64,000 nt of DNA from NCBI RefSeq assembly GCF_007859935.1, contig NZ_SJPO01000004.1:62001-126000 (forward strand), in the 5' to 3' direction. The stretch comes from Posidoniimonas polymericola (GTDB taxonomy: Bacteria > Planctomycetota > Planctomycetia > Pirellulales > Lacipirellulaceae). Each line of letters begins with the position of its first letter. Position 1 is the stretch's first letter. Under the pieces are notes generated by a model. That model searched no databases. It was not told the DNA's origin and saw only the letters and a program-made list of their open reading frames with translations. Shown piece by piece: positions 1 to 64,000 of this stretch. The position numbers were made by a program, and so were the translations under genes.

Positions 1-121
1 CGGCCTCGCGCGCCGACTGCACCGCCGGCAGGAGCAACGCTACCAGCACGCCGATGATGGCGATCACAACGAGAAGCTCTACGAGCGTGAATGCTCGCCG
101 ATGATGTTGCTGACTGGCCAT
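1..121 (-). CDS. DUF1559 pilin-like protein, N-terminal fragment (cut by window edge)
   Basis: Only the first 40 codons are inside the window. From the ATG at 121 the protein has a short basic leader, then the class III/IV prepilin-type motif [17 protein letters not shown] and the [10 protein letters not shown] helix that opens planctomycete DUF1559 proteins. The residue before the Phe is Ala, not the Gly normally preferred by prepilin peptidase. Proteins of this family are thought to be exported, pseudopilin-like envelope proteins; their exact role is unknown. The gene lies 89 bp downstream of, and on the same strand as, a PEP-CTERM gene, an arrangement seen twice more in this window. Confidence 0.9.
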
Positions 122-210
122 TCCAACCTCCTGATCCGGGCCTGAAGAGAGCTCCTGCGCACGCCGCCCGCAGTAAGTCGGGGGCCTGCCCCAGCCCCCG
201 AGTTCCGACG

Positions 211-1221
211 CTAACCGCGTCGCCGCGGACCGCACCCAACAACCGTGGCGACGGCGATCAGCCACGCGGCGGGGGGTGATGGGACGGACGCCGTAAAACC
301 GACCCCCGGCGGGGTCGCAGGGCCACCGTAGTTGCTGACCCACAGGTCGTAGTCCTCGCCGTCCACAATTCCGCTGCCGTCTCCCGCGCCCCCCAACGCC
401 GACTCGTCGCCGTCGAGGTTGTCACGCCAGATGGTGTAGTCGGCGCCGTTGACGACCAGGTCGCCGTTAAAGTCGCCCGGGATCGCGGGGACGTCGACGG
501 CTTCGATGCTCATCGCGTTCAGGTACCCCAGCGAGCCCTGGGCTCCGACGAAGTCGACATAAAGGATCGCCCCGTCCTGGGGCGCCAGCCCGATGAGTTC
601 GGCCACCGCGTCTCGATTGTGCGACGACGCGTCCACGCCGTCCTGCACCTCCAGCGACACCGAGTCCACCAGCGTGGAGTAAGTGTTGTCGTTGTATACC
701 GAGTACACCGTGGTCTGGTCGGTGCTGTACTTGTGCGAGCCGAAGAACGTCAGGTTGTAGCGTTTCGAAGCGTCGAGGCCCTGCAGCTCGAAGCGGACGT
801 TGTTGGGGTCGGTCCCCGGGCCGGCGACGAAGTCGAACGCCGCGGCGAGCGAACCGCCGAGGTCTCCCAACGCCTGCGCGTCAATGTCGGTCAGGAACAC
901 ATCAAACGCCTGCTGGCCCGCGGTCGTCGGTCCGGCCGGCCCGTTGTAGCTGTCGGTGGCAACCGGCGTGCTGAAACCAAAATCGACGGTTGTCGGCACG
1001 TTGTTGACGTCGACCAGGTTCTCGATGAACACGCCGGTCGGGATGCTGGTCCAGTAGTTGCCGTTGTCGTCAGCGCCCGCGACGCTCAGGCCGCGGAAAG
1101 ATGAGTCGGCGCCGAAATCCAGCAGCAGCTTCTGCCCGCGGGCCGACGACGACAGGCAAATCGCCACCGCGACCGCCGCCCACAGCCGGGGGGACCTCGG
1201 CCTTAACTCTAGTCTTCGCAT
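211..1221 (-). CDS. Secreted protein with dockerin-like module and degenerate PEP-CTERM
   Basis: Protein of 336 aa from the ATG at 1221, chosen because a signal peptide (hydrophobic stretch [15 protein letters not shown]) starts there; the open frame runs 25 codons further upstream without signal-like sequence. The central region ([31 protein letters not shown]) is shared with the next gene and I do not recognise a known enzyme in it. Near the C-terminus are two EF-hand-like dockerin repeats ([17 protein letters not shown] and [13 protein letters not shown]), then a PSP in place of PEP, a hydrophobic helix and a terminal GPRRRG, which looks like a PEP-CTERM sorting tail with a changed signature motif. 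Predicted to be exported and processed at the cell surface. Lies 41 bp after its paralogue. Confidence 0.85.
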
Positions 1222-1262
1222 AGCTGTCGCCTCAGTTCGGTGTAGTGGGTAGGTGCGAACCC

Positions 1263-2015
1263 CTAACGGCGACGCGCGGGCCAGATCGGGGCGCACAGCG
1301 CCGCCAATAGCGCCAAGGACGCTGGTTCGGGCACGGCGGTCAGCTGGATCGCGTTGAGGTACCCCTCGCCACCTCCGGCGCCCCCAAAACCAACGTACAG
1401 GATCCCGTCGGCCGCCGGCGACACGCCGCTGAGCGTCGCAACCGTGTCCTGATTGTGCAGGTCGTCTACGCCGACTACCAAATCGACCGAAGCGACCGGC
1501 GTCGTGAACGAGGCGTCGGTGTAGACCGTGTACCTTGTCGTATTGTTGCCGTTGTACTTGTGCGACCCGAAGAACGTCAGGTCATAGAGTCCGCCGACTT
1601 GGAGTTCCTGGATCTGAAAGGTCGAGTTGGTATAGAAGTCGTAAACCGCCTCGTCCACTCCCAGGTCACCAAGCGCCGCCGCATCGTACACAGAATTAGA
1701 GGGCGGCTGGCCGCCATCGGTCGCGCCTGCGGGACCGTTGTAGGAGTCGGTGCCCCCGGGCGTGGTGAAACCGAAATCGACCGCTGTCGTGACGCCGTCC
1801 GAGTTGGGGAGGTCTTGGTAGAACGCGCCCGACCAGACGCTCGTCCAGTAGTTGCCGTTGGCGTCTGCGCTGGGCGTCGAAGCGCCCCGGTACGAGGCGT
1901 CGTTCCCTAGGTCGATTAGCCATGATTCGGCTTGTACCGCCGAGCAACCTAACACAATCAATGCCGCTGCCGCGCAAGCGGCCGTGGAACGCCGAATCGA
2001 GTCACTGTTGGCCAT
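1263..2015 (-). CDS. Secreted PEP-CTERM protein, paralogue of the downstream gene
   Basis: Protein of 250 aa from the ATG at 2015; 15 more in-frame codons upstream lack signal-peptide character, and GGGGAC lies about 7 nt before the chosen start. Signal peptide about residues 1-30 ending SAVQA. The body shares the [14 protein letters not shown] and FFGSHKY blocks with the gene at 211-1221, so the two are tandem paralogues, but this one has no dockerin module. It ends in a standard PEP-CTERM tail: [13 protein letters not shown] followed by PARRR. Function unknown; probably a surface-sorted adhesive or binding protein. It diverges from the GntR-type regulator, which may control it. Confidence 0.88.
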
Positions 2016-2397
2016 GAGTCGTCCCCAGTTGTAGAAGAGTATTGCGCAATAAGAAGTCACAAGCCAGACGCGCCTCGACTAGCAAGGCATGCTCATCACT
2101 CTCAAACCTTGCTCCGGAGGTTGCTGGAGGATCACCACCACCCCGTCCGGAGCCTCGCGCCAGGAATAGCTCTACTGAAAAGGTGTTCCATTGCCGGCCG
2201 GACGCCGACTGGCAATGTATAGCACATATGCTATAGTCTCTGTATCGGCGTGTCAAACTCTTTCCGGCCAAAAAATGGCTTGAGGGTCCACCGCACAGCC
2301 GGGACTCGGCGCGTTCGAAACCTGCTGTGTCAGAGAGCTACAATTCTTCCGACGCGGATGCCGACCGGCCCCGCCCCTAGCCTCGGAGCAACCCAAG
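2016..2397. other. Divergent intergenic region, no gene seen
   Basis: 382 bp between a PEP-CTERM gene (minus) and the GntR-type regulator (plus). It must hold promoters for both. The only clear signal is the 18-bp palindrome at 2218-2235, listed separately. No convincing short ORF was found. Confidence 0.6.
2218..2235. promoter_or_regulatory. Perfect palindrome TATAGCA-CATA-TGCTATA, candidate operator
   Basis: The two 7-bp arms are perfect inverted repeats around a 4-bp spacer, AT-rich in a GC-rich setting. It sits 163 bp upstream of the GntR-type regulator and about 200 bp upstream of the divergent PEP-CTERM gene. Dimeric GntR and LacI-type regulators bind such palindromes and often regulate their own divergent promoters, so autoregulation is the simplest reading. 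The assignment to this regulator is an inference. Confidence 0.5.
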
Positions 2398-3483
2398 ATG
2401 GCGGCGCCCGCCAAGTACAACGAGGTGATGTCGGTCATCAAGCGCCGGATCTCGGAGGGGGACTACCTCGTCGACAGCATCCCCGGCGAACGCCGCCTGG
2501 CTGAAGAAACCGGCGTCAGCTACATGACCGCCCGCCGCGCGGTGCGACAACTGCTCGACGACGAAGTGCTAATCCGCGACGAGAGCGGTGCACTCGAGGT
2601 GCACCCGACCTACACCAAACGTATCAAGCCCGCCGAGGTCGTGCTCTTATACCCGGCGTACCCCTCGAGCTACCTCACCCAGCTCCGGGTTGCGGTCTCA
2701 GAGTTCGCGACCCGCAGGACGATCAATCTGCGGCCGACGCAGTTTGTTCATTGGGATGAGAAGCTGGTATACGACAACGTGTCGCAGGCGAAGGGCACGA
2801 TCATTATCCCCCACGGGCCGCCGATCCCATCGCGGCTGCTCCACCACTTCAACGCGCACAAGGTCGTGATCCTCGACGGCGACTTTTCGACAAAAGGGCT
2901 GCCGTCGGTGCGGCTCTTCTCGGACGACTGCATCGTGGCCGTACTCGATCACCTGCGGGGCCTCGGACACCGGCGGCTCGACTGCCTGAACACCCAGAAC
3001 CGCAACCTCGAGATTGAGCGTCGGATCGAGATCTGGCGCCGCTGGAAGGAGCGCCACTCGATCGAGGGCGAGCTGCACGACGACCCCGCGCCCGTAGCGA
3101 CCGACCCAACCATCGTGGCCTACCGGCTAATGTCGCGGCTGCTCGATCAACGCCAAGTCGAGGCGACTGCCTTCATCGGCACGACCTGTCCCGCGGCGAT
3201 TGGCGCCATCAGGGCGTGCTACGAACGGGGGCTAGCCGTCGGCTCGGATCTGTCGATTGCGGCGGTCAATCTCGAGCCACCCGCGGAGTTCTTCTGCCCG
3301 TCGATCACCGGCCTCAACACGCCCGAACTAACCGGCGTGCTTGCCAAGTGCTTCGACTGGTTTGCTGGGACTTCTTCGTGGCGCGGGCGCATGCTCCTCG
3401 AACCATCCGGGTCGGCGCTATTCGCGGGCGAGTCGGCCGGGGCGCCCAGCGTGGCGTTCGCGGGTTCGCATGGCAGTCGCTAA
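2398..3483 (+). CDS. GntR-type regulator with LacI/GalR-like ligand domain
   Basis: Protein of 361 aa. Residues about 1-75 form a GntR winged helix: the second helix pair reads PGERRLAEETGVSYMTARRA, with RQLLDDEVLIRDESG as the wing. From about residue 85 to 345 the chain looks like a periplasmic-binding-protein fold of the LacI/GalR kind (VVLLYPAYPSSY, GTIIIPHGPPIPS, HVVILDGDF-like strands, DHLRGLGHRRLDCLN). Such GntR-PBP chimeras usually sense a sugar or sugar derivative. The gene stands alone on the plus strand, divergent from two PEP-CTERM genes; the palindrome at 2218-2235 is a likely binding site. Ligand unknown. Confidence 0.85.
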   Translation: MAAPAKYNEVMSVIKRRISEGDYLVDSIPGERRLAEETGVSYMTARRAVRQLLDDEVLIRDESGALEVHPTYTKRIKPAEVVLLYPAYPSSYLTQLRVAVSEFATRRTINLRPTQFVHWDEKLVYDNVSQAKGTIIIPHGPPIPSRLLHHFNAHKVVILDGDFSTKGLPSVRLFSDDCIVAVLDHLRGLGHRRLDCLNTQNRNLEIERRIEIWRRWKERHSIEGELHDDPAPVATDPTIVAYRLMSRLLDQRQVEATAFIGTTCPAAIGAIRACYERGLAVGSDLSIAAVNLEPPAEFFCPSITGLNTPELTGVLAKCFDWFAGTSSWRGRMLLEPSGSALFAGESAGAPSVAFAGSHGSR

Positions 3484-3716
3484 GAGCGGCGCCAATCGAG
3501 ATCGATCCGCGCCCCTCAGCAGCTGCGTACTTGCGCGGACGCCGTGCGCAAAACGGCGGTCCGTGTCTCCGCTGACCTCTCGCGACCCGTAGTGAACGAG
3601 GCTATCATCCAGGGTATGCGGCCCTGCCCTCGCGTCGCGGCGTGGGCGGCGTCCCACCTACCGCCTTGGCAAACAACTGCGGACTCGCGCCGCGGAGAAC
3701 TTTAAGGAATTGTTGC

Positions 3717-4430
3717 ATGCCACGCTCTGTACCCGCGCTGCTTTGGACCTTGTCATTGTGCGTTTCCTCCTCGCTGGCCGGAGAAGCTCCCGAGGGTTTT
3801 GTCTCGTTGTTCAACGGCGAAGACCTGACCGGCTGGTGCGGCCGCGAGCAGGTCGACCCGGTTGAATACCGCAACCTGCCCGACGAGGAGAAGGAGGCTC
3901 GCCAAACAAAGGCCGACGCCGATCTGGCCGAGCACTGGAGCGTCGAAGATGAACAGATCGTCAACGACGGCCACGGCGTGTTCTGCACCACCGTGGACGA
4001 CTACGGTGATTTCGAGTTGCTAATCGATTGGAAGATGGTCGACCCGAACACCGACAGCGGCGTCTACCTACGCGGCTGCCCCCAGGTGCAGATCTGGGAT
4101 CCTTCCGACCCCAGCAAGAAGCAGCATGGCGGCCACCTGGGCTCTGGGGCGTTGTGGAACAACAACCCCGGTTCGCCCGGCAAGGACCCGCTGGCGCTGG
4201 CCGACCGGCCGGTGGGCGAGTGGAACACCCTGAAGATCCGCATGGTTGGCGACCGCGTCACCGTGCACATGAACAACGTGCTGGTGGTTGACGACGCCGA
4301 AATGCACAACTACTTTGATCGCCAAGGAAAGCTGCCCGAGCGCGGCCCGATCCAGTTGCAGACGCACGGCGGCGAGATGCGGTTCCGCAATATCTACCTC
4401 CGTCCGCTCGACGGCGAGGCCGCCGAGTAG
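3717..4430 (+). CDS. Secreted DUF1080 (3-keto-disaccharide hydrolase-like) protein
   Basis: Protein of 237 aa from the ATG at 3717, preceded by TAAGGAA; the open frame extends 25 codons upstream without signal character. Signal peptide about 1-21 ending SSSLAG. The rest is a DUF1080/LamG-like beta-sandwich: GFVSLFNGEDLTGW at the start, WSVEDEQIVNDG, FELLIDWKM, DSGVYLRG, GEWNTLKIRMVGDRVTVHMNN and the closing GEMRFRNIYLR. This family is very common in planctomycetes; some members hydrolyse 3-keto-glycosides and others only bind sugars. No partner gene is adjacent. It converges on the endonuclease I gene with only 4 bp between the stops. Confidence 0.88.
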   Translation: MPRSVPALLWTLSLCVSSSLAGEAPEGFVSLFNGEDLTGWCGREQVDPVEYRNLPDEEKEARQTKADADLAEHWSVEDEQIVNDGHGVFCTTVDDYGDFELLIDWKMVDPNTDSGVYLRGCPQVQIWDPSDPSKKQHGGHLGSGALWNNNPGSPGKDPLALADRPVGEWNTLKIRMVGDRVTVHMNNVLVVDDAEMHNYFDRQGKLPERGPIQLQTHGGEMRFRNIYLRPLDGEAAE

Positions 4431-4434
4431 CGAA

Positions 4435-6309
4435 TTAGCGGCGCCGGCCACGGCGTTGCGGCGTGTGAGTCAACAGACTGACGAGCAGCGTGAGCGACCC
4501 CGGCGAGGGGATTGCTTTGGTCGACGACGGGCCGGCCGCCACCGCGCCGAAGTTTTCTCGCCAAACTTGATAGTCCAGCGCGTCGACAACGCCATCGTCG
4601 ACGCCGTTGCCATTGAGGTCGGCCGCCGAGCCGTTGGCGTCCCGCCACACGACGTAGTCGGCCGCGTTGACCACGCCGTCGGCGTCGAAGTCGCCGGGCA
4701 GGCCCGCCGACTCGATTGTCGCCAGCAGCGTCAGGAACAGCGACTGCGTCTGGTCGCCGACCAGGTCCTCGCCCGAGAGCAGCAGCTCGTACGTGGCGGA
4801 GAAGAGCCCCACCGTCGAGGCGTCGATCGCCGCGTCGAGCAGTCCGGCCTCGCCCTGCTCCAGATCGCCAAACGGAGCTGCGGAAAGCTGCAACTGCGTG
4901 GTGTCGCCCTGCCCGATGATCGCGTCGATCTCGAGGAACGACGCGAAAGACGGGCCGCCGGCGCCGGCGTAATTGAAGACGGAAAAGGGAGAAACGGGCA
5001 GCACCTCGTCTGCACGCGGCAGCGTGCCGAGGTCGATCGTTAGGTTCTGCTGAATCGAGTCCGCCGCGAACGAGGCAACCGGGTGGTCCAGCACGCTGTA
5101 GCTGAGTGAAATCACGTCGTCGGCGTCCAGCGCGCCGCGGCCGGAGCCCCCGCCGCTGGTCACGTCGAGGTTGTCAACGCGGACTTCGCCACTGAACAGA
5201 CCTGGCGTAGAGGAAGTCGCGTCGAGGCCAACCACCATCTGGGCCGAGTCGGTCTGCCCAGTGCGAAAGGCGTTGTAGCTGCCCAGACGCGTGCTGGTCG
5301 CCGCGCCATCGGCGGTGACACCGAAATACGTTCCGTCCACCCCCGCCTTGCTGAGCGTGACGCTCTGGGATTGAGGACCGGCGCCGCCCTTGTAGACCCG
5401 GCCGAGGTTGATGTTCAGCGCGGTCCCGCCGTTGCCCGTGTAGGCCCCACCCGCCAAAGTGACCTGGCTGTCGTTCGCCTGGTCGACAAACACGCTCCAC
5501 GCGAATTCGGGGTGGTCGATGAACGGGTTGCGGTTGTTCTGGTAGCCGTAGATGAGCTCGTTGCGGCGGCGTTCAAACGCGTCTGCCGGCGCGGCGAAGT
5601 GCCACTCGATCATGCGGTTGAGGTCGCCGAGCAGGCTGCCGCTAGGATCGCCGGCGGCGAGCTCGAGGTCGGTGGTCGCGGAGTCGCTGCCGTCGTACCG
5701 GACGGCCATGTAGAACTCCTGCCGCGCGATCATGCCCGCGTCGGCGTCGCCCGGGTACCACTTGGTCCCGGCGTCGCTGACGATGCCGTACGACTGGCCG
5801 CCGTAGGCGCCGCCGAAGTTGAAGTTGCCACGGTCCGAGTTTATCTGCGGATCCGACGGGCGGTGGTTGTGCAGGTCGCTGTTGTCGGGCCCCGAGCTGT
5901 CGACGCCGTGTGCCCGTGGCCAGGTGTGCTCGCGGTTCCACGAGTTCCCGTTGTCCCAGCCGGAGAGGCTGCCGCCGATCCTCGACAAGTCGAGCGAAGT
6001 CCGGTCGTAGACTAGCAAGATATGTCCTGGATTGTCCGGGTCCTCGTCCGTCACCTGCAGCGCGGTCCGCAACGCGTTGTAGCCGATGTCGGTGTGGCCA
6101 TCGATAATGTTGTGCAGTTGGCTCTTGAGCTGCGCACCCGTCCCGGTGGCCGCGGAGTAGTAGCCAACCGGTGGGTCAAACTGAGCGACCGCCGTGGCGG
6201 CCAGCAACCAGACGACGACCAGGGAGAACCAACTCTGCTTCGAAACAAACAACACAACAACCCTGCTTGCGTTTCCCAAAAATCCGCCCGTTGACTGCGA
6301 ACGGCTCAT
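4435..6309 (-). CDS. Secreted endonuclease I family protein with dockerin-like and PEP-CTERM-like tail
   Basis: Protein of 624 aa from the ATG at 6309, which overlaps the stop of the upstream nuclease gene by 4 bp (ATGA). N-terminal hydrophobic helix about residues 28-43 ending ATAVAQ acts as signal peptide. The endonuclease I domain spans about 45-290; the His-Me finger core is WNREHTWP at 124-131, followed by [20 protein letters not shown] and [14 protein letters not shown], as in the Vibrio/E. coli EndA-type nucleases. After it come beta-rich segments, a dockerin-like pair ([17 protein letters not shown] and [11 protein letters not shown]) and a tail [14 protein letters not shown] ending RRGRRR, a PSP variant of PEP-CTERM. 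Predicted to cut DNA/RNA outside the cell. Confidence 0.88.
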
Positions 6310-7964
6310 TGTAGACCGGTCGATCGTCGCACGCGCCCGGATGGCGCCCCGCCTGTTGGAAGCTGCGGCGAACCGGGGCCGAAGGATGCAGGCCCTCGAA
6401 AAAAGCCGCTTGCCGATCGGCCTGAAGCAAAGAGCGACCCCGCGGCCGCCGCGATCAGCATCCACGCCGACGGTTCGGGCGCCGTGGAGCTGGTCGTCGC
6501 TGCTGAATTGCCGTAGTTGCCCCGCCAATCGAGGTAGTCCTGCTGGTCATAGCCGCCGCCCGCCAGGCCGTCCCGCCAGACGGCGTAGTCGGCGGCGTCG
6601 ACATGCCCATCGAAGTTGAAGTCGCCAAGCAGCATCGGCGCGACGACCTCGAACGCGATCGGCAGCTCGAACAGCGCGTTGGCGGCACCCTGGCTGTCGG
6701 TCGAGACCGTCAGCACGCCGCCCTTCTGCCCGAGCGTGCTGGTCTCAAGACCAACGCCCAGCGTGTCTCCATCGGCCAGCGCCGGCACGCTTCCCGAGAA
6801 TGAACCGGTCAGGTCGCCCGTCACCGAGAGCGTGTAGTCGAGCTCGTCGGCCCCGATCGCCGCGAGCACGTCGGCCGCGTTCCGCACCACGACCTCGAGC
6901 TCGAACACCTCGCCCTGCGTCAGCGTCGCCGGCAGGGACCCCGCCAGCACCTCGAGAACGGCGGGGAGCTGGTAGTCGGCAACCACCGGCAGGTGGTCGC
7001 TCAGATCGTGGAGAGCGTTGATCACTTCGGCCGACTGTGATCGCCCCAGTAAGGTATTGTTGATCCGGGTGTTCCACGACACACCGTCGTTGCCGAAGGC
7101 ATAGTAGGAATGCTCAGTCGCCCCCGACCCGGCAGATGTCGGTCCCAGGTAGCTCAGCCCTTCACCGTCCAGCAGCGTCTGGGTAACAAGTTGCATGTCG
7201 AAGCGGTCATCCATTCCGCCGGTGGCGCCCTCGTCGGCGAGGAAGCTGGTGCGCGTCGATTGCGTCATGTGGATAGCAGCCGCCGAGTTGGGCCAGCTGC
7301 CGAGGGCGATAGGGTCTATGAGGCTCGGCGTGCCTGACGCGGTCAGGTTCGCGAAGGCCGCCTCGCTGCTGGCGCCGATGTTGAGGTCTCCTAGCGCAAT
7401 TGCGTTCACATCGGGACCTACCCCCGCCAGGTTTGACCGCAGTGCAGTTGCCTCACCAGACCTAGTCAACCTGTCCGCACTTGCCGAACCGGCCTTGAAA
7501 TGAGCGTTGTAGAGGTACAGCGGCCCGCTTTCAGGATATTTCGGCAGCGTGAACGAGCTCCGCTGCACAGGCCGCGGTCCGCCGGTACCGACGCCAGATG
7601 AAGCCCCCACGGCGACAGTGGCGGAATCGTAAACGACCGCGAGTCGATCCACCCCAAACCCGAGCACCTTCGCCTCATACGACTCGACGCCGAAGAGCCC
7701 GTTGAGCGTGTCTGCAACCCGTACAGCGGTGGAGTCTATTAGCGAAAAGGTCGTTTGTTCCTGCAATGCAACAATATCGGGCCGCTTTGTTATCCCGTTG
7801 CGGGGCGTCTGTGAGATGGCGGCCATGATCAGGCCAAGATCGTCTAAGTCGGTTTCGGAGGCCGGCTTGTCAAGCGTGTTGTAGGTGACCACCCGAAGCT
7901 GCGCCTGCAGCGGAGCCGAGAGCAGGCAGGCAGATGCGAGCGCGAGGAGTCTTCGGGCGTTCAA
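6306..7964 (-). CDS. Secreted endonuclease/exonuclease/phosphatase-family protein, PEP-CTERM
   Basis: Protein of about 552 aa if the TTG at 7964 is the start; that choice gives a tidy signal peptide ([21 protein letters not shown]). No ATG lies close, and the open frame continues upstream through the terminator at 8005-8055, so earlier starts are unlikely. The catalytic domain has [17 protein letters not shown] (metal-binding Glu), [16 protein letters not shown] and [12 protein letters not shown], the standard EEP-fold set. It is followed by a beta-sandwich, a dockerin-like repeat ([17 protein letters not shown]) and [19 protein letters not shown]. About 35 residues follow the PEP-CTERM helix, which is unusual. 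The likely role is hydrolysis of extracellular nucleic acid together with the overlapping endonuclease I gene. Confidence 0.82.
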
Positions 7965-8004
7965 CGGATAGTCCGGTGCAGGGCGGAGGGTGCTCGATTC
8001 ACAA

Positions 8005-8055
8005 AAGCACCCCACCCAAGACCAACGCTTTCGCGAGGTCTCGGGTGGGGTGCTT
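8005..8055 (-). terminator. Rho-independent terminator of the gene at 8080-9330
   Basis: Arms AAGCACCCCACCC (8005-8017) and GGGTGGGGTGCTT (8043-8055) are a perfect 13-bp inverted repeat; the inner AGACC/GGTCT can extend the stem. On the minus strand the hairpin is followed by TTTTGT. It lies 25 bp past the stop of the PEP-CTERM gene and about 40 bp before the next gene. Confidence 0.9.
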
Positions 8056-8079
8056 GAATCCGTTCTAAATCTCTCAGAA

Positions 8080-9330
8080 CTAGCGACGCCGCGCGAGCCC
8101 AGCAACCAGGCCGATAGCCGCGAAGCACAGAGCAGCGGGCTCGGGTACGGCAGACGCAGCGGAGGTAGTGCCCGCGCCGTAGTTGGTCTGCCACAGGGCG
8201 AGGTCGTCGCCGTCGATCGTGCCGCCGGTGCCGTTTCCACTCAGCAGCGTACCCTCGGACGCCCCCTCGTTGTCACGCCACACGGTGTAATCGGCGGCGT
8301 CGACGACCCCGTCGCCGTTGAAGTCGCCGGGGTCTGCGGGGCCGTCACCCTCGCTCAGCAAGATGTTGTCAAACACGAAGTACTCGAGGCTGCCGTTCGA
8401 GACGCCAGCGAACTCGAGGGTCAGAGTGCTGCCGGCGCCGGACAACGGCGTGGTGTAGGTGGTCAGGTTGTTCGTGAGCTGCGTGTCGCCTAGGAACAGC
8501 GGGTCCTTAAACGGTTCGCTCTCGATTTGTAGGTCGAAGGTTTCGCCGCTGTCATCCGAAGTGCGGTAGGCCCGCACCTCGACGAAGCCGCCGCCGGCCT
8601 CGATCGGAACGAAACCGTCATTCGCGGTGCTGTCGCCGTTGGTGGTTCCGTCGTCTTCCATTAGGAAGTCGTAAATGACGTCATCGTTCGGGTCGGTAAA
8701 CATGCCGCCCAACGAGAGGTCTGTCCAGAACGGCTCGTCGAAGCCGCTGAACGGGTCGGTGTAGACCGGGCTGAACGCCCCCGACTCGAGGGTGACGCCG
8801 TACTGGACGCCGTCTATGGCGCGGATGCTGAAGGCGTTCGTCGCCTCTCCACCGTCGATTGAGTAGTTGAAATCGAACGTGTCGCCGGATGCCTCGAAGT
8901 CACCAATCATCGCCAGATCGATGCTAAGCTCAATGTTCGAGCGGCCGGAGATATCGAAAGTCCACACGCCGCTGACGGCGCCGCCGGGGTTGTCGCCATT
9001 GTCGGGGTCGGAGACGCCGATGAAGTTGTCGGTCTTACCGGTACGGATGATGCCGAAGGTGTCTGCAGTGAAGTCACCAGCCGAATCGTCCAGGAAGTCG
9101 AACGGAAGCCCGTCGGCGCGGCTCATCACACCAAAACGGTCGAAGAAGCTCGAGAATGCGCCGCCCTGCCCTAGGTCCGGCGTTAGCGTCTGCGTGATCG
9201 AGGTGAAACCGCCATTGGTTGTACCGCTATCGAAATCTTCGCCGGCAAACGGGGTGGCCCCTAGCGCGGCGCTGGTGGCGAGGGCCATCGCGAGCGACGC
9301 GACGCAGAAACTCAAACGAACACTGGTCAT
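8080..9330 (-). CDS. Secreted PEP-CTERM protein with dockerin-like module
   Basis: Protein of 416 aa. Signal peptide about 1-24 (ASLAMALATSAALGATP); a CGGAG box precedes the ATG. The central 300 residues are beta-rich and acidic (FDISGRSNIELSIDLAMIG, FDLQIESEPF, TLTLEFAGVSNGSLEYFVF) and resemble a concanavalin/galactose-binding type sandwich, but I cannot assign a family. Then comes a dockerin-like pair ([33 protein letters not shown]) and a normal PEP-CTERM tail, VPEPAALCFAAIGLVAGLARRR. It sits upstream of the two secreted nucleases but is separated from them by a strong terminator, so it is probably a separate transcript. Function unknown. Confidence 0.87.
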   Translation of the reverse strand: MTSVRLSFCVASLAMALATSAALGATPFAGEDFDSGTTNGGFTSITQTLTPDLGQGGAFSSFFDRFGVMSRADGLPFDFLDDSAGDFTADTFGIIRTGKTDNFIGVSDPDNGDNPGGAVSGVWTFDISGRSNIELSIDLAMIGDFEASGDTFDFNYSIDGGEATNAFSIRAIDGVQYGVTLESGAFSPVYTDPFSGFDEPFWTDLSLGGMFTDPNDDVIYDFLMEDDGTTNGDSTANDGFVPIEAGGGFVEVRAYRTSDDSGETFDLQIESEPFKDPLFLGDTQLTNNLTTYTTPLSGAGSTLTLEFAGVSNGSLEYFVFDNILLSEGDGPADPGDFNGDGVVDAADYTVWRDNEGASEGTLLSGNGTGGTIDGDDLALWQTNYGAGTTSAASAVPEPAALCFAAIGLVAGLARRR

Positions 9331-9754
9331 GGCAATCTGGCTCCGAAGTGGTGCGGCTTCTTGGGCGGAGTCGGCCGTATAGGTGGGATCAGGTGGGCGG
9401 CCGGTTGGAACAATTGCTCAGTATAGCGCAACCGGCACAACCCTCACCAGCATGTTGGCATTAAGAATCAGCGAAGAACCCCTTCGGCCTCCCGCAAGAA
9501 CACGGACCACCGCCAACCGGTGACGCCGACCTGGCCTCAACGCGGCAGTCCCGGCACGCTCCAATCGAAAGGCGCACGCCATTCTCACTATTGCGAGACA
9601 GCTGCATCCCATGCAGTTGGTAGCGGCCCTAGCGGTGATCAGCTGTCAGCAGCGTGCGTTTTCCTTAAATATCGTTTCCGTCGGCGATGCGAGTGCTACA
9701 ATCGCTTCTTCTAGCGGAACAGGCAAGTAAGAGTATTTCGCATATGAGGCACAC
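9331..9754. other. Divergent intergenic region, nothing recognised
   Basis: 424 bp between a minus-strand PEP-CTERM gene and a plus-strand DUF1559 gene. It presumably contains both promoters. I see no strong palindrome, tandem repeat or plausible short gene. Confidence 0.5.
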
Positions 9755-10897
9755 ATGCGACGCAATGGATTTACGCTCGTTGAACTGTTGGTGGTGATCG
9801 CCATCATCGGCATTCTGATCGCACTGCTGCTACCCGCGGTGCAGGCGGCACGCGAAGCCGCACGGCGCACCCAGTGCGTGAACAACGTCAAGCAAATGGC
9901 GCTGGGCGCGATCAACTACGAGAGCGGTCAGGGGCGGTTCCCCCCGGGCCGGCTGCGCCCCGACTGGGCGATCGTCGACAAGGAGCTGCCGCTCGGCTAC
10001 ACCGAGTATGATGGCATCTCGCCGCGGTCGCGCACCGGCTTCTACTCGGTTCATATCTGGCTGCTCCCTTACATGGAGGCAGGCAACGTCTTCGACCTGA
10101 TCGATTTCAGTATCGGTCAGCACAAGAAGATGCAGAACCCGCGTAACCCCCACTTCGACGCCTACTCGACCGCTCAAGACTTGTTCATCTGCCCCAGCGA
10201 TGCGAACACCGGGATCGTCATTTCGGAGAACAACTACCGATCTAACTTCGGAGGGAGCACTCCGGGCGCCGGAGGAAGGAGCGGCCAGAACGGCAACGCC
10301 GCCTACGGCATCGTCCCCACGGAAACCTGGCATGTCGGCGGCAACGGGGCGTTCACCAGCGGCGCGAAGGGGCTGAAGGTCGGCAAGTACATCGACGGAC
10401 TCTCCAAGACCGCGTTCTTCTCGGAACGTATCAAGGGGAGTGGCCACGACTATGAGAGCGGCGCCGAGGTCGTGCCGACCCGCGCCGACATGCTTCGGTG
10501 CCGGAGCTCAACTCTGGTGAATCCGCGGGCGCAGGCGACGGCTATCGAGAGCGCGTTCATCGCCGAGAGCACCCCGCCAGCCGAGCCAATGGGCTACGTC
10601 TTCGGAGCCGCCGGACGCTGGGTTGGAGATTGGTCAAATGGTTGGCCCTTTGCGGGTTACGACAGCACGCAGTATAACCACGTCGCTCCGCCAAACTGGT
10701 CTGGTATTGACTGCGGCGTGAACTCTATCCCGGACGCCCCTCATGAGCACGCTGTAGTGGCGGCCAGGAGCGACCATCCGGGCGGGGTGAATGTCGCGTA
10801 TGGCGATGGTCACGTCGACTTCGTCACCGAAAGCGTCGACCTCAATGTGTGGCGGGCGTCGGGCTCTCGCAACGGCGGAGAGTCGTTCGCAGAATAG
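9755..10897 (+). CDS. DUF1559 pilin-like protein
   Basis: Protein of 380 aa. The N-terminus [14 protein letters not shown] is a prepilin-type leader with the preferred Gly before Phe, followed by the hydrophobic helix [24 protein letters not shown]. The middle has the family landmarks [44 protein letters not shown] and a short GXGG-rich loop. The C-terminus has [26 protein letters not shown], the H-X9-DG (SBP_bac_10-like) motif diagnostic of DUF1559. The role is thought to be structural or assembly-related in the envelope and is not proven. GAGG lies about 7 nt before the ATG. The next gene follows after 70 bp on the same strand. Confidence 0.95.
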
Positions 10898-10967
10898 CGG
10901 ACTCCTCGGTTCGTCCGGTGGCGTGAGGCTCAATTCTCATAACCGCATGACTGCGAGAGGATCGTTG

Positions 10968-12041
10968 ATGGACGCGAATACGGAGTCTTCGCAGGGCTCG
11001 TCGGTGCTGCGAACCCTGCTGGTGGCCGTCCCCGCGGCAGCGGTCACTGCCTTTGCCGTTCAGTGGTGGGGGGCCTCGCTTCAGCAGTCGGCCACCGACG
11101 AGCTGAACAAGAACGTCCTCTCGGTGATGCTGCCCGACTGGGCCGATAGCTCCAAGCTGGCCGCCGACTACAAGGACGCGAACCAAGACCTGGTCGCCGA
11201 CACGCCGACCGATGAGGCGAAGCTGCAGTCGCCTGAAACGCTGGTCTTCTCCTACATCGCCGAAGAGGGCGACGAGTCGGACCAGACGACCGAAGCCGAT
11301 GGTTGGGGCGCCCTGGCCACCGCGGTCGGCGACGCCACGGGGCTGCCCGTTAAGGTGCGGGCCTACGAGCAGGTGAACGACCAGCTCGAGGCGATGCGCA
11401 CGGGCGAGCTGCACATCCTCGGCCTGGGAACGGGGGCCGCGCCCCTAGCGGTGAACACCGCCGGCTACGTGCCACTGTGCACCATGGCCAACGCCGACGG
11501 CGAAGTCGGCTACAAGATGCTGCTGGTGGCCGCCGCCGATGCGGGCATCAAGGACCTCGCCGACATCAAGGGCAGCAAGGTGGTATTTGTCCGCCCGACC
11601 TCCAACTCCGGCTTCAAGGCGGCGTTGGTCCAACTCTACAACGACGCCGGGCTGCTGCCCGAACGCGACTACGAGTGGAGCTTCTCGATGTCCCACGAAG
11701 GCTCGATGAAGGACGTGGTCGCTGGGCGTGCCCGGGTGGCGCCGGTTGCGAGCGACATCCTCGCTAAGATGCTCGAGCAGGGCGACATTGACGAGGCCGA
11801 GTACACCATCCTCTACGAGTCCGAGGCCTTCCCACCGGCGGTGATTGGCTGCGCCCACGATCTACCGGCCGAGATGGTCGATCAGATCCGCACCGCACTG
11901 GTCGGCCTGGACTGGGCCGGCACCGATCTCGAGCAGCGATTCGGCCCGACCGGCAGCGTCAAGTTTGTGGCGGTCGACTACAAGGACGACTGGGCCGTTA
12001 TCCGACGCATCGACGACGCCATGCGGAACCTGTCCGAGTAG
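10968..12041 (+). CDS. PhnD/SsuA-like phosphate/phosphonate-type substrate-binding protein
   Basis: Protein of 357 aa from the ATG at 10968, preceded by GAGAGG at good spacing; the frame is open for 59 codons upstream but those overlap the DUF1559 gene. Residues about 10-32 are one hydrophobic helix, so the protein is probably membrane-tethered. The rest is a type 2 periplasmic binding fold of the PhnD family: LVFSYIAEEGDESD, GWGALATAVGDATGLPVKVRAYE, ELHILGLGTGAAPLAV, GIKDLADIKGSKVVFVRPTSNSGFKAALVQLYNDAG and VAPVASDILAKML. Usual ligands are phosphonate, phosphite or other oxyanions. No ATPase or permease is next to it, so it may be a sensor or use a distant transporter. Confidence 0.87.
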   Translation: MDANTESSQGSSVLRTLLVAVPAAAVTAFAVQWWGASLQQSATDELNKNVLSVMLPDWADSSKLAADYKDANQDLVADTPTDEAKLQSPETLVFSYIAEEGDESDQTTEADGWGALATAVGDATGLPVKVRAYEQVNDQLEAMRTGELHILGLGTGAAPLAVNTAGYVPLCTMANADGEVGYKMLLVAAADAGIKDLADIKGSKVVFVRPTSNSGFKAALVQLYNDAGLLPERDYEWSFSMSHEGSMKDVVAGRARVAPVASDILAKMLEQGDIDEAEYTILYESEAFPPAVIGCAHDLPAEMVDQIRTALVGLDWAGTDLEQRFGPTGSVKFVAVDYKDDWAVIRRIDDAMRNLSE

Positions 12042-12075
12042 CTCGACCGCTTGAGGGCTGGGCGGCGCTGCCGCA

Positions 12076-13749
12076 TCACCGGGCGGCGAATTCTTTCTTC
12101 CGCTCCGAAGAGACCTGTTCCAGCCAGCTGTCCCACTGCTGCACGAGCGCGTCGAGCACGGGGCGTCGGCTCTCGGCAAGGTCGCGCGTCTCGGCGGGGT
12201 CGGCGACAATGTCGAACAGCTGCCAATCGCCGCGTGACAGCTTGGACGCCTTCCAGCGACCCTTGCGGACGCCGTGCCCGCCCTGGTGATCGAAGTACAG
12301 GGTCCGCTCCTTGTCGAGGACCTTGCCGGCCAGCACCGGCGCGAGGCTGACGCCGTCGAGCAGCGAGCCCGGCAGCGGTTCGGCGCCGGCCAGCTCGAGC
12401 CAGGTCGGCGCGAGGTCAATAACGTGGCCCACCTCGCTGGTCATCTCCCCCGCCGCGACACGCAGGCCGGCGGGCCAGTGCACAATCATCGGCGTGCGGC
12501 AGCCGCCGTCGTAAGACTCGCCCTTCCAGTAGCGGAGCGGGGTATTGCTGACGCTGGCCCAGGAAGGGCCGATGCCGGCGTAGCTTTCTTCGGTCCCAAC
12601 CTTCTCGACATTGTCGCCACGCCGCAACTCTGCCTCGCGGAGCGAGTCGCGGCCGTCGCGCGTGCCGCCGTTGCGGTCGTACCCGGCGTGCCCGGGGATC
12701 TCAGGCGAGGCTCCGTTGTCCGACAGGAAGAACACCACCGTGTTCTCGAGCTGCCCGGTGCTGCGCAGCTTCTCCACAATCTGCCCCACGCCCTGGTCGA
12801 CGCGGTCGATCATCGCGGCGTGGACTTCCATCTTGGCCGCCTGGAAACGCTGCTGGCGGGGGCTGAGCCGCTCCCAGTTGGAACGACGCGCCGAGTTCTC
12901 ACCCAGCGGGGCGTCGGCGGGGATCACGCCCAGCTCGGCCTGGCGTTGGCTGCGGCTCTTGCGGATCGACTCCCAGCCCGCGTCGTACCGGCCACTGTAC
13001 TTGGCGATGTCCTCCTGCCGGGCGTGCAGCGGCCAGTGCGGCGCCGTGTACGCGACGTACATCATGAACGGCTTGTCCCGCTGGCTGAACTCCTCGATCT
13101 GATCGACCGACCGGCGGGTGATGGCGTCGGTGAAGTAGAAGTCCTCGGGGACCTCGGGGACCGGCTGCTCGCCGTCGGTCAGGCTGAACGGGTCGAAGTG
13201 GTCGACGACGCCCCAGATAATGCCGTAGAACTTCTCGAACCCGCGGCGGGTCGGGTAGCTCCGGATGTCGCCGAAGGGGATGTTGAGGTCTAAGCGGTGG
13301 TTCATCCAGCGGATGCGGTCCTGTTCATTGTCGGTTGCCGGCAGCTTGGTCAGGTGCCACTTGCCGACCATTCCGGTGGAGTAGCCGGCGGTCTTGAGGC
13401 TCTCCACGACGGTCGGCACGGTGCGGTCCATTGTCTGGCCAAACTCCGCCATGCCGACGCGGTGCGGGTAGGCTCCGGTCACCATGCTGGCGCGGGTCTG
13501 GCAGCAGCGCGAGCAGTTGTAGAAGGACGTGAACCGCACGCCCTCGCTGGCCAGCGCGTCGATGTTGGGGGTCTCGACCTCGCCGCCGTAGCAGCCGGCG
13601 TCCGAGTAGCCCATATCGTCGGCCATGACGACCACGATGTTCGGCCGCCGCGCGGGCCGTTCGTCGGCGGCGTTGCCGACGTCCGCGGCTACTGCGGCGC
13701 CCGAAACGGCCACCGCCAGACAAAACTCGACAAAAGACTTGGTCCGCAT
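12076..13749 (-). CDS. Secreted type I sulfatase with atypical active-site motif
   Basis: Protein of 557 aa, signal peptide about 1-22. Alkaline-phosphatase-fold sulfatase: RPNIVVVMADDMGYSDAG (metal-binding Asp44/Asp45), NCSRCCQTRASMVTGAYPHR around the catalytic site, GKWHLTK, PHWPLHAR and VVFFLSDNGASPE (metal Asp/Asn). In the formylglycine motif C-x-[P/S/A]-x-R the sequence is Cys82-Cys83-Gln84-Thr85-Arg86, with Gln at the usually small or Pro third position. It is the last gene of a sigma factor - FecR/LamG - sulfatase unit; its start is 2 bp past the stop of the FecR/LamG gene, so the two are translationally linked. Substrate probably a sulfated polysaccharide or carbohydrate. Confidence 0.93.
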   Translation of the reverse strand: MRTKSFVEFCLAVAVSGAAVAADVGNAADERPARRPNIVVVMADDMGYSDAGCYGGEVETPNIDALASEGVRFTSFYNCSRCCQTRASMVTGAYPHRVGMAEFGQTMDRTVPTVVESLKTAGYSTGMVGKWHLTKLPATDNEQDRIRWMNHRLDLNIPFGDIRSYPTRRGFEKFYGIIWGVVDHFDPFSLTDGEQPVPEVPEDFYFTDAITRRSVDQIEEFSQRDKPFMMYVAYTAPHWPLHARQEDIAKYSGRYDAGWESIRKSRSQRQAELGVIPADAPLGENSARRSNWERLSPRQQRFQAAKMEVHAAMIDRVDQGVGQIVEKLRSTGQLENTVVFFLSDNGASPEIPGHAGYDRNGGTRDGRDSLREAELRRGDNVEKVGTEESYAGIGPSWASVSNTPLRYWKGESYDGGCRTPMIVHWPAGLRVAAGEMTSEVGHVIDLAPTWLELAGAEPLPGSLLDGVSLAPVLAGKVLDKERTLYFDHQGGHGVRKGRWKASKLSRGDWQLFDIVADPAETRDLAESRRPVLDALVQQWDSWLEQVSSERKKEFAAR

Positions 13750-13751
13750 AT

Positions 13752-15572
13752 TTACTCCTGTGAGCCTTCCTCTGGGGGAGACTCTTGCTGAACTTCCGTT
13801 TGCCCTGCAGCGGGCTGCTCGACGCCGGGGATGCCGTACTTCTCCGCCATCCAGGCGGAGAGGCGGGCCGACTGGTCGTGCGAGAGCGCTGAGTCGTAAA
13901 CCAGTACTTCGGCGATGTCGCCGGTGAAACCAAAACCGTCGCGGTCGAAGTGCGACCCGATATAGCGTGGCGACGTGGTGGAGTTGACCACCGGCGCGTC
14001 GGCCGACTCGCTAATCAACTCGCCGTCCAGGTAGAGCGTGGCGGTCGACTGATCGCTGTTGTACGAGTAGACCGCCACGTGGGGACCATCGCTGACGGGC
14101 GTGGCGCTGCGGAGCAGGCCGGTGTCCTCGGGGATCTTGGTGTTCCGCAACCACGCCAGGTGGACGCGGGCCTCGAGTCGGGCGTCGCCGTTGATCTGCA
14201 CAACGGTGTGGGGCGGGCCGTTGAGGTTCAAGAGCTGGACGCCCAAGTGCTTGTAGTCCCGGCGACGGCGGACCAGCCGGCTGGCGGCCTCGCGGTTGAC
14301 GCGGAACACCACCGCCGACGACTGGTTGGCGCCGAGCGGCATCGGCTCGGTAACCAAGGACTGGTAGCCGTTGAACCGCAGCGCCGGGCGGCCGTTCATC
14401 GCGTCGGCCACGTACCGCGGCCGCTTGTTTCCCAGCACCTGCCAGGCGTCCTCGGAGGTCGGGTTGCCGGCGCACTGGCTGTCGCCCCACGCAGAAACGC
14501 GTCCCCGCTGGTCCTGCTGGACCCGGCTCTCGGCGTTGAACCAGACGCCCACCTTGCCGACATCGGGCGGCTGATTGAGCCCCTCGCTCTCGCCGTCGAT
14601 GATGGGCCGCAGGAACCGCTCGGGCCGGGCCTTGATCATCGAGTCGACGCCGTTCATGCCGGAACGCGTCCAGCCGGCCCCGCCCTCAAGGGTTACCGGC
14701 TCGGTGCGGCGGTTGGCGAGGCCGCTGGGCTCCGCGATCACCTTCCCCTTGAAGACGTGGGTCTCGACGGCGCCGTCGTCGCCGACCACCATTCCGAACT
14801 CGGTGCCGAGGTCGATGAACTGCCCGGCGTGGGTCTCAATCTTGAAGCCGCGCCCACTCGGTGGGACGTTCGCGCTGAGCGTGCCGTCCAGCAGCTGGGC
14901 GCCTAGCGGCGAGGTCGGGATGAGCGTCGCGGGTCCGTTGAGCGCCACTACTGCTCCAGAGGTAAACTCGAGCACCAGCAGGCCGCGCGACAGGTTGATC
15001 CGCTGGCCGGCCGTGATCTCTGCCGAGGTCGCCACGCTCCAGCGGTCGTCTTCCCAGTCGCAATCGATCTTCTTGGTAATCCGCGCCACCACCGGGTTCA
15101 GCTCAACTCCGGGAACGCCAACGCTGCCCTGAGCGATCGCCTCCTTGGGATCCCCTCCCCCGTCCAGCAACGCTCCCCCCCAGTTCATCACCCCCACTGC
15201 CAGCAAGACCACCGCGGCGAGCGACAACACCAGCGTCCAGAGCTGCGACCGACGCAGGTCCGATGGATCGGCGGCCGCCGAGCGGCCCCGGCTAGCCTCG
15301 GCAGGGGCGGCAGGGGCGGCCTCGACGCCCGTGTCCGGGTCACCCCCACCGAAGGTGGCGTCTACCGCCCGCATCGCCTTAAGCTCTTCGAGCGAGAACG
15401 GCCGCACCGGCGCGACCGACTCTGCCATCTGGAGGTGGATCCCAAGCAGCCTCAGGTAGGCGCGGGCGGCCTCGGGCTTGTCGCGCAGCAGCTCGCTGAG
15501 CTGCTTGGCCTGCTCCTGGTCGAGACGACTCTCGATCAGGTCGTTCAGTAGTTGTATGGTCTTGCGGTCCAT
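13752..15572 (-). CDS. FecR/LamG membrane protein, putative anti-sigma or surface sensor
   Basis: Protein of 606 aa. Residues 1-65 form a helical cytoplasmic segment (LLNDLIESRLDQEQAKQL) similar to anti-sigma N-termini. A single membrane helix lies at about 112-130 (LWTLVLSLAAVVLLAVGVMN). A FecR-type domain follows at about 160-300 with GRGFKIETHAGQFIDLGTEF, and a LamG/concanavalin-like domain at about 345-585 (GVWFNAESRV, SAVVFRVNREAASR, TLYLDGELI, FTGDIAEVLVYDSALS). The family is typical of Planctomycetes and is always found with an ECF-like sigma factor, here 65 bp upstream. The LamG part probably binds extracellular glycan and the N-terminus the sigma factor; that mechanism is inferred. 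Confidence 0.9.
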   Translation of the reverse strand: MDRKTIQLLNDLIESRLDQEQAKQLSELLRDKPEAARAYLRLLGIHLQMAESVAPVRPFSLEELKAMRAVDATFGGGDPDTGVEAAPAAPAEASRGRSAAADPSDLRRSQLWTLVLSLAAVVLLAVGVMNWGGALLDGGGDPKEAIAQGSVGVPGVELNPVVARITKKIDCDWEDDRWSVATSAEITAGQRINLSRGLLVLEFTSGAVVALNGPATLIPTSPLGAQLLDGTLSANVPPSGRGFKIETHAGQFIDLGTEFGMVVGDDGAVETHVFKGKVIAEPSGLANRRTEPVTLEGGAGWTRSGMNGVDSMIKARPERFLRPIIDGESEGLNQPPDVGKVGVWFNAESRVQQDQRGRVSAWGDSQCAGNPTSEDAWQVLGNKRPRYVADAMNGRPALRFNGYQSLVTEPMPLGANQSSAVVFRVNREAASRLVRRRRDYKHLGVQLLNLNGPPHTVVQINGDARLEARVHLAWLRNTKIPEDTGLLRSATPVSDGPHVAVYSYNSDQSTATLYLDGELISESADAPVVNSTTSPRYIGSHFDRDGFGFTGDIAEVLVYDSALSHDQSARLSAWMAEKYGIPGVEQPAAGQTEVQQESPPEEGSQE

Positions 15573-15637
15573 TGGTCCGACGATCTCATCACGGGATCTT
15601 GAAACTCTCGCCTGTCGCTATCTAACGCTATCTGCGG

Positions 15638-16216
15638 CTACGCGTCCACACTGGACCAGGCTCCACCGACGCCATCGGCGCCCCGCTCAAGGGCAGACGC
15701 CTGCCGCTGCACGCAGTCGGCCAGGGCCTTGCGGATGCGGCAGAGCGACTGGGAAATACTGTTGGCCGGCCGGCCCAGCTTTTCGGCCAGTCCGGTGACG
15801 CTCGCGCCCGGGGCGTAGCGGCCGACAATCAACTCACGGTCCCCAGGCCTTAGCCGATCCAGGCACCCGCTGAGAACGTTCAGGTTGGTGTCGGCCGTTT
15901 CCTGCGACTCGCTGAACCGCCCCGCCAACTCCTCGAGCAGCTGCGGGTCGAGCGTCGCGATCCGCCGCGACGATGTCCGGCGGTGCCGCAGCACGGTCAG
16001 CCGCGCGACCTCTCTCGCCCAGGCGAAGAAGTTGGTCCCCGACTCGTAGTGATCGAACTTCCGCCACAGCACGATGTTGGTCTCCTGCAGCAGGTCGGCC
16101 GCCGTGTTCGGGTCAAACACGAGGGCGATCAGGTAGGCGTGCAGCGCCCGCTGCGACTGCGCAAACAGTTGCAGGAATTCTTCATCACGGGACTCGCTGC
16201 CGTCTGGTTCAGACAT
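15638..16216 (-). CDS. ECF-like RNA polymerase sigma factor, planctomycete type
   Basis: Protein of 192 aa. Region 2 is visible as AYLIALVFDPNTAADLLQETN and FDHYESGTNFFAWAREVAR, region 4 as DRELIVGRYAPGASVTGLAEKLGRP followed by the recognition helix NSISQSLCRIRKALADC. It belongs to the Rhodopirellula/Verrucomicrobium group of sigma-70-like factors that are paired with FecR/LamG proteins. It heads a three-gene unit with the FecR/LamG protein and a sulfatase, so it probably drives expression of these and perhaps of the divergent sulfatase arm starting at 16660. Start ATG at 16216 gives the usual family length. Confidence 0.93.
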   Translation of the reverse strand: MSEPDGSESRDEEFLQLFAQSQRALHAYLIALVFDPNTAADLLQETNIVLWRKFDHYESGTNFFAWAREVARLTVLRHRRTSSRRIATLDPQLLEELAGRFSESQETADTNLNVLSGCLDRLRPGDRELIVGRYAPGASVTGLAEKLGRPANSISQSLCRIRKALADCVQRQASALERGADGVGGAWSSVDA

Positions 16217-16659
16217 TCGCCACGCCGCAGATAAGTGAGGACTGGAGTCCGGGCAGTAGTTTCAGCCCTGCGCCTAGCCGAACCAGGGGAATCAGCACGC
16301 AACGGCCACCAACCCTATATGCCGTCCCATCCCCCAAAATGACTCACAAAGTTCTGAAAAAAGCGGGGTCCCTACCGCCAACACCACCGCGGCCTCGAAC
16401 GACCGATGTGCGGCGCGTTTTTTGGCTTTTCAGACTCAGATCGCCCCCGCCCCAGGCATTACTCCAGCAGAGGCGCCCGTTTCACACGGCCTCTACGCAG
16501 CAGCTTATCAGACCTGTCGTGGCATCCCCAACCAGGGCCGCCGCGGCAGCCGTCTTATCGAACACGGTGATTTGTCGCACGTTTTCCCGGATTGCGGGCC
16601 GCACCCGGCCTTCCCCCTGAGGCGTGCCGACGGCTGTGTACAGCAGAGAAGAAGCACCT
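16217..16659. other. Divergent intergenic region between sigma factor and second sulfatase
   Basis: 443 bp with no convincing gene. It must carry the promoters of both arms of the sulfatase locus and would be the natural target of the sigma factor at 15638-16216. I could not identify the promoter elements by eye. Confidence 0.55.
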
Positions 16660-18735
16660 ATGAAGCTCGTCGGAGTCGCCTCCACCAACGCGGCTCGCCG
16701 CAGAGTGGCGATGATCGCCGCGGCGTTGCTAGCAACGTCGCTCGGCAATCAGGCCGCGGCGCAAGCCACGCGTCCCAACATCCTGGTCATCATGGCCGAC
16801 GACCTCGGTCGGACCGACATCGGTCCCTACGGCAGCGAGATGAACACGCCGGCCCTCGACTCGATGGCCGCGGCGGGGGTGCGTTTCCAGAATTTCTACG
16901 TCACGCCCCGCTGTTCGAACACCCGCGCCCAATTGCTGACGGGGCAGCAGTCGCACGCGGTCGGCCTGCCTAACCTGGCGGGGGACGGCACGCGGCTCCC
17001 CAAGAACAACGTGTTCATCCCCGAGGTGCTGCAGGACAGCGGCTACCGCACCTACATGTCCGGCAAGTGGCACCTGGGGAACACGACCAACTTTGGCTCG
17101 CTGCCAGACGGGCACGACCGTGACCCCCGCGTCCGCGGCTTCGACCATTACTACGGCTTCACGGAGAACCATAGCCAGGACAACTTCCAGGGGAATTACC
17201 GGCTGCTCTCTGACGAGGTCCCCGAGCGGAGCTACACCACCACCTCGGGCAACGGCCAACCCGGCACGTTCTACCAGACCGACGCCATCGGCGACTATGC
17301 GCTCGACTTCCTCGAGCACAATCGGCAGAAGAACGCCGAGGGCGACAACCAGCCGTTCTTCGAGTACGTCGCCTTCGGGGCCCCGCACTTTCCGCTGCAG
17401 GCCCGCGACGAGTGGGTCGACCCGCTGGTGAGCCGCTACGAGCAGGGCTGGGACGCCCTCCGCGAGAGCCGCCTGCAGGGCCTCAAGGACGAGGGCCTGA
17501 TCGATCCGAACATCGAGCTAACTCCGCGGGGCGACGTCGCCCAGACCGGCCACGGCGAGGCGCTGCACCAGATCCGCGCGTGGGACTCCCTCGACTCGAC
17601 CCGGCAGGCCGATCTGACGCGTCGGATGGCGATCTACGCGGCGATGGTCGAACGCGTCGACTACAACGTCGGCCGTATCCTCGACGACCTCGAGGCCAAT
17701 GGCGAGCTCGACAACACCATTGTCATGTTCCTCTCCGACAACGGCGCCGACGCCGAGTGGCACGAGTTTGGCTTCAACGCCGGCGAGGTCCCCCGCACCG
17801 GCGCCGACCTCGACAGCATGGGCACGACCACCAACGCGGTGGACGAGAAGATCTTCTACGGCTCCGGCTGGGCGAACGCGGGGCAGTCCCCCTACCGCAA
17901 CTACAAGCACTACACCCACGAGGGGGGCATCCTCTCGCCGGCGATCGTGCAGTGGAACAACGGGCTCGACCCGTCGCTCGTCGGCCAGGTCGGGACCCAG
18001 GTCGGCGACGTCCGCGACCTGATGCCGACGCTGCTGGCGGTCGCCGGAGCCCAGTACCCCTCCGAGTGGACCGACCTGTCGGGCCAGACTTACGGCACCC
18101 AGCCCATCTTTGGTGAGAGCCTGGCCGAATACCTGGCGACCGGCGTCGAGACCGGCGACCGCGAGCTCGGCTGGCAGCACGAGGGCAACCGCGCCTTCCG
18201 CCTGGGCGACTGGAAGCTGGTCTCAAGTAATTTTGGCAGCACTCAACCCGGCGGCGCCGGCGTCGACGAATGGGAGCTGTACGACCTGTCGACCGACCCG
18301 ACCGAGAGCGTCGACCTGGCCGACAACGCCGCGTACGCGGACCAGTTCAGCCTGATGCTGGCCGGCTACGAGCGGTGGGCATACCAGAACAAGGTGTCGT
18401 CCGCCTTGCCCTGGTCGGCCGCCGACTTCAACAAGGACGGCGTGCTCGACGCCGCGGACCTCGCCGCGTTCAAGACCGGCTGGCTGCACCGCGAGGCGCT
18501 AGGCTCGAACTCGACCTTCGCCCTGGGCGACGTCGACCTCGACGGCGACACCGACATCGACGACTTCGTGCTCGTCTACCAGGCGTTCGGCCAGTTGGGC
18601 CAGGCGCAGGCGGTCGAGTCGTTCGCCAATTCCCTGTCGATCCCGGAACCGGGCGCCGCCTCGGTGGCCGCGATGCTGCTGGCGCGGCTCGGTTTCCACC
18701 GCCGCCAACGCCCCTCGACCGACAGCAAGAAATAG
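16660..18735 (+). CDS. Secreted sulfatase with dockerin-like module and PEP-CTERM tail
   Basis: Protein of 691 aa from the ATG at 16660 (AGAGAAGAAG upstream). Signal peptide about 1-35 ending AAAQA. Sulfatase domain with RPNILVIMADDLGRTDIG (Asp47/Asp48), PRCSNTRAQLLTGQQSH, YMSGKWHLGN, PHFPLQARDEW and TIVMFLSDNGADAEW. The formylglycine motif is Cys85-Ser86-Asn87-Thr88-Arg89, with Asn where Pro, Ser or Ala is expected. Residues about 585-655 hold a dockerin-like pair (ADFNKDGVLDAADLAAF, GDVDLDGDTDIDDFVLVY), then IPEPGAASVAAMLLARLGFHRR, the PEP-CTERM tail. It opens a plus-strand series of surface-sorted proteins. Sulfatases with PEP-CTERM tails are expected to stay at or be released from the cell surface. 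Confidence 0.93.
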   Translation: MKLVGVASTNAARRRVAMIAAALLATSLGNQAAAQATRPNILVIMADDLGRTDIGPYGSEMNTPALDSMAAAGVRFQNFYVTPRCSNTRAQLLTGQQSHAVGLPNLAGDGTRLPKNNVFIPEVLQDSGYRTYMSGKWHLGNTTNFGSLPDGHDRDPRVRGFDHYYGFTENHSQDNFQGNYRLLSDEVPERSYTTTSGNGQPGTFYQTDAIGDYALDFLEHNRQKNAEGDNQPFFEYVAFGAPHFPLQARDEWVDPLVSRYEQGWDALRESRLQGLKDEGLIDPNIELTPRGDVAQTGHGEALHQIRAWDSLDSTRQADLTRRMAIYAAMVERVDYNVGRILDDLEANGELDNTIVMFLSDNGADAEWHEFGFNAGEVPRTGADLDSMGTTTNAVDEKIFYGSGWANAGQSPYRNYKHYTHEGGILSPAIVQWNNGLDPSLVGQVGTQVGDVRDLMPTLLAVAGAQYPSEWTDLSGQTYGTQPIFGESLAEYLATGVETGDRELGWQHEGNRAFRLGDWKLVSSNFGSTQPGGAGVDEWELYDLSTDPTESVDLADNAAYADQFSLMLAGYERWAYQNKVSSALPWSAADFNKDGVLDAADLAAFKTGWLHREALGSNSTFALGDVDLDGDTDIDDFVLVYQAFGQLGQAQAVESFANSLSIPEPGAASVAAMLLARLGFHRRQRPSTDSKK

Positions 18736-18799
18736 CCCAATCAACCTCATCTCCTCTTTGATCCACCGATTCTTTTCTGCAACTTGGGAGCGACAGCTA

Positions 18800-19708
18800 A
18801 TGCGTAACCACTGGATCCATCGGCTCGCCATCGGCGCGGCGGCGCTCGCCGCCATGCCGGCAACCGTCAACGCCGGCGTGCTGTTTAGCGACAGCTTCAA
18901 CCGCGCCGACAGCGCCAACATCGACGAATCGCTGACCGGCATCGTCGACAACACCGGCTCGGCCCTGTCGGCCGACGGCGTCTACTCGCAGCCTTGGGTC
19001 GACCCGGCCAACGAGACCACCGGCTACGACGGCGACCCCGGCAACGGCGGCGGAGCCCAGATCGGCGACAACCAGCTGCAGCTGGCGGTCGGCCCCGGCA
19101 CCTCCAACGCCTACGTCAACCACAACTTCATCAACCCAGAGATCCTCGCTGCCGGTGGGTTCCGCGTCTCGCTGGACGTGAACGACTTCAGCCAGAACAG
19201 CGAGGGACAAGGCGGGGCCTTTGCGGTCGGCATGACCGCCGCCGAAGCGGCCGCCACGAACGACGCCTTCAACGGCAACCCCTCAAACGCCAAGATGACC
19301 AACGCCTTCCCCACCGAGTTCACCGACACGGTCTCCGACTTCTGGGTCGGTCTCCGCGGCGACGGGACCAAGGAGCTCGCCTGGGGGAACGGCCCGGTGC
19401 CGGTCAGCGACCCCAGCTTCCAGGTTGTCGACCTCGACTCGAAAACCGGGACGATCTCGGCCGACTTCAGCTTCAGCAGCTTCGCGGCCGGCTCGGACGT
19501 GGCGGTCTCGATCTATTTCAACGGCGTGCTGCAGGGAACCGGCGCGTTCCAGTGGAGCGACTCTGACGCCAACTACATCGGCATCGACACCCGCGACGCG
19601 CAGATCGTGTCGCTCGACAACTTCAGCGTGAGCACGCTCCCCGAGCCCGGCTCGTTGGCCCTGCTCGCCATGATCAGCGGCTGCGGCCTGGTGGGCCGCC
19701 GCCTGTAA
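18800..19708 (+). CDS. Secreted PEP-CTERM protein, single-module member of a local family
   Basis: Protein of 302 aa from the ATG at 18800, with GGGAG upstream. Signal peptide about 1-24 (LAIGAAALAAMPATVNAG). The body is a beta-sandwich-like module beginning VLFSDSFNRADSANIDESLTG and containing NAYVNHNF, SDFWVGLRG, GTGAFQWSDSDANYIGIDTR and VSLDNFSV. The same module occurs twice in the following gene, so the two genes are a local expansion. There is no dockerin module; the PEP-CTERM tail LPEPGSLALLAMISGCGLVGRRL follows the module directly. Fold resembles LamG/DUF1080-type carbohydrate-binding sandwiches; function otherwise unknown. Confidence 0.88.
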   Translation: MRNHWIHRLAIGAAALAAMPATVNAGVLFSDSFNRADSANIDESLTGIVDNTGSALSADGVYSQPWVDPANETTGYDGDPGNGGGAQIGDNQLQLAVGPGTSNAYVNHNFINPEILAAGGFRVSLDVNDFSQNSEGQGGAFAVGMTAAEAAATNDAFNGNPSNAKMTNAFPTEFTDTVSDFWVGLRGDGTKELAWGNGPVPVSDPSFQVVDLDSKTGTISADFSFSSFAAGSDVAVSIYFNGVLQGTGAFQWSDSDANYIGIDTRDAQIVSLDNFSVSTLPEPGSLALLAMISGCGLVGRRL

Positions 19709-19771
19709 TTAACTCCTCCGTCAATCGCAGGAATCAAGCCAGTACGGCCACACTGCTAAGGAACATCGGAC

Positions 19772-22700
19772 ATGCAATTATTTGGATCTCGCAGAAATCG
19801 TCTGCAGGCGGCGGTTGTGGCCGCACTGGCTCTCATATTCATCGGGGGGCAGGCCTCCGCGGTCGTGCTATTCTCCGACACCTTTGACCGGAGCGACAAC
19901 CGCAACATCGACGCCGAGCTGACCGGCATCACCAACAACACCGGGACCACACTCGGCGTGGACGGCGTTTACAGCCAGCCGTTCCTCGACCCGGCCAACG
20001 ACCCCGGCCCGCAGGACGGCGACGCCACCAACGGCGGCGGAGCCCAGATCCTCAACAGCAACCTGCAGCTCGCGGTCGGCGCGGGCACATCCAACGCGTA
20101 CGTCAACCACAACTTCACCAACAGCGACATCCTCACCGCCGGCGCGTTCAGCGTCTCGCTCGACGTGCTCGACGGCTACGGTGGAACGTCGGCCGGCCAG
20201 GGCGCGGCCTTCGGGATTGGCATGACCCAGGCCGACGCCGACACCGCGGGCGACGCCAACGGCGCCGGCAGCGGCGGCCCTACGTTCTCCGACGCCTTCA
20301 ACCCCGACAGCACGCCCGTGGGCGACTTCTGGGTCGGCATCCGCGGCGACTCGACCATCGCCTGGGGCGACGGCGACTCCATACAGTCGGCCCCGGTCGG
20401 CAATAAGTTTGGCACGGTCTCGGCCAACTTCGGCGTGTCCGACTTCAGTGCCGGATCGGTTGTGACCTACGAGGTGTTTTTCGACGGAGTCAATGTCGGC
20501 GTCGGCTCGTTCCAGTGGAGCAACGACAACGCCAACTTCATTGGCCTCGACGGCCGCACGGGGAACGCCCTCAGCCTCGACAACTTCACGGTCGAGACAT
20601 CGACCCCGCCCGTGGTCCCGTCGCTAACGATCGACCGCGCCACCGGCAACATCACACTGACCAACGAAACCGCCCAGCCCCTGTCGATGATCGTCTACTC
20701 GATTACCTCGCAGAACGGCGGCTTCGACCGCGACGCTTGGGCAACGATCGAGTCTCAGGGCATCGACGCCGACGACGACTGGATCACCCTCACCGACACC
20801 ACCGGCCCTGTGCTGACAGACATCTCCGAGGGCACGGTCGGCTCGTACGCGCTGGGCGCGTCCGGCTCGGCCAACGACTCCATCAACTTCGGGGATGCCT
20901 GGATCCCCGGCCCGGCAGAGGACGTCCAGCTCGAGCTGCGTGACGTCAATGGCAACGACGTACCCGTCGTGGTTCAGTACGTCGGCGACCCGATTCAGGC
21001 CGGCGATTACAACGGCAACGGCACGATCGACGCCGGCGACTGGCCCACCATCCGCGACAACCTGGTCTCGGACGTCTCGTCCCTGACGCCGTTCGAGGCC
21101 TACCTGAGCGGCGACCTGACCGGCGACGGCGTGGTCGACCGCGCGGACTTCCGGCAGTTCAAGGGGCTGTGGGAAGCGGCCAACCCGGGGATGAGTTTCG
21201 CCGCGATGGTGGCGGCCCCCGAGCCGACCTCGATCGCCCTGCTGGCCCTGGGTCTGCTGGCGGCCCCGTGTGCGGCGCGTCGCCGCGGGGCGGCGGTTGT
21301 CGCGTTGGTGCTTGGCCTCTCGCTGAGCGCCACCAGCGCCCAGGCTGTGACGCTGTTCGCCGACACGTTCGACCGCGCCGACTCCCGCAACATCGACGCC
21401 GAGCTGACCGGCGTCGCCAACAACACCGGCACGACGCTCGGCGTAGGCGGCGTCTACTCGCAGCCGTTCGTCGACCCGGCCAACGACCCCGGCCCCCAGG
21501 ACGGCGACGCCGTCAACGGCGGCGGCACTCAGATCCTCGGCGGCCAGCTTCAGCTGGCGGTCGGCGCGGGAACGTCTAACGCGTATGTCAACCACAACTT
21601 CGTCAACAACCAGATCCTGGCCGACGGCGGCTTCAGGGTCACACTGGGCGTGCTCGGCTACGGCGGCGGGACCCGTGGCCAGGGCGGCGGATTCGCGATC
21701 GGAATGTCGCAGGCCCGGGCCGACTCGGCCGGCGACGCGGCCGGCGGCGACGACGTGATGATGACCGCCGCGTTTAACGACCTCGGCTTCATCGGCAATA
21801 CGCTGCCGGCGCCCGAGAACGTAGTTTCCGACTTCTGGGTCGCGATCCGCGGCAACAACTCGCTCGCCTGGGGCGGCGGCAACGGCCCGATTTACGGCGC
21901 CGCCGAGGGCGCCCTGGCCGCCAAGACCGGCGTTGTGTCGGCGACGTTCGCTCCGACCGGTTTCAACGCCGGCGACGCGGTCGCCTACGAGGTCTTCGTC
22001 GACGACGTGTCGATGGGCTACGGCGCCTTCCAGTGGTCCGAGGACCAGAGCAACTACATTGGCATCGACGGCCGTGACGGCGGCGCCGTGATCTTTGACA
22101 ACTTCGCGGTCGAGACCGTCACCGACGCCGCCATCAACCCGCTGCGGCTGCAGGTCGACACCGCGACCGGCAGCGTCTCGATCGCGGGCGGCGACGTCGC
22201 CAACGAGCTCGACTACTACGAGATCCGCAGCGCCACGGGCGGCCTGGTCGCTGGAGCGTTCACCGGTCTGGCCGGCGCCGCCGGCTTCCCCGCCGGCGAC
22301 GGCTCGGGCAACGGCTGGGAGCAGGGCGGCGTGCAGACCAGCGGACTGCTGAATGAGAGCTACCTGCAGGCATCGTCGACCGTGTCGGCCGGCGCGGCGG
22401 CGACCTCGCTCGGCGCTGTGTACGACACCACGGCGGACAGCCGCGACCTGCAGTTCTTCTACGACCTGCCGGATGGCTCGACGGTGCCGGGATTTGTCGA
22501 GTACCTCAGCCTGACCTCACTGCCCGACTTCAACGGCGACGGCACAGTCGACGCCGCCGACTACACCGTCTGGCGTGACAATGAGGGCACGATTGGCGGC
22601 GCCGCGTTCGCCGACGGCGACGCTAATGGCGACGGGAACGTCACTGCAGCCGACTACTCGATCTGGAAGGCCAACTACGGCGCCACCGTGCTCGTTGCGC

Positions 22701-22798
22701 CGAGCGGAACCGTGTCGGCCCCCGAGCCCTCGGCAGTGCTGCTCACCTTCGGACTGCTGCCGCTGCTGCGACGCCGTCGCAACGGTCTGTCGAAGTAA
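19772..22798 (+). CDS. Fused tandem PEP-CTERM proteins (two complete paralogues in one frame)
   Basis: Protein of 1008 aa. First half (1-505): signal peptide, module starting VLFSDTFDRSDNRNIDAELTG, a second beta domain, dockerin-like repeats (GDYNGNGTIDAGDWPTIRDN, GDLTGDGVVDRADFRQF) and a full PEP-CTERM tail with PEP at 483-485 and RRR at 503-505. Second half (506-1008) starts at once with a hydrophobic stretch AAVVALVLGLSLSATSAQA that looks like a signal peptide without its Met, then the module again (VTLFADTFDRADSRNIDAELTG), dockerin repeats ([33 protein letters not shown]) and a second tail, APEPSAVLLTFGLLPLLRRRR. It looks like two neighbouring genes joined by loss of a stop and a start. 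Junction near position 21287. Confidence 0.9.
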   Translation: MQLFGSRRNRLQAAVVAALALIFIGGQASAVVLFSDTFDRSDNRNIDAELTGITNNTGTTLGVDGVYSQPFLDPANDPGPQDGDATNGGGAQILNSNLQLAVGAGTSNAYVNHNFTNSDILTAGAFSVSLDVLDGYGGTSAGQGAAFGIGMTQADADTAGDANGAGSGGPTFSDAFNPDSTPVGDFWVGIRGDSTIAWGDGDSIQSAPVGNKFGTVSANFGVSDFSAGSVVTYEVFFDGVNVGVGSFQWSNDNANFIGLDGRTGNALSLDNFTVETSTPPVVPSLTIDRATGNITLTNETAQPLSMIVYSITSQNGGFDRDAWATIESQGIDADDDWITLTDTTGPVLTDISEGTVGSYALGASGSANDSINFGDAWIPGPAEDVQLELRDVNGNDVPVVVQYVGDPIQAGDYNGNGTIDAGDWPTIRDNLVSDVSSLTPFEAYLSGDLTGDGVVDRADFRQFKGLWEAANPGMSFAAMVAAPEPTSIALLALGLLAAPCAARRRGAAVVALVLGLSLSATSAQAVTLFADTFDRADSRNIDAELTGVANNTGTTLGVGGVYSQPFVDPANDPGPQDGDAVNGGGTQILGGQLQLAVGAGTSNAYVNHNFVNNQILADGGFRVTLGVLGYGGGTRGQGGGFAIGMSQARADSAGDAAGGDDVMMTAAFNDLGFIGNTLPAPENVVSDFWVAIRGNNSLAWGGGNGPIYGAAEGALAAKTGVVSATFAPTGFNAGDAVAYEVFVDDVSMGYGAFQWSEDQSNYIGIDGRDGGAVIFDNFAVETVTDAAINPLRLQVDTATGSVSIAGGDVANELDYYEIRSATGGLVAGAFTGLAGAAGFPAGDGSGNGWEQGGVQTSGLLNESYLQASSTVSAGAAATSLGAVYDTTADSRDLQFFYDLPDGSTVPGFVEYLSLTSLPDFNGDGTVDAADYTVWRDNEGTIGGAAFADGDANGDGNVTAADYSIWKANYGATVLVAPSGTVSAPEPSAVLLTFGLLPLLRRRRNGLSK

Positions 22799-22909
22799 CC
22801 CGAAATCGCAGCGTGGGCGGTCGTCGCACCTTGGCGGCCGCCCCGCCTCAGACAAGCGAAACACACTATGAATCTTCTCACCAAGCCCAACACGATGGAG
22901 TTGGAAGCC

Positions 22910-24223
22910 ATGAATCAGGACCCTCGCTCGATGAGCCTCGTCAAGCTTGCCGCGTTCGGCGCCCTCGCCTGCATGGCGATCGGGCTGTCGGCAGAGCGGG
23001 CCGGAGCCGCCTACACGCTCGACCGTTGGTACCAGATGGGCGACGACATGCTGTTCGCCGGCACCGGCAGCGCCGAGTCGGCCTCAAACGGCGCCGAGGT
23101 CGGATCGAACGCCTCGATAGCGGGCGTGACCTACGACAGCGCCGCAACTGACAACGATAGCTTCCAAGCTCTGACGGCCATCGGAGCCGACGGCGCGCCG
23201 ACCTACGTCCAGTACGGCGTCGGCGGCAACCCGGCCGCCCCGGTCGCCGGAGCCAGCTCGATGAACAGCTTCGGCATCCGCCTGGACGGTGTCGACGACT
23301 ATCTCGAGGGCGTCGCCCTCAACGACCCGTCGGTCACGGCCCCCGGTTCGAACGTCAGCTACAGCACCCAGGACCGCGGCTTCCAGCTGTGGGCTTACCC
23401 GTTCAGCCCCGGGGAGATCCCCCAGTGGCTCGTCGACGACGGCGACGAGCACGGCGTGTCGCTCGCCACCGGCGGCGCTTGGTCGGCCAAGCTCCGTGAC
23501 GACAACGTCGACTCCGGCGTCATGGCCACGACTAACGGGTGGGACCACTTAATGGTAGTCCACGACGAGGCCGGCCTTGGCACGGGCGCCGCCTACGTGA
23601 ACGGCATCGCTACCTCGACGCAGGGGCTCGGCTACGACTCCGGCTCGGTCGCCAAGCTGCTAGTCGGCGCCAACTCCGAGACTGATGACGCGGACCTGCA
23701 GATTCCCCCCGCGGACCTGACCAACCCCGGCTTCTACGCCGGCATCATCGACGAGATCGAGATGTTCGTCATCGACGACGGTTCCGCCTACGGCCAGTTC
23801 GACTACCTGACCGACAACGGCTACTTCACGGACGTCTTCCTTCCGTCGCAGTCGGGCTACGGCTTCACCCTGAATGCATCCACGGGGCACAACAGCCAGC
23901 AGTGGATCGACGGCGACATCGACTTCGACGGCGACTTCGACGCCGACGACGTGCAGGTCTTCATCGATGGCTGGCTCTCCCGACGGCCCGACCTGCCGGG
24001 CGCCGGCCTGCAGGTCGGCGACTACCAGACGCTGGCCCTGGGCGACCTCGACCTCGACGGCGACACCGACGTCGACGACTGGGTCGTGCTGCGGCTGCTG
24101 AACCCGCCGCTCGGATCGCTGCCGTCGCTAGCGCAGCTGAACGCCGCACCGGAACCGACCGCCTGCGTGCTGCTCGCAGCGGGTGCTCTCGCCTGCTGCG
24201 GCCCGCGTCGGCGCAATCATTAA
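22910..24223 (+). CDS. Secreted LamG-like protein with dockerin-like module and PEP-CTERM
   Basis: Protein of 437 aa if the ATG at 22910 is used; it has a purine-rich GGAAGCC before it and gives a compact signal peptide (VKLAAFGALACMAIGLSAERAGA). An in-frame ATG at 22868 would add 14 residues. The middle is a LamG/concanavalin-type fold: SFGIRLDGVDDYLEG, DRGFQLWAYPF, WDHLMVVHDEAGLGTGAAYVNG, KLLVGANSE and FYAGIIDEIEMFV. Dockerin-like repeats follow (GDIDFDGDFDADDVQVFIDG, GDLDLDGDTDVDDWVVL), then APEPTACVLLAAGALACCGPRRR. Probably binds an extracellular glycan. It is the last PEP-CTERM gene of the sulfatase arm. Confidence 0.87.
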   Translation: MNQDPRSMSLVKLAAFGALACMAIGLSAERAGAAYTLDRWYQMGDDMLFAGTGSAESASNGAEVGSNASIAGVTYDSAATDNDSFQALTAIGADGAPTYVQYGVGGNPAAPVAGASSMNSFGIRLDGVDDYLEGVALNDPSVTAPGSNVSYSTQDRGFQLWAYPFSPGEIPQWLVDDGDEHGVSLATGGAWSAKLRDDNVDSGVMATTNGWDHLMVVHDEAGLGTGAAYVNGIATSTQGLGYDSGSVAKLLVGANSETDDADLQIPPADLTNPGFYAGIIDEIEMFVIDDGSAYGQFDYLTDNGYFTDVFLPSQSGYGFTLNASTGHNSQQWIDGDIDFDGDFDADDVQVFIDGWLSRRPDLPGAGLQVGDYQTLALGDLDLDGDTDVDDWVVLRLLNPPLGSLPSLAQLNAAPEPTACVLLAAGALACCGPRRRNH

Positions 24224-24308
24224 CCATCAACCGGGGAGTCCCGGAGCAAACCCGTAAGCCACACCGATCGACCCGAAGGAATCACGACAGGCGATCGCAC
24301 GCCACCCA

Positions 24309-24336
24309 GGACGGGACGCGGGGCAGCGTCCCGTCC
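24309..24336 (+). terminator. Hairpin after the LamG/PEP-CTERM gene
   Basis: Arms GGACGGGACGC (24309-24319) and GCGTCCCGTCC (24326-24336) form a perfect 11-bp stem with a 6-nt loop, 86 bp beyond the stop at 24223. There is no clear T tract, so it may be an attenuating or RNA-stabilising structure rather than a full terminator before the DUF1559 gene at 24371. Confidence 0.6.
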
Positions 24337-24370
24337 CTTACCGCCCAACCAGCCCTAAAGGATTTTCGCA

Positions 24371-25450
24371 ATGAAACGGACCACCTCACCTAGCCGCAAC
24401 CGGGCGTTCACGCTTGTGGAGTTGCTCGTTGTCATTGCGATCATCGGCGTGCTTATCGCCCTCTTGCTGCCCGCCGTGCAGGCAGCCCGCGAGGCGGCCC
24501 GGCGTAGCTCGTGCACCAATAAGCTTAAGCAGCAGGCACTTGCGATCCTGAACTTCGAGTCGTCCCACGGCGAGCTGCCCGCCGGCATCAACGTGTTCGA
24601 GAACGCCAACGGCCAGCCGGCGGATGTCCCCGAGGACAACACCTTCAAGGCGGTCTGGGCGACCTGGTGCGTCGAAGCCCTGCCGTACATGGAGAACCAG
24701 GCGCTCAGCGACGCGTTCCAGGACGGACTGCGGCTCGACCAGCAGCCCAATCGCTCGCTGCTCAACAAGGAGCTGCCCGAGTTCCTCTGCCCCTCCGACG
24801 GCCTGCCGGGCGGTTACGGGCAGCAGCCGTACGACTTCGGCCGCTCGTCGTATGTCGGCAGTTCGGGCGTCGCGAGCGGGCAGTGGCCGTGGGGACGCGT
24901 GAAGAGCGTCATGAACACCACTACCGGCAAGCCGCAGGGCTTCGCGACCAACCCCGCGGGCAAGCGGCTCCGTGGCGCGTTCACCACCGTCTTCGAGCCG
25001 ACTGGCATCAAGCGGATTAAGCTGCGGATGGTTTCCGACGGCACGAGCGACACCCTCGCCATCGGCGAGTACCACACCGAAGAGATCTTCGACCCTGCCA
25101 ACCAATCGAACTGGAACTACGCGTCGTGGTCGAGCTGGCGGGCGTACATGTCAATGGGCGCGGTCTACAGCCCCAACTACTCGAGCAGCAACATGCTCGG
25201 CGCCATCGGCACGCCGGACTTCGCCAAGTGCAAGTCGGAGCTCGGCCTAGTCGACCAGCCGTGCCGCTTTGCCTATGCGTCCAAGCACTCGGCCGGCGTG
25301 ATGCAGTTTGCCTACCTCGACGGGCACGTCGATTCGCTGACGCCCGACACCGACATCTACGTCCTCGAGGCCAAGGCGACCATCTCCGGCGGCGAGGTCG
25401 ACGCGGCCCAGGCGGTCGGCTCCGGCGGCGGCGGGCCGTTCGGAAGCTAG
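24371..25450 (+). CDS. DUF1559 pilin-like protein
   Basis: Protein of 359 aa. The leader [19 protein letters not shown] has Ala, not Gly, before the Phe of the prepilin motif, followed by [26 protein letters not shown]. Family landmarks: NFESSHGELPAGINVF, EALPYMENQALSDAF, EFLCPSDGLPGG, and near the end KHSAGVMQFAYLDGHVDSLTPDTD (H-X-DG motif). AAGGATTTTCGCA precedes the ATG. It follows the LamG/PEP-CTERM gene by 147 bp on the same strand and closes the plus-strand sulfatase arm, with strong hairpins just after its stop. Probably an envelope protein made together with the surface-sorted proteins. Confidence 0.95.
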   Translation: MKRTTSPSRNRAFTLVELLVVIAIIGVLIALLLPAVQAAREAARRSSCTNKLKQQALAILNFESSHGELPAGINVFENANGQPADVPEDNTFKAVWATWCVEALPYMENQALSDAFQDGLRLDQQPNRSLLNKELPEFLCPSDGLPGGYGQQPYDFGRSSYVGSSGVASGQWPWGRVKSVMNTTTGKPQGFATNPAGKRLRGAFTTVFEPTGIKRIKLRMVSDGTSDTLAIGEYHTEEIFDPANQSNWNYASWSSWRAYMSMGAVYSPNYSSSNMLGAIGTPDFAKCKSELGLVDQPCRFAYASKHSAGVMQFAYLDGHVDSLTPDTDIYVLEAKATISGGEVDAAQAVGSGGGGPFGS

Positions 25451-25476
25451 CGTCTCTCCGAAATCGAGACCAGTCA

Positions 25477-25543
25477 GCAACTCGGGATGCCAGGACCCTG
25501 AGTTGCCCAGCACGCCCCGGTCGGGCTTCCCGTCCGGGGCGTG
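25477..25543 (+). terminator. Double hairpin terminator after the DUF1559 gene
   Basis: Two stem-loops in a row. The first pairs GCAACTC (25477-25483) with GAGTTGC (25500-25506). The second pairs CACGCCCCGG (25511-25520) with CCGGGGCGTG (25534-25543), and the inner CGGG/CCCG (25522-25525, 25529-25532) extends it to 14 bp with one T-T mismatch and a 3-nt loop. It separates the sulfatase locus from lhr; the sequence after it is TCTATT. Confidence 0.8.
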
Positions 25544-25628
25544 TCTATTCGCGTGCTAACTCCAGCTCGGCGCAGGGTTTAGTCGGCCACGGCATGGTCA
25601 CCCCGCTGTATCTTTCTACACTAGTGGG

Positions 25629-28600
25629 GTGAGCAAACCGACACCGATCGACGCCGACCCACTCGACTCGTTCTACGAGCCGACACGCACTTGGTTCCGG
25701 GAGTCATTCGCCGGTCCGACCAAGGCCCAGCAGCTCGCCTGGCCTGCGATCGGATCGGGCGAGAGCACGCTGCTGCTGGCGCCGACCGGCTCGGGCAAGA
25801 CGCTGGCCGCGTTCCTTTCGCTGCTCGACCGACTGATGTTCGATCCGTCGGCGCCGTCACCCACAAAGGGCAGCCGCAAGGCGGACCGGCATGTGCGGGT
25901 GCTGTACCTCTCACCGCTCAAAGCGCTGGGCGTCGACATCGACCGCAACCTGCGGGCGCCGATCGCCGGCCTGCGGGCCGCTGCGGAACGGTCCGGCCGC
26001 AACTTCCGCGTGCCGGAGATCGCCATCCGCACCGGCGATACCGACCAGCGCGAGCGGCAGCGGATCGCCCGCAACCCGCCCGACATCCTGATCACCACGC
26101 CCGAGTCGCTCTACTTGATGCTCACCAGCAAGGCGAGCGGCATCCTGTCGCGCGTCGAGACCGTGATCATCGACGAGATCCACGTGATGGTCCCGTCCAA
26201 GCGGGGCGCGCACCTGTTCCTCACGCTCGAACGCCTGGAGCGGCTTCGACGGCTCGCCGCGGACAATGACCAACGCAGCTACCAGCCGCTGCAGCGGGTC
26301 GGCCTTTCCGCCACCCAACGCCCACTCGACGAGGTTGCCCGGCTGCTCGGCGGCGCCGAGACAACCGCCGACCCGGAAGAGCCCGCCCGCCCCCGGCCGG
26401 TGCGTGTCGTCGACGCCAGCGAGCCCAAGCGGCTGGAGATCCGCGTCGAGGTCCCGGTCGAGGACATGGCCCGGCTCGCCCAGCCGATGCACACCTTCCT
26501 GGGCGACGACGAAGTCGACGAGACCCGCCAGGCCAAGTACGCCAGTGGGTTCGACGAAGCGGCCGACGGCAAGCCCGCGGAACCGGCGCCGGCGGCCCCG
26601 GCAGAGAACGCCAACACCGCAATGGGACCGTCGACGCCAAGCATCTGGCCGGCGCTGCACCCGCGGCTGTTGGAGCTGATCCAGCAGCACCGCTCGACGA
26701 TGATCTTCGTCAACAGCCGCCGCCTGGCCGAGCGGCTCGCGGCGGCCATCAACGAGCTGGCCAACGAGGAGCTGAACAAAAACCAGCCCGACGACGCCCC
26801 GCCCACGGCGCCGGTCGAGATCTGCCTGGCCCACCACGGCAGCGTGGCCAAGGACAAGCGGGCCGAGATCGAGGACCGGCTCAAACGGGGTCAGCTGCCG
26901 GCGATCATCGCCACCAGCTCGCTCGAGCTTGGCATCGACATGGGCGCGGTCGACCTGGTCATTCAGATCGAGGCGCCCCCCACCATCGCGTCGGGCGTGC
27001 AGCGGATCGGCCGCAGCGGCCGCGGCGTCGACCTGCTGTCCAACGGCATTATCTTCCCCAAGTACCGCGGCGACCTGCTGGCCTGCGCCGGCGCGACTGG
27101 GCGGATGCTGGCCGGCCACGTCGAAGAGACCTACTACCCGCGCAACCCGCTCGACGTGCTCGCCCAGCAGATGGTCGCCTTGATCTCCGACGGTCCGATC
27201 GAGGTCGACGAGCTGTACGCGACCGTCCGCGGGGCGGCGTCGTTCGCCGAGCTGCCACGCACTTCGTTCGATAGCGTGCTCGACCTGCTGTCGGGCCGCT
27301 ACCCGTCGGACGAGTTCGCCGAGCTGCGCCCCCGCGTGACCTGGGACCGCGTGCAGGGCGTCGTGTCGCCTCGTAATACGTCGCGGCGGATCGCGGTCCT
27401 CAACGGCGGCACCATCCCCGACCGCGGGCTGTACGGCGTCTTCCTGGTCGGCGACGGCCCGGGCGGGACGGGCGGGAGCCGCGTCGGCGAGCTCGACGAG
27501 GAGATGGTCTTCGAGACCCACGCCGGCGACGTCTTCCTGCTCGGCGCCAGCAGCTGGCGTGTGCTCGAGATCGACAAGGACCGCGTGCTCGTGGCGCCCG
27601 CCCCCGGCGAGCCGGGCAAGATGCCGTTCTGGCGGGGCGACGGCCCCGGGCGGCCGCTGGAGTTCGGCCGCGCGATCGGCCGCCTCGCAGGCGAGCTGGC
27701 CCACGGCGACGCCGACGCCATGCACGACCAGCTCACCACCCGCCACGCGCTCGGCGAGAAGGCCGCGCGCAACCTGATCGAGTACATCCGTGACCAGGCC
27801 GAGGCGACCGGCGAGCCCCCCAGCGACAAGGCCGTGATCATCGAGTCGTTCCTCGACGAGATCGGCGACTGGCGGGTCTGCGTGCTCTCGCCGCTCGGCT
27901 CGCGGGTGCACGCGCCGTGGGCGATGGCGATCGCGGCCCGGCTGCGGCAGGAAGACCTCGGCGAGGTCGACTACAGCTGGTCCGACGACGGCATGATCTT
28001 CCGCCTGCCGGAGTCGCCCGAGCCGCCGCCGGTCGAGTTCTTCGTGCCGAGCTCCAGCGAGGTCGAGGACATGGTGACCTCGCAGGTTGGCTCGACCGCG
28101 ATGTTCGCCGCCCGCTTCCGCGAGAACGCCGCCCGGGCGTTGCTGCTGCCGAAGCGGCAGCCGGGCCGCCGCTCGCCGCTGTGGATGCAGCGCCGCCGCG
28201 CGGCCGACCTGCTGGCGGTCGCCGCCCGCTACCCGAGCTTCCCGATCCTGCTGGAGACCTACCGCGAGTGCCTCCGCGACGTGTTCGACCTGCCGGGGCT
28301 GATCGGCGTGCTCCGCGACATCGAACGCCGCGCGGTCCGCGTCGAGGAGGTCCGCTCGCAGCAGCCTTCCCCGTTCGCGGCTTCGCTGCTGTTCAACTAC
28401 GTCGGCAACTTTGTCTACGAGGGCGACGCGCCGCTCGCCGAACGCCGCGCCCAGGCCCTCGCGCTCGACCACAGCCAGCTCCGCGAGCTCCTGGGCGGCG
28501 ACGAGATGCGGGACCTGCTGAGCGGCGAGGTGATCGACCAGGTCGCCCTCGAGCTGCAGCGGCTCGTCGAACCGACCTGCCGCAGCGCCGACGCCGTGCA

Positions 28601-30425
28601 TGACTTGCTCCTTTCGCTTGGCGACCAGACCGCCGACGAGCTGTGGGCCCGCTGCGACCATCAAGCGGCCGACCGGTCGGCGCTCGACGCCTGGCTCGCC
28701 GAGCTGCAGGCCGCCCGGCGGATCATCCTTGTCCGCATCGCCGGCGAGCAACGCTACGCCGCGGCCGAAGACGCCGCGCGGCTGCGTGACGCGCTCGGCG
28801 TCGCGCCGCCGGCCGGGCTGCCCGGCGCGTTCCTGGAGAGCGTCGCCGCGCCGCTCGGCGACCTGCTCTCCCGCTACGCCCGCACGCACGCTCCGTTCAC
28901 CGCCGCCGAGGCCGCCGCGCGGTTCGCCCTCGGCGAGGCGCCGGTCCGCACCGCCCTCGAGCAGCTCCGCGAGGCCGGCCGCGTGGTCGAGGGGGAGTTC
29001 CTCCCCGGCCGCCGCGGCCGCGAGTGGTGCGACGCCGGCGTGCTGCGGATCATCAAACGCCGATCACTCGCCGCCCTCCGCCAGCAGGTCGAGGCCGTCC
29101 CCACCGAGGCCTACGCCCGCTTCCTGCCGGTGTGGCAGGGGGTGACCAACCGCCGCGCGGGGCCGGACGGCGTGCTCGACGCGGTCGAGCAGCTGCAGGG
29201 CGCCCCGCTCGCCGCCAGCGTGCTCGAGACCCAGATCCTCCCCGCCCGGGTCAAGGACTACCAGCCCGGCCTGCTCGACGAGTTGTTCGTTGCCGGCGAG
29301 GTGGCGTGGCAGGGTCTGGAGAGTGTCGGCGTTTCGGATGGTCGGGTCTCCCTGTACTTGCCTGATCAGCTGCCGCTGCTCGGCCGCCTCCCTGTGGCCG
29401 ATGACCCGCAGGAAGACCCGCTGGCCGCGCGGCTGCTCGAGTTGTTCACCGAACGCGGCGCCTTGTTCTTCGACGAGCTGTGCCGCGCGACCGGCTCGTT
29501 CCCCAATGACCTGCTCGCTGCGCTCTGGCGGCTGGTGTGGCGGGGCCAAGTCACCAACGACACGCTCGCGCCGCTCCGCTCGCTGATCGGCTCCGGCGGG
29601 AGCGGCTCTCGCGAGGCGGTCGGCGCCGCCACCCGACGGGGCCGCCGCGCGTACCGCTCCCGCCGCCGCCAGCGGCTGCCGGGCTCCGAAGGCCGCTGGT
29701 CGCTGCTCCCGCTGGCCGACGCCGAGCCGGCAACCCCTACCCAACGGGCCGCCGCCCTCGCCGCGCAGCTCATTGAGCGGCACGGCGTGTTGACCCGCGA
29801 GCAGATCAGCCGCGAACAGATCGAGGGCGGCTTCTCCGCGGTCTACCCCGTGCTCAAAGCGATGGAGGAGGCCGGCAAGATCCGCCGCGGTTACTTTGTC
29901 GAGGGCCAAGGGGGCGCCCAGTTCGCTGCTTCCGGCGCCGACGACCTGCTCCGCTCCGCCCCCAAGGACGACGAGCCGACGCTCTTGCTCGCCGCCACCG
30001 ACCCGGCCAACGCCTACGGCGCCGCCCTCCCCTGGCCCGCCGCTGAGGACGAGTCGGCCCGGCCGCAGCGCACTGCCGGGGCCCGCGTCGTGCTGCTTGG
30101 CGGCGACCTGCTCGGCTACCTCAGCCGCGGCGACCGCGCGCTCACCACCTTCCTGTCCGCCGACGAGGCCCGCCGCGCCACGCAGGCGAAGCGGCTCGCC
30201 GAGTGTCTCGCCGAAGAATCGCACCGGCGGCGGTCGCTGCTGATCGAGGAGATCGACAAACGACCGGCGATCACCTCACCCCTTTCCCAGGCGTTTGTCG
30301 CGGCCGGGTTCTCGCCGACCACCCGCGGGCTGCTGTGCCGCAGCGACTTCATGGCCGGCGGCAAACGCGACCGCTGGACCCGCAGCCTCGACGACGCGTC
30401 CGAACTCCCCGCCAACCCGCGGTAG
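25629..30425 (+). CDS. lhr: Lhr-type large ATP-dependent helicase
   Basis: Protein of 1598 aa, GTG start. It is a superfamily 2 helicase of the long bacterial Lhr type: motif I APTGSGKT at 51-58, Walker B DEIH in VIIDEIHVMVPSKRGAHLF, motif III SATQ, motif IV MIFVNSRRLAERLA, and motifs V-VI ATSSLELGIDMGAVD...QRIGRSGR. The winged-helix and Lhr-specific core follow, then a long C-terminal region (about 900-1598) matching the full-length Lhr rather than the short Lhr-core. Characterised Lhr proteins are 3'-5' ssDNA translocases that unwind RNA-DNA hybrids and act in DNA repair. The nei gene follows after 13 bp, so the two are likely cotranscribed. Confidence 0.95.
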   Translation: MSKPTPIDADPLDSFYEPTRTWFRESFAGPTKAQQLAWPAIGSGESTLLLAPTGSGKTLAAFLSLLDRLMFDPSAPSPTKGSRKADRHVRVLYLSPLKALGVDIDRNLRAPIAGLRAAAERSGRNFRVPEIAIRTGDTDQRERQRIARNPPDILITTPESLYLMLTSKASGILSRVETVIIDEIHVMVPSKRGAHLFLTLERLERLRRLAADNDQRSYQPLQRVGLSATQRPLDEVARLLGGAETTADPEEPARPRPVRVVDASEPKRLEIRVEVPVEDMARLAQPMHTFLGDDEVDETRQAKYASGFDEAADGKPAEPAPAAPAENANTAMGPSTPSIWPALHPRLLELIQQHRSTMIFVNSRRLAERLAAAINELANEELNKNQPDDAPPTAPVEICLAHHGSVAKDKRAEIEDRLKRGQLPAIIATSSLELGIDMGAVDLVIQIEAPPTIASGVQRIGRSGRGVDLLSNGIIFPKYRGDLLACAGATGRMLAGHVEETYYPRNPLDVLAQQMVALISDGPIEVDELYATVRGAASFAELPRTSFDSVLDLLSGRYPSDEFAELRPRVTWDRVQGVVSPRNTSRRIAVLNGGTIPDRGLYGVFLVGDGPGGTGGSRVGELDEEMVFETHAGDVFLLGASSWRVLEIDKDRVLVAPAPGEPGKMPFWRGDGPGRPLEFGRAIGRLAGELAHGDADAMHDQLTTRHALGEKAARNLIEYIRDQAEATGEPPSDKAVIIESFLDEIGDWRVCVLSPLGSRVHAPWAMAIAARLRQEDLGEVDYSWSDDGMIFRLPESPEPPPVEFFVPSSSEVEDMVTSQVGSTAMFAARFRENAARALLLPKRQPGRRSPLWMQRRRAADLLAVAARYPSFPILLETYRECLRDVFDLPGLIGVLRDIERRAVRVEEVRSQQPSPFAASLLFNYVGNFVYEGDAPLAERRAQALALDHSQLRELLGGDEMRDLLSGEVIDQVALELQRLVEPTCRSADAVHDLLLSLGDQTADELWARCDHQAADRSALDAWLAELQAARRIILVRIAGEQRYAAAEDAARLRDALGVAPPAGLPGAFLESVAAPLGDLLSRYARTHAPFTAAEAAARFALGEAPVRTALEQLREAGRVVEGEFLPGRRGREWCDAGVLRIIKRRSLAALRQQVEAVPTEAYARFLPVWQGVTNRRAGPDGVLDAVEQLQGAPLAASVLETQILPARVKDYQPGLLDELFVAGEVAWQGLESVGVSDGRVSLYLPDQLPLLGRLPVADDPQEDPLAARLLELFTERGALFFDELCRATGSFPNDLLAALWRLVWRGQVTNDTLAPLRSLIGSGGSGSREAVGAATRRGRRAYRSRRRQRLPGSEGRWSLLPLADAEPATPTQRAAALAAQLIERHGVLTREQISREQIEGGFSAVYPVLKAMEEAGKIRRGYFVEGQGGAQFAASGADDLLRSAPKDDEPTLLLAATDPANAYGAALPWPAAEDESARPQRTAGARVVLLGGDLLGYLSRGDRALTTFLSADEARRATQAKRLAECLAEESHRRRSLLIEEIDKRPAITSPLSQAFVAAGFSPTTRGLLCRSDFMAGGKRDRWTRSLDDASELPANPR

Positions 30426-30438
30426 CCGACCTACCACC

Positions 30439-31242
30439 ATGCCCGAAGGCGACACCCTCTACCGCATCGCCGAGAACGTCAGGCCCGTGCTGGCGGGCCA
30501 GACGATCGCCGCCGCGCTGAGCAACGCCTCGCCGCAGGTCCCCGCGATCGACGCCCAGTCGCTGGTCGGGCGGGTGGTCACCACGGTTGAGGCCCGCGGC
30601 AAGCACCTGCTGATCACGCTCGACGACCACCGCGTGGTGCACTCGCACCTCGGCATGACCGGCTCCTGGCACGCCTACCGCATCGGCGACCCGTGGCGCA
30701 AGCCGCCGCGCCAGGCCGGCCTGGCCCTCCGCACCGCCACGCACGAGGTCGTGAACTTCAACCCCAAGCTGCTCAAGCTGGTCACCGCCACCACGCTCCG
30801 CCGCAACGACTACCTGCAGCGGCTCGGCCCCGACCTGATGCTGCCGGGCGTCGAGCTCGCCGCCGTGCTGCCGCGGCTGCGGGTGCACAACGCGGCCCCC
30901 ATGGGCGAGGCCGTGATGAACCAGACCATCGCCGCCGGCATCGGCAACGTCTACAAGTCCGAGACCCTATTTATCTGCCGGATCAACCCGTGGACGCTAG
31001 TCGGCGAGCTGAGCGACCTCCGCCTCACCGACTACCTGGCCGAGACCCACCGGCTGATGCGCATCAACCGCAAGTCGGGCAAGCGGACCACCCGCTTCGC
31101 CGGCGACGGCCAGCGGTTCTGGGTCTACGGCCGCCGGGGCGAGCCGTGCTTCAAGTGCGAGACCCCGATCCGCCTCCGCCGCCAGGGCGACGCCGGCCGC
31201 ACCACCTACTGGTGCCCCCGCTGCCAGCCGCCTGCACGGTAA
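30439..31242 (+). CDS. nei: Endonuclease VIII-like DNA glycosylase/AP lyase
   Basis: Protein of 267 aa from the ATG at 30439; the frame is open further upstream but overlaps lhr, and the family must begin MPEGDT with catalytic Pro2 and Glu3, which is what this start gives. Fpg/Nei N-terminal domain with GKHLLITLDDHRVVHSHLGM; H2TH region with MGEAVMNQTIAAGIGNVYKSE; C-terminal zinc finger CFKC...CPRC (residues about 235-263). It removes oxidised pyrimidines and cuts the strand by beta,delta-elimination. It sits 13 bp downstream of lhr. The same neighbour pair occurs in mycobacteria, which supports a shared repair role. Ends before a repeat-bearing spacer. Confidence 0.95.
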   Translation: MPEGDTLYRIAENVRPVLAGQTIAAALSNASPQVPAIDAQSLVGRVVTTVEARGKHLLITLDDHRVVHSHLGMTGSWHAYRIGDPWRKPPRQAGLALRTATHEVVNFNPKLLKLVTATTLRRNDYLQRLGPDLMLPGVELAAVLPRLRVHNAAPMGEAVMNQTIAAGIGNVYKSETLFICRINPWTLVGELSDLRLTDYLAETHRLMRINRKSGKRTTRFAGDGQRFWVYGRRGEPCFKCETPIRLRRQGDAGRTTYWCPRCQPPAR

Positions 31243-31264
31243 AGTCCGGAATATCGAGTGGAGG

Positions 31265-31398
31265 GGACAAAACCCCCGAGCCGATTTCCCCCTCGTTCTT
31301 GTTTCACGCTTCTATACCAGTATGAATGGCTCGAGCGGTTCCGCCGGGGCCGAGGGTTTTGTCCGCCAGTTTTGTCCGCCTGCCCTAGGGGACAAAAC
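31265..31398. repeat. Four copies of GTTTTGTCC in both orientations
   Basis: GGACAAAAC occurs at 31265-31273 and 31390-31398, GTTTTGTCC at 31356-31364 and 31369-31377. The outer first pair extends to 11 bp (GGACAAAACCC/GGGTTTTGTCC), and the last two copies form a hairpin with a 12-nt loop just after nei. The arrangement could be a terminator, a REP-like element or the relic of a small mobile element. Confidence 0.7.
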
Positions 31399-31638
31399 CA
31401 CGCCGCAATCACCCAACGGAACAGCCAACCTTCCCAACCGCGCAGCACGAACCGAGCGCACGGTGGATACCGAGCAGCGACCTCAGGCGACAGAGCGTGT
31501 GACTACCACCATTGGACCGCGCGGAGTGGTGACCTGCCACAAGAAAATGTTCGAGGAAGAAGGATTCTCACAGCAGCGGCAAAGCAGGCTCTTTGGCGCC
31601 ACCTGCCGGCGTGCTTCGTAGCGGTCCTCGATTACTCA

Positions 31639-31657
31639 GCCGCCCGCCACGGGCGGC
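31639..31657 (-). terminator. Short GC hairpin after the outer-membrane-type gene
   Basis: GCCGCCCG and CGGGCGGC pair perfectly around a 3-nt loop, 20 bp beyond the minus-strand stop at 31678. No T tract follows. Confidence 0.55.
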
Positions 31658-31677
31658 CGACGCTCGAATCGGCCTAA

Positions 31678-32835
31678 CTAGCGCCCGTAGTAGTACGTCA
31701 GTTGCGTAAGGACCGCCCAGTCGTACGCCCGGTCGGTGGCGACGACCGCGGGGCCAGCGATGCCTACCTCCTTGCTGCGGAGCGGCACCGCCACCGCAAC
31801 GCCGGCCGAGCAACGCGGACCAAAGAACGCCGAGAGGCCCGCGGTCAGGCTGAGCCGGTCGGTTCTTCCGTAGATCGAATTGGTGCTGGTGTCGACCGCG
31901 ATGCCGCTGTTGAGCGCGGTCTCCCTGTCCCACGCCCCCGTGTAGTGCAGCTCCAGGACCGTGGCTAGCCCCGTCAGCCGCCTCCCGCATCGGTTTCGGA
32001 AGAGCCAGTATCCCGCCGATATGTCGCCCATAAAGTAGCTCTGCTCCCGGATCGACGAGGCGCCCGAGGAGCTCTGGAGACTCGAAGAAGTCAGGCGGTA
32101 GGACAGGAACGACTGGATGAACGTCCTGTCCGAGGGCGTCCACAGGTTGGCGACGTACGGCGTAAAGTGCCAGACGTCGTCGTCCAAAGACGTGTAGAAG
32201 CTGCTCAGGGCGCCTCGTGCGACCATCTCCTCGCCGGTCGGGGCCTCGATTCGCAACCCGAGCGAGCAGGCCGATGCACACGATTCGTGCACCAGCCACT
32301 TGAAGCCAAAAGCCAGGTCACCGAACGAGCCGTCGGTGCTCGGCCCGTTGAGCGCCAGGTCAAGCGGGTCGTAGTCGTACACGGACGTCGTGTAGAACGG
32401 GACCATCAGGTCGACCGAGAGTCGACCGTCAGCAAGCGTCTTCTCTCCGAACAGTCGGTACTCGTAGATGTCGTTTTCAACCGGGCCGCCCGACTGACCG
32501 CTGTAGACATCCTGCATCGCGTTGAAGTTGAATCCGACGCGGTCCTGGGGGAGCGCCGTGTTGTTCTCCGCGGCCTTGTAGGCGTGGTTCTGGAAGAAGA
32601 CCTGCAGGCCGCCGTTCAGCGGATTGGCCCGAGGATTGACGAGACCGCCGTCGCCAAACATCCCCACTACGGGATCGTGACGCACCCGGCTCGATTCTAC
32701 CGAGTCGCCACAGGCGACCTCCCAACGGTCGCTGCCGCAACCGCCGAGATCGCCGTTCGCGCTGACCGTCCGGCCGAGAGTGAACGCGACGATTCCCGCG
32801 GCAACGAGACGACCAGCCAGCTTCCCTGCCTTCAT
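31678..32835 (-). CDS. Putative outer-membrane beta-barrel protein
   Basis: Protein of 385 aa from the ATG at 32835, preceded by GAGAGGTT; the open frame runs 41 codons upstream without signal features. Signal peptide about 1-26 (LVAAGIVAFTLGRTVSANG). The rest alternates short amphipathic strands and glycine/serine turns: YEYRLFGEKTLADGRLSVDL, FGDLAFGFKWLVHE, DDDVWHFTPYVANLW, FIQSFLSYRLTSSS, and it closes with AYDWAVLTQLTYYYGR, an aromatic-rich last strand as in outer-membrane barrels. Four Cys lie near the N-terminus and others in the middle. I cannot name a family; transporter or MetA-pathway-like porin roles are possible. It stands alone. Confidence 0.7.
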   Translation of the reverse strand: MKAGKLAGRLVAAGIVAFTLGRTVSANGDLGGCGSDRWEVACGDSVESSRVRHDPVVGMFGDGGLVNPRANPLNGGLQVFFQNHAYKAAENNTALPQDRVGFNFNAMQDVYSGQSGGPVENDIYEYRLFGEKTLADGRLSVDLMVPFYTTSVYDYDPLDLALNGPSTDGSFGDLAFGFKWLVHESCASACSLGLRIEAPTGEEMVARGALSSFYTSLDDDVWHFTPYVANLWTPSDRTFIQSFLSYRLTSSSLQSSSGASSIREQSYFMGDISAGYWLFRNRCGRRLTGLATVLELHYTGAWDRETALNSGIAVDTSTNSIYGRTDRLSLTAGLSAFFGPRCSAGVAVAVPLRSKEVGIAGPAVVATDRAYDWAVLTQLTYYYGR

Positions 32836-33203
32836 TGCACGAACCTCTCTCGATCGGTTACCTCGGGAGACCCCGCTTTGCTTCGTGTATCGCCTGCGCG
32901 TTTGTGCCGGCGTTGCCAGAAATGACGGCCGCCCAACGATCGGCACAACCGCGCCCACCCCAACCGCGACCAGGCCCGCTCCCCCCGTAACAGCTTTCCC
33001 CAGCCGGATCTGCGCTCGATCCGCCGACGGGAACTACGCACCGCTTCTGGCGCCTCGCTAGTCGATGCGAGACCCAACTAGTGACTCACCACGCCCTGAC
33101 AGGGCGCGACACCCGTACTTGGCGTCTTGGCGACTTGGCGGTTCCATCTTCCGAGCCCTGACTCGCAGGGCGAACGCCCGGCCGCCGGATGAGGCCGTCG
33201 GTG
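32836..33203. other. Intergenic region with small palindromes and an 8-bp triplet repeat
   Basis: No convincing gene. It contains CGCCCTG-A-CAGGGCG (33092-33106), GCCCTG-ACTCG-CAGGGC (33155-33171), which share arms, and three tandem CTTGGCGN units at 33118-33141. These look like dispersed-repeat debris rather than coding sequence. Confidence 0.55.
33118..33141. repeat. Three tandem 8-bp units CTTGGCGN
   Basis: CTTGGCGT, CTTGGCGA and CTTGGCGG follow each other without gaps. They lie between two small CCCTG/CAGGG hairpins, so the block 33092-33171 may be one dispersed repeat element. Confidence 0.7.
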
Positions 33204-33374
33204 CTAGCGCACCTCGATCTCGAGCAAGGCGTCGGCAAGCCCGTTGGAGGTCGCGTGCACGACCGCGGCGCCGGGTCCCACTGCCAGCTCGTCTGGCAGT
33301 GCGAATCCGGCGCACGCGTCGCACTGCCAGCAAGCAAGACAGTGACGCCGATAGGCGTTGCCACGCGTGCTCAC
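33204..33374 (-). CDS. Possible 56-aa Cys-rich protein (CxxCxxCxxC)
   Basis: Too short to be obvious. A GTG at 33374, one base after the stop of the AraC-type regulator, opens a frame to TAG at 33206-33204. The product has HCLACWQCDACAG, four cysteines at three-residue spacing as in small iron-sulfur or zinc-binding knuckles, then an Ala/Val-rich stretch ending LLEIEVR. About 79% of third positions are G or C, compatible with but not proof of coding. Against it: no clear ribosome binding site and the hairpin repeats at 33279-33330 lie inside it. If real it would be translationally coupled to the regulator. Confidence 0.35.
   Translation of the reverse strand: MSTRGNAYRRHCLACWQCDACAGFALPDELAVGPGAAVVHATSNGLADALLEIEVR
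33279..33330. repeat. Three-armed inverted repeat (two alternative hairpins)
   Basis: Arm A CACTGCCAG (33279-33287), arm B CTGGCAGTGCGA (33293-33304) and arm C TCGCACTGCCAG (33319-33330). B pairs with A (9 bp, 5-nt loop) or with C (12 bp, 14-nt loop), never both. It lies just past the AraC-type regulator on the minus strand. Confidence 0.75.
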
Positions 33375-33375
33375 C

Positions 33376-34530
33376 CTACTGCGACAGCTTCCGGTACTCG
33401 CCCGGGGTCGCGCCGTACTCTTTCTGGAACGCCTTGTTGAGCTGCTTGACCGACGAGAAGCCGGTGCGTTGGGCGATGCGGTAGATGGGCGAGGTCGGGT
33501 CGTCGCGCAGCAGGCGTTTGGCCAGCAGGAGCCGCTGACGCTGCAGGTAGTGGTAGGGGGTCTCGCCGAGGGCGTCGCGGAAGGCGTACTCGAGCCACCG
33601 CCGTGAGACGTCGGCGTGCTCGGCCAGCTCGTCGATCGTGATCGGCTCCGCCACGTTCGACAGCAGGTACTCGAGCACGGTCTTCATCCGCGGGTCGGAC
33701 ACCGCGAACGCCGAGGTCGACTCGCGGGAGACCACCTCCAGCGGGGGAACCGGCGCCTCGGCGTCGTCGGACGACTCGCCGTTGAGCCGCTGGTGCAAGA
33801 GCTCGGCAGCGCGGTAGCCCTCCAGGGCGTCGTTACGCGCGACGCTGCTGAGGGTCGGCGAGATGTGCTCGCAGATCACGTGCTCGTTGTCGACGCCCAG
33901 CACGGCGATCTGCTCGGGCGACTTGCGGCCGACCTGCTGGCAGGCGTCCAGCACGTGGCGGGCCCGGTAGTCGGAGACCGAAAACACGCCGCACGGCGTC
34001 GGCAGCGACTTGAGCCAAGCGGCCAGCTCCTTGTGCTGCCGCATCCAGACCGAGCCGCGGAACCCGAACGTGGGGGTCGCCAGGTGCTGGGTGGCGGTGA
34101 AGTCGGACTCGGCGAGCCGCTCGACGAAACCCATCCACCGACGCTTGGAGTACTCGACGTCCGCCAGGCCGTAGAACGCGAAACTCCGCAGGCCCCGCGT
34201 GATCAGGTGGTCGGCCGCGACCCGCCCGACCGCGATGTTGTCGACCATCACCCGCGGCACGGGCGACTCGGGCAGCGCGCTGGAGATATTGATCACCGGC
34301 TGCCGCATCGCCTTGGCGTACTCGGCCTCCTCGGCCGTGTTGAGCGCGGCCAGCACGCCGTCGCCCGGCCAGTCGACCAGGTCGAGCACCGACAACGCCA
34401 GCGACTCCGGCGCAATCGTGTAGGTCCAGTCGAGCCCCTTGTCGGACGAGTACTGGAACACCCCGTGGATGAACGCTTCCTGGTGGGCCCCGCGCGGGAA
34501 CGCCAATGCAATCTGCTGTCGTTTAGGCAC
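33376..34530 (-). CDS. XylR-like AraC-family regulator with LacI-type ligand domain
   Basis: Protein of 384 aa from the GTG at 34530, chosen because the family begins with a short basic segment then the first strand (here PKRQQIALAFPRG); a TTG at 34569 would add 13 residues. Residues about 5-275 are a LacI/GalR-like periplasmic binding fold (VPRVMVDNIAVGRVAADHLITRG, FYGLADVEYSKRRWMGF, VFSVSDYRARHVLDACQQVG, IAVLGVDNEHVICEHI). The C-terminal 105 residues are an AraC DNA-binding domain with two helix-turn-helix units (TIDELAEHADVSRRWLEYAF; YRIAQRTGFSSVKQLNKAF). E. coli XylR has the same architecture and senses xylose. Ligand here unknown; no sugar genes are adjacent. Confidence 0.92.
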   Translation of the reverse strand: MPKRQQIALAFPRGAHQEAFIHGVFQYSSDKGLDWTYTIAPESLALSVLDLVDWPGDGVLAALNTAEEAEYAKAMRQPVINISSALPESPVPRVMVDNIAVGRVAADHLITRGLRSFAFYGLADVEYSKRRWMGFVERLAESDFTATQHLATPTFGFRGSVWMRQHKELAAWLKSLPTPCGVFSVSDYRARHVLDACQQVGRKSPEQIAVLGVDNEHVICEHISPTLSSVARNDALEGYRAAELLHQRLNGESSDDAEAPVPPLEVVSRESTSAFAVSDPRMKTVLEYLLSNVAEPITIDELAEHADVSRRWLEYAFRDALGETPYHYLQRQRLLLAKRLLRDDPTSPIYRIAQRTGFSSVKQLNKAFQKEYGATPGEYRKLSQ

Positions 34531-34654
34531 GAAAGAATAATCGTGGTAAGAGGATGAACCGCCCACCAACCAGCTTGGCTAACAAAAGCCGCGTCTGCAA
34601 CCTCCCGTCCGGCCGCGGCCGGCTTTTGAAGCCGCCGCGCGTCAACCGGGGACG

Positions 34655-37600
34655 CTATTCTTCGACCTTCGCCTGTTGGACCGCGGCCTCGATCGCCGCC
34701 CGCAGCCGCTGCTCAAACTTTGCGCCGCCCCCCACGAAGACATTCGCGATGACGCCCTCGCGGTTGATCACCACCGTCTGCGGGATCCCGGTAACCTGGT
34801 ACCGCTGGGCCGCCACGCCGTCGCGGTCGAGGGCCACGACCGGCTTGAACCCCAGCCGGTCGAGCGCGGCGGCAATCGCCTCGGGCGGGTCCTGCAGGTT
34901 CACCGCCACGACCAGCACGTCCCGATCGGCGTACTCCTCGCCCAGCTTGTGCAGCACCGGCATCACCTGCATGCAGGGTCCGCACCAGCTGGCCCAGAAG
35001 TCGAGCACCACCACTTTGCCCTGGAAGCTCGCTAGGTCGAGCTCCTTGGCGGGCGGCTCGGCGCCTCCGTCGAAGAACGGCAGCGGCAACTCGGGGGCGA
35101 CCTCGCCGACCAGCGGGAAGCTGGCCGAGGCGTCGCCGGCGTCGCCCTCCTCGGGCTCGCGGGGGAGGATGGCGTTCTTCATCTTCCACCGCTGATACGA
35201 CAGCTCCGCGGCCGCCTGCTCGACGCGGTGGCCCATCAGCAAGAGGTCGATGTCGTCAAGCGACACGCTGCACTCGTCCAGCACCTCGCTGACGCCCTCG
35301 AGCCGAGCGGCGGGCGCGTCCTCGCCTTGGGGGGACGTGAGCCGCCGCAGGTCGAAGGTCAGCCGCACGCCGTCGCGTCGGACCGCCTGGACCCGAGGGT
35401 GGTCGCCCGGTTCGTCGCGGCCGGTTCCGGCGGCGGCTTCCTCCGAATCCTTGGGCGGCGGATCGAACCAGATGATGCGGGCGACGCGCGAGCGGTCGAT
35501 CTCCAGCTCCTCCAGCCGGACCTCAACGGCGACCGTCTCCTCGGAAACTCTCAGCAGCCGGCAGCGCAGGTAGTCGCCCTTGGTAGAGACCAGCAGGTGG
35601 GTAGGCGGGTTGTTGGTCTGCCCGCGCGGGAGGGTGAGCAGCTGGTCGCGGCGGTCGGGGGTGAGGCGGCCATCGACCCCTCTGGTCACCAGCTCAATCG
35701 CCTTGACGTGTTTGTGGGGGGCGAAACCGGCGGCGGAAAACGGCGAGCTGAAGTAGACGCCCTCGTCGTCGATCCGCTCGATGGCGCACGGCAGCTTGTC
35801 GCCCGCCCGAAGGTACATGGTGGCGGGCTGGGGGGCGCTCGCCTGCTTGGTGGTCTTGGGCGGCGTGTACGAGAAGACCGACGCGATCGCGCCCAGCACG
35901 CCGCGCTGCCGGGCGGGCTGCGGGGCCGCGACCTTGTCGGGCTCGGCCGACTTCGGGGGGGGAGGCTCACGGAACAGCACCCGGCCCGACACCCCGTCGA
36001 GCAGCGGCTCCGCGTTCCGACTGCCGAAGGGCCGCCACAGCAGGCAGCTGGCGCCGTCCGTATCGGGGGCGCCGGCCAGTTCTCCCACGGAGCGGACATC
36101 ATCGGTCTCGAGCCGCGGGAACTTGCTGGGCTTCGCACCCGCCGCCGCAGAGGCCGTCGCCGGCAGGCCCGCCGACGCCACGCGGACCGACTGCAGCATC
36201 GCCAGCGGGACCGCGATGGTGGCGTCAAAATCTTGGCAGAACAACCGAAGGCGCCGGTCCACTAAGCCCTGGGGCGATCCGGTCACCTGCACCCCGCCCT
36301 GCAACGTGGCGGTCAGCAGCGTGGCGTCGCCCGCGCGCCGATAGGCGTCGGCGCCGGCCGGGGTCGGAAAAACAACGCTGACAAGCTGGTCGAGGCGGAC
36401 CACGTGCGGCGATTGTTGGGCGGGCATGTCTTCTGCGTCGGGATCCTCCGTGCGTGGCTCTTGTGTGCTTGGCTCTTCGGCGTCCGACTCTTTGGCGTCT
36501 GGCTCTTCGGAGTCCGACTCTTCGGCGTCCGGCTCGGCTACCGCCGGTTCGGCGGAGTCCGAGCTGTCGGAGCCCGGCTCGGGCTGCCCGGCGTCACGGT
36601 CGTCGCCGCTCGCCGGCTGGTTAGAAGCGTCCGCCTCGGCCGCGATCAAGAGCTCGCCGTCCGCGGCGCGGAAGCCAACCAGGTCGCCCCGCAGGGTCTC
36701 GCCATTGGCAAGCTGGAAAGCCGACTGGTCGACCGCGCCGCTCACCGGCGGCTCGCCGTTCCACTCGGTAATGGACAGCCGGTCCAGCCGGATGTCGCCG
36801 TCGCGGTTGTTGAGCTGCACACCACTATCAAACGGGCTGTAGGGGGTTTCGACATGCAGGTCCGCCAGAGTAACGCCGCTCGCGGTGGTGACGATCAACC
36901 GGTTGTTGTTCTGGTCCAGGTACAGCCGCAGCTGCAGCCGCCCCGCCCCCGGCTCGATCTGCTGCAGCGGCTGGAGGTCCGCGGACTCCTGGGTCTCGCG
37001 CACGGCGATCAGGTTGTCGCCGACCACCTCCAAGCGGAAGGCGTCGGTCACCTGGTTGTCGCGTTGCCGCTCGCGTTCGATCTGCCGCTGGTTGCGGGCC
37101 TCCCGCACTCGGACTGGCTGTCCGTTGACGTCCTGGATCCAGATCTCGAAGCCGTCGGTGATCGCCTTGAGCCGGCGTTTGGTGACCCCGAGCTCCAGCG
37201 AGAAGTCGGCCTTCTTGTCCCACGACAGCGCGACCTCGATCAGCGCCAGGTGCGGCAGCGGGACGTCGCGGCTTGCGCTGGCGCCCTTGATGTTGGTGGC
37301 GATCCCCCCGCGGCTGTAGACCCAGCCGACGTTCTTGATGGTATTCCAGTCGGCGAGGTCGCCGGGCCCAGAGAACCTCAGCTTGCCGGCGTCGGAGCCG
37401 ACCCGGCGGATGCTGCGGACAAGACTCCGCGGCGCCGAGAGCTGCTGTGGCTCGCCCTGCCCTTCGAGCCGCGTGGCGATCGTGAACCGCTCGTCCGACA
37501 CCGCGACCAGGTCGCCGATCAGCGCGTCGCCGTTGAACAGGTCGAAGCGGAACGCTCCGGCGATCGGCGTCGGCTCGGCGGGCGGGGGGAAGGCGATCGA

Positions 37601-37804
37601 GCCGATAGCCGACCATTCGAACTCGTACGGCCGAGCCACAAACGACGGCTGCCATTTGATCCACTCGGCCGACTCGCTGTCCCGCCACTCGCCGGCGAGG
37701 AAGTCGCCGTTGGAGAGCAGCAGGGTCCCCGGCGGACCCGCGGCCGACGCCCCGGCGGCGACCAGCAGCAGCACGCCCAGTTTCAGCAGTAGTTTGGCAG
37801 GCAC
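34655..37804 (-). CDS. Long secreted protein ending in a TlpA/ResA-type thioredoxin domain
   Basis: Protein of 1049 aa, last gene of the nine-gene MoxR operon, 4 bp after its neighbour. Signal peptide about 1-21. Residues 22-380 contain beta-rich repeats with LSNGDFLAGEW, LFNGDALIGDLVAVSDERF and LANGETLRGDLVGFRAADG, suggesting a repeated Sm/LSM-like or NPCBM-like strand unit. Residues about 400-460 are an acidic low-complexity linker of EPDAE/SDSEE pentapeptides. The C-terminal domain (about 895-1040) is a redoxin: VVVLDFWASWCGPCMQVMPVL with WCGPC at 940-944 and cis-Pro in VTGIPQTVVI. It should act as a thiol-disulfide oxidoreductase outside the cytoplasmic membrane. TlpA domains on so long an N-terminal region are unusual. 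Confidence 0.87.
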   Translation of the reverse strand: MPAKLLLKLGVLLLVAAGASAAGPPGTLLLSNGDFLAGEWRDSESAEWIKWQPSFVARPYEFEWSAIGSIAFPPPAEPTPIAGAFRFDLFNGDALIGDLVAVSDERFTIATRLEGQGEPQQLSAPRSLVRSIRRVGSDAGKLRFSGPGDLADWNTIKNVGWVYSRGGIATNIKGASASRDVPLPHLALIEVALSWDKKADFSLELGVTKRRLKAITDGFEIWIQDVNGQPVRVREARNQRQIERERQRDNQVTDAFRLEVVGDNLIAVRETQESADLQPLQQIEPGAGRLQLRLYLDQNNNRLIVTTASGVTLADLHVETPYSPFDSGVQLNNRDGDIRLDRLSITEWNGEPPVSGAVDQSAFQLANGETLRGDLVGFRAADGELLIAAEADASNQPASGDDRDAGQPEPGSDSSDSAEPAVAEPDAEESDSEEPDAKESDAEEPSTQEPRTEDPDAEDMPAQQSPHVVRLDQLVSVVFPTPAGADAYRRAGDATLLTATLQGGVQVTGSPQGLVDRRLRLFCQDFDATIAVPLAMLQSVRVASAGLPATASAAAGAKPSKFPRLETDDVRSVGELAGAPDTDGASCLLWRPFGSRNAEPLLDGVSGRVLFREPPPPKSAEPDKVAAPQPARQRGVLGAIASVFSYTPPKTTKQASAPQPATMYLRAGDKLPCAIERIDDEGVYFSSPFSAAGFAPHKHVKAIELVTRGVDGRLTPDRRDQLLTLPRGQTNNPPTHLLVSTKGDYLRCRLLRVSEETVAVEVRLEELEIDRSRVARIIWFDPPPKDSEEAAAGTGRDEPGDHPRVQAVRRDGVRLTFDLRRLTSPQGEDAPAARLEGVSEVLDECSVSLDDIDLLLMGHRVEQAAAELSYQRWKMKNAILPREPEEGDAGDASASFPLVGEVAPELPLPFFDGGAEPPAKELDLASFQGKVVVLDFWASWCGPCMQVMPVLHKLGEEYADRDVLVVAVNLQDPPEAIAAALDRLGFKPVVALDRDGVAAQRYQVTGIPQTVVINREGVIANVFVGGGAKFEQRLRAAIEAAVQQAKVEE
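36471..36530 (-). repeat. 15-bp coding tandem repeat in the acidic linker of the TlpA protein
   Basis: Two 30-bp units, each of two related 15-bp units (GGCTCTTCGGCGTCC-type and GACTCTTTGGCGTCT-type on the plus strand), encode the pentapeptides SDAEE/PDAKE on the minus strand. Copy number may vary between strains without breaking the frame. Confidence 0.75.
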
Positions 37805-37808
37805 GCGG

Positions 37809-38879
37809 TCACCGCTCGTAGATAGGGAGGAAACGATAGTTGAGCGCCAGCGCCAGCAGGTTGAGCTGCGTGCTGGTCTCGCCGCCGAACTGCCCGGTAA
37901 AGCTGCCGTCCTCGAGCTGGCTCTCCTTGAGCCGACGGACGAGCAGCTTGTTCCATTTTTCCCAGGACTTGATGTCGCCCTGGAACAGGGCCTGGGCCTG
38001 GTAGTAGTCGGTGTACTGCTGGTAGTGCCCGCCGCCGGTCTTCTCGAGGTTCTGCATCAGGTGCTTGAGGGTCGCCTCGTACTCGGGCAGGTCTTTGCGG
38101 CGGGATATAGCGTAGACCAGCGTGGCGATCGAGATCCGGGCCATCGACTCGTCGAAGCCGCCGCCGAAGCCGCCGGAGTAGCCGACCATGCCGTTCTCGC
38201 TGGTCATGTTGGTGAAGTACTCGATCGCCTTGTCGATCGACTCGTCGGGGACCTCGATCCCGGCGTTTCGGGCCGCCAGCAGGCCCATCAGCATCGCGCC
38301 GCTGACCGAGGTGTCGGCGTCGTTGGCCTGGGGCGAGTACCGCCAGGCGGAGGTCGGGTTGCCCTGCTGCGAAGTCAGGGCCCCGCGGACCGCCAGCTCG
38401 AGCGCGGCGCCGATCGAGCGTTGGTCGCGGGCCTCCCCCTCGGGCCAGAGGTCGCGGTCGTCGACGGCGCCGTAGGCCTCGGACAGCGCGAGCGTGGCGA
38501 AGCCGTGGTGGTACATGCTGTTGCCGAAGTAGCCGGTGTTGGCATCCTGCTGGCGGATGATGCTCCGCAGCGCACGCCGCAGGTGGTTGCTGTAGACGCC
38601 GAAGTTGGGGTCCTCGCCCGAGGCGAGCAGCGCCATCACCGCCATGCCGGTGGTGCCGGCGCCCTGGTAGCTGCCGCCCCAGCCGCCCTCCTCGTGCTGG
38701 GCGCCCGCCAGGTACTGCAGGCCCCGGTCGTACATCTCGCGGACGTCACGCGGAACCGCCTCGCCGTGCATCGCCATCGGCGGCTGCGCTGCCGCACGCC
38801 GGCAGGCCAGCGGCAAGCCAAGCGCGCCAAACGCAATCGCCAACACCCCCCAGGCCGTCAGGCTCATTCCCGGTTTCAT
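37809..38879 (-). CDS. Secreted squalene/prenyltransferase-like alpha-alpha barrel protein
   Basis: Protein of 356 aa, signal peptide about 1-31. Repeats typical of the prenyltransferase/squalene oxidase fold are visible: GLQYLAGAQHEEGGWGGSYQGAGTTGMAVMALLASG, SIIRQQDANTGYFG, MYHHGFATLALSEAYG, ELAVRGALTSQQ and DADTSVSGAMLMGLLAARNAG. The DxDD acid motif of true squalene-hopene cyclases is not evident, so terpene chemistry is doubtful; planctomycete proteins of this type are probably binding or structural, like complement-type thioester-domain neighbours. Its ATG overlaps the upstream stop by 4 bp and its stop is 4 bp before the TlpA gene, so it is firmly inside the operon. Confidence 0.85.
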   Translation of the reverse strand: MKPGMSLTAWGVLAIAFGALGLPLACRRAAAQPPMAMHGEAVPRDVREMYDRGLQYLAGAQHEEGGWGGSYQGAGTTGMAVMALLASGEDPNFGVYSNHLRRALRSIIRQQDANTGYFGNSMYHHGFATLALSEAYGAVDDRDLWPEGEARDQRSIGAALELAVRGALTSQQGNPTSAWRYSPQANDADTSVSGAMLMGLLAARNAGIEVPDESIDKAIEYFTNMTSENGMVGYSGGFGGGFDESMARISIATLVYAISRRKDLPEYEATLKHLMQNLEKTGGGHYQQYTDYYQAQALFQGDIKSWEKWNKLLVRRLKESQLEDGSFTGQFGGETSTQLNLLALALNYRFLPIYER

Positions 38880-39718
38880 TCGTCGTCCTCCGAAAAGGGG
38901 TGGATACCCTGGCTTTCCAGGTGGCGTTCGTAGCCCCGGCCCATGCGGAACGCGCCCACCACGATCTCGCCGATCGGGCCGTCTACCAGTTCCCTGATCT
39001 GTTCGGGGCCTACGGTGCTGGCCTGGTACATGATGTAGGTCTGGTCGTACTGCCCGAACTCGTTGGGCGGCGCCGTGCTGGTGAGCAGGAGATCAACCAA
39101 CCCGTCACGCTGCGGCGCGGTCAGCGTGGCGTGCTCATCAAGCATCATGACATACATCTCGACCAACGCCCGGTAACGAAACTCCCGCCGCTGCCGCTCG
39201 ACCTCGCGGTGGGCCTTGAGCTGATTTTCTTTCAGGGCGTTGCGGGCGACGTGCTTGTAGGTTGACCCGGCGCCGAACAGCCCCGCCTGGGCCTGCTGCT
39301 GCAGCGGCTCGATCAGCTGCCAGATCTCATTGAACTCGTTCTGGTTAGGCTTGCTCTGGATGTAGTGGTCCTTGACCTTCTGATAGCGGAGGAAGAACCG
39401 GCGCATCTCGAGCTCCCCCGCCAGACGCAGCTTGCGTTCCTGCTCGTCGGTCAGTCCACAGGTCTGCCGCAGCATCTCGATGTTCACCTCGAGCTTGTTC
39501 TCGAACGCCGCCCGCTGCCCCGGCACGTCGCGGGCGTTCTGGAACACCCACTGGTCGAAGTGCTCGGGCTGCACCAGCCATTGGTCCTGCTGCTGCTGAG
39601 GTTTCTCCTCGAATTCGAGCCAGCCGTCGTCCTCGGCCCGAACGCCGCCGGACGCCACGAGGACCACCAACGCGGCGGCCGCGGCAATGTGCTGTCTGCG
39701 ATGGGGGATGATGGGCAT
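38876..39718 (-). CDS. Secreted helical protein of the MoxR operon (1)
   Basis: Protein of 280 aa, signal peptide about 1-28 (AAAAALVVLVASGGVRAED). The rest is predicted helical and charged: TCGLTDEQERKLRLAGELEMRRFFLRYQKVKDHY, VARNALKENQLKAHREVERQRREFRYRALVEMYVMML, then LTAPQRDGLVDLLL and a conserved-looking VGPEQIRELVDGPIGEIV. The order helix - LTxxQRxxL - helix resembles the neighbouring gene at 39722-40660, so the two may be diverged paralogues. No enzyme motif seen. It is 3 bp after that gene and overlaps the next by 4 bp. Likely a periplasmic accessory of the vWA membrane proteins; function unknown. Confidence 0.8.
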   Translation of the reverse strand: MPIIPHRRQHIAAAAALVVLVASGGVRAEDDGWLEFEEKPQQQQDQWLVQPEHFDQWVFQNARDVPGQRAAFENKLEVNIEMLRQTCGLTDEQERKLRLAGELEMRRFFLRYQKVKDHYIQSKPNQNEFNEIWQLIEPLQQQAQAGLFGAGSTYKHVARNALKENQLKAHREVERQRREFRYRALVEMYVMMLDEHATLTAPQRDGLVDLLLTSTAPPNEFGQYDQTYIMYQASTVGPEQIRELVDGPIGEIVVGAFRMGRGYERHLESQGIHPFSEDDE

Positions 39719-39721
39719 TGG

Positions 39722-40660
39722 CTACTCCTCTGCCTCGGCGACGGCGGCAGCCGGCCCGTCGGCGGCGACCTGCTCCTGCGGTTCAAACTGCGGGACTTCC
39801 AACTCGCCGTGCCCCAGGAAGCCGTTGTCGCCGAACATCACCTGCCCGTGCCACTGCGTCTTGTGCCAGACCTGCTGCTGCCGCTTGGTGAGGTGCGGCT
39901 CCACGATCCTTGCGGGCAGCTTGGGCATGTAGGTGGAGTTGTGGAGCAGGCCACGCAGCGATCCCTGCCAGCCATCCTGCCAGCCATCGAGGATGGCGTC
40001 GTGGATTTGCACGCGTTGGTCCTCGTTGAGGCCGAGCTGCTTGTCTAGCGCGCTGACAAAATTGGTTGCGGTGGCTTCTCTCAGGAACGCCTCCCGGGCT
40101 TCTTGCTCTTGCTCGTAGAGCGCGTACTGCTCGTCGGTGAGGGTCTCCTTCAGCGTTTCCGCCATGGCCTCGCGGACGACATCCCACGGCTCGTTGGCGT
40201 TCCCCTGTCCGTTGAACACGACGCCGTTCATAAACTGGGCCATGTTCTGGTTGCCTTTGACCATCTGCTTGGCGTACTCCCGCAGCGACTCGTCGAGCAC
40301 CTTGCTGGTGCGCTCGAGGATGGCCTGCTGCTGCTCCTTAGTGGGATTCGCGACGCTCCGGATCGCGTGCAGATGGGCGTTGAGCTTGCCGGCGAGCTGC
40401 GGCCGCAGCTCGGCGATGATCGCCTTGGCCTGCGCGTCGAGCTCGTCGTTGGGGCCGTCGCCCGGTTGAGCCTCGAACGCAATCACCGGCGCCGGCTGGA
40501 CCGCCTGCAGCTGCACCGCGGGAGCGGCCGCGGCCTCGGCTTCTACGACCACCTCAAACACTTCCCCATCATCGGCCGCCGCTGGCGCCGCCGTGGCCGC
40601 AACAACGCAGGCCGCCGCGACGCCCGCCGCAAGAAGCGATCTTCCAATCGATCCGCTCAT
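39722..40660 (-). CDS. Secreted helical protein of the MoxR operon (2)
   Basis: Protein of 312 aa. Signal peptide about 1-29 (LLAAGVAAACVVAATAAPAAAD), then an Ala/Val/Gln-rich linker and a helical domain with LDAQAKAIIAELRPQLAGKL, NPTKEQQQAILERTSKVLDESL, ETLTDEQYALYEQEQEAREA and QLGLNEDQRVQIHDAILDGW, i.e. repeated 'L(T/N)xDQ' helix starts. Near the end LTKRQQQVWHKTQW fits the same pattern. Its start codon overlaps the stop of the large membrane protein by one base (TGATG), a sign of translational coupling. No catalytic residues recognised. Confidence 0.8.
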   Translation of the reverse strand: MSGSIGRSLLAAGVAAACVVAATAAPAAADDGEVFEVVVEAEAAAAPAVQLQAVQPAPVIAFEAQPGDGPNDELDAQAKAIIAELRPQLAGKLNAHLHAIRSVANPTKEQQQAILERTSKVLDESLREYAKQMVKGNQNMAQFMNGVVFNGQGNANEPWDVVREAMAETLKETLTDEQYALYEQEQEAREAFLREATATNFVSALDKQLGLNEDQRVQIHDAILDGWQDGWQGSLRGLLHNSTYMPKLPARIVEPHLTKRQQQVWHKTQWHGQVMFGDNGFLGHGELEVPQFEPQEQVAADGPAAAVAEAEE

Positions 40661-43600
40661 CAGGCGCCCCCCGGGCTGTCGAGCCGGCTGAAGTACTCGT
40701 CCAGGCCGGCGCGGAACTCGGCCGGCAACGCCTGGCCCGACTCGCCGGTCACCTGCGAGACATCGTGGTGCTCGCGGACCTCTTTGTCGTTCTTGCCCTC
40801 GCCGGCCAGCTCGAGGGCCGGGGTGTCGGTGTCGCCGCCGCCGCCGCCGCCCGGCGATGAGCCGCCGCCCCCGCCGCCGCGTGGGTTGAGCTTCTTGGAA
40901 CGCAGCAGCAGCTCGATGGCCTCGGTCTCGGCGGCGATCGCCTCGGAGCCGGTTTCGGGGCGGGACAGGATGTCCACGGCGTCGTCCATCACGATCGAGA
41001 CGTTCTGCAGCAGCCGCAGCTCCTTCGCGAAGTGCCGCTCGGCTTCCTCGAGTTCGAGGATGCGGTCGCTCAGCTCGCCGACGCGGAGCTCGAGGCCCCG
41101 CTGCGACTCGCTCAGCCGGACCGCCTCGCGGTTGTGCTCAAGCTCCTCGACCGCCGGCTTGGACTGCTCGGCGACGCGGGTCTCCTCGCGGAGGCCGATC
41201 TCGGCCTCGAGGATCCGCATCGCCTCGAGCACGATCGACGGCGGCAGGCTCTCGGGCGAGGCGCCGCCTGGGCACTGACCCGAGCAGGCCGGGTCGACAA
41301 GGTCGTCGGCCCAGCGGTCGAGCGTGTCCGACCAGAACTCGCTCTGCGCGATGGCCAGGCCCTGCTTCTTCTCGATGTCGCCGGAGACGCGTCGCAGCCC
41401 CTGCAGGATGTCGAGCTCGCGCATCTCGTCCAGCACGAGCTTGAAGCGGGTCATCCGCCGGCGTTCAAAGTAGGCGTGCATGTCGTCCATGATGTACGAC
41501 ACCGCCTGGACGTTCTCGTCCCCACGCGCGGTGGCGCCGCTCAGGACCTCCTTGACCTCTTTGTCGATGCGTTGCTTGATCAGCCCGAACGATCCCGGGA
41601 TGCTCTGGCCCAGATCGCCCGCCAGCTGGTACTGGGCCCGCGCCGCGGCCTTGAGCCGCTTGACCAGCGTGCTCCCCTCGAGGTTGGCGAGGATCTCGTT
41701 GAGTTCGTCGGCGATCTTGCTGAACTCATCGAGCAGGTCCCGCTGCTCGGTAACCGCCTGCTCCATCTTCTGCCCCGCGGGGTTGTCGCCCCCGGCCTTG
41801 GGCTTGGCGGAGCCGGCGATTGTCGTGACCGGGAAGGTCAGCTTGGCCTTGGAGCTCTTCTTCTTGGTCGGGTTGCCTTCGCCGCCGGGCTCATCGGGGC
41901 CGCGGAAGCTCGACTCTCGGTCCGCGATCGTCGGAACGGCCGGCTTCGGCTTCGAGTTGGGGTCGCTCTGCCCCGGCTTGCCGCCCGACGCATCTCGGTT
42001 CTGCCCGGCGTTCGGCGCCGACGGCTGCTGGCTCTGGGCAACCTTCGGCGCGTCCGAAGACTCGCTGAGCAGGTCCGCCACCGACGGCATCCGGTTGGCC
42101 GAGATCTCATCGAGCAGCTTCATCATCGACTCCCAGCGGTCGATGTGCCCGACGCCGATCTCGGCGTTGCGGGCGGCCTCGCGGATCAGCTCGCCCCCGG
42201 CCGCGGTCAGGCGGCGGAGCCGGCGGCCGTTGGCGCGTTCGGCCGCGGCCTGCTTCTCGATCCGCTGGCGGGTGTCGGCCTGGTCGAGGTCGTCGGCGGC
42301 CAGGCCGCGGATCGCCCGGTTCTCCTCGTACAACTGCAGCTCGCGGTCCCGCACCTCGAGGGCCTGGCGGCGCCACTTGCTGAGCTGCTCGGTGATCCAG
42401 ATGGCGTGCTCGTCGGGGGTCAGCACGTAGAGCACGTGGGGCGCCGAGTAGACGCGGCCGCGTTCGGGGAAGTAGTCCTCGGCGAACACCCGCACGGCCA
42501 GCGGCTGCGGCGTGATGCCAAGCGACCTGGCGGAGAACGCGCCCTGGGCGTTGAGCGCCTCGGCGTAGGAGTTGCCGGCGGCCAGGTAGCGTTCGCCCTT
42601 CTCCGGGGGGCGCCGCGAGAACGGCAGGCTGCTCCACTCGAAACCTACCCGGCGGACGCCGTAGTCGTCGCGAACCCGGGCGGTGAAGTTGATGATGTCG
42701 GACTCGAGAACCACTTCTTGGTTCGGGAGGTTCTCTACAATCAGCGACGGCGGCTCGTCATTGAGCGCGGTGATCGACACCCGCAGCGGATCCGCGCCGG
42801 ACAGTCCGAGCTCGTCGACCCAGGCCAACTCCCGCTGCTGCGACTCCTCGATCAGCGCGTCCGGCACGTCGAACGACGCGTCCCGTGGCGCCTGCGGCTC
42901 GGCGTCGACGGTCGCCGACTCAAGCGGGCGGCTGGCGGTCGCGGTGACGCCGAGCGTGCTCCCCTTCACCACCGACACGGCCCCGCCGCGGATCTCTTTC
43001 TCCACCGGCTCTTCGCGGCCGAGGTACGCCGGCAGCCGGACGCGGGCGGCGAGCCCCGTCAGCTCGGGGCGGACCGTCGGCTTCACGCGGACGCTGTGCG
43101 ACGCATCGCCGACCTGGATGCGCATCTCGTCCTCGCCAATCTGGGCCGGCATCAGCAGTTCGTACGCGTCGTCTGCCTGCGGCGCCTGCACGGGTCGCTG
43201 CCGGCCGATGCGCGCCTCGGCGCTCTCCGGCCGCCACTCGGTGGTGGGCGCCAGGTTCACCCGCAGGTTGAACGGCTCGCCGTGGGCGACCACGAGTTCG
43301 CTCGGCAGCGGCTCGACCGCGGCGAACGTGTAGCGGGCCGTGGAGCCCCACGGCTGGAGGAACCGTGCCCAGGCGTTTTGGGCGGCCGCGGGGAACACCG
43401 CGACCAGCCCGGCCGCGATCAACAGGAACACGCCGGCGAGCCCGGCCCACATGGCCCGCCGGGAGGGGGGCGTCGCGGCAGCAAAGTCGCTCCGCGTCGC
43501 GTCCGCGGCCGCCTGCTCGATAGCGGCCCGCACCAGCGTCCGCGAGCGGGCCTGCTCCGAGCGGTTCTCGGCCAGCTCGATCACGCCGAGCAGCTGGTCG

Positions 43601-43914
43601 CCCATGCGGGGGAGCCGGCGGGCCAGCAGCCGTGACAACTGTGCGGGCGTGCGTCGGCGCCAGACCCAGCGGTGCAGGAACCACGGCAGCGTCGCGCAGC
43701 CAGCCAGAGCCGCCACAAAGACGACCGCGCGGACAGCGCGGGGCGTGTCCAACAACCGGTCGAGCACAAACACCGCCGCGTAGGCGCAACCGATGCTGAA
43801 CAGCGCGACCGCCAGCGCCTCGGTGATCTTCAGCAGCCACACGCGGCGGCGGTAGTCGCCGAGCTGCTGCTGGAGCGACTCGGGAACGAACAGCTTGTTG
43901 TCATCCGTGTTCAT
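40660..43914 (-). CDS. Large DUF4175-like membrane protein of the MoxR operon
   Basis: Protein of 1084 aa. Two N-terminal membrane helices at about 30-55 and 60-85 (ALAVALFSIGCAYAAVFVL; AVVFVAALAGCATLPWFL), a cytoplasmic LSRLLARRLPRMGDQLLGVIEL segment, and a third helix at about 155-175. The periplasmic part begins with Ig-like beta domains (ELVVAHGEPFNLRVNLAPTTEW; GLAARVRLPAYLGREEPVEK; DEPPSLIVENLPNQEVVLESDIINF) and continues as long coiled-coil helices with Glu/Gln/Arg, ending in a Gly-rich loop. Proteins of this kind occur downstream of vWA/DUF58 genes in planctomycetes and proteobacteria; function unknown. The C-terminus overlaps the next gene by one base. Confidence 0.8.
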   Translation of the reverse strand: MNTDDNKLFVPESLQQQLGDYRRRVWLLKITEALAVALFSIGCAYAAVFVLDRLLDTPRAVRAVVFVAALAGCATLPWFLHRWVWRRRTPAQLSRLLARRLPRMGDQLLGVIELAENRSEQARSRTLVRAAIEQAAADATRSDFAAATPPSRRAMWAGLAGVFLLIAAGLVAVFPAAAQNAWARFLQPWGSTARYTFAAVEPLPSELVVAHGEPFNLRVNLAPTTEWRPESAEARIGRQRPVQAPQADDAYELLMPAQIGEDEMRIQVGDASHSVRVKPTVRPELTGLAARVRLPAYLGREEPVEKEIRGGAVSVVKGSTLGVTATASRPLESATVDAEPQAPRDASFDVPDALIEESQQRELAWVDELGLSGADPLRVSITALNDEPPSLIVENLPNQEVVLESDIINFTARVRDDYGVRRVGFEWSSLPFSRRPPEKGERYLAAGNSYAEALNAQGAFSARSLGITPQPLAVRVFAEDYFPERGRVYSAPHVLYVLTPDEHAIWITEQLSKWRRQALEVRDRELQLYEENRAIRGLAADDLDQADTRQRIEKQAAAERANGRRLRRLTAAGGELIREAARNAEIGVGHIDRWESMMKLLDEISANRMPSVADLLSESSDAPKVAQSQQPSAPNAGQNRDASGGKPGQSDPNSKPKPAVPTIADRESSFRGPDEPGGEGNPTKKKSSKAKLTFPVTTIAGSAKPKAGGDNPAGQKMEQAVTEQRDLLDEFSKIADELNEILANLEGSTLVKRLKAAARAQYQLAGDLGQSIPGSFGLIKQRIDKEVKEVLSGATARGDENVQAVSYIMDDMHAYFERRRMTRFKLVLDEMRELDILQGLRRVSGDIEKKQGLAIAQSEFWSDTLDRWADDLVDPACSGQCPGGASPESLPPSIVLEAMRILEAEIGLREETRVAEQSKPAVEELEHNREAVRLSESQRGLELRVGELSDRILELEEAERHFAKELRLLQNVSIVMDDAVDILSRPETGSEAIAAETEAIELLLRSKKLNPRGGGGGGSSPGGGGGGDTDTPALELAGEGKNDKEVREHHDVSQVTGESGQALPAEFRAGLDEYFSRLDSPGGA

Positions 43915-44028
43915 GGGTTCGCTGCTTGTGAGGGAAGAAGGATCCTGGTCGCCCCGCTCGGATCGGCGGGAGTCGCGTGCCTTGGTATCGGGTAGATGCT
44001 ATCGAGTTGCTTTGGTTTCTGGGTGTGG

Positions 44029-46224
44029 TCAGATCAGGCCGACCGCCTTCCGCAGCACCCAGAACACCCCGAGCAGCGTCACGATCGACGCGGCCACGAA
44101 CGGGTTGCTCCACAGCTGCAGGCGGCGGATAGCGGCGGGCGGGTCGGGCAGCGCGGTCAGCCGGTTGATCGCGTCGTCGGCGTTGTCGATGGTGATGGTC
44201 TGGCCCCGGCTGACGCGGGCGATCTCCTCGAGGACCTCGATGCGGGCGGGCTGGCCGATCTTCTCGGCGAGGTCGCCCTGGACGTAGAAGGAGGTCTCGA
44301 GCAGGCCGCCGGTAGGCTTTGCCGAGAGGGCCACTGTGTGCTTGCCCGGCTCGCTGCTGGTGAACCGCCCGCTGAAGGCGCCCCACTCCTGACCGGTTGA
44401 TTGGAAGCGGATGGTCTCCGCCTTGCCCGACGGCGCGGTAATGCGGGCGACGACCTCACCGTCGGCCAGCGGCTCGCCCGAGTTCTCCATCACGTTGGCG
44501 TTGATGGTGAGCGTCTGCCGGAGCAGCGGCTGGTCGGGCGAGTAGTACAGCCGCATGGTCTCGCCGCGGGCCATGTTCCGCTGGTAGGCCATCCAGCGGA
44601 TCACCTGGCTCCAGAAGCGGTAGTGGTACTTGTCCTCGACCCCCTTGCGCCACCGCCAGGCGCCGTCCGACCCCATGAACAGCACCTTGCCGGCGCCGAA
44701 GGTGCGGGTCGCCAGCAGCGGCAGACGGCCGTACTGATTGCTGGCCGACTCGTGCACGCACAGCACCTCGCTGCCGGCGCGGGCCCGGAGCACCGGCGCG
44801 TACCACTGGAAGCCGGGCAGGTCGGCCCAGATCTCGGCGTTCTCGTCGCGGGTGTCGGCCAGCTTGGTCAGCAGGCTGCGGCGGCCGGTCTCGGTGAGCT
44901 GGAAGTGATTGGGCGTGCGTGCGCCCCAGCCCTCGGGCCGCGACACGTCGAGCTGCACGGGGTAGAGGTCGGCCAGCTCGGTGTCGAGCAGGCTGACTTG
45001 CCGCCCCTGCCAGCCCGGCATCACGATCAGCCCGCTCGCCTGGTGCTCGACCAGGCCCTTGATGAGCCGACACTGCTCGGCGGTAAGCTGGTCCCCGGAG
45101 CAGCCGACGTCGCCGATGAACACAACGTCAAACTTCGACAGCTCGTCGAGCCCCGACGGGAACTCCTTGATGTAGTCGGCGTTGCCGCCCCCCTGCTTCG
45201 TCAGCCCGGGGTGGAACAGCAGGCACGACACCTCAACGCCCGGGTCCCGCGACAACGCGTTGCGCAGGTACCGGTACTCCCACCGCGGGTACGACTCGAC
45301 CACCAGCACCCGCAGCTTCTCCTCGCGGATCGCGATCGGAGCGGTGCGGGTGTTGTTGGTCAGGATCTGCTCGTCGTTGTGCTCCGGGATGACCACCTTA
45401 AGCGTGTAGTCGCCGGTCTGCTCCGGTTTCCAGACCAGGGTGTCGGTCGAGCGGCTCATGGCGCCGACCAGCACCTGCTTCTCGACGGTCTCGCCGCTGG
45501 AGGTCTCGAGCCGGACGCTCGTGACGTAGTCTTGCGGCAGGGAGCTCTCGATCGTGATCGGGATCCGCACCTGCTTGCCCGCGATGCCGAAGGTCGGCGC
45601 GTCGAGGCTCACCAGCTCGACGTCGGGCAGCCGGATGGCGCTGCCGACCGGGATGGCGAAGACCGGCGTCTCGCGGAGCCGGAACCGCGTCGCGGCGTCG
45701 ACCGGCGGGGCGCCCGTGTTCCAGTCGCCGTCAGAGACCAGCACCACCGCCCTGAGCTGGCCGTGCTGCGAAATAGCGTCGGACAGCGGCGTGTGCAGGT
45801 CGCTCGCGGTGTCGCCCGCCGCCGAAGAAAACGGCGTCAGCACGACCTCGTACCGATCGGCCAGCTCGCTCCAGAACCCCGGTTCGGTGAGCGGCTTGAT
45901 GCTCTCACTCCGTTGCGCCGGGGCGCCGGGCTTTCCGTTCGCCACCACGTCGCGCGTCTGCATGCTGACCGAGTTGTCCCACAGCACGGCGACCACAGGC
46001 TTGGAAGTAGGACGAGATTCTTTGACCCACTCCGGTTGATTGAACAGCAAGCCAGCGGCGATCACGATCGACAACCGCAGCAGCTCCAGCAGACCAATGG
46101 TCCGGCGGTAGCCGCTCCGCCGCCAGGCGATGTAGCCGAAGGCGGCCGTGGCGAGCGCCGAGACCACCGCCATCGCAATCGTGAACGGACCGGTCTGGAA
46201 CAGCAGCGAGCTGCGCGTGCTCAT
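44029..46224 (-). CDS. von Willebrand A membrane protein with glutamine-amidotransferase-like domain
   Basis: Protein of 731 aa. Two N-terminal membrane helices (about 13-33 and 42-62), then a vWA domain with the MIDAS motif D83-x-S85-x-S87 (VLWDNSVSM) and VVLVSDGDWNTG. A beta region with CARDB-like folds follows (LPQDYVTSVRLETSSGETV), then a Rossmann-like segment resembling class I glutamine amidotransferase (LRVLVVESYPRWEYRYLRNAL, DVVFIGDVGCSGDQLT, GLIVMPGWQGR) and a C-terminal membrane helix at about 705-725. It overlaps the BatA-like gene by 4 bp. It probably binds metal-dependent partners at the membrane together with the MoxR ATPase. Confidence 0.87.
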   Translation of the reverse strand: MSTRSSLLFQTGPFTIAMAVVSALATAAFGYIAWRRSGYRRTIGLLELLRLSIVIAAGLLFNQPEWVKESRPTSKPVVAVLWDNSVSMQTRDVVANGKPGAPAQRSESIKPLTEPGFWSELADRYEVVLTPFSSAAGDTASDLHTPLSDAISQHGQLRAVVLVSDGDWNTGAPPVDAATRFRLRETPVFAIPVGSAIRLPDVELVSLDAPTFGIAGKQVRIPITIESSLPQDYVTSVRLETSSGETVEKQVLVGAMSRSTDTLVWKPEQTGDYTLKVVIPEHNDEQILTNNTRTAPIAIREEKLRVLVVESYPRWEYRYLRNALSRDPGVEVSCLLFHPGLTKQGGGNADYIKEFPSGLDELSKFDVVFIGDVGCSGDQLTAEQCRLIKGLVEHQASGLIVMPGWQGRQVSLLDTELADLYPVQLDVSRPEGWGARTPNHFQLTETGRRSLLTKLADTRDENAEIWADLPGFQWYAPVLRARAGSEVLCVHESASNQYGRLPLLATRTFGAGKVLFMGSDGAWRWRKGVEDKYHYRFWSQVIRWMAYQRNMARGETMRLYYSPDQPLLRQTLTINANVMENSGEPLADGEVVARITAPSGKAETIRFQSTGQEWGAFSGRFTSSEPGKHTVALSAKPTGGLLETSFYVQGDLAEKIGQPARIEVLEEIARVSRGQTITIDNADDAINRLTALPDPPAAIRRLQLWSNPFVAASIVTLLGVFWVLRKAVGLI

Positions 46225-48296
46225 GCCACCTCCTCCAGGGACCGCTCCGGGGCGGCGGCCGCGGGTCGAGGAGACAACACAAACTCCTGGCTGGGCTTCA
46301 CTACCCGGGGCAGGCAGAGCCCGGCCTCGACCGTCAGGGCGATCATCATCGCCCCCAGGAACAGCCGCCAGACTTCCTGGACCAGGTTGGCGTCGGAGCC
46401 GGGCTGCGTGTCGACCTGATCGAAATCGAGCCCCGCGAACAGCCGCCCGATCTGGTCGTCGGCGACCTGCAGCGGCGTGTCTTCCCCCAAGACCCGGTTC
46501 AGCGCGACGAGCTTATCGCCCGCGACGTACACGCCCTGGTGGTACTGGTAGTCGGTCGACAGCACTTCTTCGCCGGCGGGGGCAGTGTCCCCGGCAAGCC
46601 GCCGCCATGGGTCGACCACCGCCGGCAGCGCGGGGCCGGCCGGCTGACTGCGGGTGTCGCCGAGCACGCCGAGTCCCACCTCGATCGCGCGTTGCGTAAA
46701 CACATACAGCACCACCCCGTCGGCCCCGAGGGACGACGCGTCCGGCTCGGTAGTGGTCGCCAGGAAGTAGACGCCGCCGGCTTCGGTGATCACCCGCGCC
46801 AACAGCGGCGCGCCGCCGGGCAGGCTGGCGAGCGTGTTGAACTCTCCCGCCAGCGAGCAGTAGCGCTGCACCTGCCAGCGTCCAACCGGCAGCGAGGCGC
46901 CGCTGGCGGTCTTCTGCAGCAGGTCTTGGTCGCTCCGCCAGTTGTCCGGCGTCAGCGGGCGCGGCTCCTGTCGCCACGCCTCCCACCGGACGCCGAGGAA
47001 CGACTCGCCGCCGGGTGACTCTGGCGGCAGGAAGAGGAGCTGCCCGCCGCGGGCGACAAAGTCGGTTAGTTGTTCCGCGGTCTTGCCGGCAGGGATCTCC
47101 GCGGCCCAGACCACCAACGCGAGCTCCTCCCACGCGAGCGTCTGGAGCGTGTCGGGCGACAACACCTCGGCCTCGCTCGGCGCGGCGTCGGGGGCGATCG
47201 AGGCCGCCAGCTGGAGCGGCCGGACCGCGTCGGGGTTATCCGACACAATGATGGTCCGCCGCAGCGGCGGCTCGTCGAACACAAAGTACGCGCCGTCGTC
47301 GGCCGGGTTGACGTCGGCCGGCAGGCTCACGCGCCCCCAGCCTCGCACCGCATCGGCCGCCAAGGGGATCCGGTGGTCCTTGAGCTCGAAGCTGCCCCCG
47401 GTCAGGTCGATCCGCATCTGCGTGCGGGAGCCGTCGATCTCGAACTGCAGCGGCAGGCTGATCGGCGGCAGCTCGTCGACGCCGGTTGCGTCGCGGGTGA
47501 CCACGACCGACACCAGCAGCTCTGGCTGGTTGTCGACCAGCACGCGGCGGGCCTCGGTGACGCGGATCGAAAGGTTGGGCCGCGCTGCGCTGACCGCGGC
47601 CGGGCTGGTCTGCGGCGAATAGTTCAACAAGTGGAAACGCACCTCCTGCGGGAACTCGACAAACGCGTCCCGCAGCGACGCCCAGCGTCCGTCCTCGCTC
47701 TGCCAGTCGTTCTCCTGCAGGTCGGACGCGATCCACACCTCGGTGCGGCCGGGGCTGTTGTCTTTGATGTAGTCGTGCAGCGTCTGCAGCATCGCCGGCA
47801 GGTCGGCCGAGGCGCTGACGCCGGTCGCGGCGGGCGACTCGAGCAGCGCGGTTGGTGATTCCATCTCCTGCGCCTCGGCGGTGGCGCTGTCGATCAGCAC
47901 GTAGCGGTTCGAGCCGAGCGTCGCCAGCACGTCGGCCAGCTGCCGCCGGGCGGAGTCGATGCCCGACACGCCGTCGACCCGACGCTGCATGCTCGGCGAG
48001 CGATCCAGCAGCACCACGGTGGTGTCTGCCCGGCCGCCCGCGGTCAGGCCGAGCCACCCGCTCGACAGCGGGCGGCTGATCGCCATAATCAGCCCGGCGA
48101 TCGCCAGCACCCGCATCGCCATGATCAGCCACTGCCGGATCCGGGCGTAGCCGCGCGACATGCGGTTGGCGGAGAGCAGGAACTGCATCGCCCCCCACTC
48201 GACCGTGCGGTAGCGGCGTTGGTTGATCAGGTGGATGAGGATCGGCAGGCCGGCGATCGGCAGCGTCCACAACAGCCACGGCTGGAGGAAACTCAT
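46221..48296 (-). CDS. BatA-domain/von Willebrand A membrane protein
   Basis: Protein of 691 aa. The N-terminus is the BatA/TIGR02226 signature: FLQPWLLWTLPIAGLPILIHLINQR and RRYRTVEWGAMQFL, then a second membrane helix at about 58-74. The vWA domain carries a MIDAS D98-x-S100-x-S102 (LLDRSPSM). Later segments are beta-rich with a Rossmann-like part (RTIIVSDNPDAVRPLQLAASI, ELALVVWAAEIPAGKTAEQL), and a C-terminal membrane helix lies at about 643-662. It overlaps the DUF58 gene and the second vWA gene by 4 bp each. Equivalent of BatA/BatB in the Bacteroides aerotolerance operon, by gene order and domain. Confidence 0.9.
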   Translation of the reverse strand: MSFLQPWLLWTLPIAGLPILIHLINQRRYRTVEWGAMQFLLSANRMSRGYARIRQWLIMAMRVLAIAGLIMAISRPLSSGWLGLTAGGRADTTVVLLDRSPSMQRRVDGVSGIDSARRQLADVLATLGSNRYVLIDSATAEAQEMESPTALLESPAATGVSASADLPAMLQTLHDYIKDNSPGRTEVWIASDLQENDWQSEDGRWASLRDAFVEFPQEVRFHLLNYSPQTSPAAVSAARPNLSIRVTEARRVLVDNQPELLVSVVVTRDATGVDELPPISLPLQFEIDGSRTQMRIDLTGGSFELKDHRIPLAADAVRGWGRVSLPADVNPADDGAYFVFDEPPLRRTIIVSDNPDAVRPLQLAASIAPDAAPSEAEVLSPDTLQTLAWEELALVVWAAEIPAGKTAEQLTDFVARGGQLLFLPPESPGGESFLGVRWEAWRQEPRPLTPDNWRSDQDLLQKTASGASLPVGRWQVQRYCSLAGEFNTLASLPGGAPLLARVITEAGGVYFLATTTEPDASSLGADGVVLYVFTQRAIEVGLGVLGDTRSQPAGPALPAVVDPWRRLAGDTAPAGEEVLSTDYQYHQGVYVAGDKLVALNRVLGEDTPLQVADDQIGRLFAGLDFDQVDTQPGSDANLVQEVWRLFLGAMMIALTVEAGLCLPRVVKPSQEFVLSPRPAAAAPERSLEEVA

Positions 48297-49228
48297 CGGG
48301 CGCCGGTCCTCTGGGTGCGACGCACAAGGAACCGACGCAGCACGCTCTCGTAGCTCTCGTCGATGCGGACCGGGTGGTAGTCGACGCCGGTCTCGAGCAC
48401 GGCCTGCTTGAGCGCGTCGAGGTAGGCCTTGAGCGCCTTGTGGTAGCGGTCGGCGATCTCGGTCGGCTCGGCGAGGATGCTCGTGCCCCCCTCCAGGTCC
48501 ACGAACCGCATCGGCCGCTTGAACTCGAAGTTCAGTTCCTGCTGGTCCAGCAGGTGGAACACGGCCAGGTCATGGTTGCGGAAACGGAAGTGCTCGAAGC
48601 ACTCGCGCAACTCGGTGGGATCGACAAACAAGTCGGAGATCACCACCACCAGCGCCCGCTGGCGGATGGTCTCGGCCAGCTCGTGCAGCGCCGGGGTCAG
48701 CTTGGTCGCCCCAGCTGGGCGGATCTGCTCCAGCGTGTCGAACAGGTAGCTCAGGTGCGCCGGGTTGCGGCGGGGGGGGATCTCGGTGGTGATCTTCTCC
48801 GACACGCAGGACAGGCCCACGGCGTCGCCCTGCTGGATGGCGAGGTACCCCAGCGAGGCGGCCAGGCGGCGGGCGTAGTCGATCTTGCTCAGCCCGCCCC
48901 GTCCAGAATCGGCTTGGCGGTGCGAGCCGAACCGCATCGAGCCGCTCGTGTCGACCACCAGGCAGCACCGCAGGTTGGTGTCGGCCTCGAACTCTTTGAC
49001 GTACTGCCTGCCGGTCCGCGCGAGCGCCCGCCAGTGCAGCCGTCGGAGGTCGTCGCCGGGGACGTACTTGCGGTACTCGGCGAACTCGACGCTCGCGCCG
49101 CGGTGGGGGCTGCGGTGCCGGCCAGAGACGCTCCCCTGCATCGCCCGGCGGGCGAACAGCGGCACCGCCGCCAGCCGCGCGAGGACGGCTGGCTCTAGGA
49201 ACGATCGGGATTGATCCGGGGCGGCCAT
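48293..49228 (-). CDS. DUF58 domain protein
   Basis: Protein of 311 aa. The DUF58 hallmark is complete: GRHRSPHRGASVEFAEYRKY, VPGDDLRRLHWRALARTG and YVKEFEADTN. A vWA-like fold follows with VVDTSGSM (Asp93, Ser95, Ser97) and VVVISDLFVDP. No membrane helix is seen. In MoxR systems DUF58 proteins act with the AAA+ ATPase and membrane vWA proteins, probably as substrate-binding partners. It lies 48 bp after the MoxR gene and overlaps the BatA-like gene by 4 bp. Confidence 0.95.
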   Translation of the reverse strand: MAAPDQSRSFLEPAVLARLAAVPLFARRAMQGSVSGRHRSPHRGASVEFAEYRKYVPGDDLRRLHWRALARTGRQYVKEFEADTNLRCCLVVDTSGSMRFGSHRQADSGRGGLSKIDYARRLAASLGYLAIQQGDAVGLSCVSEKITTEIPPRRNPAHLSYLFDTLEQIRPAGATKLTPALHELAETIRQRALVVVISDLFVDPTELRECFEHFRFRNHDLAVFHLLDQQELNFEFKRPMRFVDLEGGTSILAEPTEIADRYHKALKAYLDALKQAVLETGVDYHPVRIDESYESVLRRFLVRRTQRTGAR

Positions 49229-49276
49229 ACTAGCGGCGGCTTCCTCGTGTGGCGCGGCTTCCGTGGTTGCGACAGG

Positions 49277-50323
49277 CTAGCGTTCGGTGTCGGCCTCTTC
49301 GATCAGGCGACGGACCACGGCCTTGGCGTCGGTCCCCTCGGCCTGGGCGGCGAAGGTCGTGATGACACGGTGGGTCAGCACCGGGCTGGCCACCTCCTGG
49401 ACGTCCTCGAGCCGCACCATGTAGCTCCCCAGCAGCGCCGCCCGCGCCTTGGCGCCAAGGATCAGGTTCTGCACCGCGCGGGGCCCGGCGCCCCACGCCA
49501 CCAGCGGCCGCAGCCAGTCCGGCGCGTCGGGGTGATTGGGGCGGGTCTTGCGGACCAGGCGGGCAGCGTAGGTGTAGATGTGGTCCGGAACCGGGATCCG
49601 CCTCACCAGCTCTTGGTGCCGGATGATCTCCTCGGCGTCCATCAGGTGGTCGAGGGTCGGCAGCGCGTCGCCCGTGGTGCTGCGCGCGATGTCGATCTCC
49701 TCCTGCTCGGTATTCGGGTAGTCGAGCTCGATCAGGAACATGAACCGGTCGAGCTGGGCCTCGGGGAGCGGGTAGGTGCCCTCCTGCTCCACTGGGTTCT
49801 GGGTCGCCAGCACCAGGAAAGGAGCGTCGAGCGTAAAGGTCTTACCGACCGCGGTCACTCGGCTCTCCTGCATCGCCTCGAGCATGGCGGCCTGCGTCTT
49901 CGGCGGGGCGCGGTTGATCTCGTCGGCCAACACGACATTGGCGAACACCGGGCCGTGGATGAATTCAAACGCCCGCCGGCCGTCGCCGGTGTCCTGCAGG
50001 ATGTCGGTGCCGGTGATGTCCATCGGCATCAGGTCGGGGGTGAACTGGATGCGGCTGAACTTTAGCGACATTGTCTCGGCAAGCTTGCTGACCAGCAGCG
50101 TCTTGGCGAGCCCAGGCACGCCCATCAGCAGCGAGTGCCCCCGCGCGAACAGGCAGATCGCCAGCAGCTCGACGACTTCTCGCTGACCGACAATCACCCG
50201 GCCGAGTTCTTCGCGGAGCCTGGCGTAGGCGCCACGCAGCTCGTCGACTGCCTGCACATCGTCATCGCTAAGCGCGTGGGGAGCAGATTCGGGTGTCGCC
50301 GCAGAATTGAACGTCTGAGTCAT
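49277..50323 (-). CDS. MoxR-family AAA+ ATPase, first gene of a nine-gene operon
   Basis: Protein of 348 aa. Walker A GVPGLAKT at 68-75, Walker B VVLADEINRAPPKTQAAMLEAMQE, sensor 1 LATQNPVEQEGTYPLPEAQLDRF and the C-terminal helical lid (LVAWGAGPRAVQNLILGAKARA, EGTDAKAVVRRLIEEADTER). The MoxR family acts as chaperone-like ATPases in metal insertion or assembly of complexes, with vWA proteins as partners. Here DUF58, BatA-like and a second vWA gene follow directly, as in bat aerotolerance operons. A four-copy 15-bp repeat lies 61-119 bp upstream of the start. Confidence 0.95.
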   Translation of the reverse strand: MTQTFNSAATPESAPHALSDDDVQAVDELRGAYARLREELGRVIVGQREVVELLAICLFARGHSLLMGVPGLAKTLLVSKLAETMSLKFSRIQFTPDLMPMDITGTDILQDTGDGRRAFEFIHGPVFANVVLADEINRAPPKTQAAMLEAMQESRVTAVGKTFTLDAPFLVLATQNPVEQEGTYPLPEAQLDRFMFLIELDYPNTEQEEIDIARSTTGDALPTLDHLMDAEEIIRHQELVRRIPVPDHIYTYAARLVRKTRPNHPDAPDWLRPLVAWGAGPRAVQNLILGAKARAALLGSYMVRLEDVQEVASPVLTHRVITTFAAQAEGTDAKAVVRRLIEEADTER

Positions 50324-50383
50324 AGACCGGACCAGGCTGGGGGCACTGTTAGAGAGTAAGGGAACGCGCGTGACGGCGGCCGC

Positions 50384-50442
50384 TGTCGCAGGATCTACTG
50401 TCGCAGGATCTACTGTCGCAGGATCTACTGTCGCAGGATCTA
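50384..50442. repeat. 15-bp tandem repeat, four copies
   Basis: TGTCGCAGGATCTAC is repeated at 50384-50398, 50399-50413 and 50414-50428 with no mismatch; the fourth copy (50429-50442) lacks only the last base. It sits 61-119 bp upstream of the MoxR start, in the expected promoter region. Confidence 0.9.
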
Positions 50443-50834
50443 TTTGAGGCGGGCGGCGGGACGGATGCGGTTACCTGCGACCATTTCTTATAGACGATCG
50501 CAAGCGAGAATTCACTCACTTCTTTTCAGATTGTTTAAATCTCGCTCGGCAGCCACGCGCTCCACGTTCGCAACTCGACGGACCACTTATTCGCTGGCCG
50601 TGGATCGATGTCGGGAAAATCCAGCGTAGCCAAGAACAGAGCCCATGGGACCAGGTCGCCCGCGACTTAGCAGCCGAATTCGCCCGCGCCCCAGCAGCCC
50701 GCCACGCCGCCGTCTAAGACGAACCAACGCGGGCGAGGGTTCCCCACTGCTCAGAAGAAATCGAGACTTGTTCGCCTCGGGGCGTTCGCCTGCGCGATAG
50801 AGCAAGAGATATCGCTAGAAATGGCCGTCGCGGC

Positions 50835-50859
50835 GCGGCGCCTTCGAGGCTGGCGCCGC
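50835..50859 (-). terminator. GC-rich hairpin after the metalloprotease gene
   Basis: GCGGCGCC (50835-50842) and GGCGCCGC (50852-50859) pair perfectly around a 9-nt loop; an inner GCCT/AGGC pairing competes. It starts 16 bp past the minus-strand stop at 50875. No T tract. Confidence 0.6.
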
Positions 50860-50874
50860 AGGTTTAGAAAACGG

Positions 50875-52314
50875 CTAGCAGCCTCGCGAGAGGGCGCGTC
50901 GCCTGTGCCGAGCAAAGAGCATGCCGAAGGCCGCGAGCAGCGTCGCGACCGGCTCGGGAACGGCCAGCGGTGACGACCCACTCGAGGAGGACCCGAATCC
51001 GTTTTTCCAAACGACGTAGTCAGCCAGGTCGACATCGCCGTCGTGGTCTCCGTCGGCCGCCAGACTGCCGCCAATGTCGTCCTGCGAGTCCCGCCATACC
51101 GAGTAGTCGGCGGCGTCGACCAGCCCATCGTCGTTGTAGTCGCCCGCCAACGCCACCAGCATGGCGGACGCCGAGATCACCAAGTCGTACATCTGCACGC
51201 TGTCATCCGCGCCCAACACGCGCGCAAAGTACTCGCCGCTCGCCGCCAGTTGCAGCCCGGTGATCGACTCTGCCCCGCCCGCGGAGGTGAGGTCGACCTG
51301 CTCGAGTAGCGTCGATCCATCCGAGTCGTAGACCGCCAGCGACAGGTTGTTGCGGGCGTTGGCGTCGAACGTACTCTGCGTGCCCCCTTGCACGCCCTGC
51401 TGGAACAACCCGCCACGCGGCGTCAGCGTCAGGGAGACCTCAAGCGGCGTGTCGACGGAGAATGAGTAGTAGTCGATGTCCGAACCGTCGGTGATGCTGA
51501 CGAAGTCGGTCTCGGTAGCGGCTACGGCCTGGTCGCCCGCCGCGTCGAGGCCAACGCCAAGCACCCCGCCCGAGGAAAGCAGCCCCAGCGATGTCGCGCG
51601 GGCGGCGGTGTCGTTGCCTTGCCCGCTGTACGCCTTCTCGTAGACGTCACCGTAGAGCCCGTGGAGCCCACGGATGTCGTCGAGCTGCGGGCCGTCAAAA
51701 GTGGTGTTGATGTACGGTTCCATCAGCAATGACGACGTGTCGGACTCGATGTGCAACAGCCCGATTGCGTGGCCCAGCTCGTGCATGACGGTGTTGCGGA
51801 ACGTCCGGTAGTCGCTGGCGGTGCGAGAGAAATAGGAGGTCTCACCGGTGTCGATAACCATATCGCCGTTGTTGGGCAACCAGGTGTAGGCGAGCGTGCC
51901 ACTGGGCCCGTCGTTGTACGAGCCGGCAATCCGGACGTCGGCCAGTTGGCCGAGCCGCCCCGCCGATCCCCCGACCATCGACCCGTTGTCGTTCTCCTCG
52001 TAGACAAACGTGATGCCGCCCAACTCCGACCAGCGGTCGACCGATTGCTGAAAAACGCTGAACCAGCTGCGCGAGGTTAGGTCGGACGAGGAGGAGGTCT
52101 CGCTGAAGAGGTCGTCGAGGTAGCTGACCAGGTCGCTCGGGTCCTCGCCCGAGATGGTGGTCCCGTCCTCGGCGATGCCCCAAGTAAGCGTGGCGCCCTG
52201 TCCCGCCGACACCCTCCCCGACGCGGTAGTCGTCCACGCGTCGTCGGGCACGTAGGCCACCGCGGTCGCGGCCGAGTTCGCCAGCACGAGTGCAATGAGC
52301 CAAGTAGTCTTCAC
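50875..52314 (-). CDS. Secreted matrixin-type metalloprotease with dockerin-like module and PEP-CTERM
   Basis: Protein of 479 aa from the GTG at 52314, which gives a clean signal peptide (TTWLIALVLANSAATAVA); the frame upstream lacks signal features. The peptidase domain has TLTWGI, a zinc-binding HELGHAIGLLH at about 178-188 and a Met-turn LLMEPYI, as in matrixins. A pre-peptidase C-terminal-like beta domain follows (DYYSFSVDTPLEVSLTLTPRGG; GEYFARVLGADDSVQMYDL), then dockerin-like repeats ([32 protein letters not shown]) and a PEP-CTERM tail VPEPVATLLAAFGMLFARHRRR. Probably degrades extracellular protein while tethered at the cell surface. No inhibitor gene is adjacent. Confidence 0.9.
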   Translation of the reverse strand: MKTTWLIALVLANSAATAVAYVPDDAWTTTASGRVSAGQGATLTWGIAEDGTTISGEDPSDLVSYLDDLFSETSSSSDLTSRSWFSVFQQSVDRWSELGGITFVYEENDNGSMVGGSAGRLGQLADVRIAGSYNDGPSGTLAYTWLPNNGDMVIDTGETSYFSRTASDYRTFRNTVMHELGHAIGLLHIESDTSSLLMEPYINTTFDGPQLDDIRGLHGLYGDVYEKAYSGQGNDTAARATSLGLLSSGGVLGVGLDAAGDQAVAATETDFVSITDGSDIDYYSFSVDTPLEVSLTLTPRGGLFQQGVQGGTQSTFDANARNNLSLAVYDSDGSTLLEQVDLTSAGGAESITGLQLAASGEYFARVLGADDSVQMYDLVISASAMLVALAGDYNDDGLVDAADYSVWRDSQDDIGGSLAADGDHDGDVDLADYVVWKNGFGSSSSGSSPLAVPEPVATLLAAFGMLFARHRRRALSRGC

Positions 52315-52428
52315 GGTGGTATCCGGTGAGCAAGCGGGGACGCAGCGGCGGCTGATGGCCGTTGGCGGTCCACCGCCAACCAGCACGCCGCTGGCGCCCC
52401 GAAGGTTAGTAGCTAACGGAACAACACG

Positions 52429-53190
52429 CTAGGCGGCTGACCGACGACGCAGCCCCGCCGCCAGCAGGCACGACGCCAACAGCGCCAGCACTCGGCCAAG
52501 CGGCTCGGGCGCCACGGCCGCCTGGGCGCCGAGCGTCGACTCGTCCCTGGCGGTCGCTGCGAGCGCGGCGTCGGGGGTGACGTCGGTGGAAACCCCGCCG
52601 CCGGCCTCGCTGATCGTCGCCAGGTAGGCGTCGAGGCTGTCGCCGAGTGTGGCGTAGCCCGCCACGTCGATTGCGAGCGACGACTGCCGTTCTGTCAACG
52701 ACTACAGACGCGACGCGAGCCGCTCGGTGGTGTTCTCGAGCCGACTCACGGCGTTCGTCAGCCACCCGTCCGCGTCTGCGGTCACGGAATACTCCTCCAG
52801 CAGCAGCGTGTAGTCTTCGAGCTCCTCGGTGGTGAAGGTGATCAAGGAATCGAGCCGGTCGAGCCGATGCTCGGCAGCGTCAACAAAAAAGCCTCACCGC
52901 GTGACGAGCCGCTCCAGGCTGTCTAGGACCCCCACGTAGTTGTCCGAGGCGTAGTAGTCCTCAATCTCAGCCAGGCCGGTGTCGTAGTCGTCTACGATCT
53001 GGGCAAACGCGTCCTCGAAGTACGACTGGAGGTCGCCGTCGTAGTCCCAGCCACGATGGCCGTGAATCGAGAAGTCGTGACCGCCGCCATGGCCCCGCCC
53101 GCACAGGCCGCGCCCGTCAAAACTAATATGATCGGCGGCGGCCGGAACCGCCAGCAAAAGGGGGAGCGTGCCCGCTAGAATCAATTTCAT
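52429..53190 (-). pseudogene. PEP-CTERM gene interrupted by two in-frame stops
   Basis: One reading frame runs from the ATG at 53190 to a stop at 52429 with no frameshift but with TGA at 52896-52894 and TAG at 52704-52702. Segment 1 (98 aa) has the signal peptide and a Gly/His-rich then acidic helical region. Segment 2 (63 aa) continues with LDRLDSLITFTTEELEDYTLLL and LENTTERLASRL. Segment 3 (about 90 aa) ends in a full PEP-CTERM tail, VAPEPLGRVLALLASCLLAAG followed by RRR. Together they would make a 251-residue PEP-CTERM protein, so signal peptide and sorting tail are separated by two stops. Likely a young pseudogene; readthrough or sequencing error are alternatives. Confidence 0.8.
52894..53190 (-). 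CDS. Small secreted protein (98 aa), first segment of the interrupted gene
   Basis: This is the part of the interrupted gene that can still be translated normally. GAGGAA precedes the ATG at 53190. Signal peptide about 1-20 (LILAGTLPLLLAVPAAAD), then GRGLCGRGHGGGHDFSIHGHRG, a Gly/His stretch that could bind metal, and an acidic helix YFEDAFAQIVDDYDTGLAEIEDYY ending LERLVTR. Alone it lacks the sorting tail and would be released to the periplasm or medium. The ATG overlaps the stop of the upstream ORF by 4 bp (ATGA). Confidence 0.55.
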   Translation of the reverse strand: MKLILAGTLPLLLAVPAAADHISFDGRGLCGRGHGGGHDFSIHGHRGWDYDGDLQSYFEDAFAQIVDDYDTGLAEIEDYYASDNYVGVLDSLERLVTR

Positions 53191-53844
53191 CGGAAGGTTC
53201 CTCGTTGGATTGTCGCGGTAGTCACGCGGAGAACGCCGCAAGACGCCGCCCGGGTGGTCGGTTCGCCGTCCCCGGGGCGCCGCAAGAAAAAGCCAACGTG
53301 GCGTCCCTCGTGGACCAGGTCGTGCAGGCCACCCGAGCAACCGTCGCGGCCGTGGCGGGCGGTCTTCTCGCCCAGTCCAAGCTCGAGCGGTCCACCAACG
53401 GCCGTGTTCTCGGCAAGGGTGATGGAGTCGTTCTCGCTGGTGCTCATGACACTGACGTTGCCGTCGATGGCGCCGTTGCGCGCGGCGGTCATAAGGTGGC
53501 GGTCGACCGCGCCGGCGATGTCGACTGAGTTGTCGCCCCCCAAACGCACTGAGACTCCCCCAGCAACCACCGCGCCCTCGGCGATCGAGATCAGGTCCGC
53601 GCCGTCGGAGCCCCGCACCGAGAGCGAGCCGACTTCGCCGCTGACGGCGAGCTCGTTGGCTCCACCGCCCAGCCACACCGACGCCCGCGATCCGATCGTC
53701 GAATCGATCGCCACCGAGTCGGCGCCGTCCCCCCCGCGGTAGACGAGCGACTCGACGATCCCGCCGGTCAGCTCGAGCAGGTTATCGCAGTCGCCGAGGT
53801 CGGCGTAGATCCGACATCGACGCCTGGTCGGTGCGTGACGGGTT
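53187..53844 (-). pseudogene. 5'-truncated beta-solenoid-like ORF
   Basis: An open frame with no good start: it is open from a TGA at 53844-53846 and a GTG at 53714 is the first plausible codon. Coding-like sequence starts abruptly with RIYADLGDCDNLLELTGG and continues as short repeats, VESLVYRGGDGADSVAI, SLSVRGSDGADLISIAEGA and VSVRLGGDNSVDIAGAV, each about 25 residues, typical of parallel beta-helix or calcium-binding surface proteins. No signal peptide and no N-terminal domain are present, so the 5' part is missing. The last 50 residues look out of register. It ends in an ATGA overlap with the next gene. Confidence 0.6.
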
Positions 53845-53860
53845 CAACCTTATTACTCCC

Positions 53861-53909
53861 TGCGCCGCCAACGGACCGAGGCCGTCGGCCTCGGTCCATT
53901 GGCAGCGCA
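53861..53909. terminator. Near-perfect 49-bp palindrome, possible bidirectional terminator
   Basis: Arms of 24 bp, with core GGACCGAGGCCG / CGGCCTCGGTCC (53873-53884, 53886-53897) around a single T, flanked outward by GCCAA/TTGGC and TGCGC/GCGCA with only two C-A mismatches. It lies 28 bp beyond the minus-strand stop of the response regulator (53938). No T tract on either side. It is the strongest palindrome in the window. Confidence 0.75.
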
Positions 53910-53937
53910 GCGATCAATAGTCGCTTACAGAGTGCGG

Positions 53938-54324
53938 CTACGAGGGGGTGGCCTGCCCGCCCTGCTCCGCGGCGTCGGCGATGGCAAGCTGCAGGGTCCC
54001 CGCGTCGCACGGCTTGTTGAGGAACCGGAAGACCCGCGCCTCGTGCATCGCTTTGACGAAGGTCTCTTTATCCGTGTTGCCGGTCAGCATGATGAAGGTC
54101 GAGGCCGGCGCGATCTTCCGCGCCTCGGCGACGAACTGCAGCCCGTCCATCGCCGGCATCCGCATGTCGGTAAAGATGATATCGTAGGGGCCATTGTTGG
54201 CGATCGTCTCGAGCGCTTCCTTGCCGGACTCGGCCGTGTCGAGATCGTAGTCGAAGCCGAGCAGGCGCTCGATCCCGTTCAAGATGGCGCGCTCGTCGTC
54301 AACAAATAGCAGCTTGAAGTCCAT
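53938..54324 (-). CDS. Single-domain response regulator
   Basis: Protein of 128 aa, a complete CheY-like receiver and nothing else: FVDDERAIL (acidic pocket Asp9-Asp10), phosphoacceptor Asp53 in IIFTDMRMP, Thr81 in MLTGNTD and Lys104 in FLNKPC. With no output domain it must pass its signal to a partner or to a phosphorelay, or control motility-type targets. It is 18 bp after the histidine kinase gene and closes a three-gene binding protein - kinase - regulator operon. Confidence 0.95.
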   Translation of the reverse strand: MDFKLLFVDDERAILNGIERLLGFDYDLDTAESGKEALETIANNGPYDIIFTDMRMPAMDGLQFVAEARKIAPASTFIMLTGNTDKETFVKAMHEARVFRFLNKPCDAGTLQLAIADAAEQGGQATPS

Positions 54325-54342
54325 GTCAGTTCGTCCCCATTT

Positions 54343-56817
54343 TTAGGTTGCGGTGGTCGTTGTTTCGTTCGCCGCCTCACCGGCGGCGGCCAGCTCGACG
54401 GGATTCGTGTCGTGCTCAAACCCGGGCGCGTCGTTGGGCTCGATCGGCAGGCTGACCGTGAAGACCGCGCCCTGTTCGGGCGCCGACTTGACGTTCACCC
54501 GCCCGCCGTGCATGTTCACCACCACGTTGTGGGTGATCGCCAGCCCCTGCCCCGTTCCCTTGCCGACTTCTTTGGTCGTGAAGAACGGGTCGAACACGCG
54601 GCGGCGGATCGCCTCGGGGATCCCGCAGCCGTTGTCCTCGACCTCGACCTCCACCATGTCACCGGCGCGACGGGTGCGGACGGTGATCTTGCCCAGGGTG
54701 GTCTCGCCGAACCGCTCGCGAACCGCGTCCGACGCGTTGACGACCAGGTTCAGCAGCACCTGATTCAATTCTGCCGCGAACGCCGGCGCCGCCGGCAGCT
54801 CCGGGTCGAGTTCGGTCTCGAGCTCCGCCGTGTACTTCCAACGGTTCCGCGTGATGGTGATCGTGCTCTCGACCGCCTCGTTGAGGTTGATCGGCTTGCG
54901 TTGCTGCCCCCCGGGGTGGGAGAAGCTCTTCATGGCGTTGAGGATCCCGACGACCCGGCCGATGCCCTCGCGGCTCTCCTCCAGCGCGGCGGGGATCTGG
55001 TTGAGGATGCGATCAACCCGGTGCCGCTTCTTGATCTCCTCGAGCTGGTCGCGGCGCGTCTGCCAGTCGAGCGGCTGGTCGTTGAGCAGCAGTTCGGTGA
55101 AGCAGTCGTAGACCGCAAACAACCGCTCCATCGCCATCTCGAGAAACTCGGCATTGCTCGACACAAACTGCATCGGCGTGTTGATCTCGTGGGCGATGCC
55201 GGCCGAGAGCTGACCCAGCGACTCGAGCTTCTGCGAGCGGCCCAGCTGCTCTTCCAGCCGCCGCATCTCGGTGAGGTCGGTTGCGAACAGCACGTAGACC
55301 GACTGCTCCTTGAAGGTCGCGAGCGATACCGCCACCTGGACCGGGTAGGTCGAACCATCGCTGCGGCGGTGCTCGGTCCGCAGCTCCACCCGCCTGGCGG
55401 TCCCGTCGTACAGCGGACCGAGCAGCGCCGGCATCGCCTCGGGGGCGAGGTCGGGGCTGAGGTCGCCCGGGCTGAGGCCGAGCAGCTCTTCCTGGCGGTA
55501 GCCGAGGTTGGTGCGGGCGCCCTCGCTGACCTGCAGGTACCGCAGCGACCCGCGGTCGCACACGTAGATCTCGGTGGGAGACTCGCGGATAATGCGGGCC
55601 AGCTCGAGCGCCTCGCGTTGGGTTTCGGTCGACTGCTGGATGCTCCGTTTCACCAGGGCGTAGACCCACGCCGAGGCGACTCCAAACAGCACCGACGCCA
55701 CAGCCGCAAACCCGATCAGCGTGTGCGACACACCGCGGATCATCACCGCGTCCATCTCCGACGCCTGGGCGTGCAGCCTCGAGACCGTGGCGCCGACCCG
55801 CTCCTCGGCGTTGCGGCAGCTCCTGGAGATCTGCTCCGCCTGACGCTGCGTCTCGCGCAGGGTTTCGGCCTGAGCAATCTGACGGAGCTCCTGCACGTAC
55901 AGCCCGTCGTCCGAAGTCACGAGCATCTGGTGCGCGAGATCGTCCCGCACGCCAGAGCCGAACAGGCTCTCCTCAAGCTGCTGGAGCCGCGTGCGAAACT
56001 CATCGGCGTTTCCACGCAGGCGGTAGCTGTTCTGACGAAGCCTGCCGAGCGTCAGTCGCAGCCGGTTGTCTTTGTGGCTGCGGAGGTTGTCCGCGTCGCG
56101 GAGTCCAAACATCTTCTCGACGTCAACCACGAGTTCGTGGAGGTCGTCTCTTAGCTGGTACAGGCTCCGCCCCGTGCGGTAGGTCTCGGTGTAGTCATCC
56201 AGCGCGGCGGCATCGACAACGGCTTCGTCGCCCCGCGCCCGGATCAGCTGCTTCGCGACTTGCAGCCGGTGCCGCCCAACTTCCTTCTGGACAAGACGCG
56301 CGAGCGTAGCAAGCTCTGCCCGCGCCGCGTCCTGCAGCTGGGCGCAGCGCGTCTCGATCGTGGCGGCGAGGGTGCTGGCGTCCCACGCGTCGGAGAGCGC
56401 GCGGTGTGTCTCACGCAGCCCGCTTTGCAGGCTTGCAATCGCCGCGTCCTCGCCGGCGTCGTCGACGGCAAACCGGCTGAGGCAGTCACGCAACCGGTCG
56501 GCGCCCTGATCGACACGGACCTGATCGAACGGCCGTGGCGGAACGGTCCCGGCGTTCGCAGCGCCCGGCAGCGACGACCGCAGACGCAGGTCAGATAGCC
56601 CCTGCATCAGGTCAAGTCGGTAGTTGCGGAGGTCACGCAGGGTATCCGCCACGCCGGCCCTGGCCTGGTTGAACTGCTCGTAGTGGCTCTCGACCGCCCG
56701 CAACCGTGCCCCGACCGCCGCCAGCACGGCGCCGCCGGCGGCAACGCCAAACAACGCGACCAGCAGCACCAACCGCGGGACCTTGGAGGTCGCCTCTTCT
56801 GCCCCAGCTGCGCTCAC
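54343..56817 (-). CDS. Membrane PAS-containing sensor histidine kinase
   Basis: Protein of 824 aa. Membrane helix at about 14-36, a long periplasmic coiled-coil sensor region (about 40-350, no recognised domain), a second membrane helix near 365-390, then a PAS domain (about 400-525; IYVCDRGSLRYLQVSEGARTNLGYRQEELLG). The dimerisation/phosphoacceptor domain has LSAGIAHEINTP with His543, and the ATPase domain LNLVVNASDAV (N-box, Asn694), EDNGCGIP and GKGTGQGLAI. It overlaps the binding-protein gene by 4 bp, so the periplasmic protein is the probable signal input. It is the class used in chemical sensing through an external binding protein. Confidence 0.95.
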   Translation of the reverse strand: MSAAGAEEATSKVPRLVLLVALFGVAAGGAVLAAVGARLRAVESHYEQFNQARAGVADTLRDLRNYRLDLMQGLSDLRLRSSLPGAANAGTVPPRPFDQVRVDQGADRLRDCLSRFAVDDAGEDAAIASLQSGLRETHRALSDAWDASTLAATIETRCAQLQDAARAELATLARLVQKEVGRHRLQVAKQLIRARGDEAVVDAAALDDYTETYRTGRSLYQLRDDLHELVVDVEKMFGLRDADNLRSHKDNRLRLTLGRLRQNSYRLRGNADEFRTRLQQLEESLFGSGVRDDLAHQMLVTSDDGLYVQELRQIAQAETLRETQRQAEQISRSCRNAEERVGATVSRLHAQASEMDAVMIRGVSHTLIGFAAVASVLFGVASAWVYALVKRSIQQSTETQREALELARIIRESPTEIYVCDRGSLRYLQVSEGARTNLGYRQEELLGLSPGDLSPDLAPEAMPALLGPLYDGTARRVELRTEHRRSDGSTYPVQVAVSLATFKEQSVYVLFATDLTEMRRLEEQLGRSQKLESLGQLSAGIAHEINTPMQFVSSNAEFLEMAMERLFAVYDCFTELLLNDQPLDWQTRRDQLEEIKKRHRVDRILNQIPAALEESREGIGRVVGILNAMKSFSHPGGQQRKPINLNEAVESTITITRNRWKYTAELETELDPELPAAPAFAAELNQVLLNLVVNASDAVRERFGETTLGKITVRTRRAGDMVEVEVEDNGCGIPEAIRRRVFDPFFTTKEVGKGTGQGLAITHNVVVNMHGGRVNVKSAPEQGAVFTVSLPIEPNDAPGFEHDTNPVELAAAGEAANETTTTAT

Positions 56818-58013
56818 TCTCGCACCTCACGATCTCGTAGGGTTGCCCACTCCAATGGCCGGACTTCGCCGGATCGGATCTCGGTGGGCCAGACGCGGTG
56901 GCACGCCTGATGGTCGTTGGGCGTCAGGCAGAGCTCTTCGCCGATCCCCAGGTCAAACCGGCCCAACGCCACGAGAGAGTCCACGACCGACTCCCGATCG
57001 ATGGGCCCGTCGATGCCTGCCAGCGCGCGGAGCAGAATCCGGGCGGCCAGGTACCCCTCCAACGACCCGAACGACGGTTCGATGCTTTTATCCAGGGCAT
57101 TGATTGCCCGGAGGTACTCGTCGACCGCACTCAGCTCGGCGCCGTAGTGCGGAACCACCTGGGTGATGATCACGCCATCTCCAACGGGTCCGAGGGACCG
57201 CATCAGCGGGTTGGCGCCCACGAACGAGACGTTGAGGAAGAGCGGATCGAGGCCCGCGTCCTTCGCCAGGCGGATGAACGCGGCGCACGGCTGGTAGGCC
57301 CCTACCATGATCACTGCCCGGACCGGCGGTTCCGCCATCAGCAGGTCCGCCACGGCGGTCTCGACGTCGACTGTGTTGCGGTCGTAGCGCGAGTGCGTGA
57401 CCGCGTTCTCCTCGGCCAGGCCGTGGCGGCGGAGGGTCTCGACGCCGCCGAAGTAGCCGGCGTCGCCGTAGGCGTCCCGCTGAGTAAAGAACCCGAACTC
57501 GTTCGGCGCGACGCCGAGGTGCTCGATGAGCGCTTCAACCATGGCGGACGTCTCTTCGGCGTAGCTCGCGCGGTAGTTGATGACGCAGCGGTCCGGGGGC
57601 GTCTTGCGCAGCACTCCCGCGCCGGTGTAGGCGCCAAAGAACAGCGTCTTTTTCTCGATAGCGACCGGCGCCGCGACAACTGCCGTGGGCGTGCCGACAT
57701 TGCCGATGATGCCGAGCACCCGCTGCTGATCAATCAGCATTCGCATGTTCGGCGCGGTCAGCGCCGGCTCGTACCCGTCGTCCAGCACGGCGAGCTTGAC
57801 CTCCCGCCCGTGGACGCCACCGTTGAGGTTCGCCTCGTTGAACGCGGCCAGCACGCCGTCCCGCATGTTCTTGCCGAGCTCCGCGGCCGGTCCGGTAGTC
57901 GCCGTGCTCATCCCGAACAGGAGCTCCCCCTCGCCAGACGCCGCATTGGCGGGCCAGCACGTGATGAGGAGCGCCAGCAGCAAGCTGCGAGACGCGGGTA
58001 TCGGGGATGACAT
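56814..58013 (-). CDS. Periplasmic leucine/amide-type binding protein, likely sensor partner
   Basis: Protein of 399 aa, signal peptide about 1-24 (LLLALLITCWPANAASG). Type 1 periplasmic binding fold of the branched-chain amino acid/amide group: LLFGMSTATTGPAAELGKNMRDGVLAAFNEANLNGGVHGREVKL, VLGIIGNVGTPTAVVAAPVAIEKKTLFFGAYTG, FGFFTQRDAYGDAGYFGGVETL and PSFGSLEGYLAARILLRAL. No ABC permease or ATPase gene is near; instead a histidine kinase overlaps its end by 4 bp, so it is more likely a sensory input than a transporter part. Ligand unknown; the family binds leucine, amides, urea and similar. Confidence 0.9.
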   Translation of the reverse strand: MSSPIPASRSLLLALLITCWPANAASGEGELLFGMSTATTGPAAELGKNMRDGVLAAFNEANLNGGVHGREVKLAVLDDGYEPALTAPNMRMLIDQQRVLGIIGNVGTPTAVVAAPVAIEKKTLFFGAYTGAGVLRKTPPDRCVINYRASYAEETSAMVEALIEHLGVAPNEFGFFTQRDAYGDAGYFGGVETLRRHGLAEENAVTHSRYDRNTVDVETAVADLLMAEPPVRAVIMVGAYQPCAAFIRLAKDAGLDPLFLNVSFVGANPLMRSLGPVGDGVIITQVVPHYGAELSAVDEYLRAINALDKSIEPSFGSLEGYLAARILLRALAGIDGPIDRESVVDSLVALGRFDLGIGEELCLTPNDHQACHRVWPTEIRSGEVRPLEWATLRDREVRE

Positions 58014-58453
58014 CGACTTGCCTTAAAGGGCATGGCCTGGCGTGGCGAACAAGACGCCTTGGACGGGGCACGCCCCGCCAGCCTGTAGTTCCGGTCGATC
58101 CGCCTACACGTTTCGACAAGAAACCCTAGGGCGCCCGATCGCCCCGATCGCCCCGCTCGCCTGCTGGCCCGCTGCTTCGTGGCTTCCCACATGCCGACCG
58201 CGCAGGATCGGCCCATCGCAGCCCCGCCGATCGCTCCAATGATTCGGGATCCCGACCCGGCAGACCGCGGCATCCCCGCTCACCCCTAGTGACCGAACCG
58301 ACGACCCGCCGGATCGATCGGCCGAGCCGGTAGGCACATCTCCGCGCCGTTCGCTCTGAGCATGTCCCCGAACACGGCGCCGTTGGCGCCGAAAATGACG
58401 CCGAGAAAGACCGCAAGGCAGGGTGCCGCGTAGGTCCGGCGCCGGGCGACGAA
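58014..58453. other. Intergenic region, nothing recognised
   Basis: 440 bp between the binding protein gene (minus) and the end of the M56 protease gene (minus). It holds short direct repeats of the type CGCCCCGATC near 58138-58155 but no gene with a domain or a start codon supported by a binding site. Confidence 0.5.
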
Positions 58454-60031
58454 CTAGAAGGCCTGAAACTCGACCTCGAGTACAGGGGCGACCTCGGGGC
58501 CTAGCTCGTGTTCGAACGAGGCGGTCTCGCGGTAGGTGTCCGGGCTGCTGGTCCGCGATGAGATGCCAAACACAATCGTCCCCTTCTCGCGCCAGCGGGG
58601 ATGGTCCACCAGCTCCTGCACCAGATCACGCAGCTCGGGAGTCACTGAATCGCTGGTGCGGGAGTTCTCGTACCAGTCCGAGCCAGGCCGCCAACCGATG
58701 CGGGCCTCGTCGCCAGTAAAGCGGCGCGAGATGTCGTGCGGCAGCTTCAGGAAGGTGCGGGCCTCGGGGTCCTGCTGACACGCGATCGAGAGCTCGGGGG
58801 AACCGGCCGGCAGCTCATCGCCGACAAACACAATCCGCGCCGAGCGGATGCGGGCGCCGCGGGGGATCGGCAGATCGCAGAAGCGGATGCCGACCAGCGG
58901 GTGCATCTCTTGCTGCTTGTCGTAGCTGAAGTCGAGGTCGCGGCTCGCCACCATCACTTCGCCGGTGGCCACGTTCTCTTCGGCGTCGTCGCTCGTGGTG
59001 GCGACTGCCTGCCGGATCAGGACCGGCTCGGACGGGGTGAGCGAACGAGCCAGCAGATTGGCGTCTGCGCAGACAACCGCCGCCAGCGCGACCGCGCCGG
59101 CGCCCGCCGCCCGGCACGAGGCGTACGACCGCCTCTGGCGGCGGGGGCTGATGATCGAGATCAGACGACTGTGGAGCGTCGACTCGGGCCGCCACAGCGA
59201 GCGGCCCGACCGACGCCCGGGCGTGTCCACGGGGCGCCGCGACGGGGTCGCCGACAGGGCGAGCAGCCCCCGCTGGTCGCCTAGCGGCTGTCTCTCAAAC
59301 GCCGAGATCAGCGTCTCGGCGTAGTCACGCGGTGCGTAGCCCGCCGCCAGCACCGCGTCGTCGCAGGCCCGCTCGCTCTCGAGCGCCAGCCGGCCCGCTA
59401 ACCACCAGACCATCGGGATCGGCCAGTAGACCGCCACGGCCAGCCGGGCGAGGATGGTGGTCTGCAGGTCGCGGCGTTTGAAGTGCTGCAGCTCGTGCAG
59501 GACGATCTGCATCTGCTGCTCTACCGGGAGCTCCGCGACATCGCCCCCTACCCGGATTACCTGCCGCCGGACGCCCTGGATCGAGGCCGAAGAGGCCTCG
59601 CTGTCAACGATCAGCACCGGCGGCCGTGCGATGCCGAACTGGGCGGCGAGCGCCTGGTAGAAGCCTGGGCTCCAAGGCGTCCGATCCCGGACGAGCCGGT
59701 GGGTCTGCAGCTCCATGCGGAAGATCCGCAGCGCGTGCTGCAACAGCAGCAAGGCCGCCCCTATCATCCAGACCGTGGTCAGCGTCTTCAGCACCGCGAC
59801 GCCGATCGCAGGCATCGCGTCCTTAATCGAAACTCCCGTCAGAGCGCCTCCGCTGACCAGCGGTAGTCCGAGCAACGCGGCGAATCCTACCAGCAGCACA
59901 AAGTGACGATCCCGAGCCGAGACGCCCTTCAGAGCAACCCCGTACAGGAGGTGCAGCGAGGCTAGGAACAAGGCCGCATCGAGCCCGCAATCAAACAGCC
60001 AGGCGTAGTAGGCGAGTTGACCGTTGGACAT
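58454..60031 (-). CDS. BlaR1/MecR1-type M56 membrane protease with beta-sandwich C-terminus
   Basis: Protein of 525 aa. Four membrane helices typical of the family: about 15-33, 43-64, 78-101 and 190-212. Zinc-binding site HELQH at 179-183 with downstream Glu in LESERACDDAVL (about 218-220). A further hydrophobic segment near 300-320 precedes the exterior domain. That C-terminal domain (about 340-525) is not a penicillin-binding fold; it has MHPLVGIRFCDLPIPRGARI, ARIVFVGDELPAGSPELSI and ELRDLVQELVDHPRW, and resembles modules of secreted planctomycete proteins. Probably senses an envelope or external signal and cleaves the repressor. The repressor gene is 6 bp upstream. Confidence 0.88.
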   Translation of the reverse strand: MSNGQLAYYAWLFDCGLDAALFLASLHLLYGVALKGVSARDRHFVLLVGFAALLGLPLVSGGALTGVSIKDAMPAIGVAVLKTLTTVWMIGAALLLLQHALRIFRMELQTHRLVRDRTPWSPGFYQALAAQFGIARPPVLIVDSEASSASIQGVRRQVIRVGGDVAELPVEQQMQIVLHELQHFKRRDLQTTILARLAVAVYWPIPMVWWLAGRLALESERACDDAVLAAGYAPRDYAETLISAFERQPLGDQRGLLALSATPSRRPVDTPGRRSGRSLWRPESTLHSRLISIISPRRQRRSYASCRAAGAGAVALAAVVCADANLLARSLTPSEPVLIRQAVATTSDDAEENVATGEVMVASRDLDFSYDKQQEMHPLVGIRFCDLPIPRGARIRSARIVFVGDELPAGSPELSIACQQDPEARTFLKLPHDISRRFTGDEARIGWRPGSDWYENSRTSDSVTPELRDLVQELVDHPRWREKGTIVFGISSRTSSPDTYRETASFEHELGPEVAPVLEVEFQAF

Positions 60032-60037
60032 GACTAT

Positions 60038-60430
60038 TTACCCGGGCGGGTCCTCGCTGCGGTCCTCTGCCAGCAGCTTGCGGACCTGCTCAATTTCTTG
60101 CTCTTGCAGCGGCTGGTCCTTGCTCCGCAACACGCTGGTGAACCCCAGCGCCGGCGACCCTTCGAAAAACGCCTTGAGGACTTCCTTGAGCGCGGCGACC
60201 CCCTGCTCCATTTTGGGACCCGTCGGCGCGTAGAGGAAGCGTCTGCCGGCCTTGCGGGGCGTGATCAGATCCTTCTTGGCGAGCGCGTCGAGCTGCCGTC
60301 TAACCGCGTTGTAGGAAGGATCGGCCAGGTGCTCTCGAACGTCGGCGACCGACGCCTCGCCAAGCTCGAACACAGCGTAGAGAACCTCCCGTTCTCGTCG
60401 AGAGAGTTGATTCACTAGCGTCTTGCTCAT
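60038..60430 (-). CDS. BlaI/MecI-type transcriptional repressor
   Basis: Protein of 130 aa from the ATG at 60430; the frame upstream is open for 49 more codons but those lack family features. Winged helix of the BlaI kind: LSRREREVLYAVFELGEASVADVREHL, NAVRRQLDALAKKDLITPRKAGRRFLYAP. C-terminal dimerisation helices LQEQEIEQVRKLLAED. BlaI repressors hold target promoters shut until an M56 protease cleaves them. The cognate M56 gene follows after 6 bp. A palindrome at 60548-60563, 118 bp upstream of the start, is a candidate operator. No beta-lactamase gene is nearby. Confidence 0.92.
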   Translation of the reverse strand: MSKTLVNQLSRREREVLYAVFELGEASVADVREHLADPSYNAVRRQLDALAKKDLITPRKAGRRFLYAPTGPKMEQGVAALKEVLKAFFEGSPALGFTSVLRSKDQPLQEQEIEQVRKLLAEDRSEDPPG

Positions 60431-60830
60431 GTCCCCAGCTGCTCGGCGCGATGTTGTCGGCATGGTCGACCCGCGGCAGGTCGCAGATTCCTCCTGATTT
60501 TCTAACCGTCCGTCCTGCCTGGTTGCAAGTAACACGGCCATTTTATTTGCACATTTTTGTGCATTTCCGTATTTCATTCTCTGCCGGGTTGGCTACCATC
60601 GGGGCACAGGCGAGAGGAGCAAGGCGGCGCGCCCCAACCACGGCGCGCAGAGTATTGGTAGTTTCTATGTAATCCCTCACCGGGCCATGCCGCGCCGACG
60701 CGGCGTTTGATCCCTTTCGTTCCGCACCGCGCGGTCGCCTGATCTATCCTGCTCGCGCCTTCTCGTGCGCAACAGGCAAATCAGGGCGTCCTATCGGCAA
60801 CCCCTGCTACCACTCCGAGGTAATGACCCA
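60431..60830. other. Divergent intergenic region between the BlaI-type gene and a PEP-CTERM gene
   Basis: 400 bp with promoters for both sides. The palindrome TGCACA-TTTT-TGTGCA at 60548-60563 stands out; no further gene is seen. GAGG before 60831 is the ribosome binding site of the PEP-CTERM gene. Confidence 0.55.
60548..60563. promoter_or_regulatory. Palindrome TGCACA-TTTT-TGTGCA, candidate BlaI-type operator
   Basis: Perfect 6-bp arms around TTTT in an AT-rich patch 118 bp upstream of the BlaI-type repressor start. BlaI operators in staphylococci are built on TACA-N-TGTA type dyads; this has the same ACA/TGT inner core. A link to the repressor is inferred. Confidence 0.5.
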
Positions 60831-61994
60831 ATGAATCGCACCCTGATCCTCCTTGCGGCCTGCGTAATGGCCGCGATCCCCGCCGTGCTCTCGGCACAGC
60901 CCTTCTATTATGTCGGCCCCGCGGGCGGCGACTTCTTTGACCAAGCCAACTGGAACGACTCCGCCGACGGGCTGGGCGCGTTCCTCGCCACGCCCGTCAT
61001 CGACGGCGGCACTGGTGCGATCGAGCTCGCGTTCATCGTCGACGGCGACACCGTCAGCGCCGGCGCCGATGTCGACTTCGGCATGGGGTCGTTGACGCTG
61101 GGTCCGGGCGCCTCGCTGGGCGTCGGCAGCGGCGGGTTGGTGTTCGGTTCTGGCAGCAGCTTCATCATGGACCAGGCGAGCCTTGCGGTCGACGCGGGCG
61201 GTTCTGGGCAGATTGCTTTCAACGGCGGATCGTCGATTTCGCTGAGCGGATCGAGCGTCACCGCGAGCGACGACATCTTCTTCCGCGGCGAACTGACGAT
61301 CGCCGGCTCGATGATCGAGAGCACCGGCGATGATATTGAATTCCAGAGCAGCGCGATGGTCGTGTCGATCAACGACAGCGACTTCCTCGCCTCGAGCACC
61401 GGGTCGGGCGGCGGCTTCGATCAGGTGATCTACTTCCGCACCTCCACAGACGCGGTCTTTGGTTCTACGTTCCGCGGCGGGCGGTTCGGTGTACTCACCG
61501 ACGGCGTGGGCACGACAACGCTCTTTGAAGCTACCGACTCGATCTTTGAGTTCGACGGCGACGTGGAGAACATCTTTGCTTCGTCCAACGGCGGCGTGCA
61601 CCAATTTTCGCTGCTCGGTGATTCGCGGCTGGTCGCCGATCAGTTGCAAAGTGGCATCGCACTGTTTCTCGGCGGCAACTCCACGGCCACTTTCACCGAC
61701 GACCTCGACGACGCCGACGGCGACTCTTGGCTCACCGACAACGCGCTGGTGCGTCTCGACTCGACCGGCGCGTCGTTGACCTTCGCCAACGACCAGACGG
61801 CCGACACACGGTCACGGATCTTCAACGGCCTGGCGCCGACGACCTACGCCCTCGACCCGAGCGGGTTCTCTCCGAACGACTGGGACGGCGTTTCGGCCGT
61901 GACGCTGCGGCTGGTGCCGGAGCCGGGATCGGCGGTGCTGGCGATCCTCGGCGGCCTGGGCCTGGCGGCCGCCGGACGCCGTCGCGCTGGTTAG
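60831..61994 (+). CDS. Secreted PEP-CTERM protein with repetitive beta structure
   Basis: Protein of 387 aa from the ATG at 60831, with GAGGTAA upstream; the frame extends 22 codons further back without signal character. Signal peptide about 1-21 (LILLAACVMAAIPAVLSAQ). The body begins YYVGPAGGDFFDQANWND, like the start of autotransporter-like or DUF-type beta-solenoid proteins, followed by glycine/serine-rich repeats (LTLGPGASLGVGSGGLVFGS, SSISLSGSSVTASDDIFF, VENIFASSNGGVHQFSLLG). It ends in VPEPGSAVLAILGGLGLAAAGRRR. Probably a surface filament or matrix protein. The next gene follows after 46 bp. Confidence 0.87.
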   Translation: MNRTLILLAACVMAAIPAVLSAQPFYYVGPAGGDFFDQANWNDSADGLGAFLATPVIDGGTGAIELAFIVDGDTVSAGADVDFGMGSLTLGPGASLGVGSGGLVFGSGSSFIMDQASLAVDAGGSGQIAFNGGSSISLSGSSVTASDDIFFRGELTIAGSMIESTGDDIEFQSSAMVVSINDSDFLASSTGSGGGFDQVIYFRTSTDAVFGSTFRGGRFGVLTDGVGTTTLFEATDSIFEFDGDVENIFASSNGGVHQFSLLGDSRLVADQLQSGIALFLGGNSTATFTDDLDDADGDSWLTDNALVRLDSTGASLTFANDQTADTRSRIFNGLAPTTYALDPSGFSPNDWDGVSAVTLRLVPEPGSAVLAILGGLGLAAAGRRRAG

Positions 61995-62040
61995 GCTCGA
62001 TCGTCACGAAGTGAAAACCCTTCCTGCAGGGCCTCCGCCA

Positions 62041-63540
62041 ATGCTACGAGTTCTTCGGTGTTTCAGTCGGCTTGCGGCCGGGCTGGCGGTTGCGCTGGCG
62101 CCGGCCGCGGCCCTCGCAGTGAAGATTCCAATCCCTGGCGTGAGCCAGGCCGAGGGGGATATCCCCGTCAACGGAGTCGACGCAATTGCGATCAGCCCCG
62201 ATGGCGTCACGATCGCGTTTGTGGCCAACCTTCAGCCGGGTCTAGAAACCGACCGCCTCTACACGACTACGCTGGCTGGCGGCGTGATCAACCAGGTCGC
62301 GACCAGTTCGGAGGTCGACGACATCCCCGCGTTCACGCCAGACGGTCAAACGATTGTGTATGTCGATTCCGACGGCGGGGTCGACAAGGTGCATCGCGCT
62401 CCGACATCGGGCGGCGTCGGGACTGTGGTCAACGACCTCGTCGTGAGCTTCGGCTTCCGCCTCGGCTCCAATGGCCAGACGGTCGTAGCGCTGACCCGCG
62501 ACGGCGTCGACGACGTGCTGCGGTCGTTTCCGCTTGCCGGCGGCTCGGTGACCACCCTTTCCACGGTTAATGGTCAGGGCGACGCCGACACCGAGACCTT
62601 CAACCTCAGCCCCGATGGGTCGACCGTGTACTTCGCGACCGACAACGCGCTCGATTCGGCGAATGAGACGGCCTTGTTCTACGTGCCGGTCGCGGGCGGC
62701 GTTCCGACCTCGATACCGCTGACGATACCGGCCGATCGGCTGAGCAACTTCGATATCGACACCGTCGCGTTCGACGGGACCAACGTCGTCTTCAAGGCCG
62801 ACTACTCCGTCAACGGCGAGAACCGGCTACTCCGGCTCCCCCTCAGCGGCGGGATGCCCACAGAGATTGTTGTCGACGATTTCCCGTCTGGTTCGGATAT
62901 CGACGATTTCGTCATCTCACCCGACGGCAAAACAATTGCCTTCACGGCCGACCTGGAGACTATCGGCGTTTTCGAGGTGTTCGTTGTGCCGATCGCAGGG
63001 GGTGAGGCGATCAAGATCAACAACGAGTTCACCGCCGAGGCGATCGACCTTGACATCACTGGCGACGGGGTGCCCGATATCTCGGACGGGGTCATCGACA
63101 GCGACGTGCTGCGTGAGCCGCTCGGCCGCTCGCTGGTGTGGACGCCCGACAGCCGCCAAGTGCTGTACCTTGCCGACGGCGAGGTGAACGAAGCCTACGA
63201 GATCTACCTGGTCGACAACCCACTCTACGAGGCGATCCCCGGCGACTACAACGCCGACGGCCTCGTCGACGCGGCCGACTACACCGTTTGGCGTGACACC
63301 CTCGACTCGACGACGGACCTCCGCGCCGATGGCGATGGGAACGAGGTCGTCGACGCCGGCGACTACACGCTTTGGTCCCAGAACTACGGTGGCCCAAACG
63401 CCGCCGCGGCCAGCGCGTCACTCGCGTCCGCCCCCGAGCCGACAACACTCGCGATCCTCCTGATCGCGGCCGGCGCGACCGCGACGCGGCGTAGCCAATC
63501 CGGAAACCAAGTCGAGTCTCTGCACCGCGACAGGAGCTGA
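62041..63540 (+). CDS. Secreted beta-propeller-like PEP-CTERM protein with dockerin module
   Basis: Protein of 499 aa from the ATG at 62041, which gives the best signal peptide ([17 protein letters not shown]); a GTG at 62011 would add 10 residues. Residues about 30-390 carry TolB/WD40-like blades: [88 protein letters not shown] dockerin-like pair follows ([17 protein letters not shown] and [13 protein letters not shown]), then [21 protein letters not shown] with an 11-residue polar end. Propellers of this type bind partners or sugars. A DUF1559 gene begins 4 bp after its stop. Confidence 0.9.
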
Positions 63541-63544
63541 CCAA

Positions 63545-64000
63545 GTGAAATGGAATGGTAAGCGTCCCACCCAATTCGGGTCGGGCGGCCGGCGTGGTTT
63601 TACGTTGGTGGAACTGCTGGTCGTGATCGCGATCATCGGGGTGCTGGTCGCCCTGCTGCTGCCCGCGGTGCAGTCCGCCCGCGAGGCGGCGCGGCGGTCG
63701 CAGTGCACCAACAACCTCCGCCAGCTGGCGTTGGCGGTGCTGAACTACGAGTCGTCGCGAAGCGAGCTCCCGCCGGCAGGGTCGTTCGGACCCAAGCCCG
63801 CCTCGAAGACGGCGTCCGTCAACGAGATTTCCGGACTGAACCACAGCTGGGTCGTGCTCATCCTCAACGAGATAGAGGAGCGGGCGATCTACGACCAGTT
63901 CGACATCAAGTCGGTGAACGTCGCGTTGACGCCTGGATCGCCGGCCGCCGCCCAGCCGGCGTCGCTGCTGTGCCCGTCGGCGGGATCCGACGGAAAGTAC
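63545..64000 (+). CDS. DUF1559 pilin-like protein, N-terminal part (cut by window edge)
   Basis: 152 codons visible from a GTG at 63545, 4 bp after the preceding stop. The leader ends [19 protein letters not shown] with the preferred Gly, then [37 protein letters not shown] and [21 protein letters not shown], matching the other three family members here. The C-terminal part is outside the window. It directly follows a PEP-CTERM gene on the same strand. Confidence 0.9.

What the first reader, a model, noticed from the sequence alone, without database searches (positions are those of the whole stretch)
19772..22798. Head-to-tail fusion of two complete PEP-CTERM proteins with an internal sorting tail and buried signal peptide
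The first half ends with a full PEP-CTERM tail and RRR at residue 505; the second half starts at 506 with a signal-peptide-like stretch lacking Met and carries its own tail. If the internal tail is processed, the fusion would yield two surface proteins from one chain. Such an arrangement is not one I know of.
Basis: partly seen in the sequence, partly recalled or inferred. Interest (0 to 1): 0.62.

Follow-up and report, generated by a model that had tools for sequence, protein, structure and literature searches.

The report
Bacterial surface proteins made as polyproteins
In one family of aquatic bacteria, many surface proteins that should each end in their own sorting tail are encoded two or three to a chain, with a sorting tail and a fresh secretion signal at every joint, so that cell enzymes could cut one long chain into several surface proteins.

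Summary
The 1008-aa frame at 19772-22798 is open and carries an internal PEP-CTERM tail (residues 483-505), a Met-less signal-peptide-like stretch ending A-Q-A (506-525), then a second lectin-like half with its own terminal tail. It is no artefact: all 6 genomes found with this gene (39 searched) share the in-frame junction, and between them the hydrophobic stretches have largely lost sequence identity while hydrophobicity and AxA persist. Nor is it unique. A model that stops at the arginines found 81 internal tails in the stretches fetched, 80 followed by a signal-peptide-like segment (random windows: 47 of 3950). Thirteen lie in this genome; 19 precursors have two internal junctions. One gene family shows both tight junctions and junctions whose linker still holds a Met. 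Best reading: secreted polyproteins. The internal tail stops transfer with its arginines in the cytoplasm; the next segment restarts export and is cut by signal peptidase I; an exosortase (three encoded here) could process the internal tail like a terminal one. Architecture, recurrence and conservation are shown; topology and cleavage are inferred. An uncut membrane hairpin is the main rival.

The parts
19772..22798 (+). Fused precursor, 1008 aa: two complete PEP-CTERM proteins head to tail
   Evidence: in-frame junction in 6 of 6 genomes found with the gene
19772..19861 (+). N-terminal signal peptide (residues 1-30, ending A-S-A)
   Evidence: read from sequence; aligned with relatives
19862..20596 (+). 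Half A: ConA-like (L-type-lectin-like) beta-sandwich domain, residues 31-275
   Evidence: AlphaFold2 model; VIA Z 15.8 for a phage baseplate domain and 13 to 15 for many lectin domains; related to half B and to 18872-19636
20624..21211 (+). Half A: beta module and dockerin type I repeats (DW type), residues 285-480
   Evidence: Dockerin_1 with 2 stretches in the protein; weak match of residues 410-461 to PDB dockerin DocCel5, E 0.012
21218..21286 (+). Internal PEP-CTERM tail (residues 483-505: PEP, hydrophobic segment, RRR)
   Evidence: PF07589 at 481-505, below cut-off; P483 E484 P485 and R503 invariant in 6 orthologs
21287..21346 (+). Internal Met-less signal peptide (residues 506-525), predicted signal peptidase I cut after A525
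   Evidence: A523 and A525 invariant in 6 orthologs; SP-like by rule at 80 of 81 internal junctions, this one among them; no start codon before residue 512
21347..22096 (+). Half B: second lectin-like domain, from residue 526
   Evidence: groups with half B of two Botrimarina-genus genomes, support 99/98
22130..22696 (+). Half B: beta module and dockerin type I repeats
   Evidence: Dockerin_1 best stretch 919-966
22721..22795 (+). Terminal PEP-CTERM tail (residues 984-1008), then TAA
   Evidence: read from sequence
18797..19708 (+). Upstream unfused paralogue: lectin-like domain plus PEP-CTERM tail, no dockerin match
   Evidence: a separate third copy in all 6 genomes
16660..18735 (+). Sulfatase with dockerin and PEP-CTERM-like tail (tail by eye), same strand, 61 nt upstream of the paralogue
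   Evidence: PF00884 E 1.9e-57, Dockerin_1 24 bits vs 22.9; sulfatase-like frame upstream in the five relatives, by eye
22868..24223 (+). LamG-like protein with PEP-CTERM-like tail (tail by eye), 69 nt downstream of the fusion
   Evidence: PF13385 at 27.8 bits, cut-off 27.6

Best explanation
This is a secreted bacterial polyprotein. One ribosome makes two surface proteins in one chain. The N-terminal signal peptide starts export of half A. The internal PEP-CTERM hydrophobic segment stops transfer with its arginines in the cytoplasm, and the abutting Met-less signal peptide forms the second leg of a hairpin, restarts export and is cut after A-Q-A by signal peptidase I, releasing half B. Exosortase then acts on half A at the internal PEP and on half B at the terminal PEP, giving equal amounts of two proteins with a carbohydrate-binding type of fold, from an operon-like cluster with a sulfatase. 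Such precursors probably arose repeatedly when tandem PEP-CTERM genes lost the stop between them, because a tail's arginines and a signal peptide's basic n-region can serve the same topology. Shown: architecture, recurrence, conservation of the junction. Inferred: topology, both cuts, stoichiometry, origin by stop loss, lectin function.
For: In-frame junction in 6 of 6 genomes found with the gene. Mean pairwise identity among these: internal hydrophobic segments 0.29 and 0.20, AxA block 0.67, domains 0.56 to 0.60, the pattern expected of a working signal peptide. A model truncated at the arginines found 81 internal tails in 62 proteins, 80 SP-like; random windows passed in 47 of 3950. Strict AxA after the core at 62 of 81 junctions (32.1 expected by shuffling), like N-terminal signal peptides of the same proteins, 36 of 56 (17.3 expected). 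Internal tails are no weaker than terminal ones: PEP after 80 of 90 internal and 109 of 115 terminal dockerin hits, median hydrophobicity 2.52 vs 2.36, median 3 basic residues each. 19 of 62 precursors have two internal junctions. Within one gene family 3 of 8 fused members are tight and 5 of 8 keep a linker with a Met before the second signal peptide. Three exosortase matches in the genome.
Against: No cleavage or proteomic data. The SP rule is home-made; no SignalP was available. The internal tail is below the Pfam and NCBIfam cut-offs. Haft 2006 suspected that the very few tails far from the C-terminus may be non-functional (passage). After the signal-peptidase cut the internal tail would still carry about 20 extra residues, and I know of no exosortase shown to accept that. 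26 of 81 junctions hold an ATG, 14 of these with an SD-like stretch, so some downstream units might also be started separately. Most tails remain ordinary: the same model found 139 terminal tails beside the 81 internal ones (46 and 13 in the own genome's fetched stretches). The 60 family loci were picked with a model that included the signal-peptide columns, which favours fusions. In the one family tested, the two unfused A genes (L132, L173) are not followed by a relative of half B, so the same pair was not caught both split and fused.
Confidence: 0.72

Rival explanations
1. Uncut hairpin: the internal tail plus next segment is a two-helix membrane anchor that keeps both halves joined on the outer face; the terminal tail alone is sorted.
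For: The hairpin topology alone would need only hydrophobicity and basic residues, which are also kept.
Against: AxA is kept at the end of the second segment about as often as in N-terminal signal peptides (62 of 81, 32.1 expected; 36 of 56, 17.3 expected), and A523 and A525 are invariant in 6 orthologs while the helix sequence has diverged. An anchor has no need of PEP or AxA.
Confidence: 0.15
2. Neutral gene fusions: stop codons between tandem genes were lost by drift, and the joined protein is cut or degraded anyhow without importance.
For: Junctions with long linkers and a Met look like fairly recent stop losses (L122, L150, L156, L158, L174).
Against: By parsimony the window fusion is older than the split of its genus from Botrimarina (half B groups with half B, 99/98; independent fusions not strictly excluded), and the junction is open in 6 of 6 genomes. 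Against neutrality of the segment itself: shuffled junction DNA is open and SP-like in only 0.1 to 1.8% of trials. A benefit of being fused, rather than tolerated, is not shown.
Confidence: 0.1
3. Two proteins are started separately: ribosomes re-initiate inside the junction, so the downstream unit has an ordinary signal peptide and the fusion is a by-product.
For: 26 of 81 junctions hold an ATG, 14 of them with an SD-like stretch; 36 more hold only GTG or TTG, 7 with an SD-like stretch. The window has a TTG and a GTG inside the core.
Against: The window junction has no ATG, and no start codon before residue 512; 19 of 81 junctions have none in the stretch examined. 4 of 6 orthologs, window included, have no Met between the arginines and AxA. 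With no stop, the upstream ribosome must read on.
Confidence: 0.03
4. Assembly or sequencing error that removed a stop and a start near 21287.
For: None found; raw reads not available.
Against: Same in-frame junction in five other genomes of three other genera and many other junctions of the same build.
Confidence: 0

Closest known systems
PEP-CTERM / exosortase system (Haft 2006, PMC1569441, passages seen)
   Same: PEP motif, hydrophobic segment, arginine cluster, N-terminal signal peptide, exosortases in the genome, many targets per genome
   Different: The tail is internal and is followed by a new signal peptide and a second full protein. The paper reports fewer than ten residues after the domain in 87% of proteins and suspects that the very few with much longer tails may be non-functional
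Cytochrome b/c1 precursor FbcH of Bradyrhizobium (recalled; no paper seen)
   Same: A bacterial fused precursor in which a signal peptide after a membrane segment is cut by signal peptidase to give two proteins (recalled)
   Different: One respiratory gene, no sorting tail, no exosortase; here many surface proteins, up to three units
Viral glycoprotein polyproteins with an internal signal peptide after a membrane anchor (recalled)
   Same: Anchor, short cytoplasmic turn, internal signal peptide cut by the host signal peptidase
   Different: Viral and eukaryotic; no C-terminal sorting enzyme. Likeness of principle, not kinship
LPXTG/sortase and GlyGly-CTERM/rhombosortase tails (PMC3237569, passages seen)
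   Same: Tripartite tail: motif, hydrophobic helix, basic cluster
   Different: Described as C-terminal; the words internal, fusion and tandem do not occur in the main text of PMC3237569

Membership tests
PEP-CTERM / exosortase target | PEP motif, hydrophobic segment, basic cluster | tested here: met
   Read at 483-505 and 984-1008; PEP invariant in 6 orthologs at both tails
PEP-CTERM / exosortase target | Score above the curated model cut-off | tested here: not met
   PF07589 17.8 bits vs 20.7; TIGR02595 13 vs 16
PEP-CTERM / exosortase target | Tail at the extreme C-terminus | tested here: not met
   Internal tail followed by 503 residues; the second tail (984-1008) is terminal
PEP-CTERM / exosortase target | Exosortase in the same genome | tested here: met
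   3 matches to PF09721 over cut-off in own genome; 12 of 12 genomes searched, own included, have one
PEP-CTERM / exosortase target | Cleavage at the tail by exosortase | not testable with these tools
   Needs proteomics or a mutant
Secreted polyprotein with internal signal peptide | Single open frame with two or more complete units | tested here: met
Secreted polyprotein with internal signal peptide | Internal segment with basic residues, hydrophobic core and AxA-type site | tested here: met
   80 of 81 internal junctions by a home-made rule; 47 of 3950 random windows
Secreted polyprotein with internal signal peptide | Cleavage into mature units | not testable with these tools
   No N-terminal or mass-spectrometry data
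Dockerin type I | Pfam PF00404 above cut-off | tested here: met
   37.9 bits vs cut-off 22.9, 2 stretches
L-type lectin-like fold | ConA-like beta-sandwich | tested here: met
   Model mean pLDDT 69.6; 81 to 93 in 17 of 18 ten-residue blocks of model residues 91-270, lower before that. VIA Z 13 to 15 against many lectin domains, best row 15.8 a phage baseplate domain. Sugar binding not tested

The most novel reading that the evidence does not exclude
A family of bacteria makes a share of its surface proteins as serial polyproteins of two or three units, joined by a reusable stop-and-restart hairpin (sorting tail, arginines, signal peptide). Signal peptidase I and exosortase together act as the polyprotein-processing machinery, so exosortase can work on tails that are not C-terminal.
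Probability: 0.62. Interest if true: 0.8.

Novelty: new variant of a known kind. Interest (0 to 1): 0.72.

Why it matters
Bacterial polyproteins are thought to be rare (recalled), and PEP-CTERM tails are described as C-terminal. If these joints are cut, a bacterial family uses a virus-like precursor strategy for many surface proteins, with fixed stoichiometry and order. It also gives a direct test of what an exosortase needs: whether a tail must be terminal. For annotation it means that one gene may be two or three mature proteins, and that long frames with internal tails should not be dismissed as artefacts.

Tried and rejected
Artefact: rejected. Weak or decayed internal tails: rejected by comparing internal and terminal tails after the same dockerin model. 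Ten of the 90 internal dockerin hits had no PEP within 45 residues; on reading, four lie in fused proteins ahead of more of half B (L020, L124, L125, L164) and six in other long proteins; all ten were left in the denominator.

Unbiasedness: the first count (78 of 79) used a model containing the signal-peptide columns, so it was repeated with a model cut at the arginines (80 of 81). The one miss, L178 at 969, still looks like a weak signal peptide by eye. The 60 family loci were the top rows apart from own-genome rows and the five other orthologs, hence enriched for fusions. Own-genome loci were picked and from frames mostly over 900 aa, so the own count of 13 is a lower bound. One search counts 157 own matches; 12 of the rows it lists (the list is cut) reach model position 140 or more without a stop.

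Tree: halves A, B and the separate copy S are not each one clade (6 label changes against a minimum of 2); G013 half A groups with S copies, as if converted. The age claim rests only on the supported groups own B with Botrimarina-genus B and own S with Botrimarina-genus S.

Series from split to fused: I first took L132 and L173 (unfused A genes) as the split form of the L016 pair. A check showed that no open frame held in those loci matches half B, so the downstream PEP-CTERM genes there are different; this claim was dropped. In all 8 fused members checked, the first half matches half A best and the second half half B best among the two placements (L174 only narrowly). G004 holds both L132 and L174, so orthology is not settled; no tree was made.

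Next-gene test for unfused A-type tails: 26 of 36 have a start codon and SP-like open frame of at least 100 aa within 300 nt; GTG and TTG were allowed, so some are chance.

Literature, all in the held open-access library: PEP-CTERM with polyprotein 0 papers, bacterial polyprotein with signal peptidase 0, PEP-CTERM with dockerin 0, polyprotein with internal signal peptide and bacteria 1 unrelated virus review, PEP-CTERM with Planctomycetes and exosortase 5, PEP-CTERM with signal peptide and Planctomycetota 1, exosortase with internal 35, of which 25 listed, Lacipirellulaceae or PEP-CTERM since 2018 117, of which 20 listed. The fbcH search listed nothing on that protein among 8 rows. Passages only were seen of PMC1569441, PMC3237569, PMC12188702 and PMC12078418; other papers only as listings. 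So absence from print is only as wide as these searches. A GenBank-wide architecture search could not be run.

Full report
What is there. The frame at 19772-22798 is an ATG-started ORF of 1008 codons with no stop. It reads: signal peptide (1-30), lectin-like domain A (31-275), beta module with dockerin repeats (285-480), PEP-CTERM tail (483-505), Met-less signal-peptide-like stretch (506-525), lectin-like domain B (526 on), second module with dockerin, terminal PEP-CTERM tail (984-1008). Dockerin_1 passes its cut-off with two stretches; PEP-CTERM aligns at 481-505 but at 17.8 bits against 20.7, and TIGR02595 is also short of its cut-off. The lectin-like domains and the upstream gene 18797-19708 are related: 63% and 55% identity to copy A. 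A model of half A (mean pLDDT 69.6) matches ConA-like domains over residues 1-249: best row a phage baseplate domain at Z 15.8, many L-type lectins at 13 to 15.

Is it an artefact? A model of the lectin-like domain was searched in 39 genomes (own included); 6 have it, each with three or four copies. In 5 of the 6 the two fused copies share one frame of 1012, 1012, 1064, 1026 and 1075 aa. In the sixth (G006) one in-frame stop lies in half A, but the junction is open within a 694-aa frame. All six junctions show PEP, hydrophobic segment, basic residues, second hydrophobic segment, AxA. Three of these genomes are, by matching contig lengths, Aeoliella straminimaris, Botrimarina colliarenosi and the MAG Planctomycetales HKST-UBA22; Aeoliella and Botrimarina belong to Lacipirellulaceae (title of PMC7717034 in a listing), so that is very probably the family here (inference).

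Selection on the junction. In the alignment of the six, P483 E484 P485, R503, A523 and A525 are invariant. Mean pairwise identity is 0.29 in the first and 0.20 in the second hydrophobic segment, 0.67 in the AxA block and 0.56 to 0.60 in the domains; the N-terminal signal peptide has 0.35 and the terminal tail segment 0.37. Shuffling each junction's DNA leaves an open, signal-peptide-like result in 0.1 to 1.8% of 5000 trials. Half B of the window groups with half B of two genomes of the Botrimarina genus (99/98) and the separate copy with theirs (100/99), so by parsimony the fusion predates that genus split; elsewhere in the tree the copies mix.

It is a class, not a single gene. Searching the own genome with the whole protein showed that the stretch around the joint recurs in other long frames. 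A cassette model from 15 junctions (A2) matched 42 of 43 genomes of the family at E 1e-12 or better, 3 of 294 genomes of a phylum-wide draw at 1e-20 (own plus two), and 35 of 146 genomes of the order at 1e-15, 23 of them of this family (the 12 others were not inspected). A match to this model is not yet a fusion. Of the two outside hits of the phylum draw, G134 has a tight internal junction in a 1241-aa frame; in G298 the match itself is the terminal tail of a 930-aa frame that, by eye, also holds an internal tail with a linker and a second hydrophobic segment. In one family member, G013, 33 of 141 matches reach model position 140 or more without a stop; in the own genome 12 of the rows listed from 157 matches do.

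Controls. A model cut at the arginines, blind to what follows, found 81 internal tails in 62 proteins of the fetched stretches: 13 in 11 proteins of the own genome, 68 in 51 proteins elsewhere; 80 of 81 are followed by a segment that meets a home-made signal-peptide rule. The same model found 139 terminal tails, 46 of them in the own genome. Random windows of the same kind of proteins met the rule in 47 of 3950 cases. Nineteen proteins have two internal tails and 43 have one. Strict AxA after the core occurs in 62 of 81 (32.1 expected by shuffling the same 16 residues) and in 36 of 56 N-terminal signal peptides (17.3 expected). Internal tails are not decayed: PEP within 45 residues after 80 of 90 internal and 109 of 115 terminal dockerin hits, with similar hydrophobicity and basic residues.

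How such genes may arise. In one gene family (L016 and relatives) eight fused members have both halves. Three junctions are tight (L016, L121, L133) and five have a linker with a Met just before the second signal peptide (L122, L150, L156, L158, L174), as if the stop had been lost and the spacer was still being trimmed. Two unfused relatives of half A (L132, L173) are followed by other PEP-CTERM genes, not by half B, so the same pair was not caught split. Of 81 junctions 26 hold an ATG, 14 of these with an SD-like stretch; 36 hold only GTG or TTG, 7 of them with an SD-like stretch; 19, the window's among them, hold no start codon from the basic cluster to six residues into the core. The turn can work because a tail's arginines and a signal peptide's basic start both belong in the cytoplasm (established topology rules, recalled).

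Mechanism and rivals. Most likely the hairpin stops and restarts export, signal peptidase I cuts after AxA, and exosortase acts at PEP; three exosortase matches are present. The first cut is better supported than the second, since AxA is what the sequences keep; an exosortase acting on a tail that still carries the cut signal peptide is a new demand on that enzyme. An uncut hairpin, neutral fusion and separate starts are weighed in the rivals section.

What is known. Haft 2006 reports that 87% of PEP-CTERM proteins have fewer than ten residues behind the domain and that the very few with much longer tails may be non-functional (passage). A 2025 study of a cyanobacterial exosortase did not detect peptides of the tail in either strain (passage), so cleavage is poorly mapped even for ordinary targets. 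I found no paper joining PEP-CTERM with polyprotein. An internal signal peptide in a bacterial fused precursor is known to me from FbcH (recalled). I therefore rate this a new variant of a known kind.

Setting. The fusion lies in a run of same-strand genes: sulfatase (to 18735), paralogue (18797-19708), fusion (19772-22798), LamG-like protein (22868-24223), with gaps of 61, 63 and 69 nt. Sulfatase-like and lectin-like genes are also together in the five relatives, by eye, so a role in holding or using sulfated polysaccharide is plausible but inferred.

Noticed in passing
   Followed up: partly
L136, L140, L149, L152, L159, L172: In several precursors with two internal junctions the last unit keeps an ATG with an SD-like stretch inside the open frame, so it may be made both fused and alone.
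   Followed up: partly
L022 (own genome C13:92500-101500), frame of 1610 aa: Own-genome precursor with two internal tails, the first with a long linker and a Met: an apparent mid-stage of fusion.
   Followed up: partly
window 13752-16216 (-): By eye a sigma-factor-like gene (15638-16216) next to a long protein that looks FecR-like with a LamG-like part (13752-15572), running opposite to the sulfatase cluster; possibly its regulator.
   Followed up: no
window 24371-25450 (+): Prepilin-like protein with an [33 protein letters not shown] start downstream of the cluster; similar frames lie near other PEP-CTERM loci (L020, L027).
   Followed up: no
own genome: 157 matches to the dockerin-plus-PEP-CTERM cassette model in 6.26 Mb: a very large set of candidate sorted proteins.
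   Followed up: no
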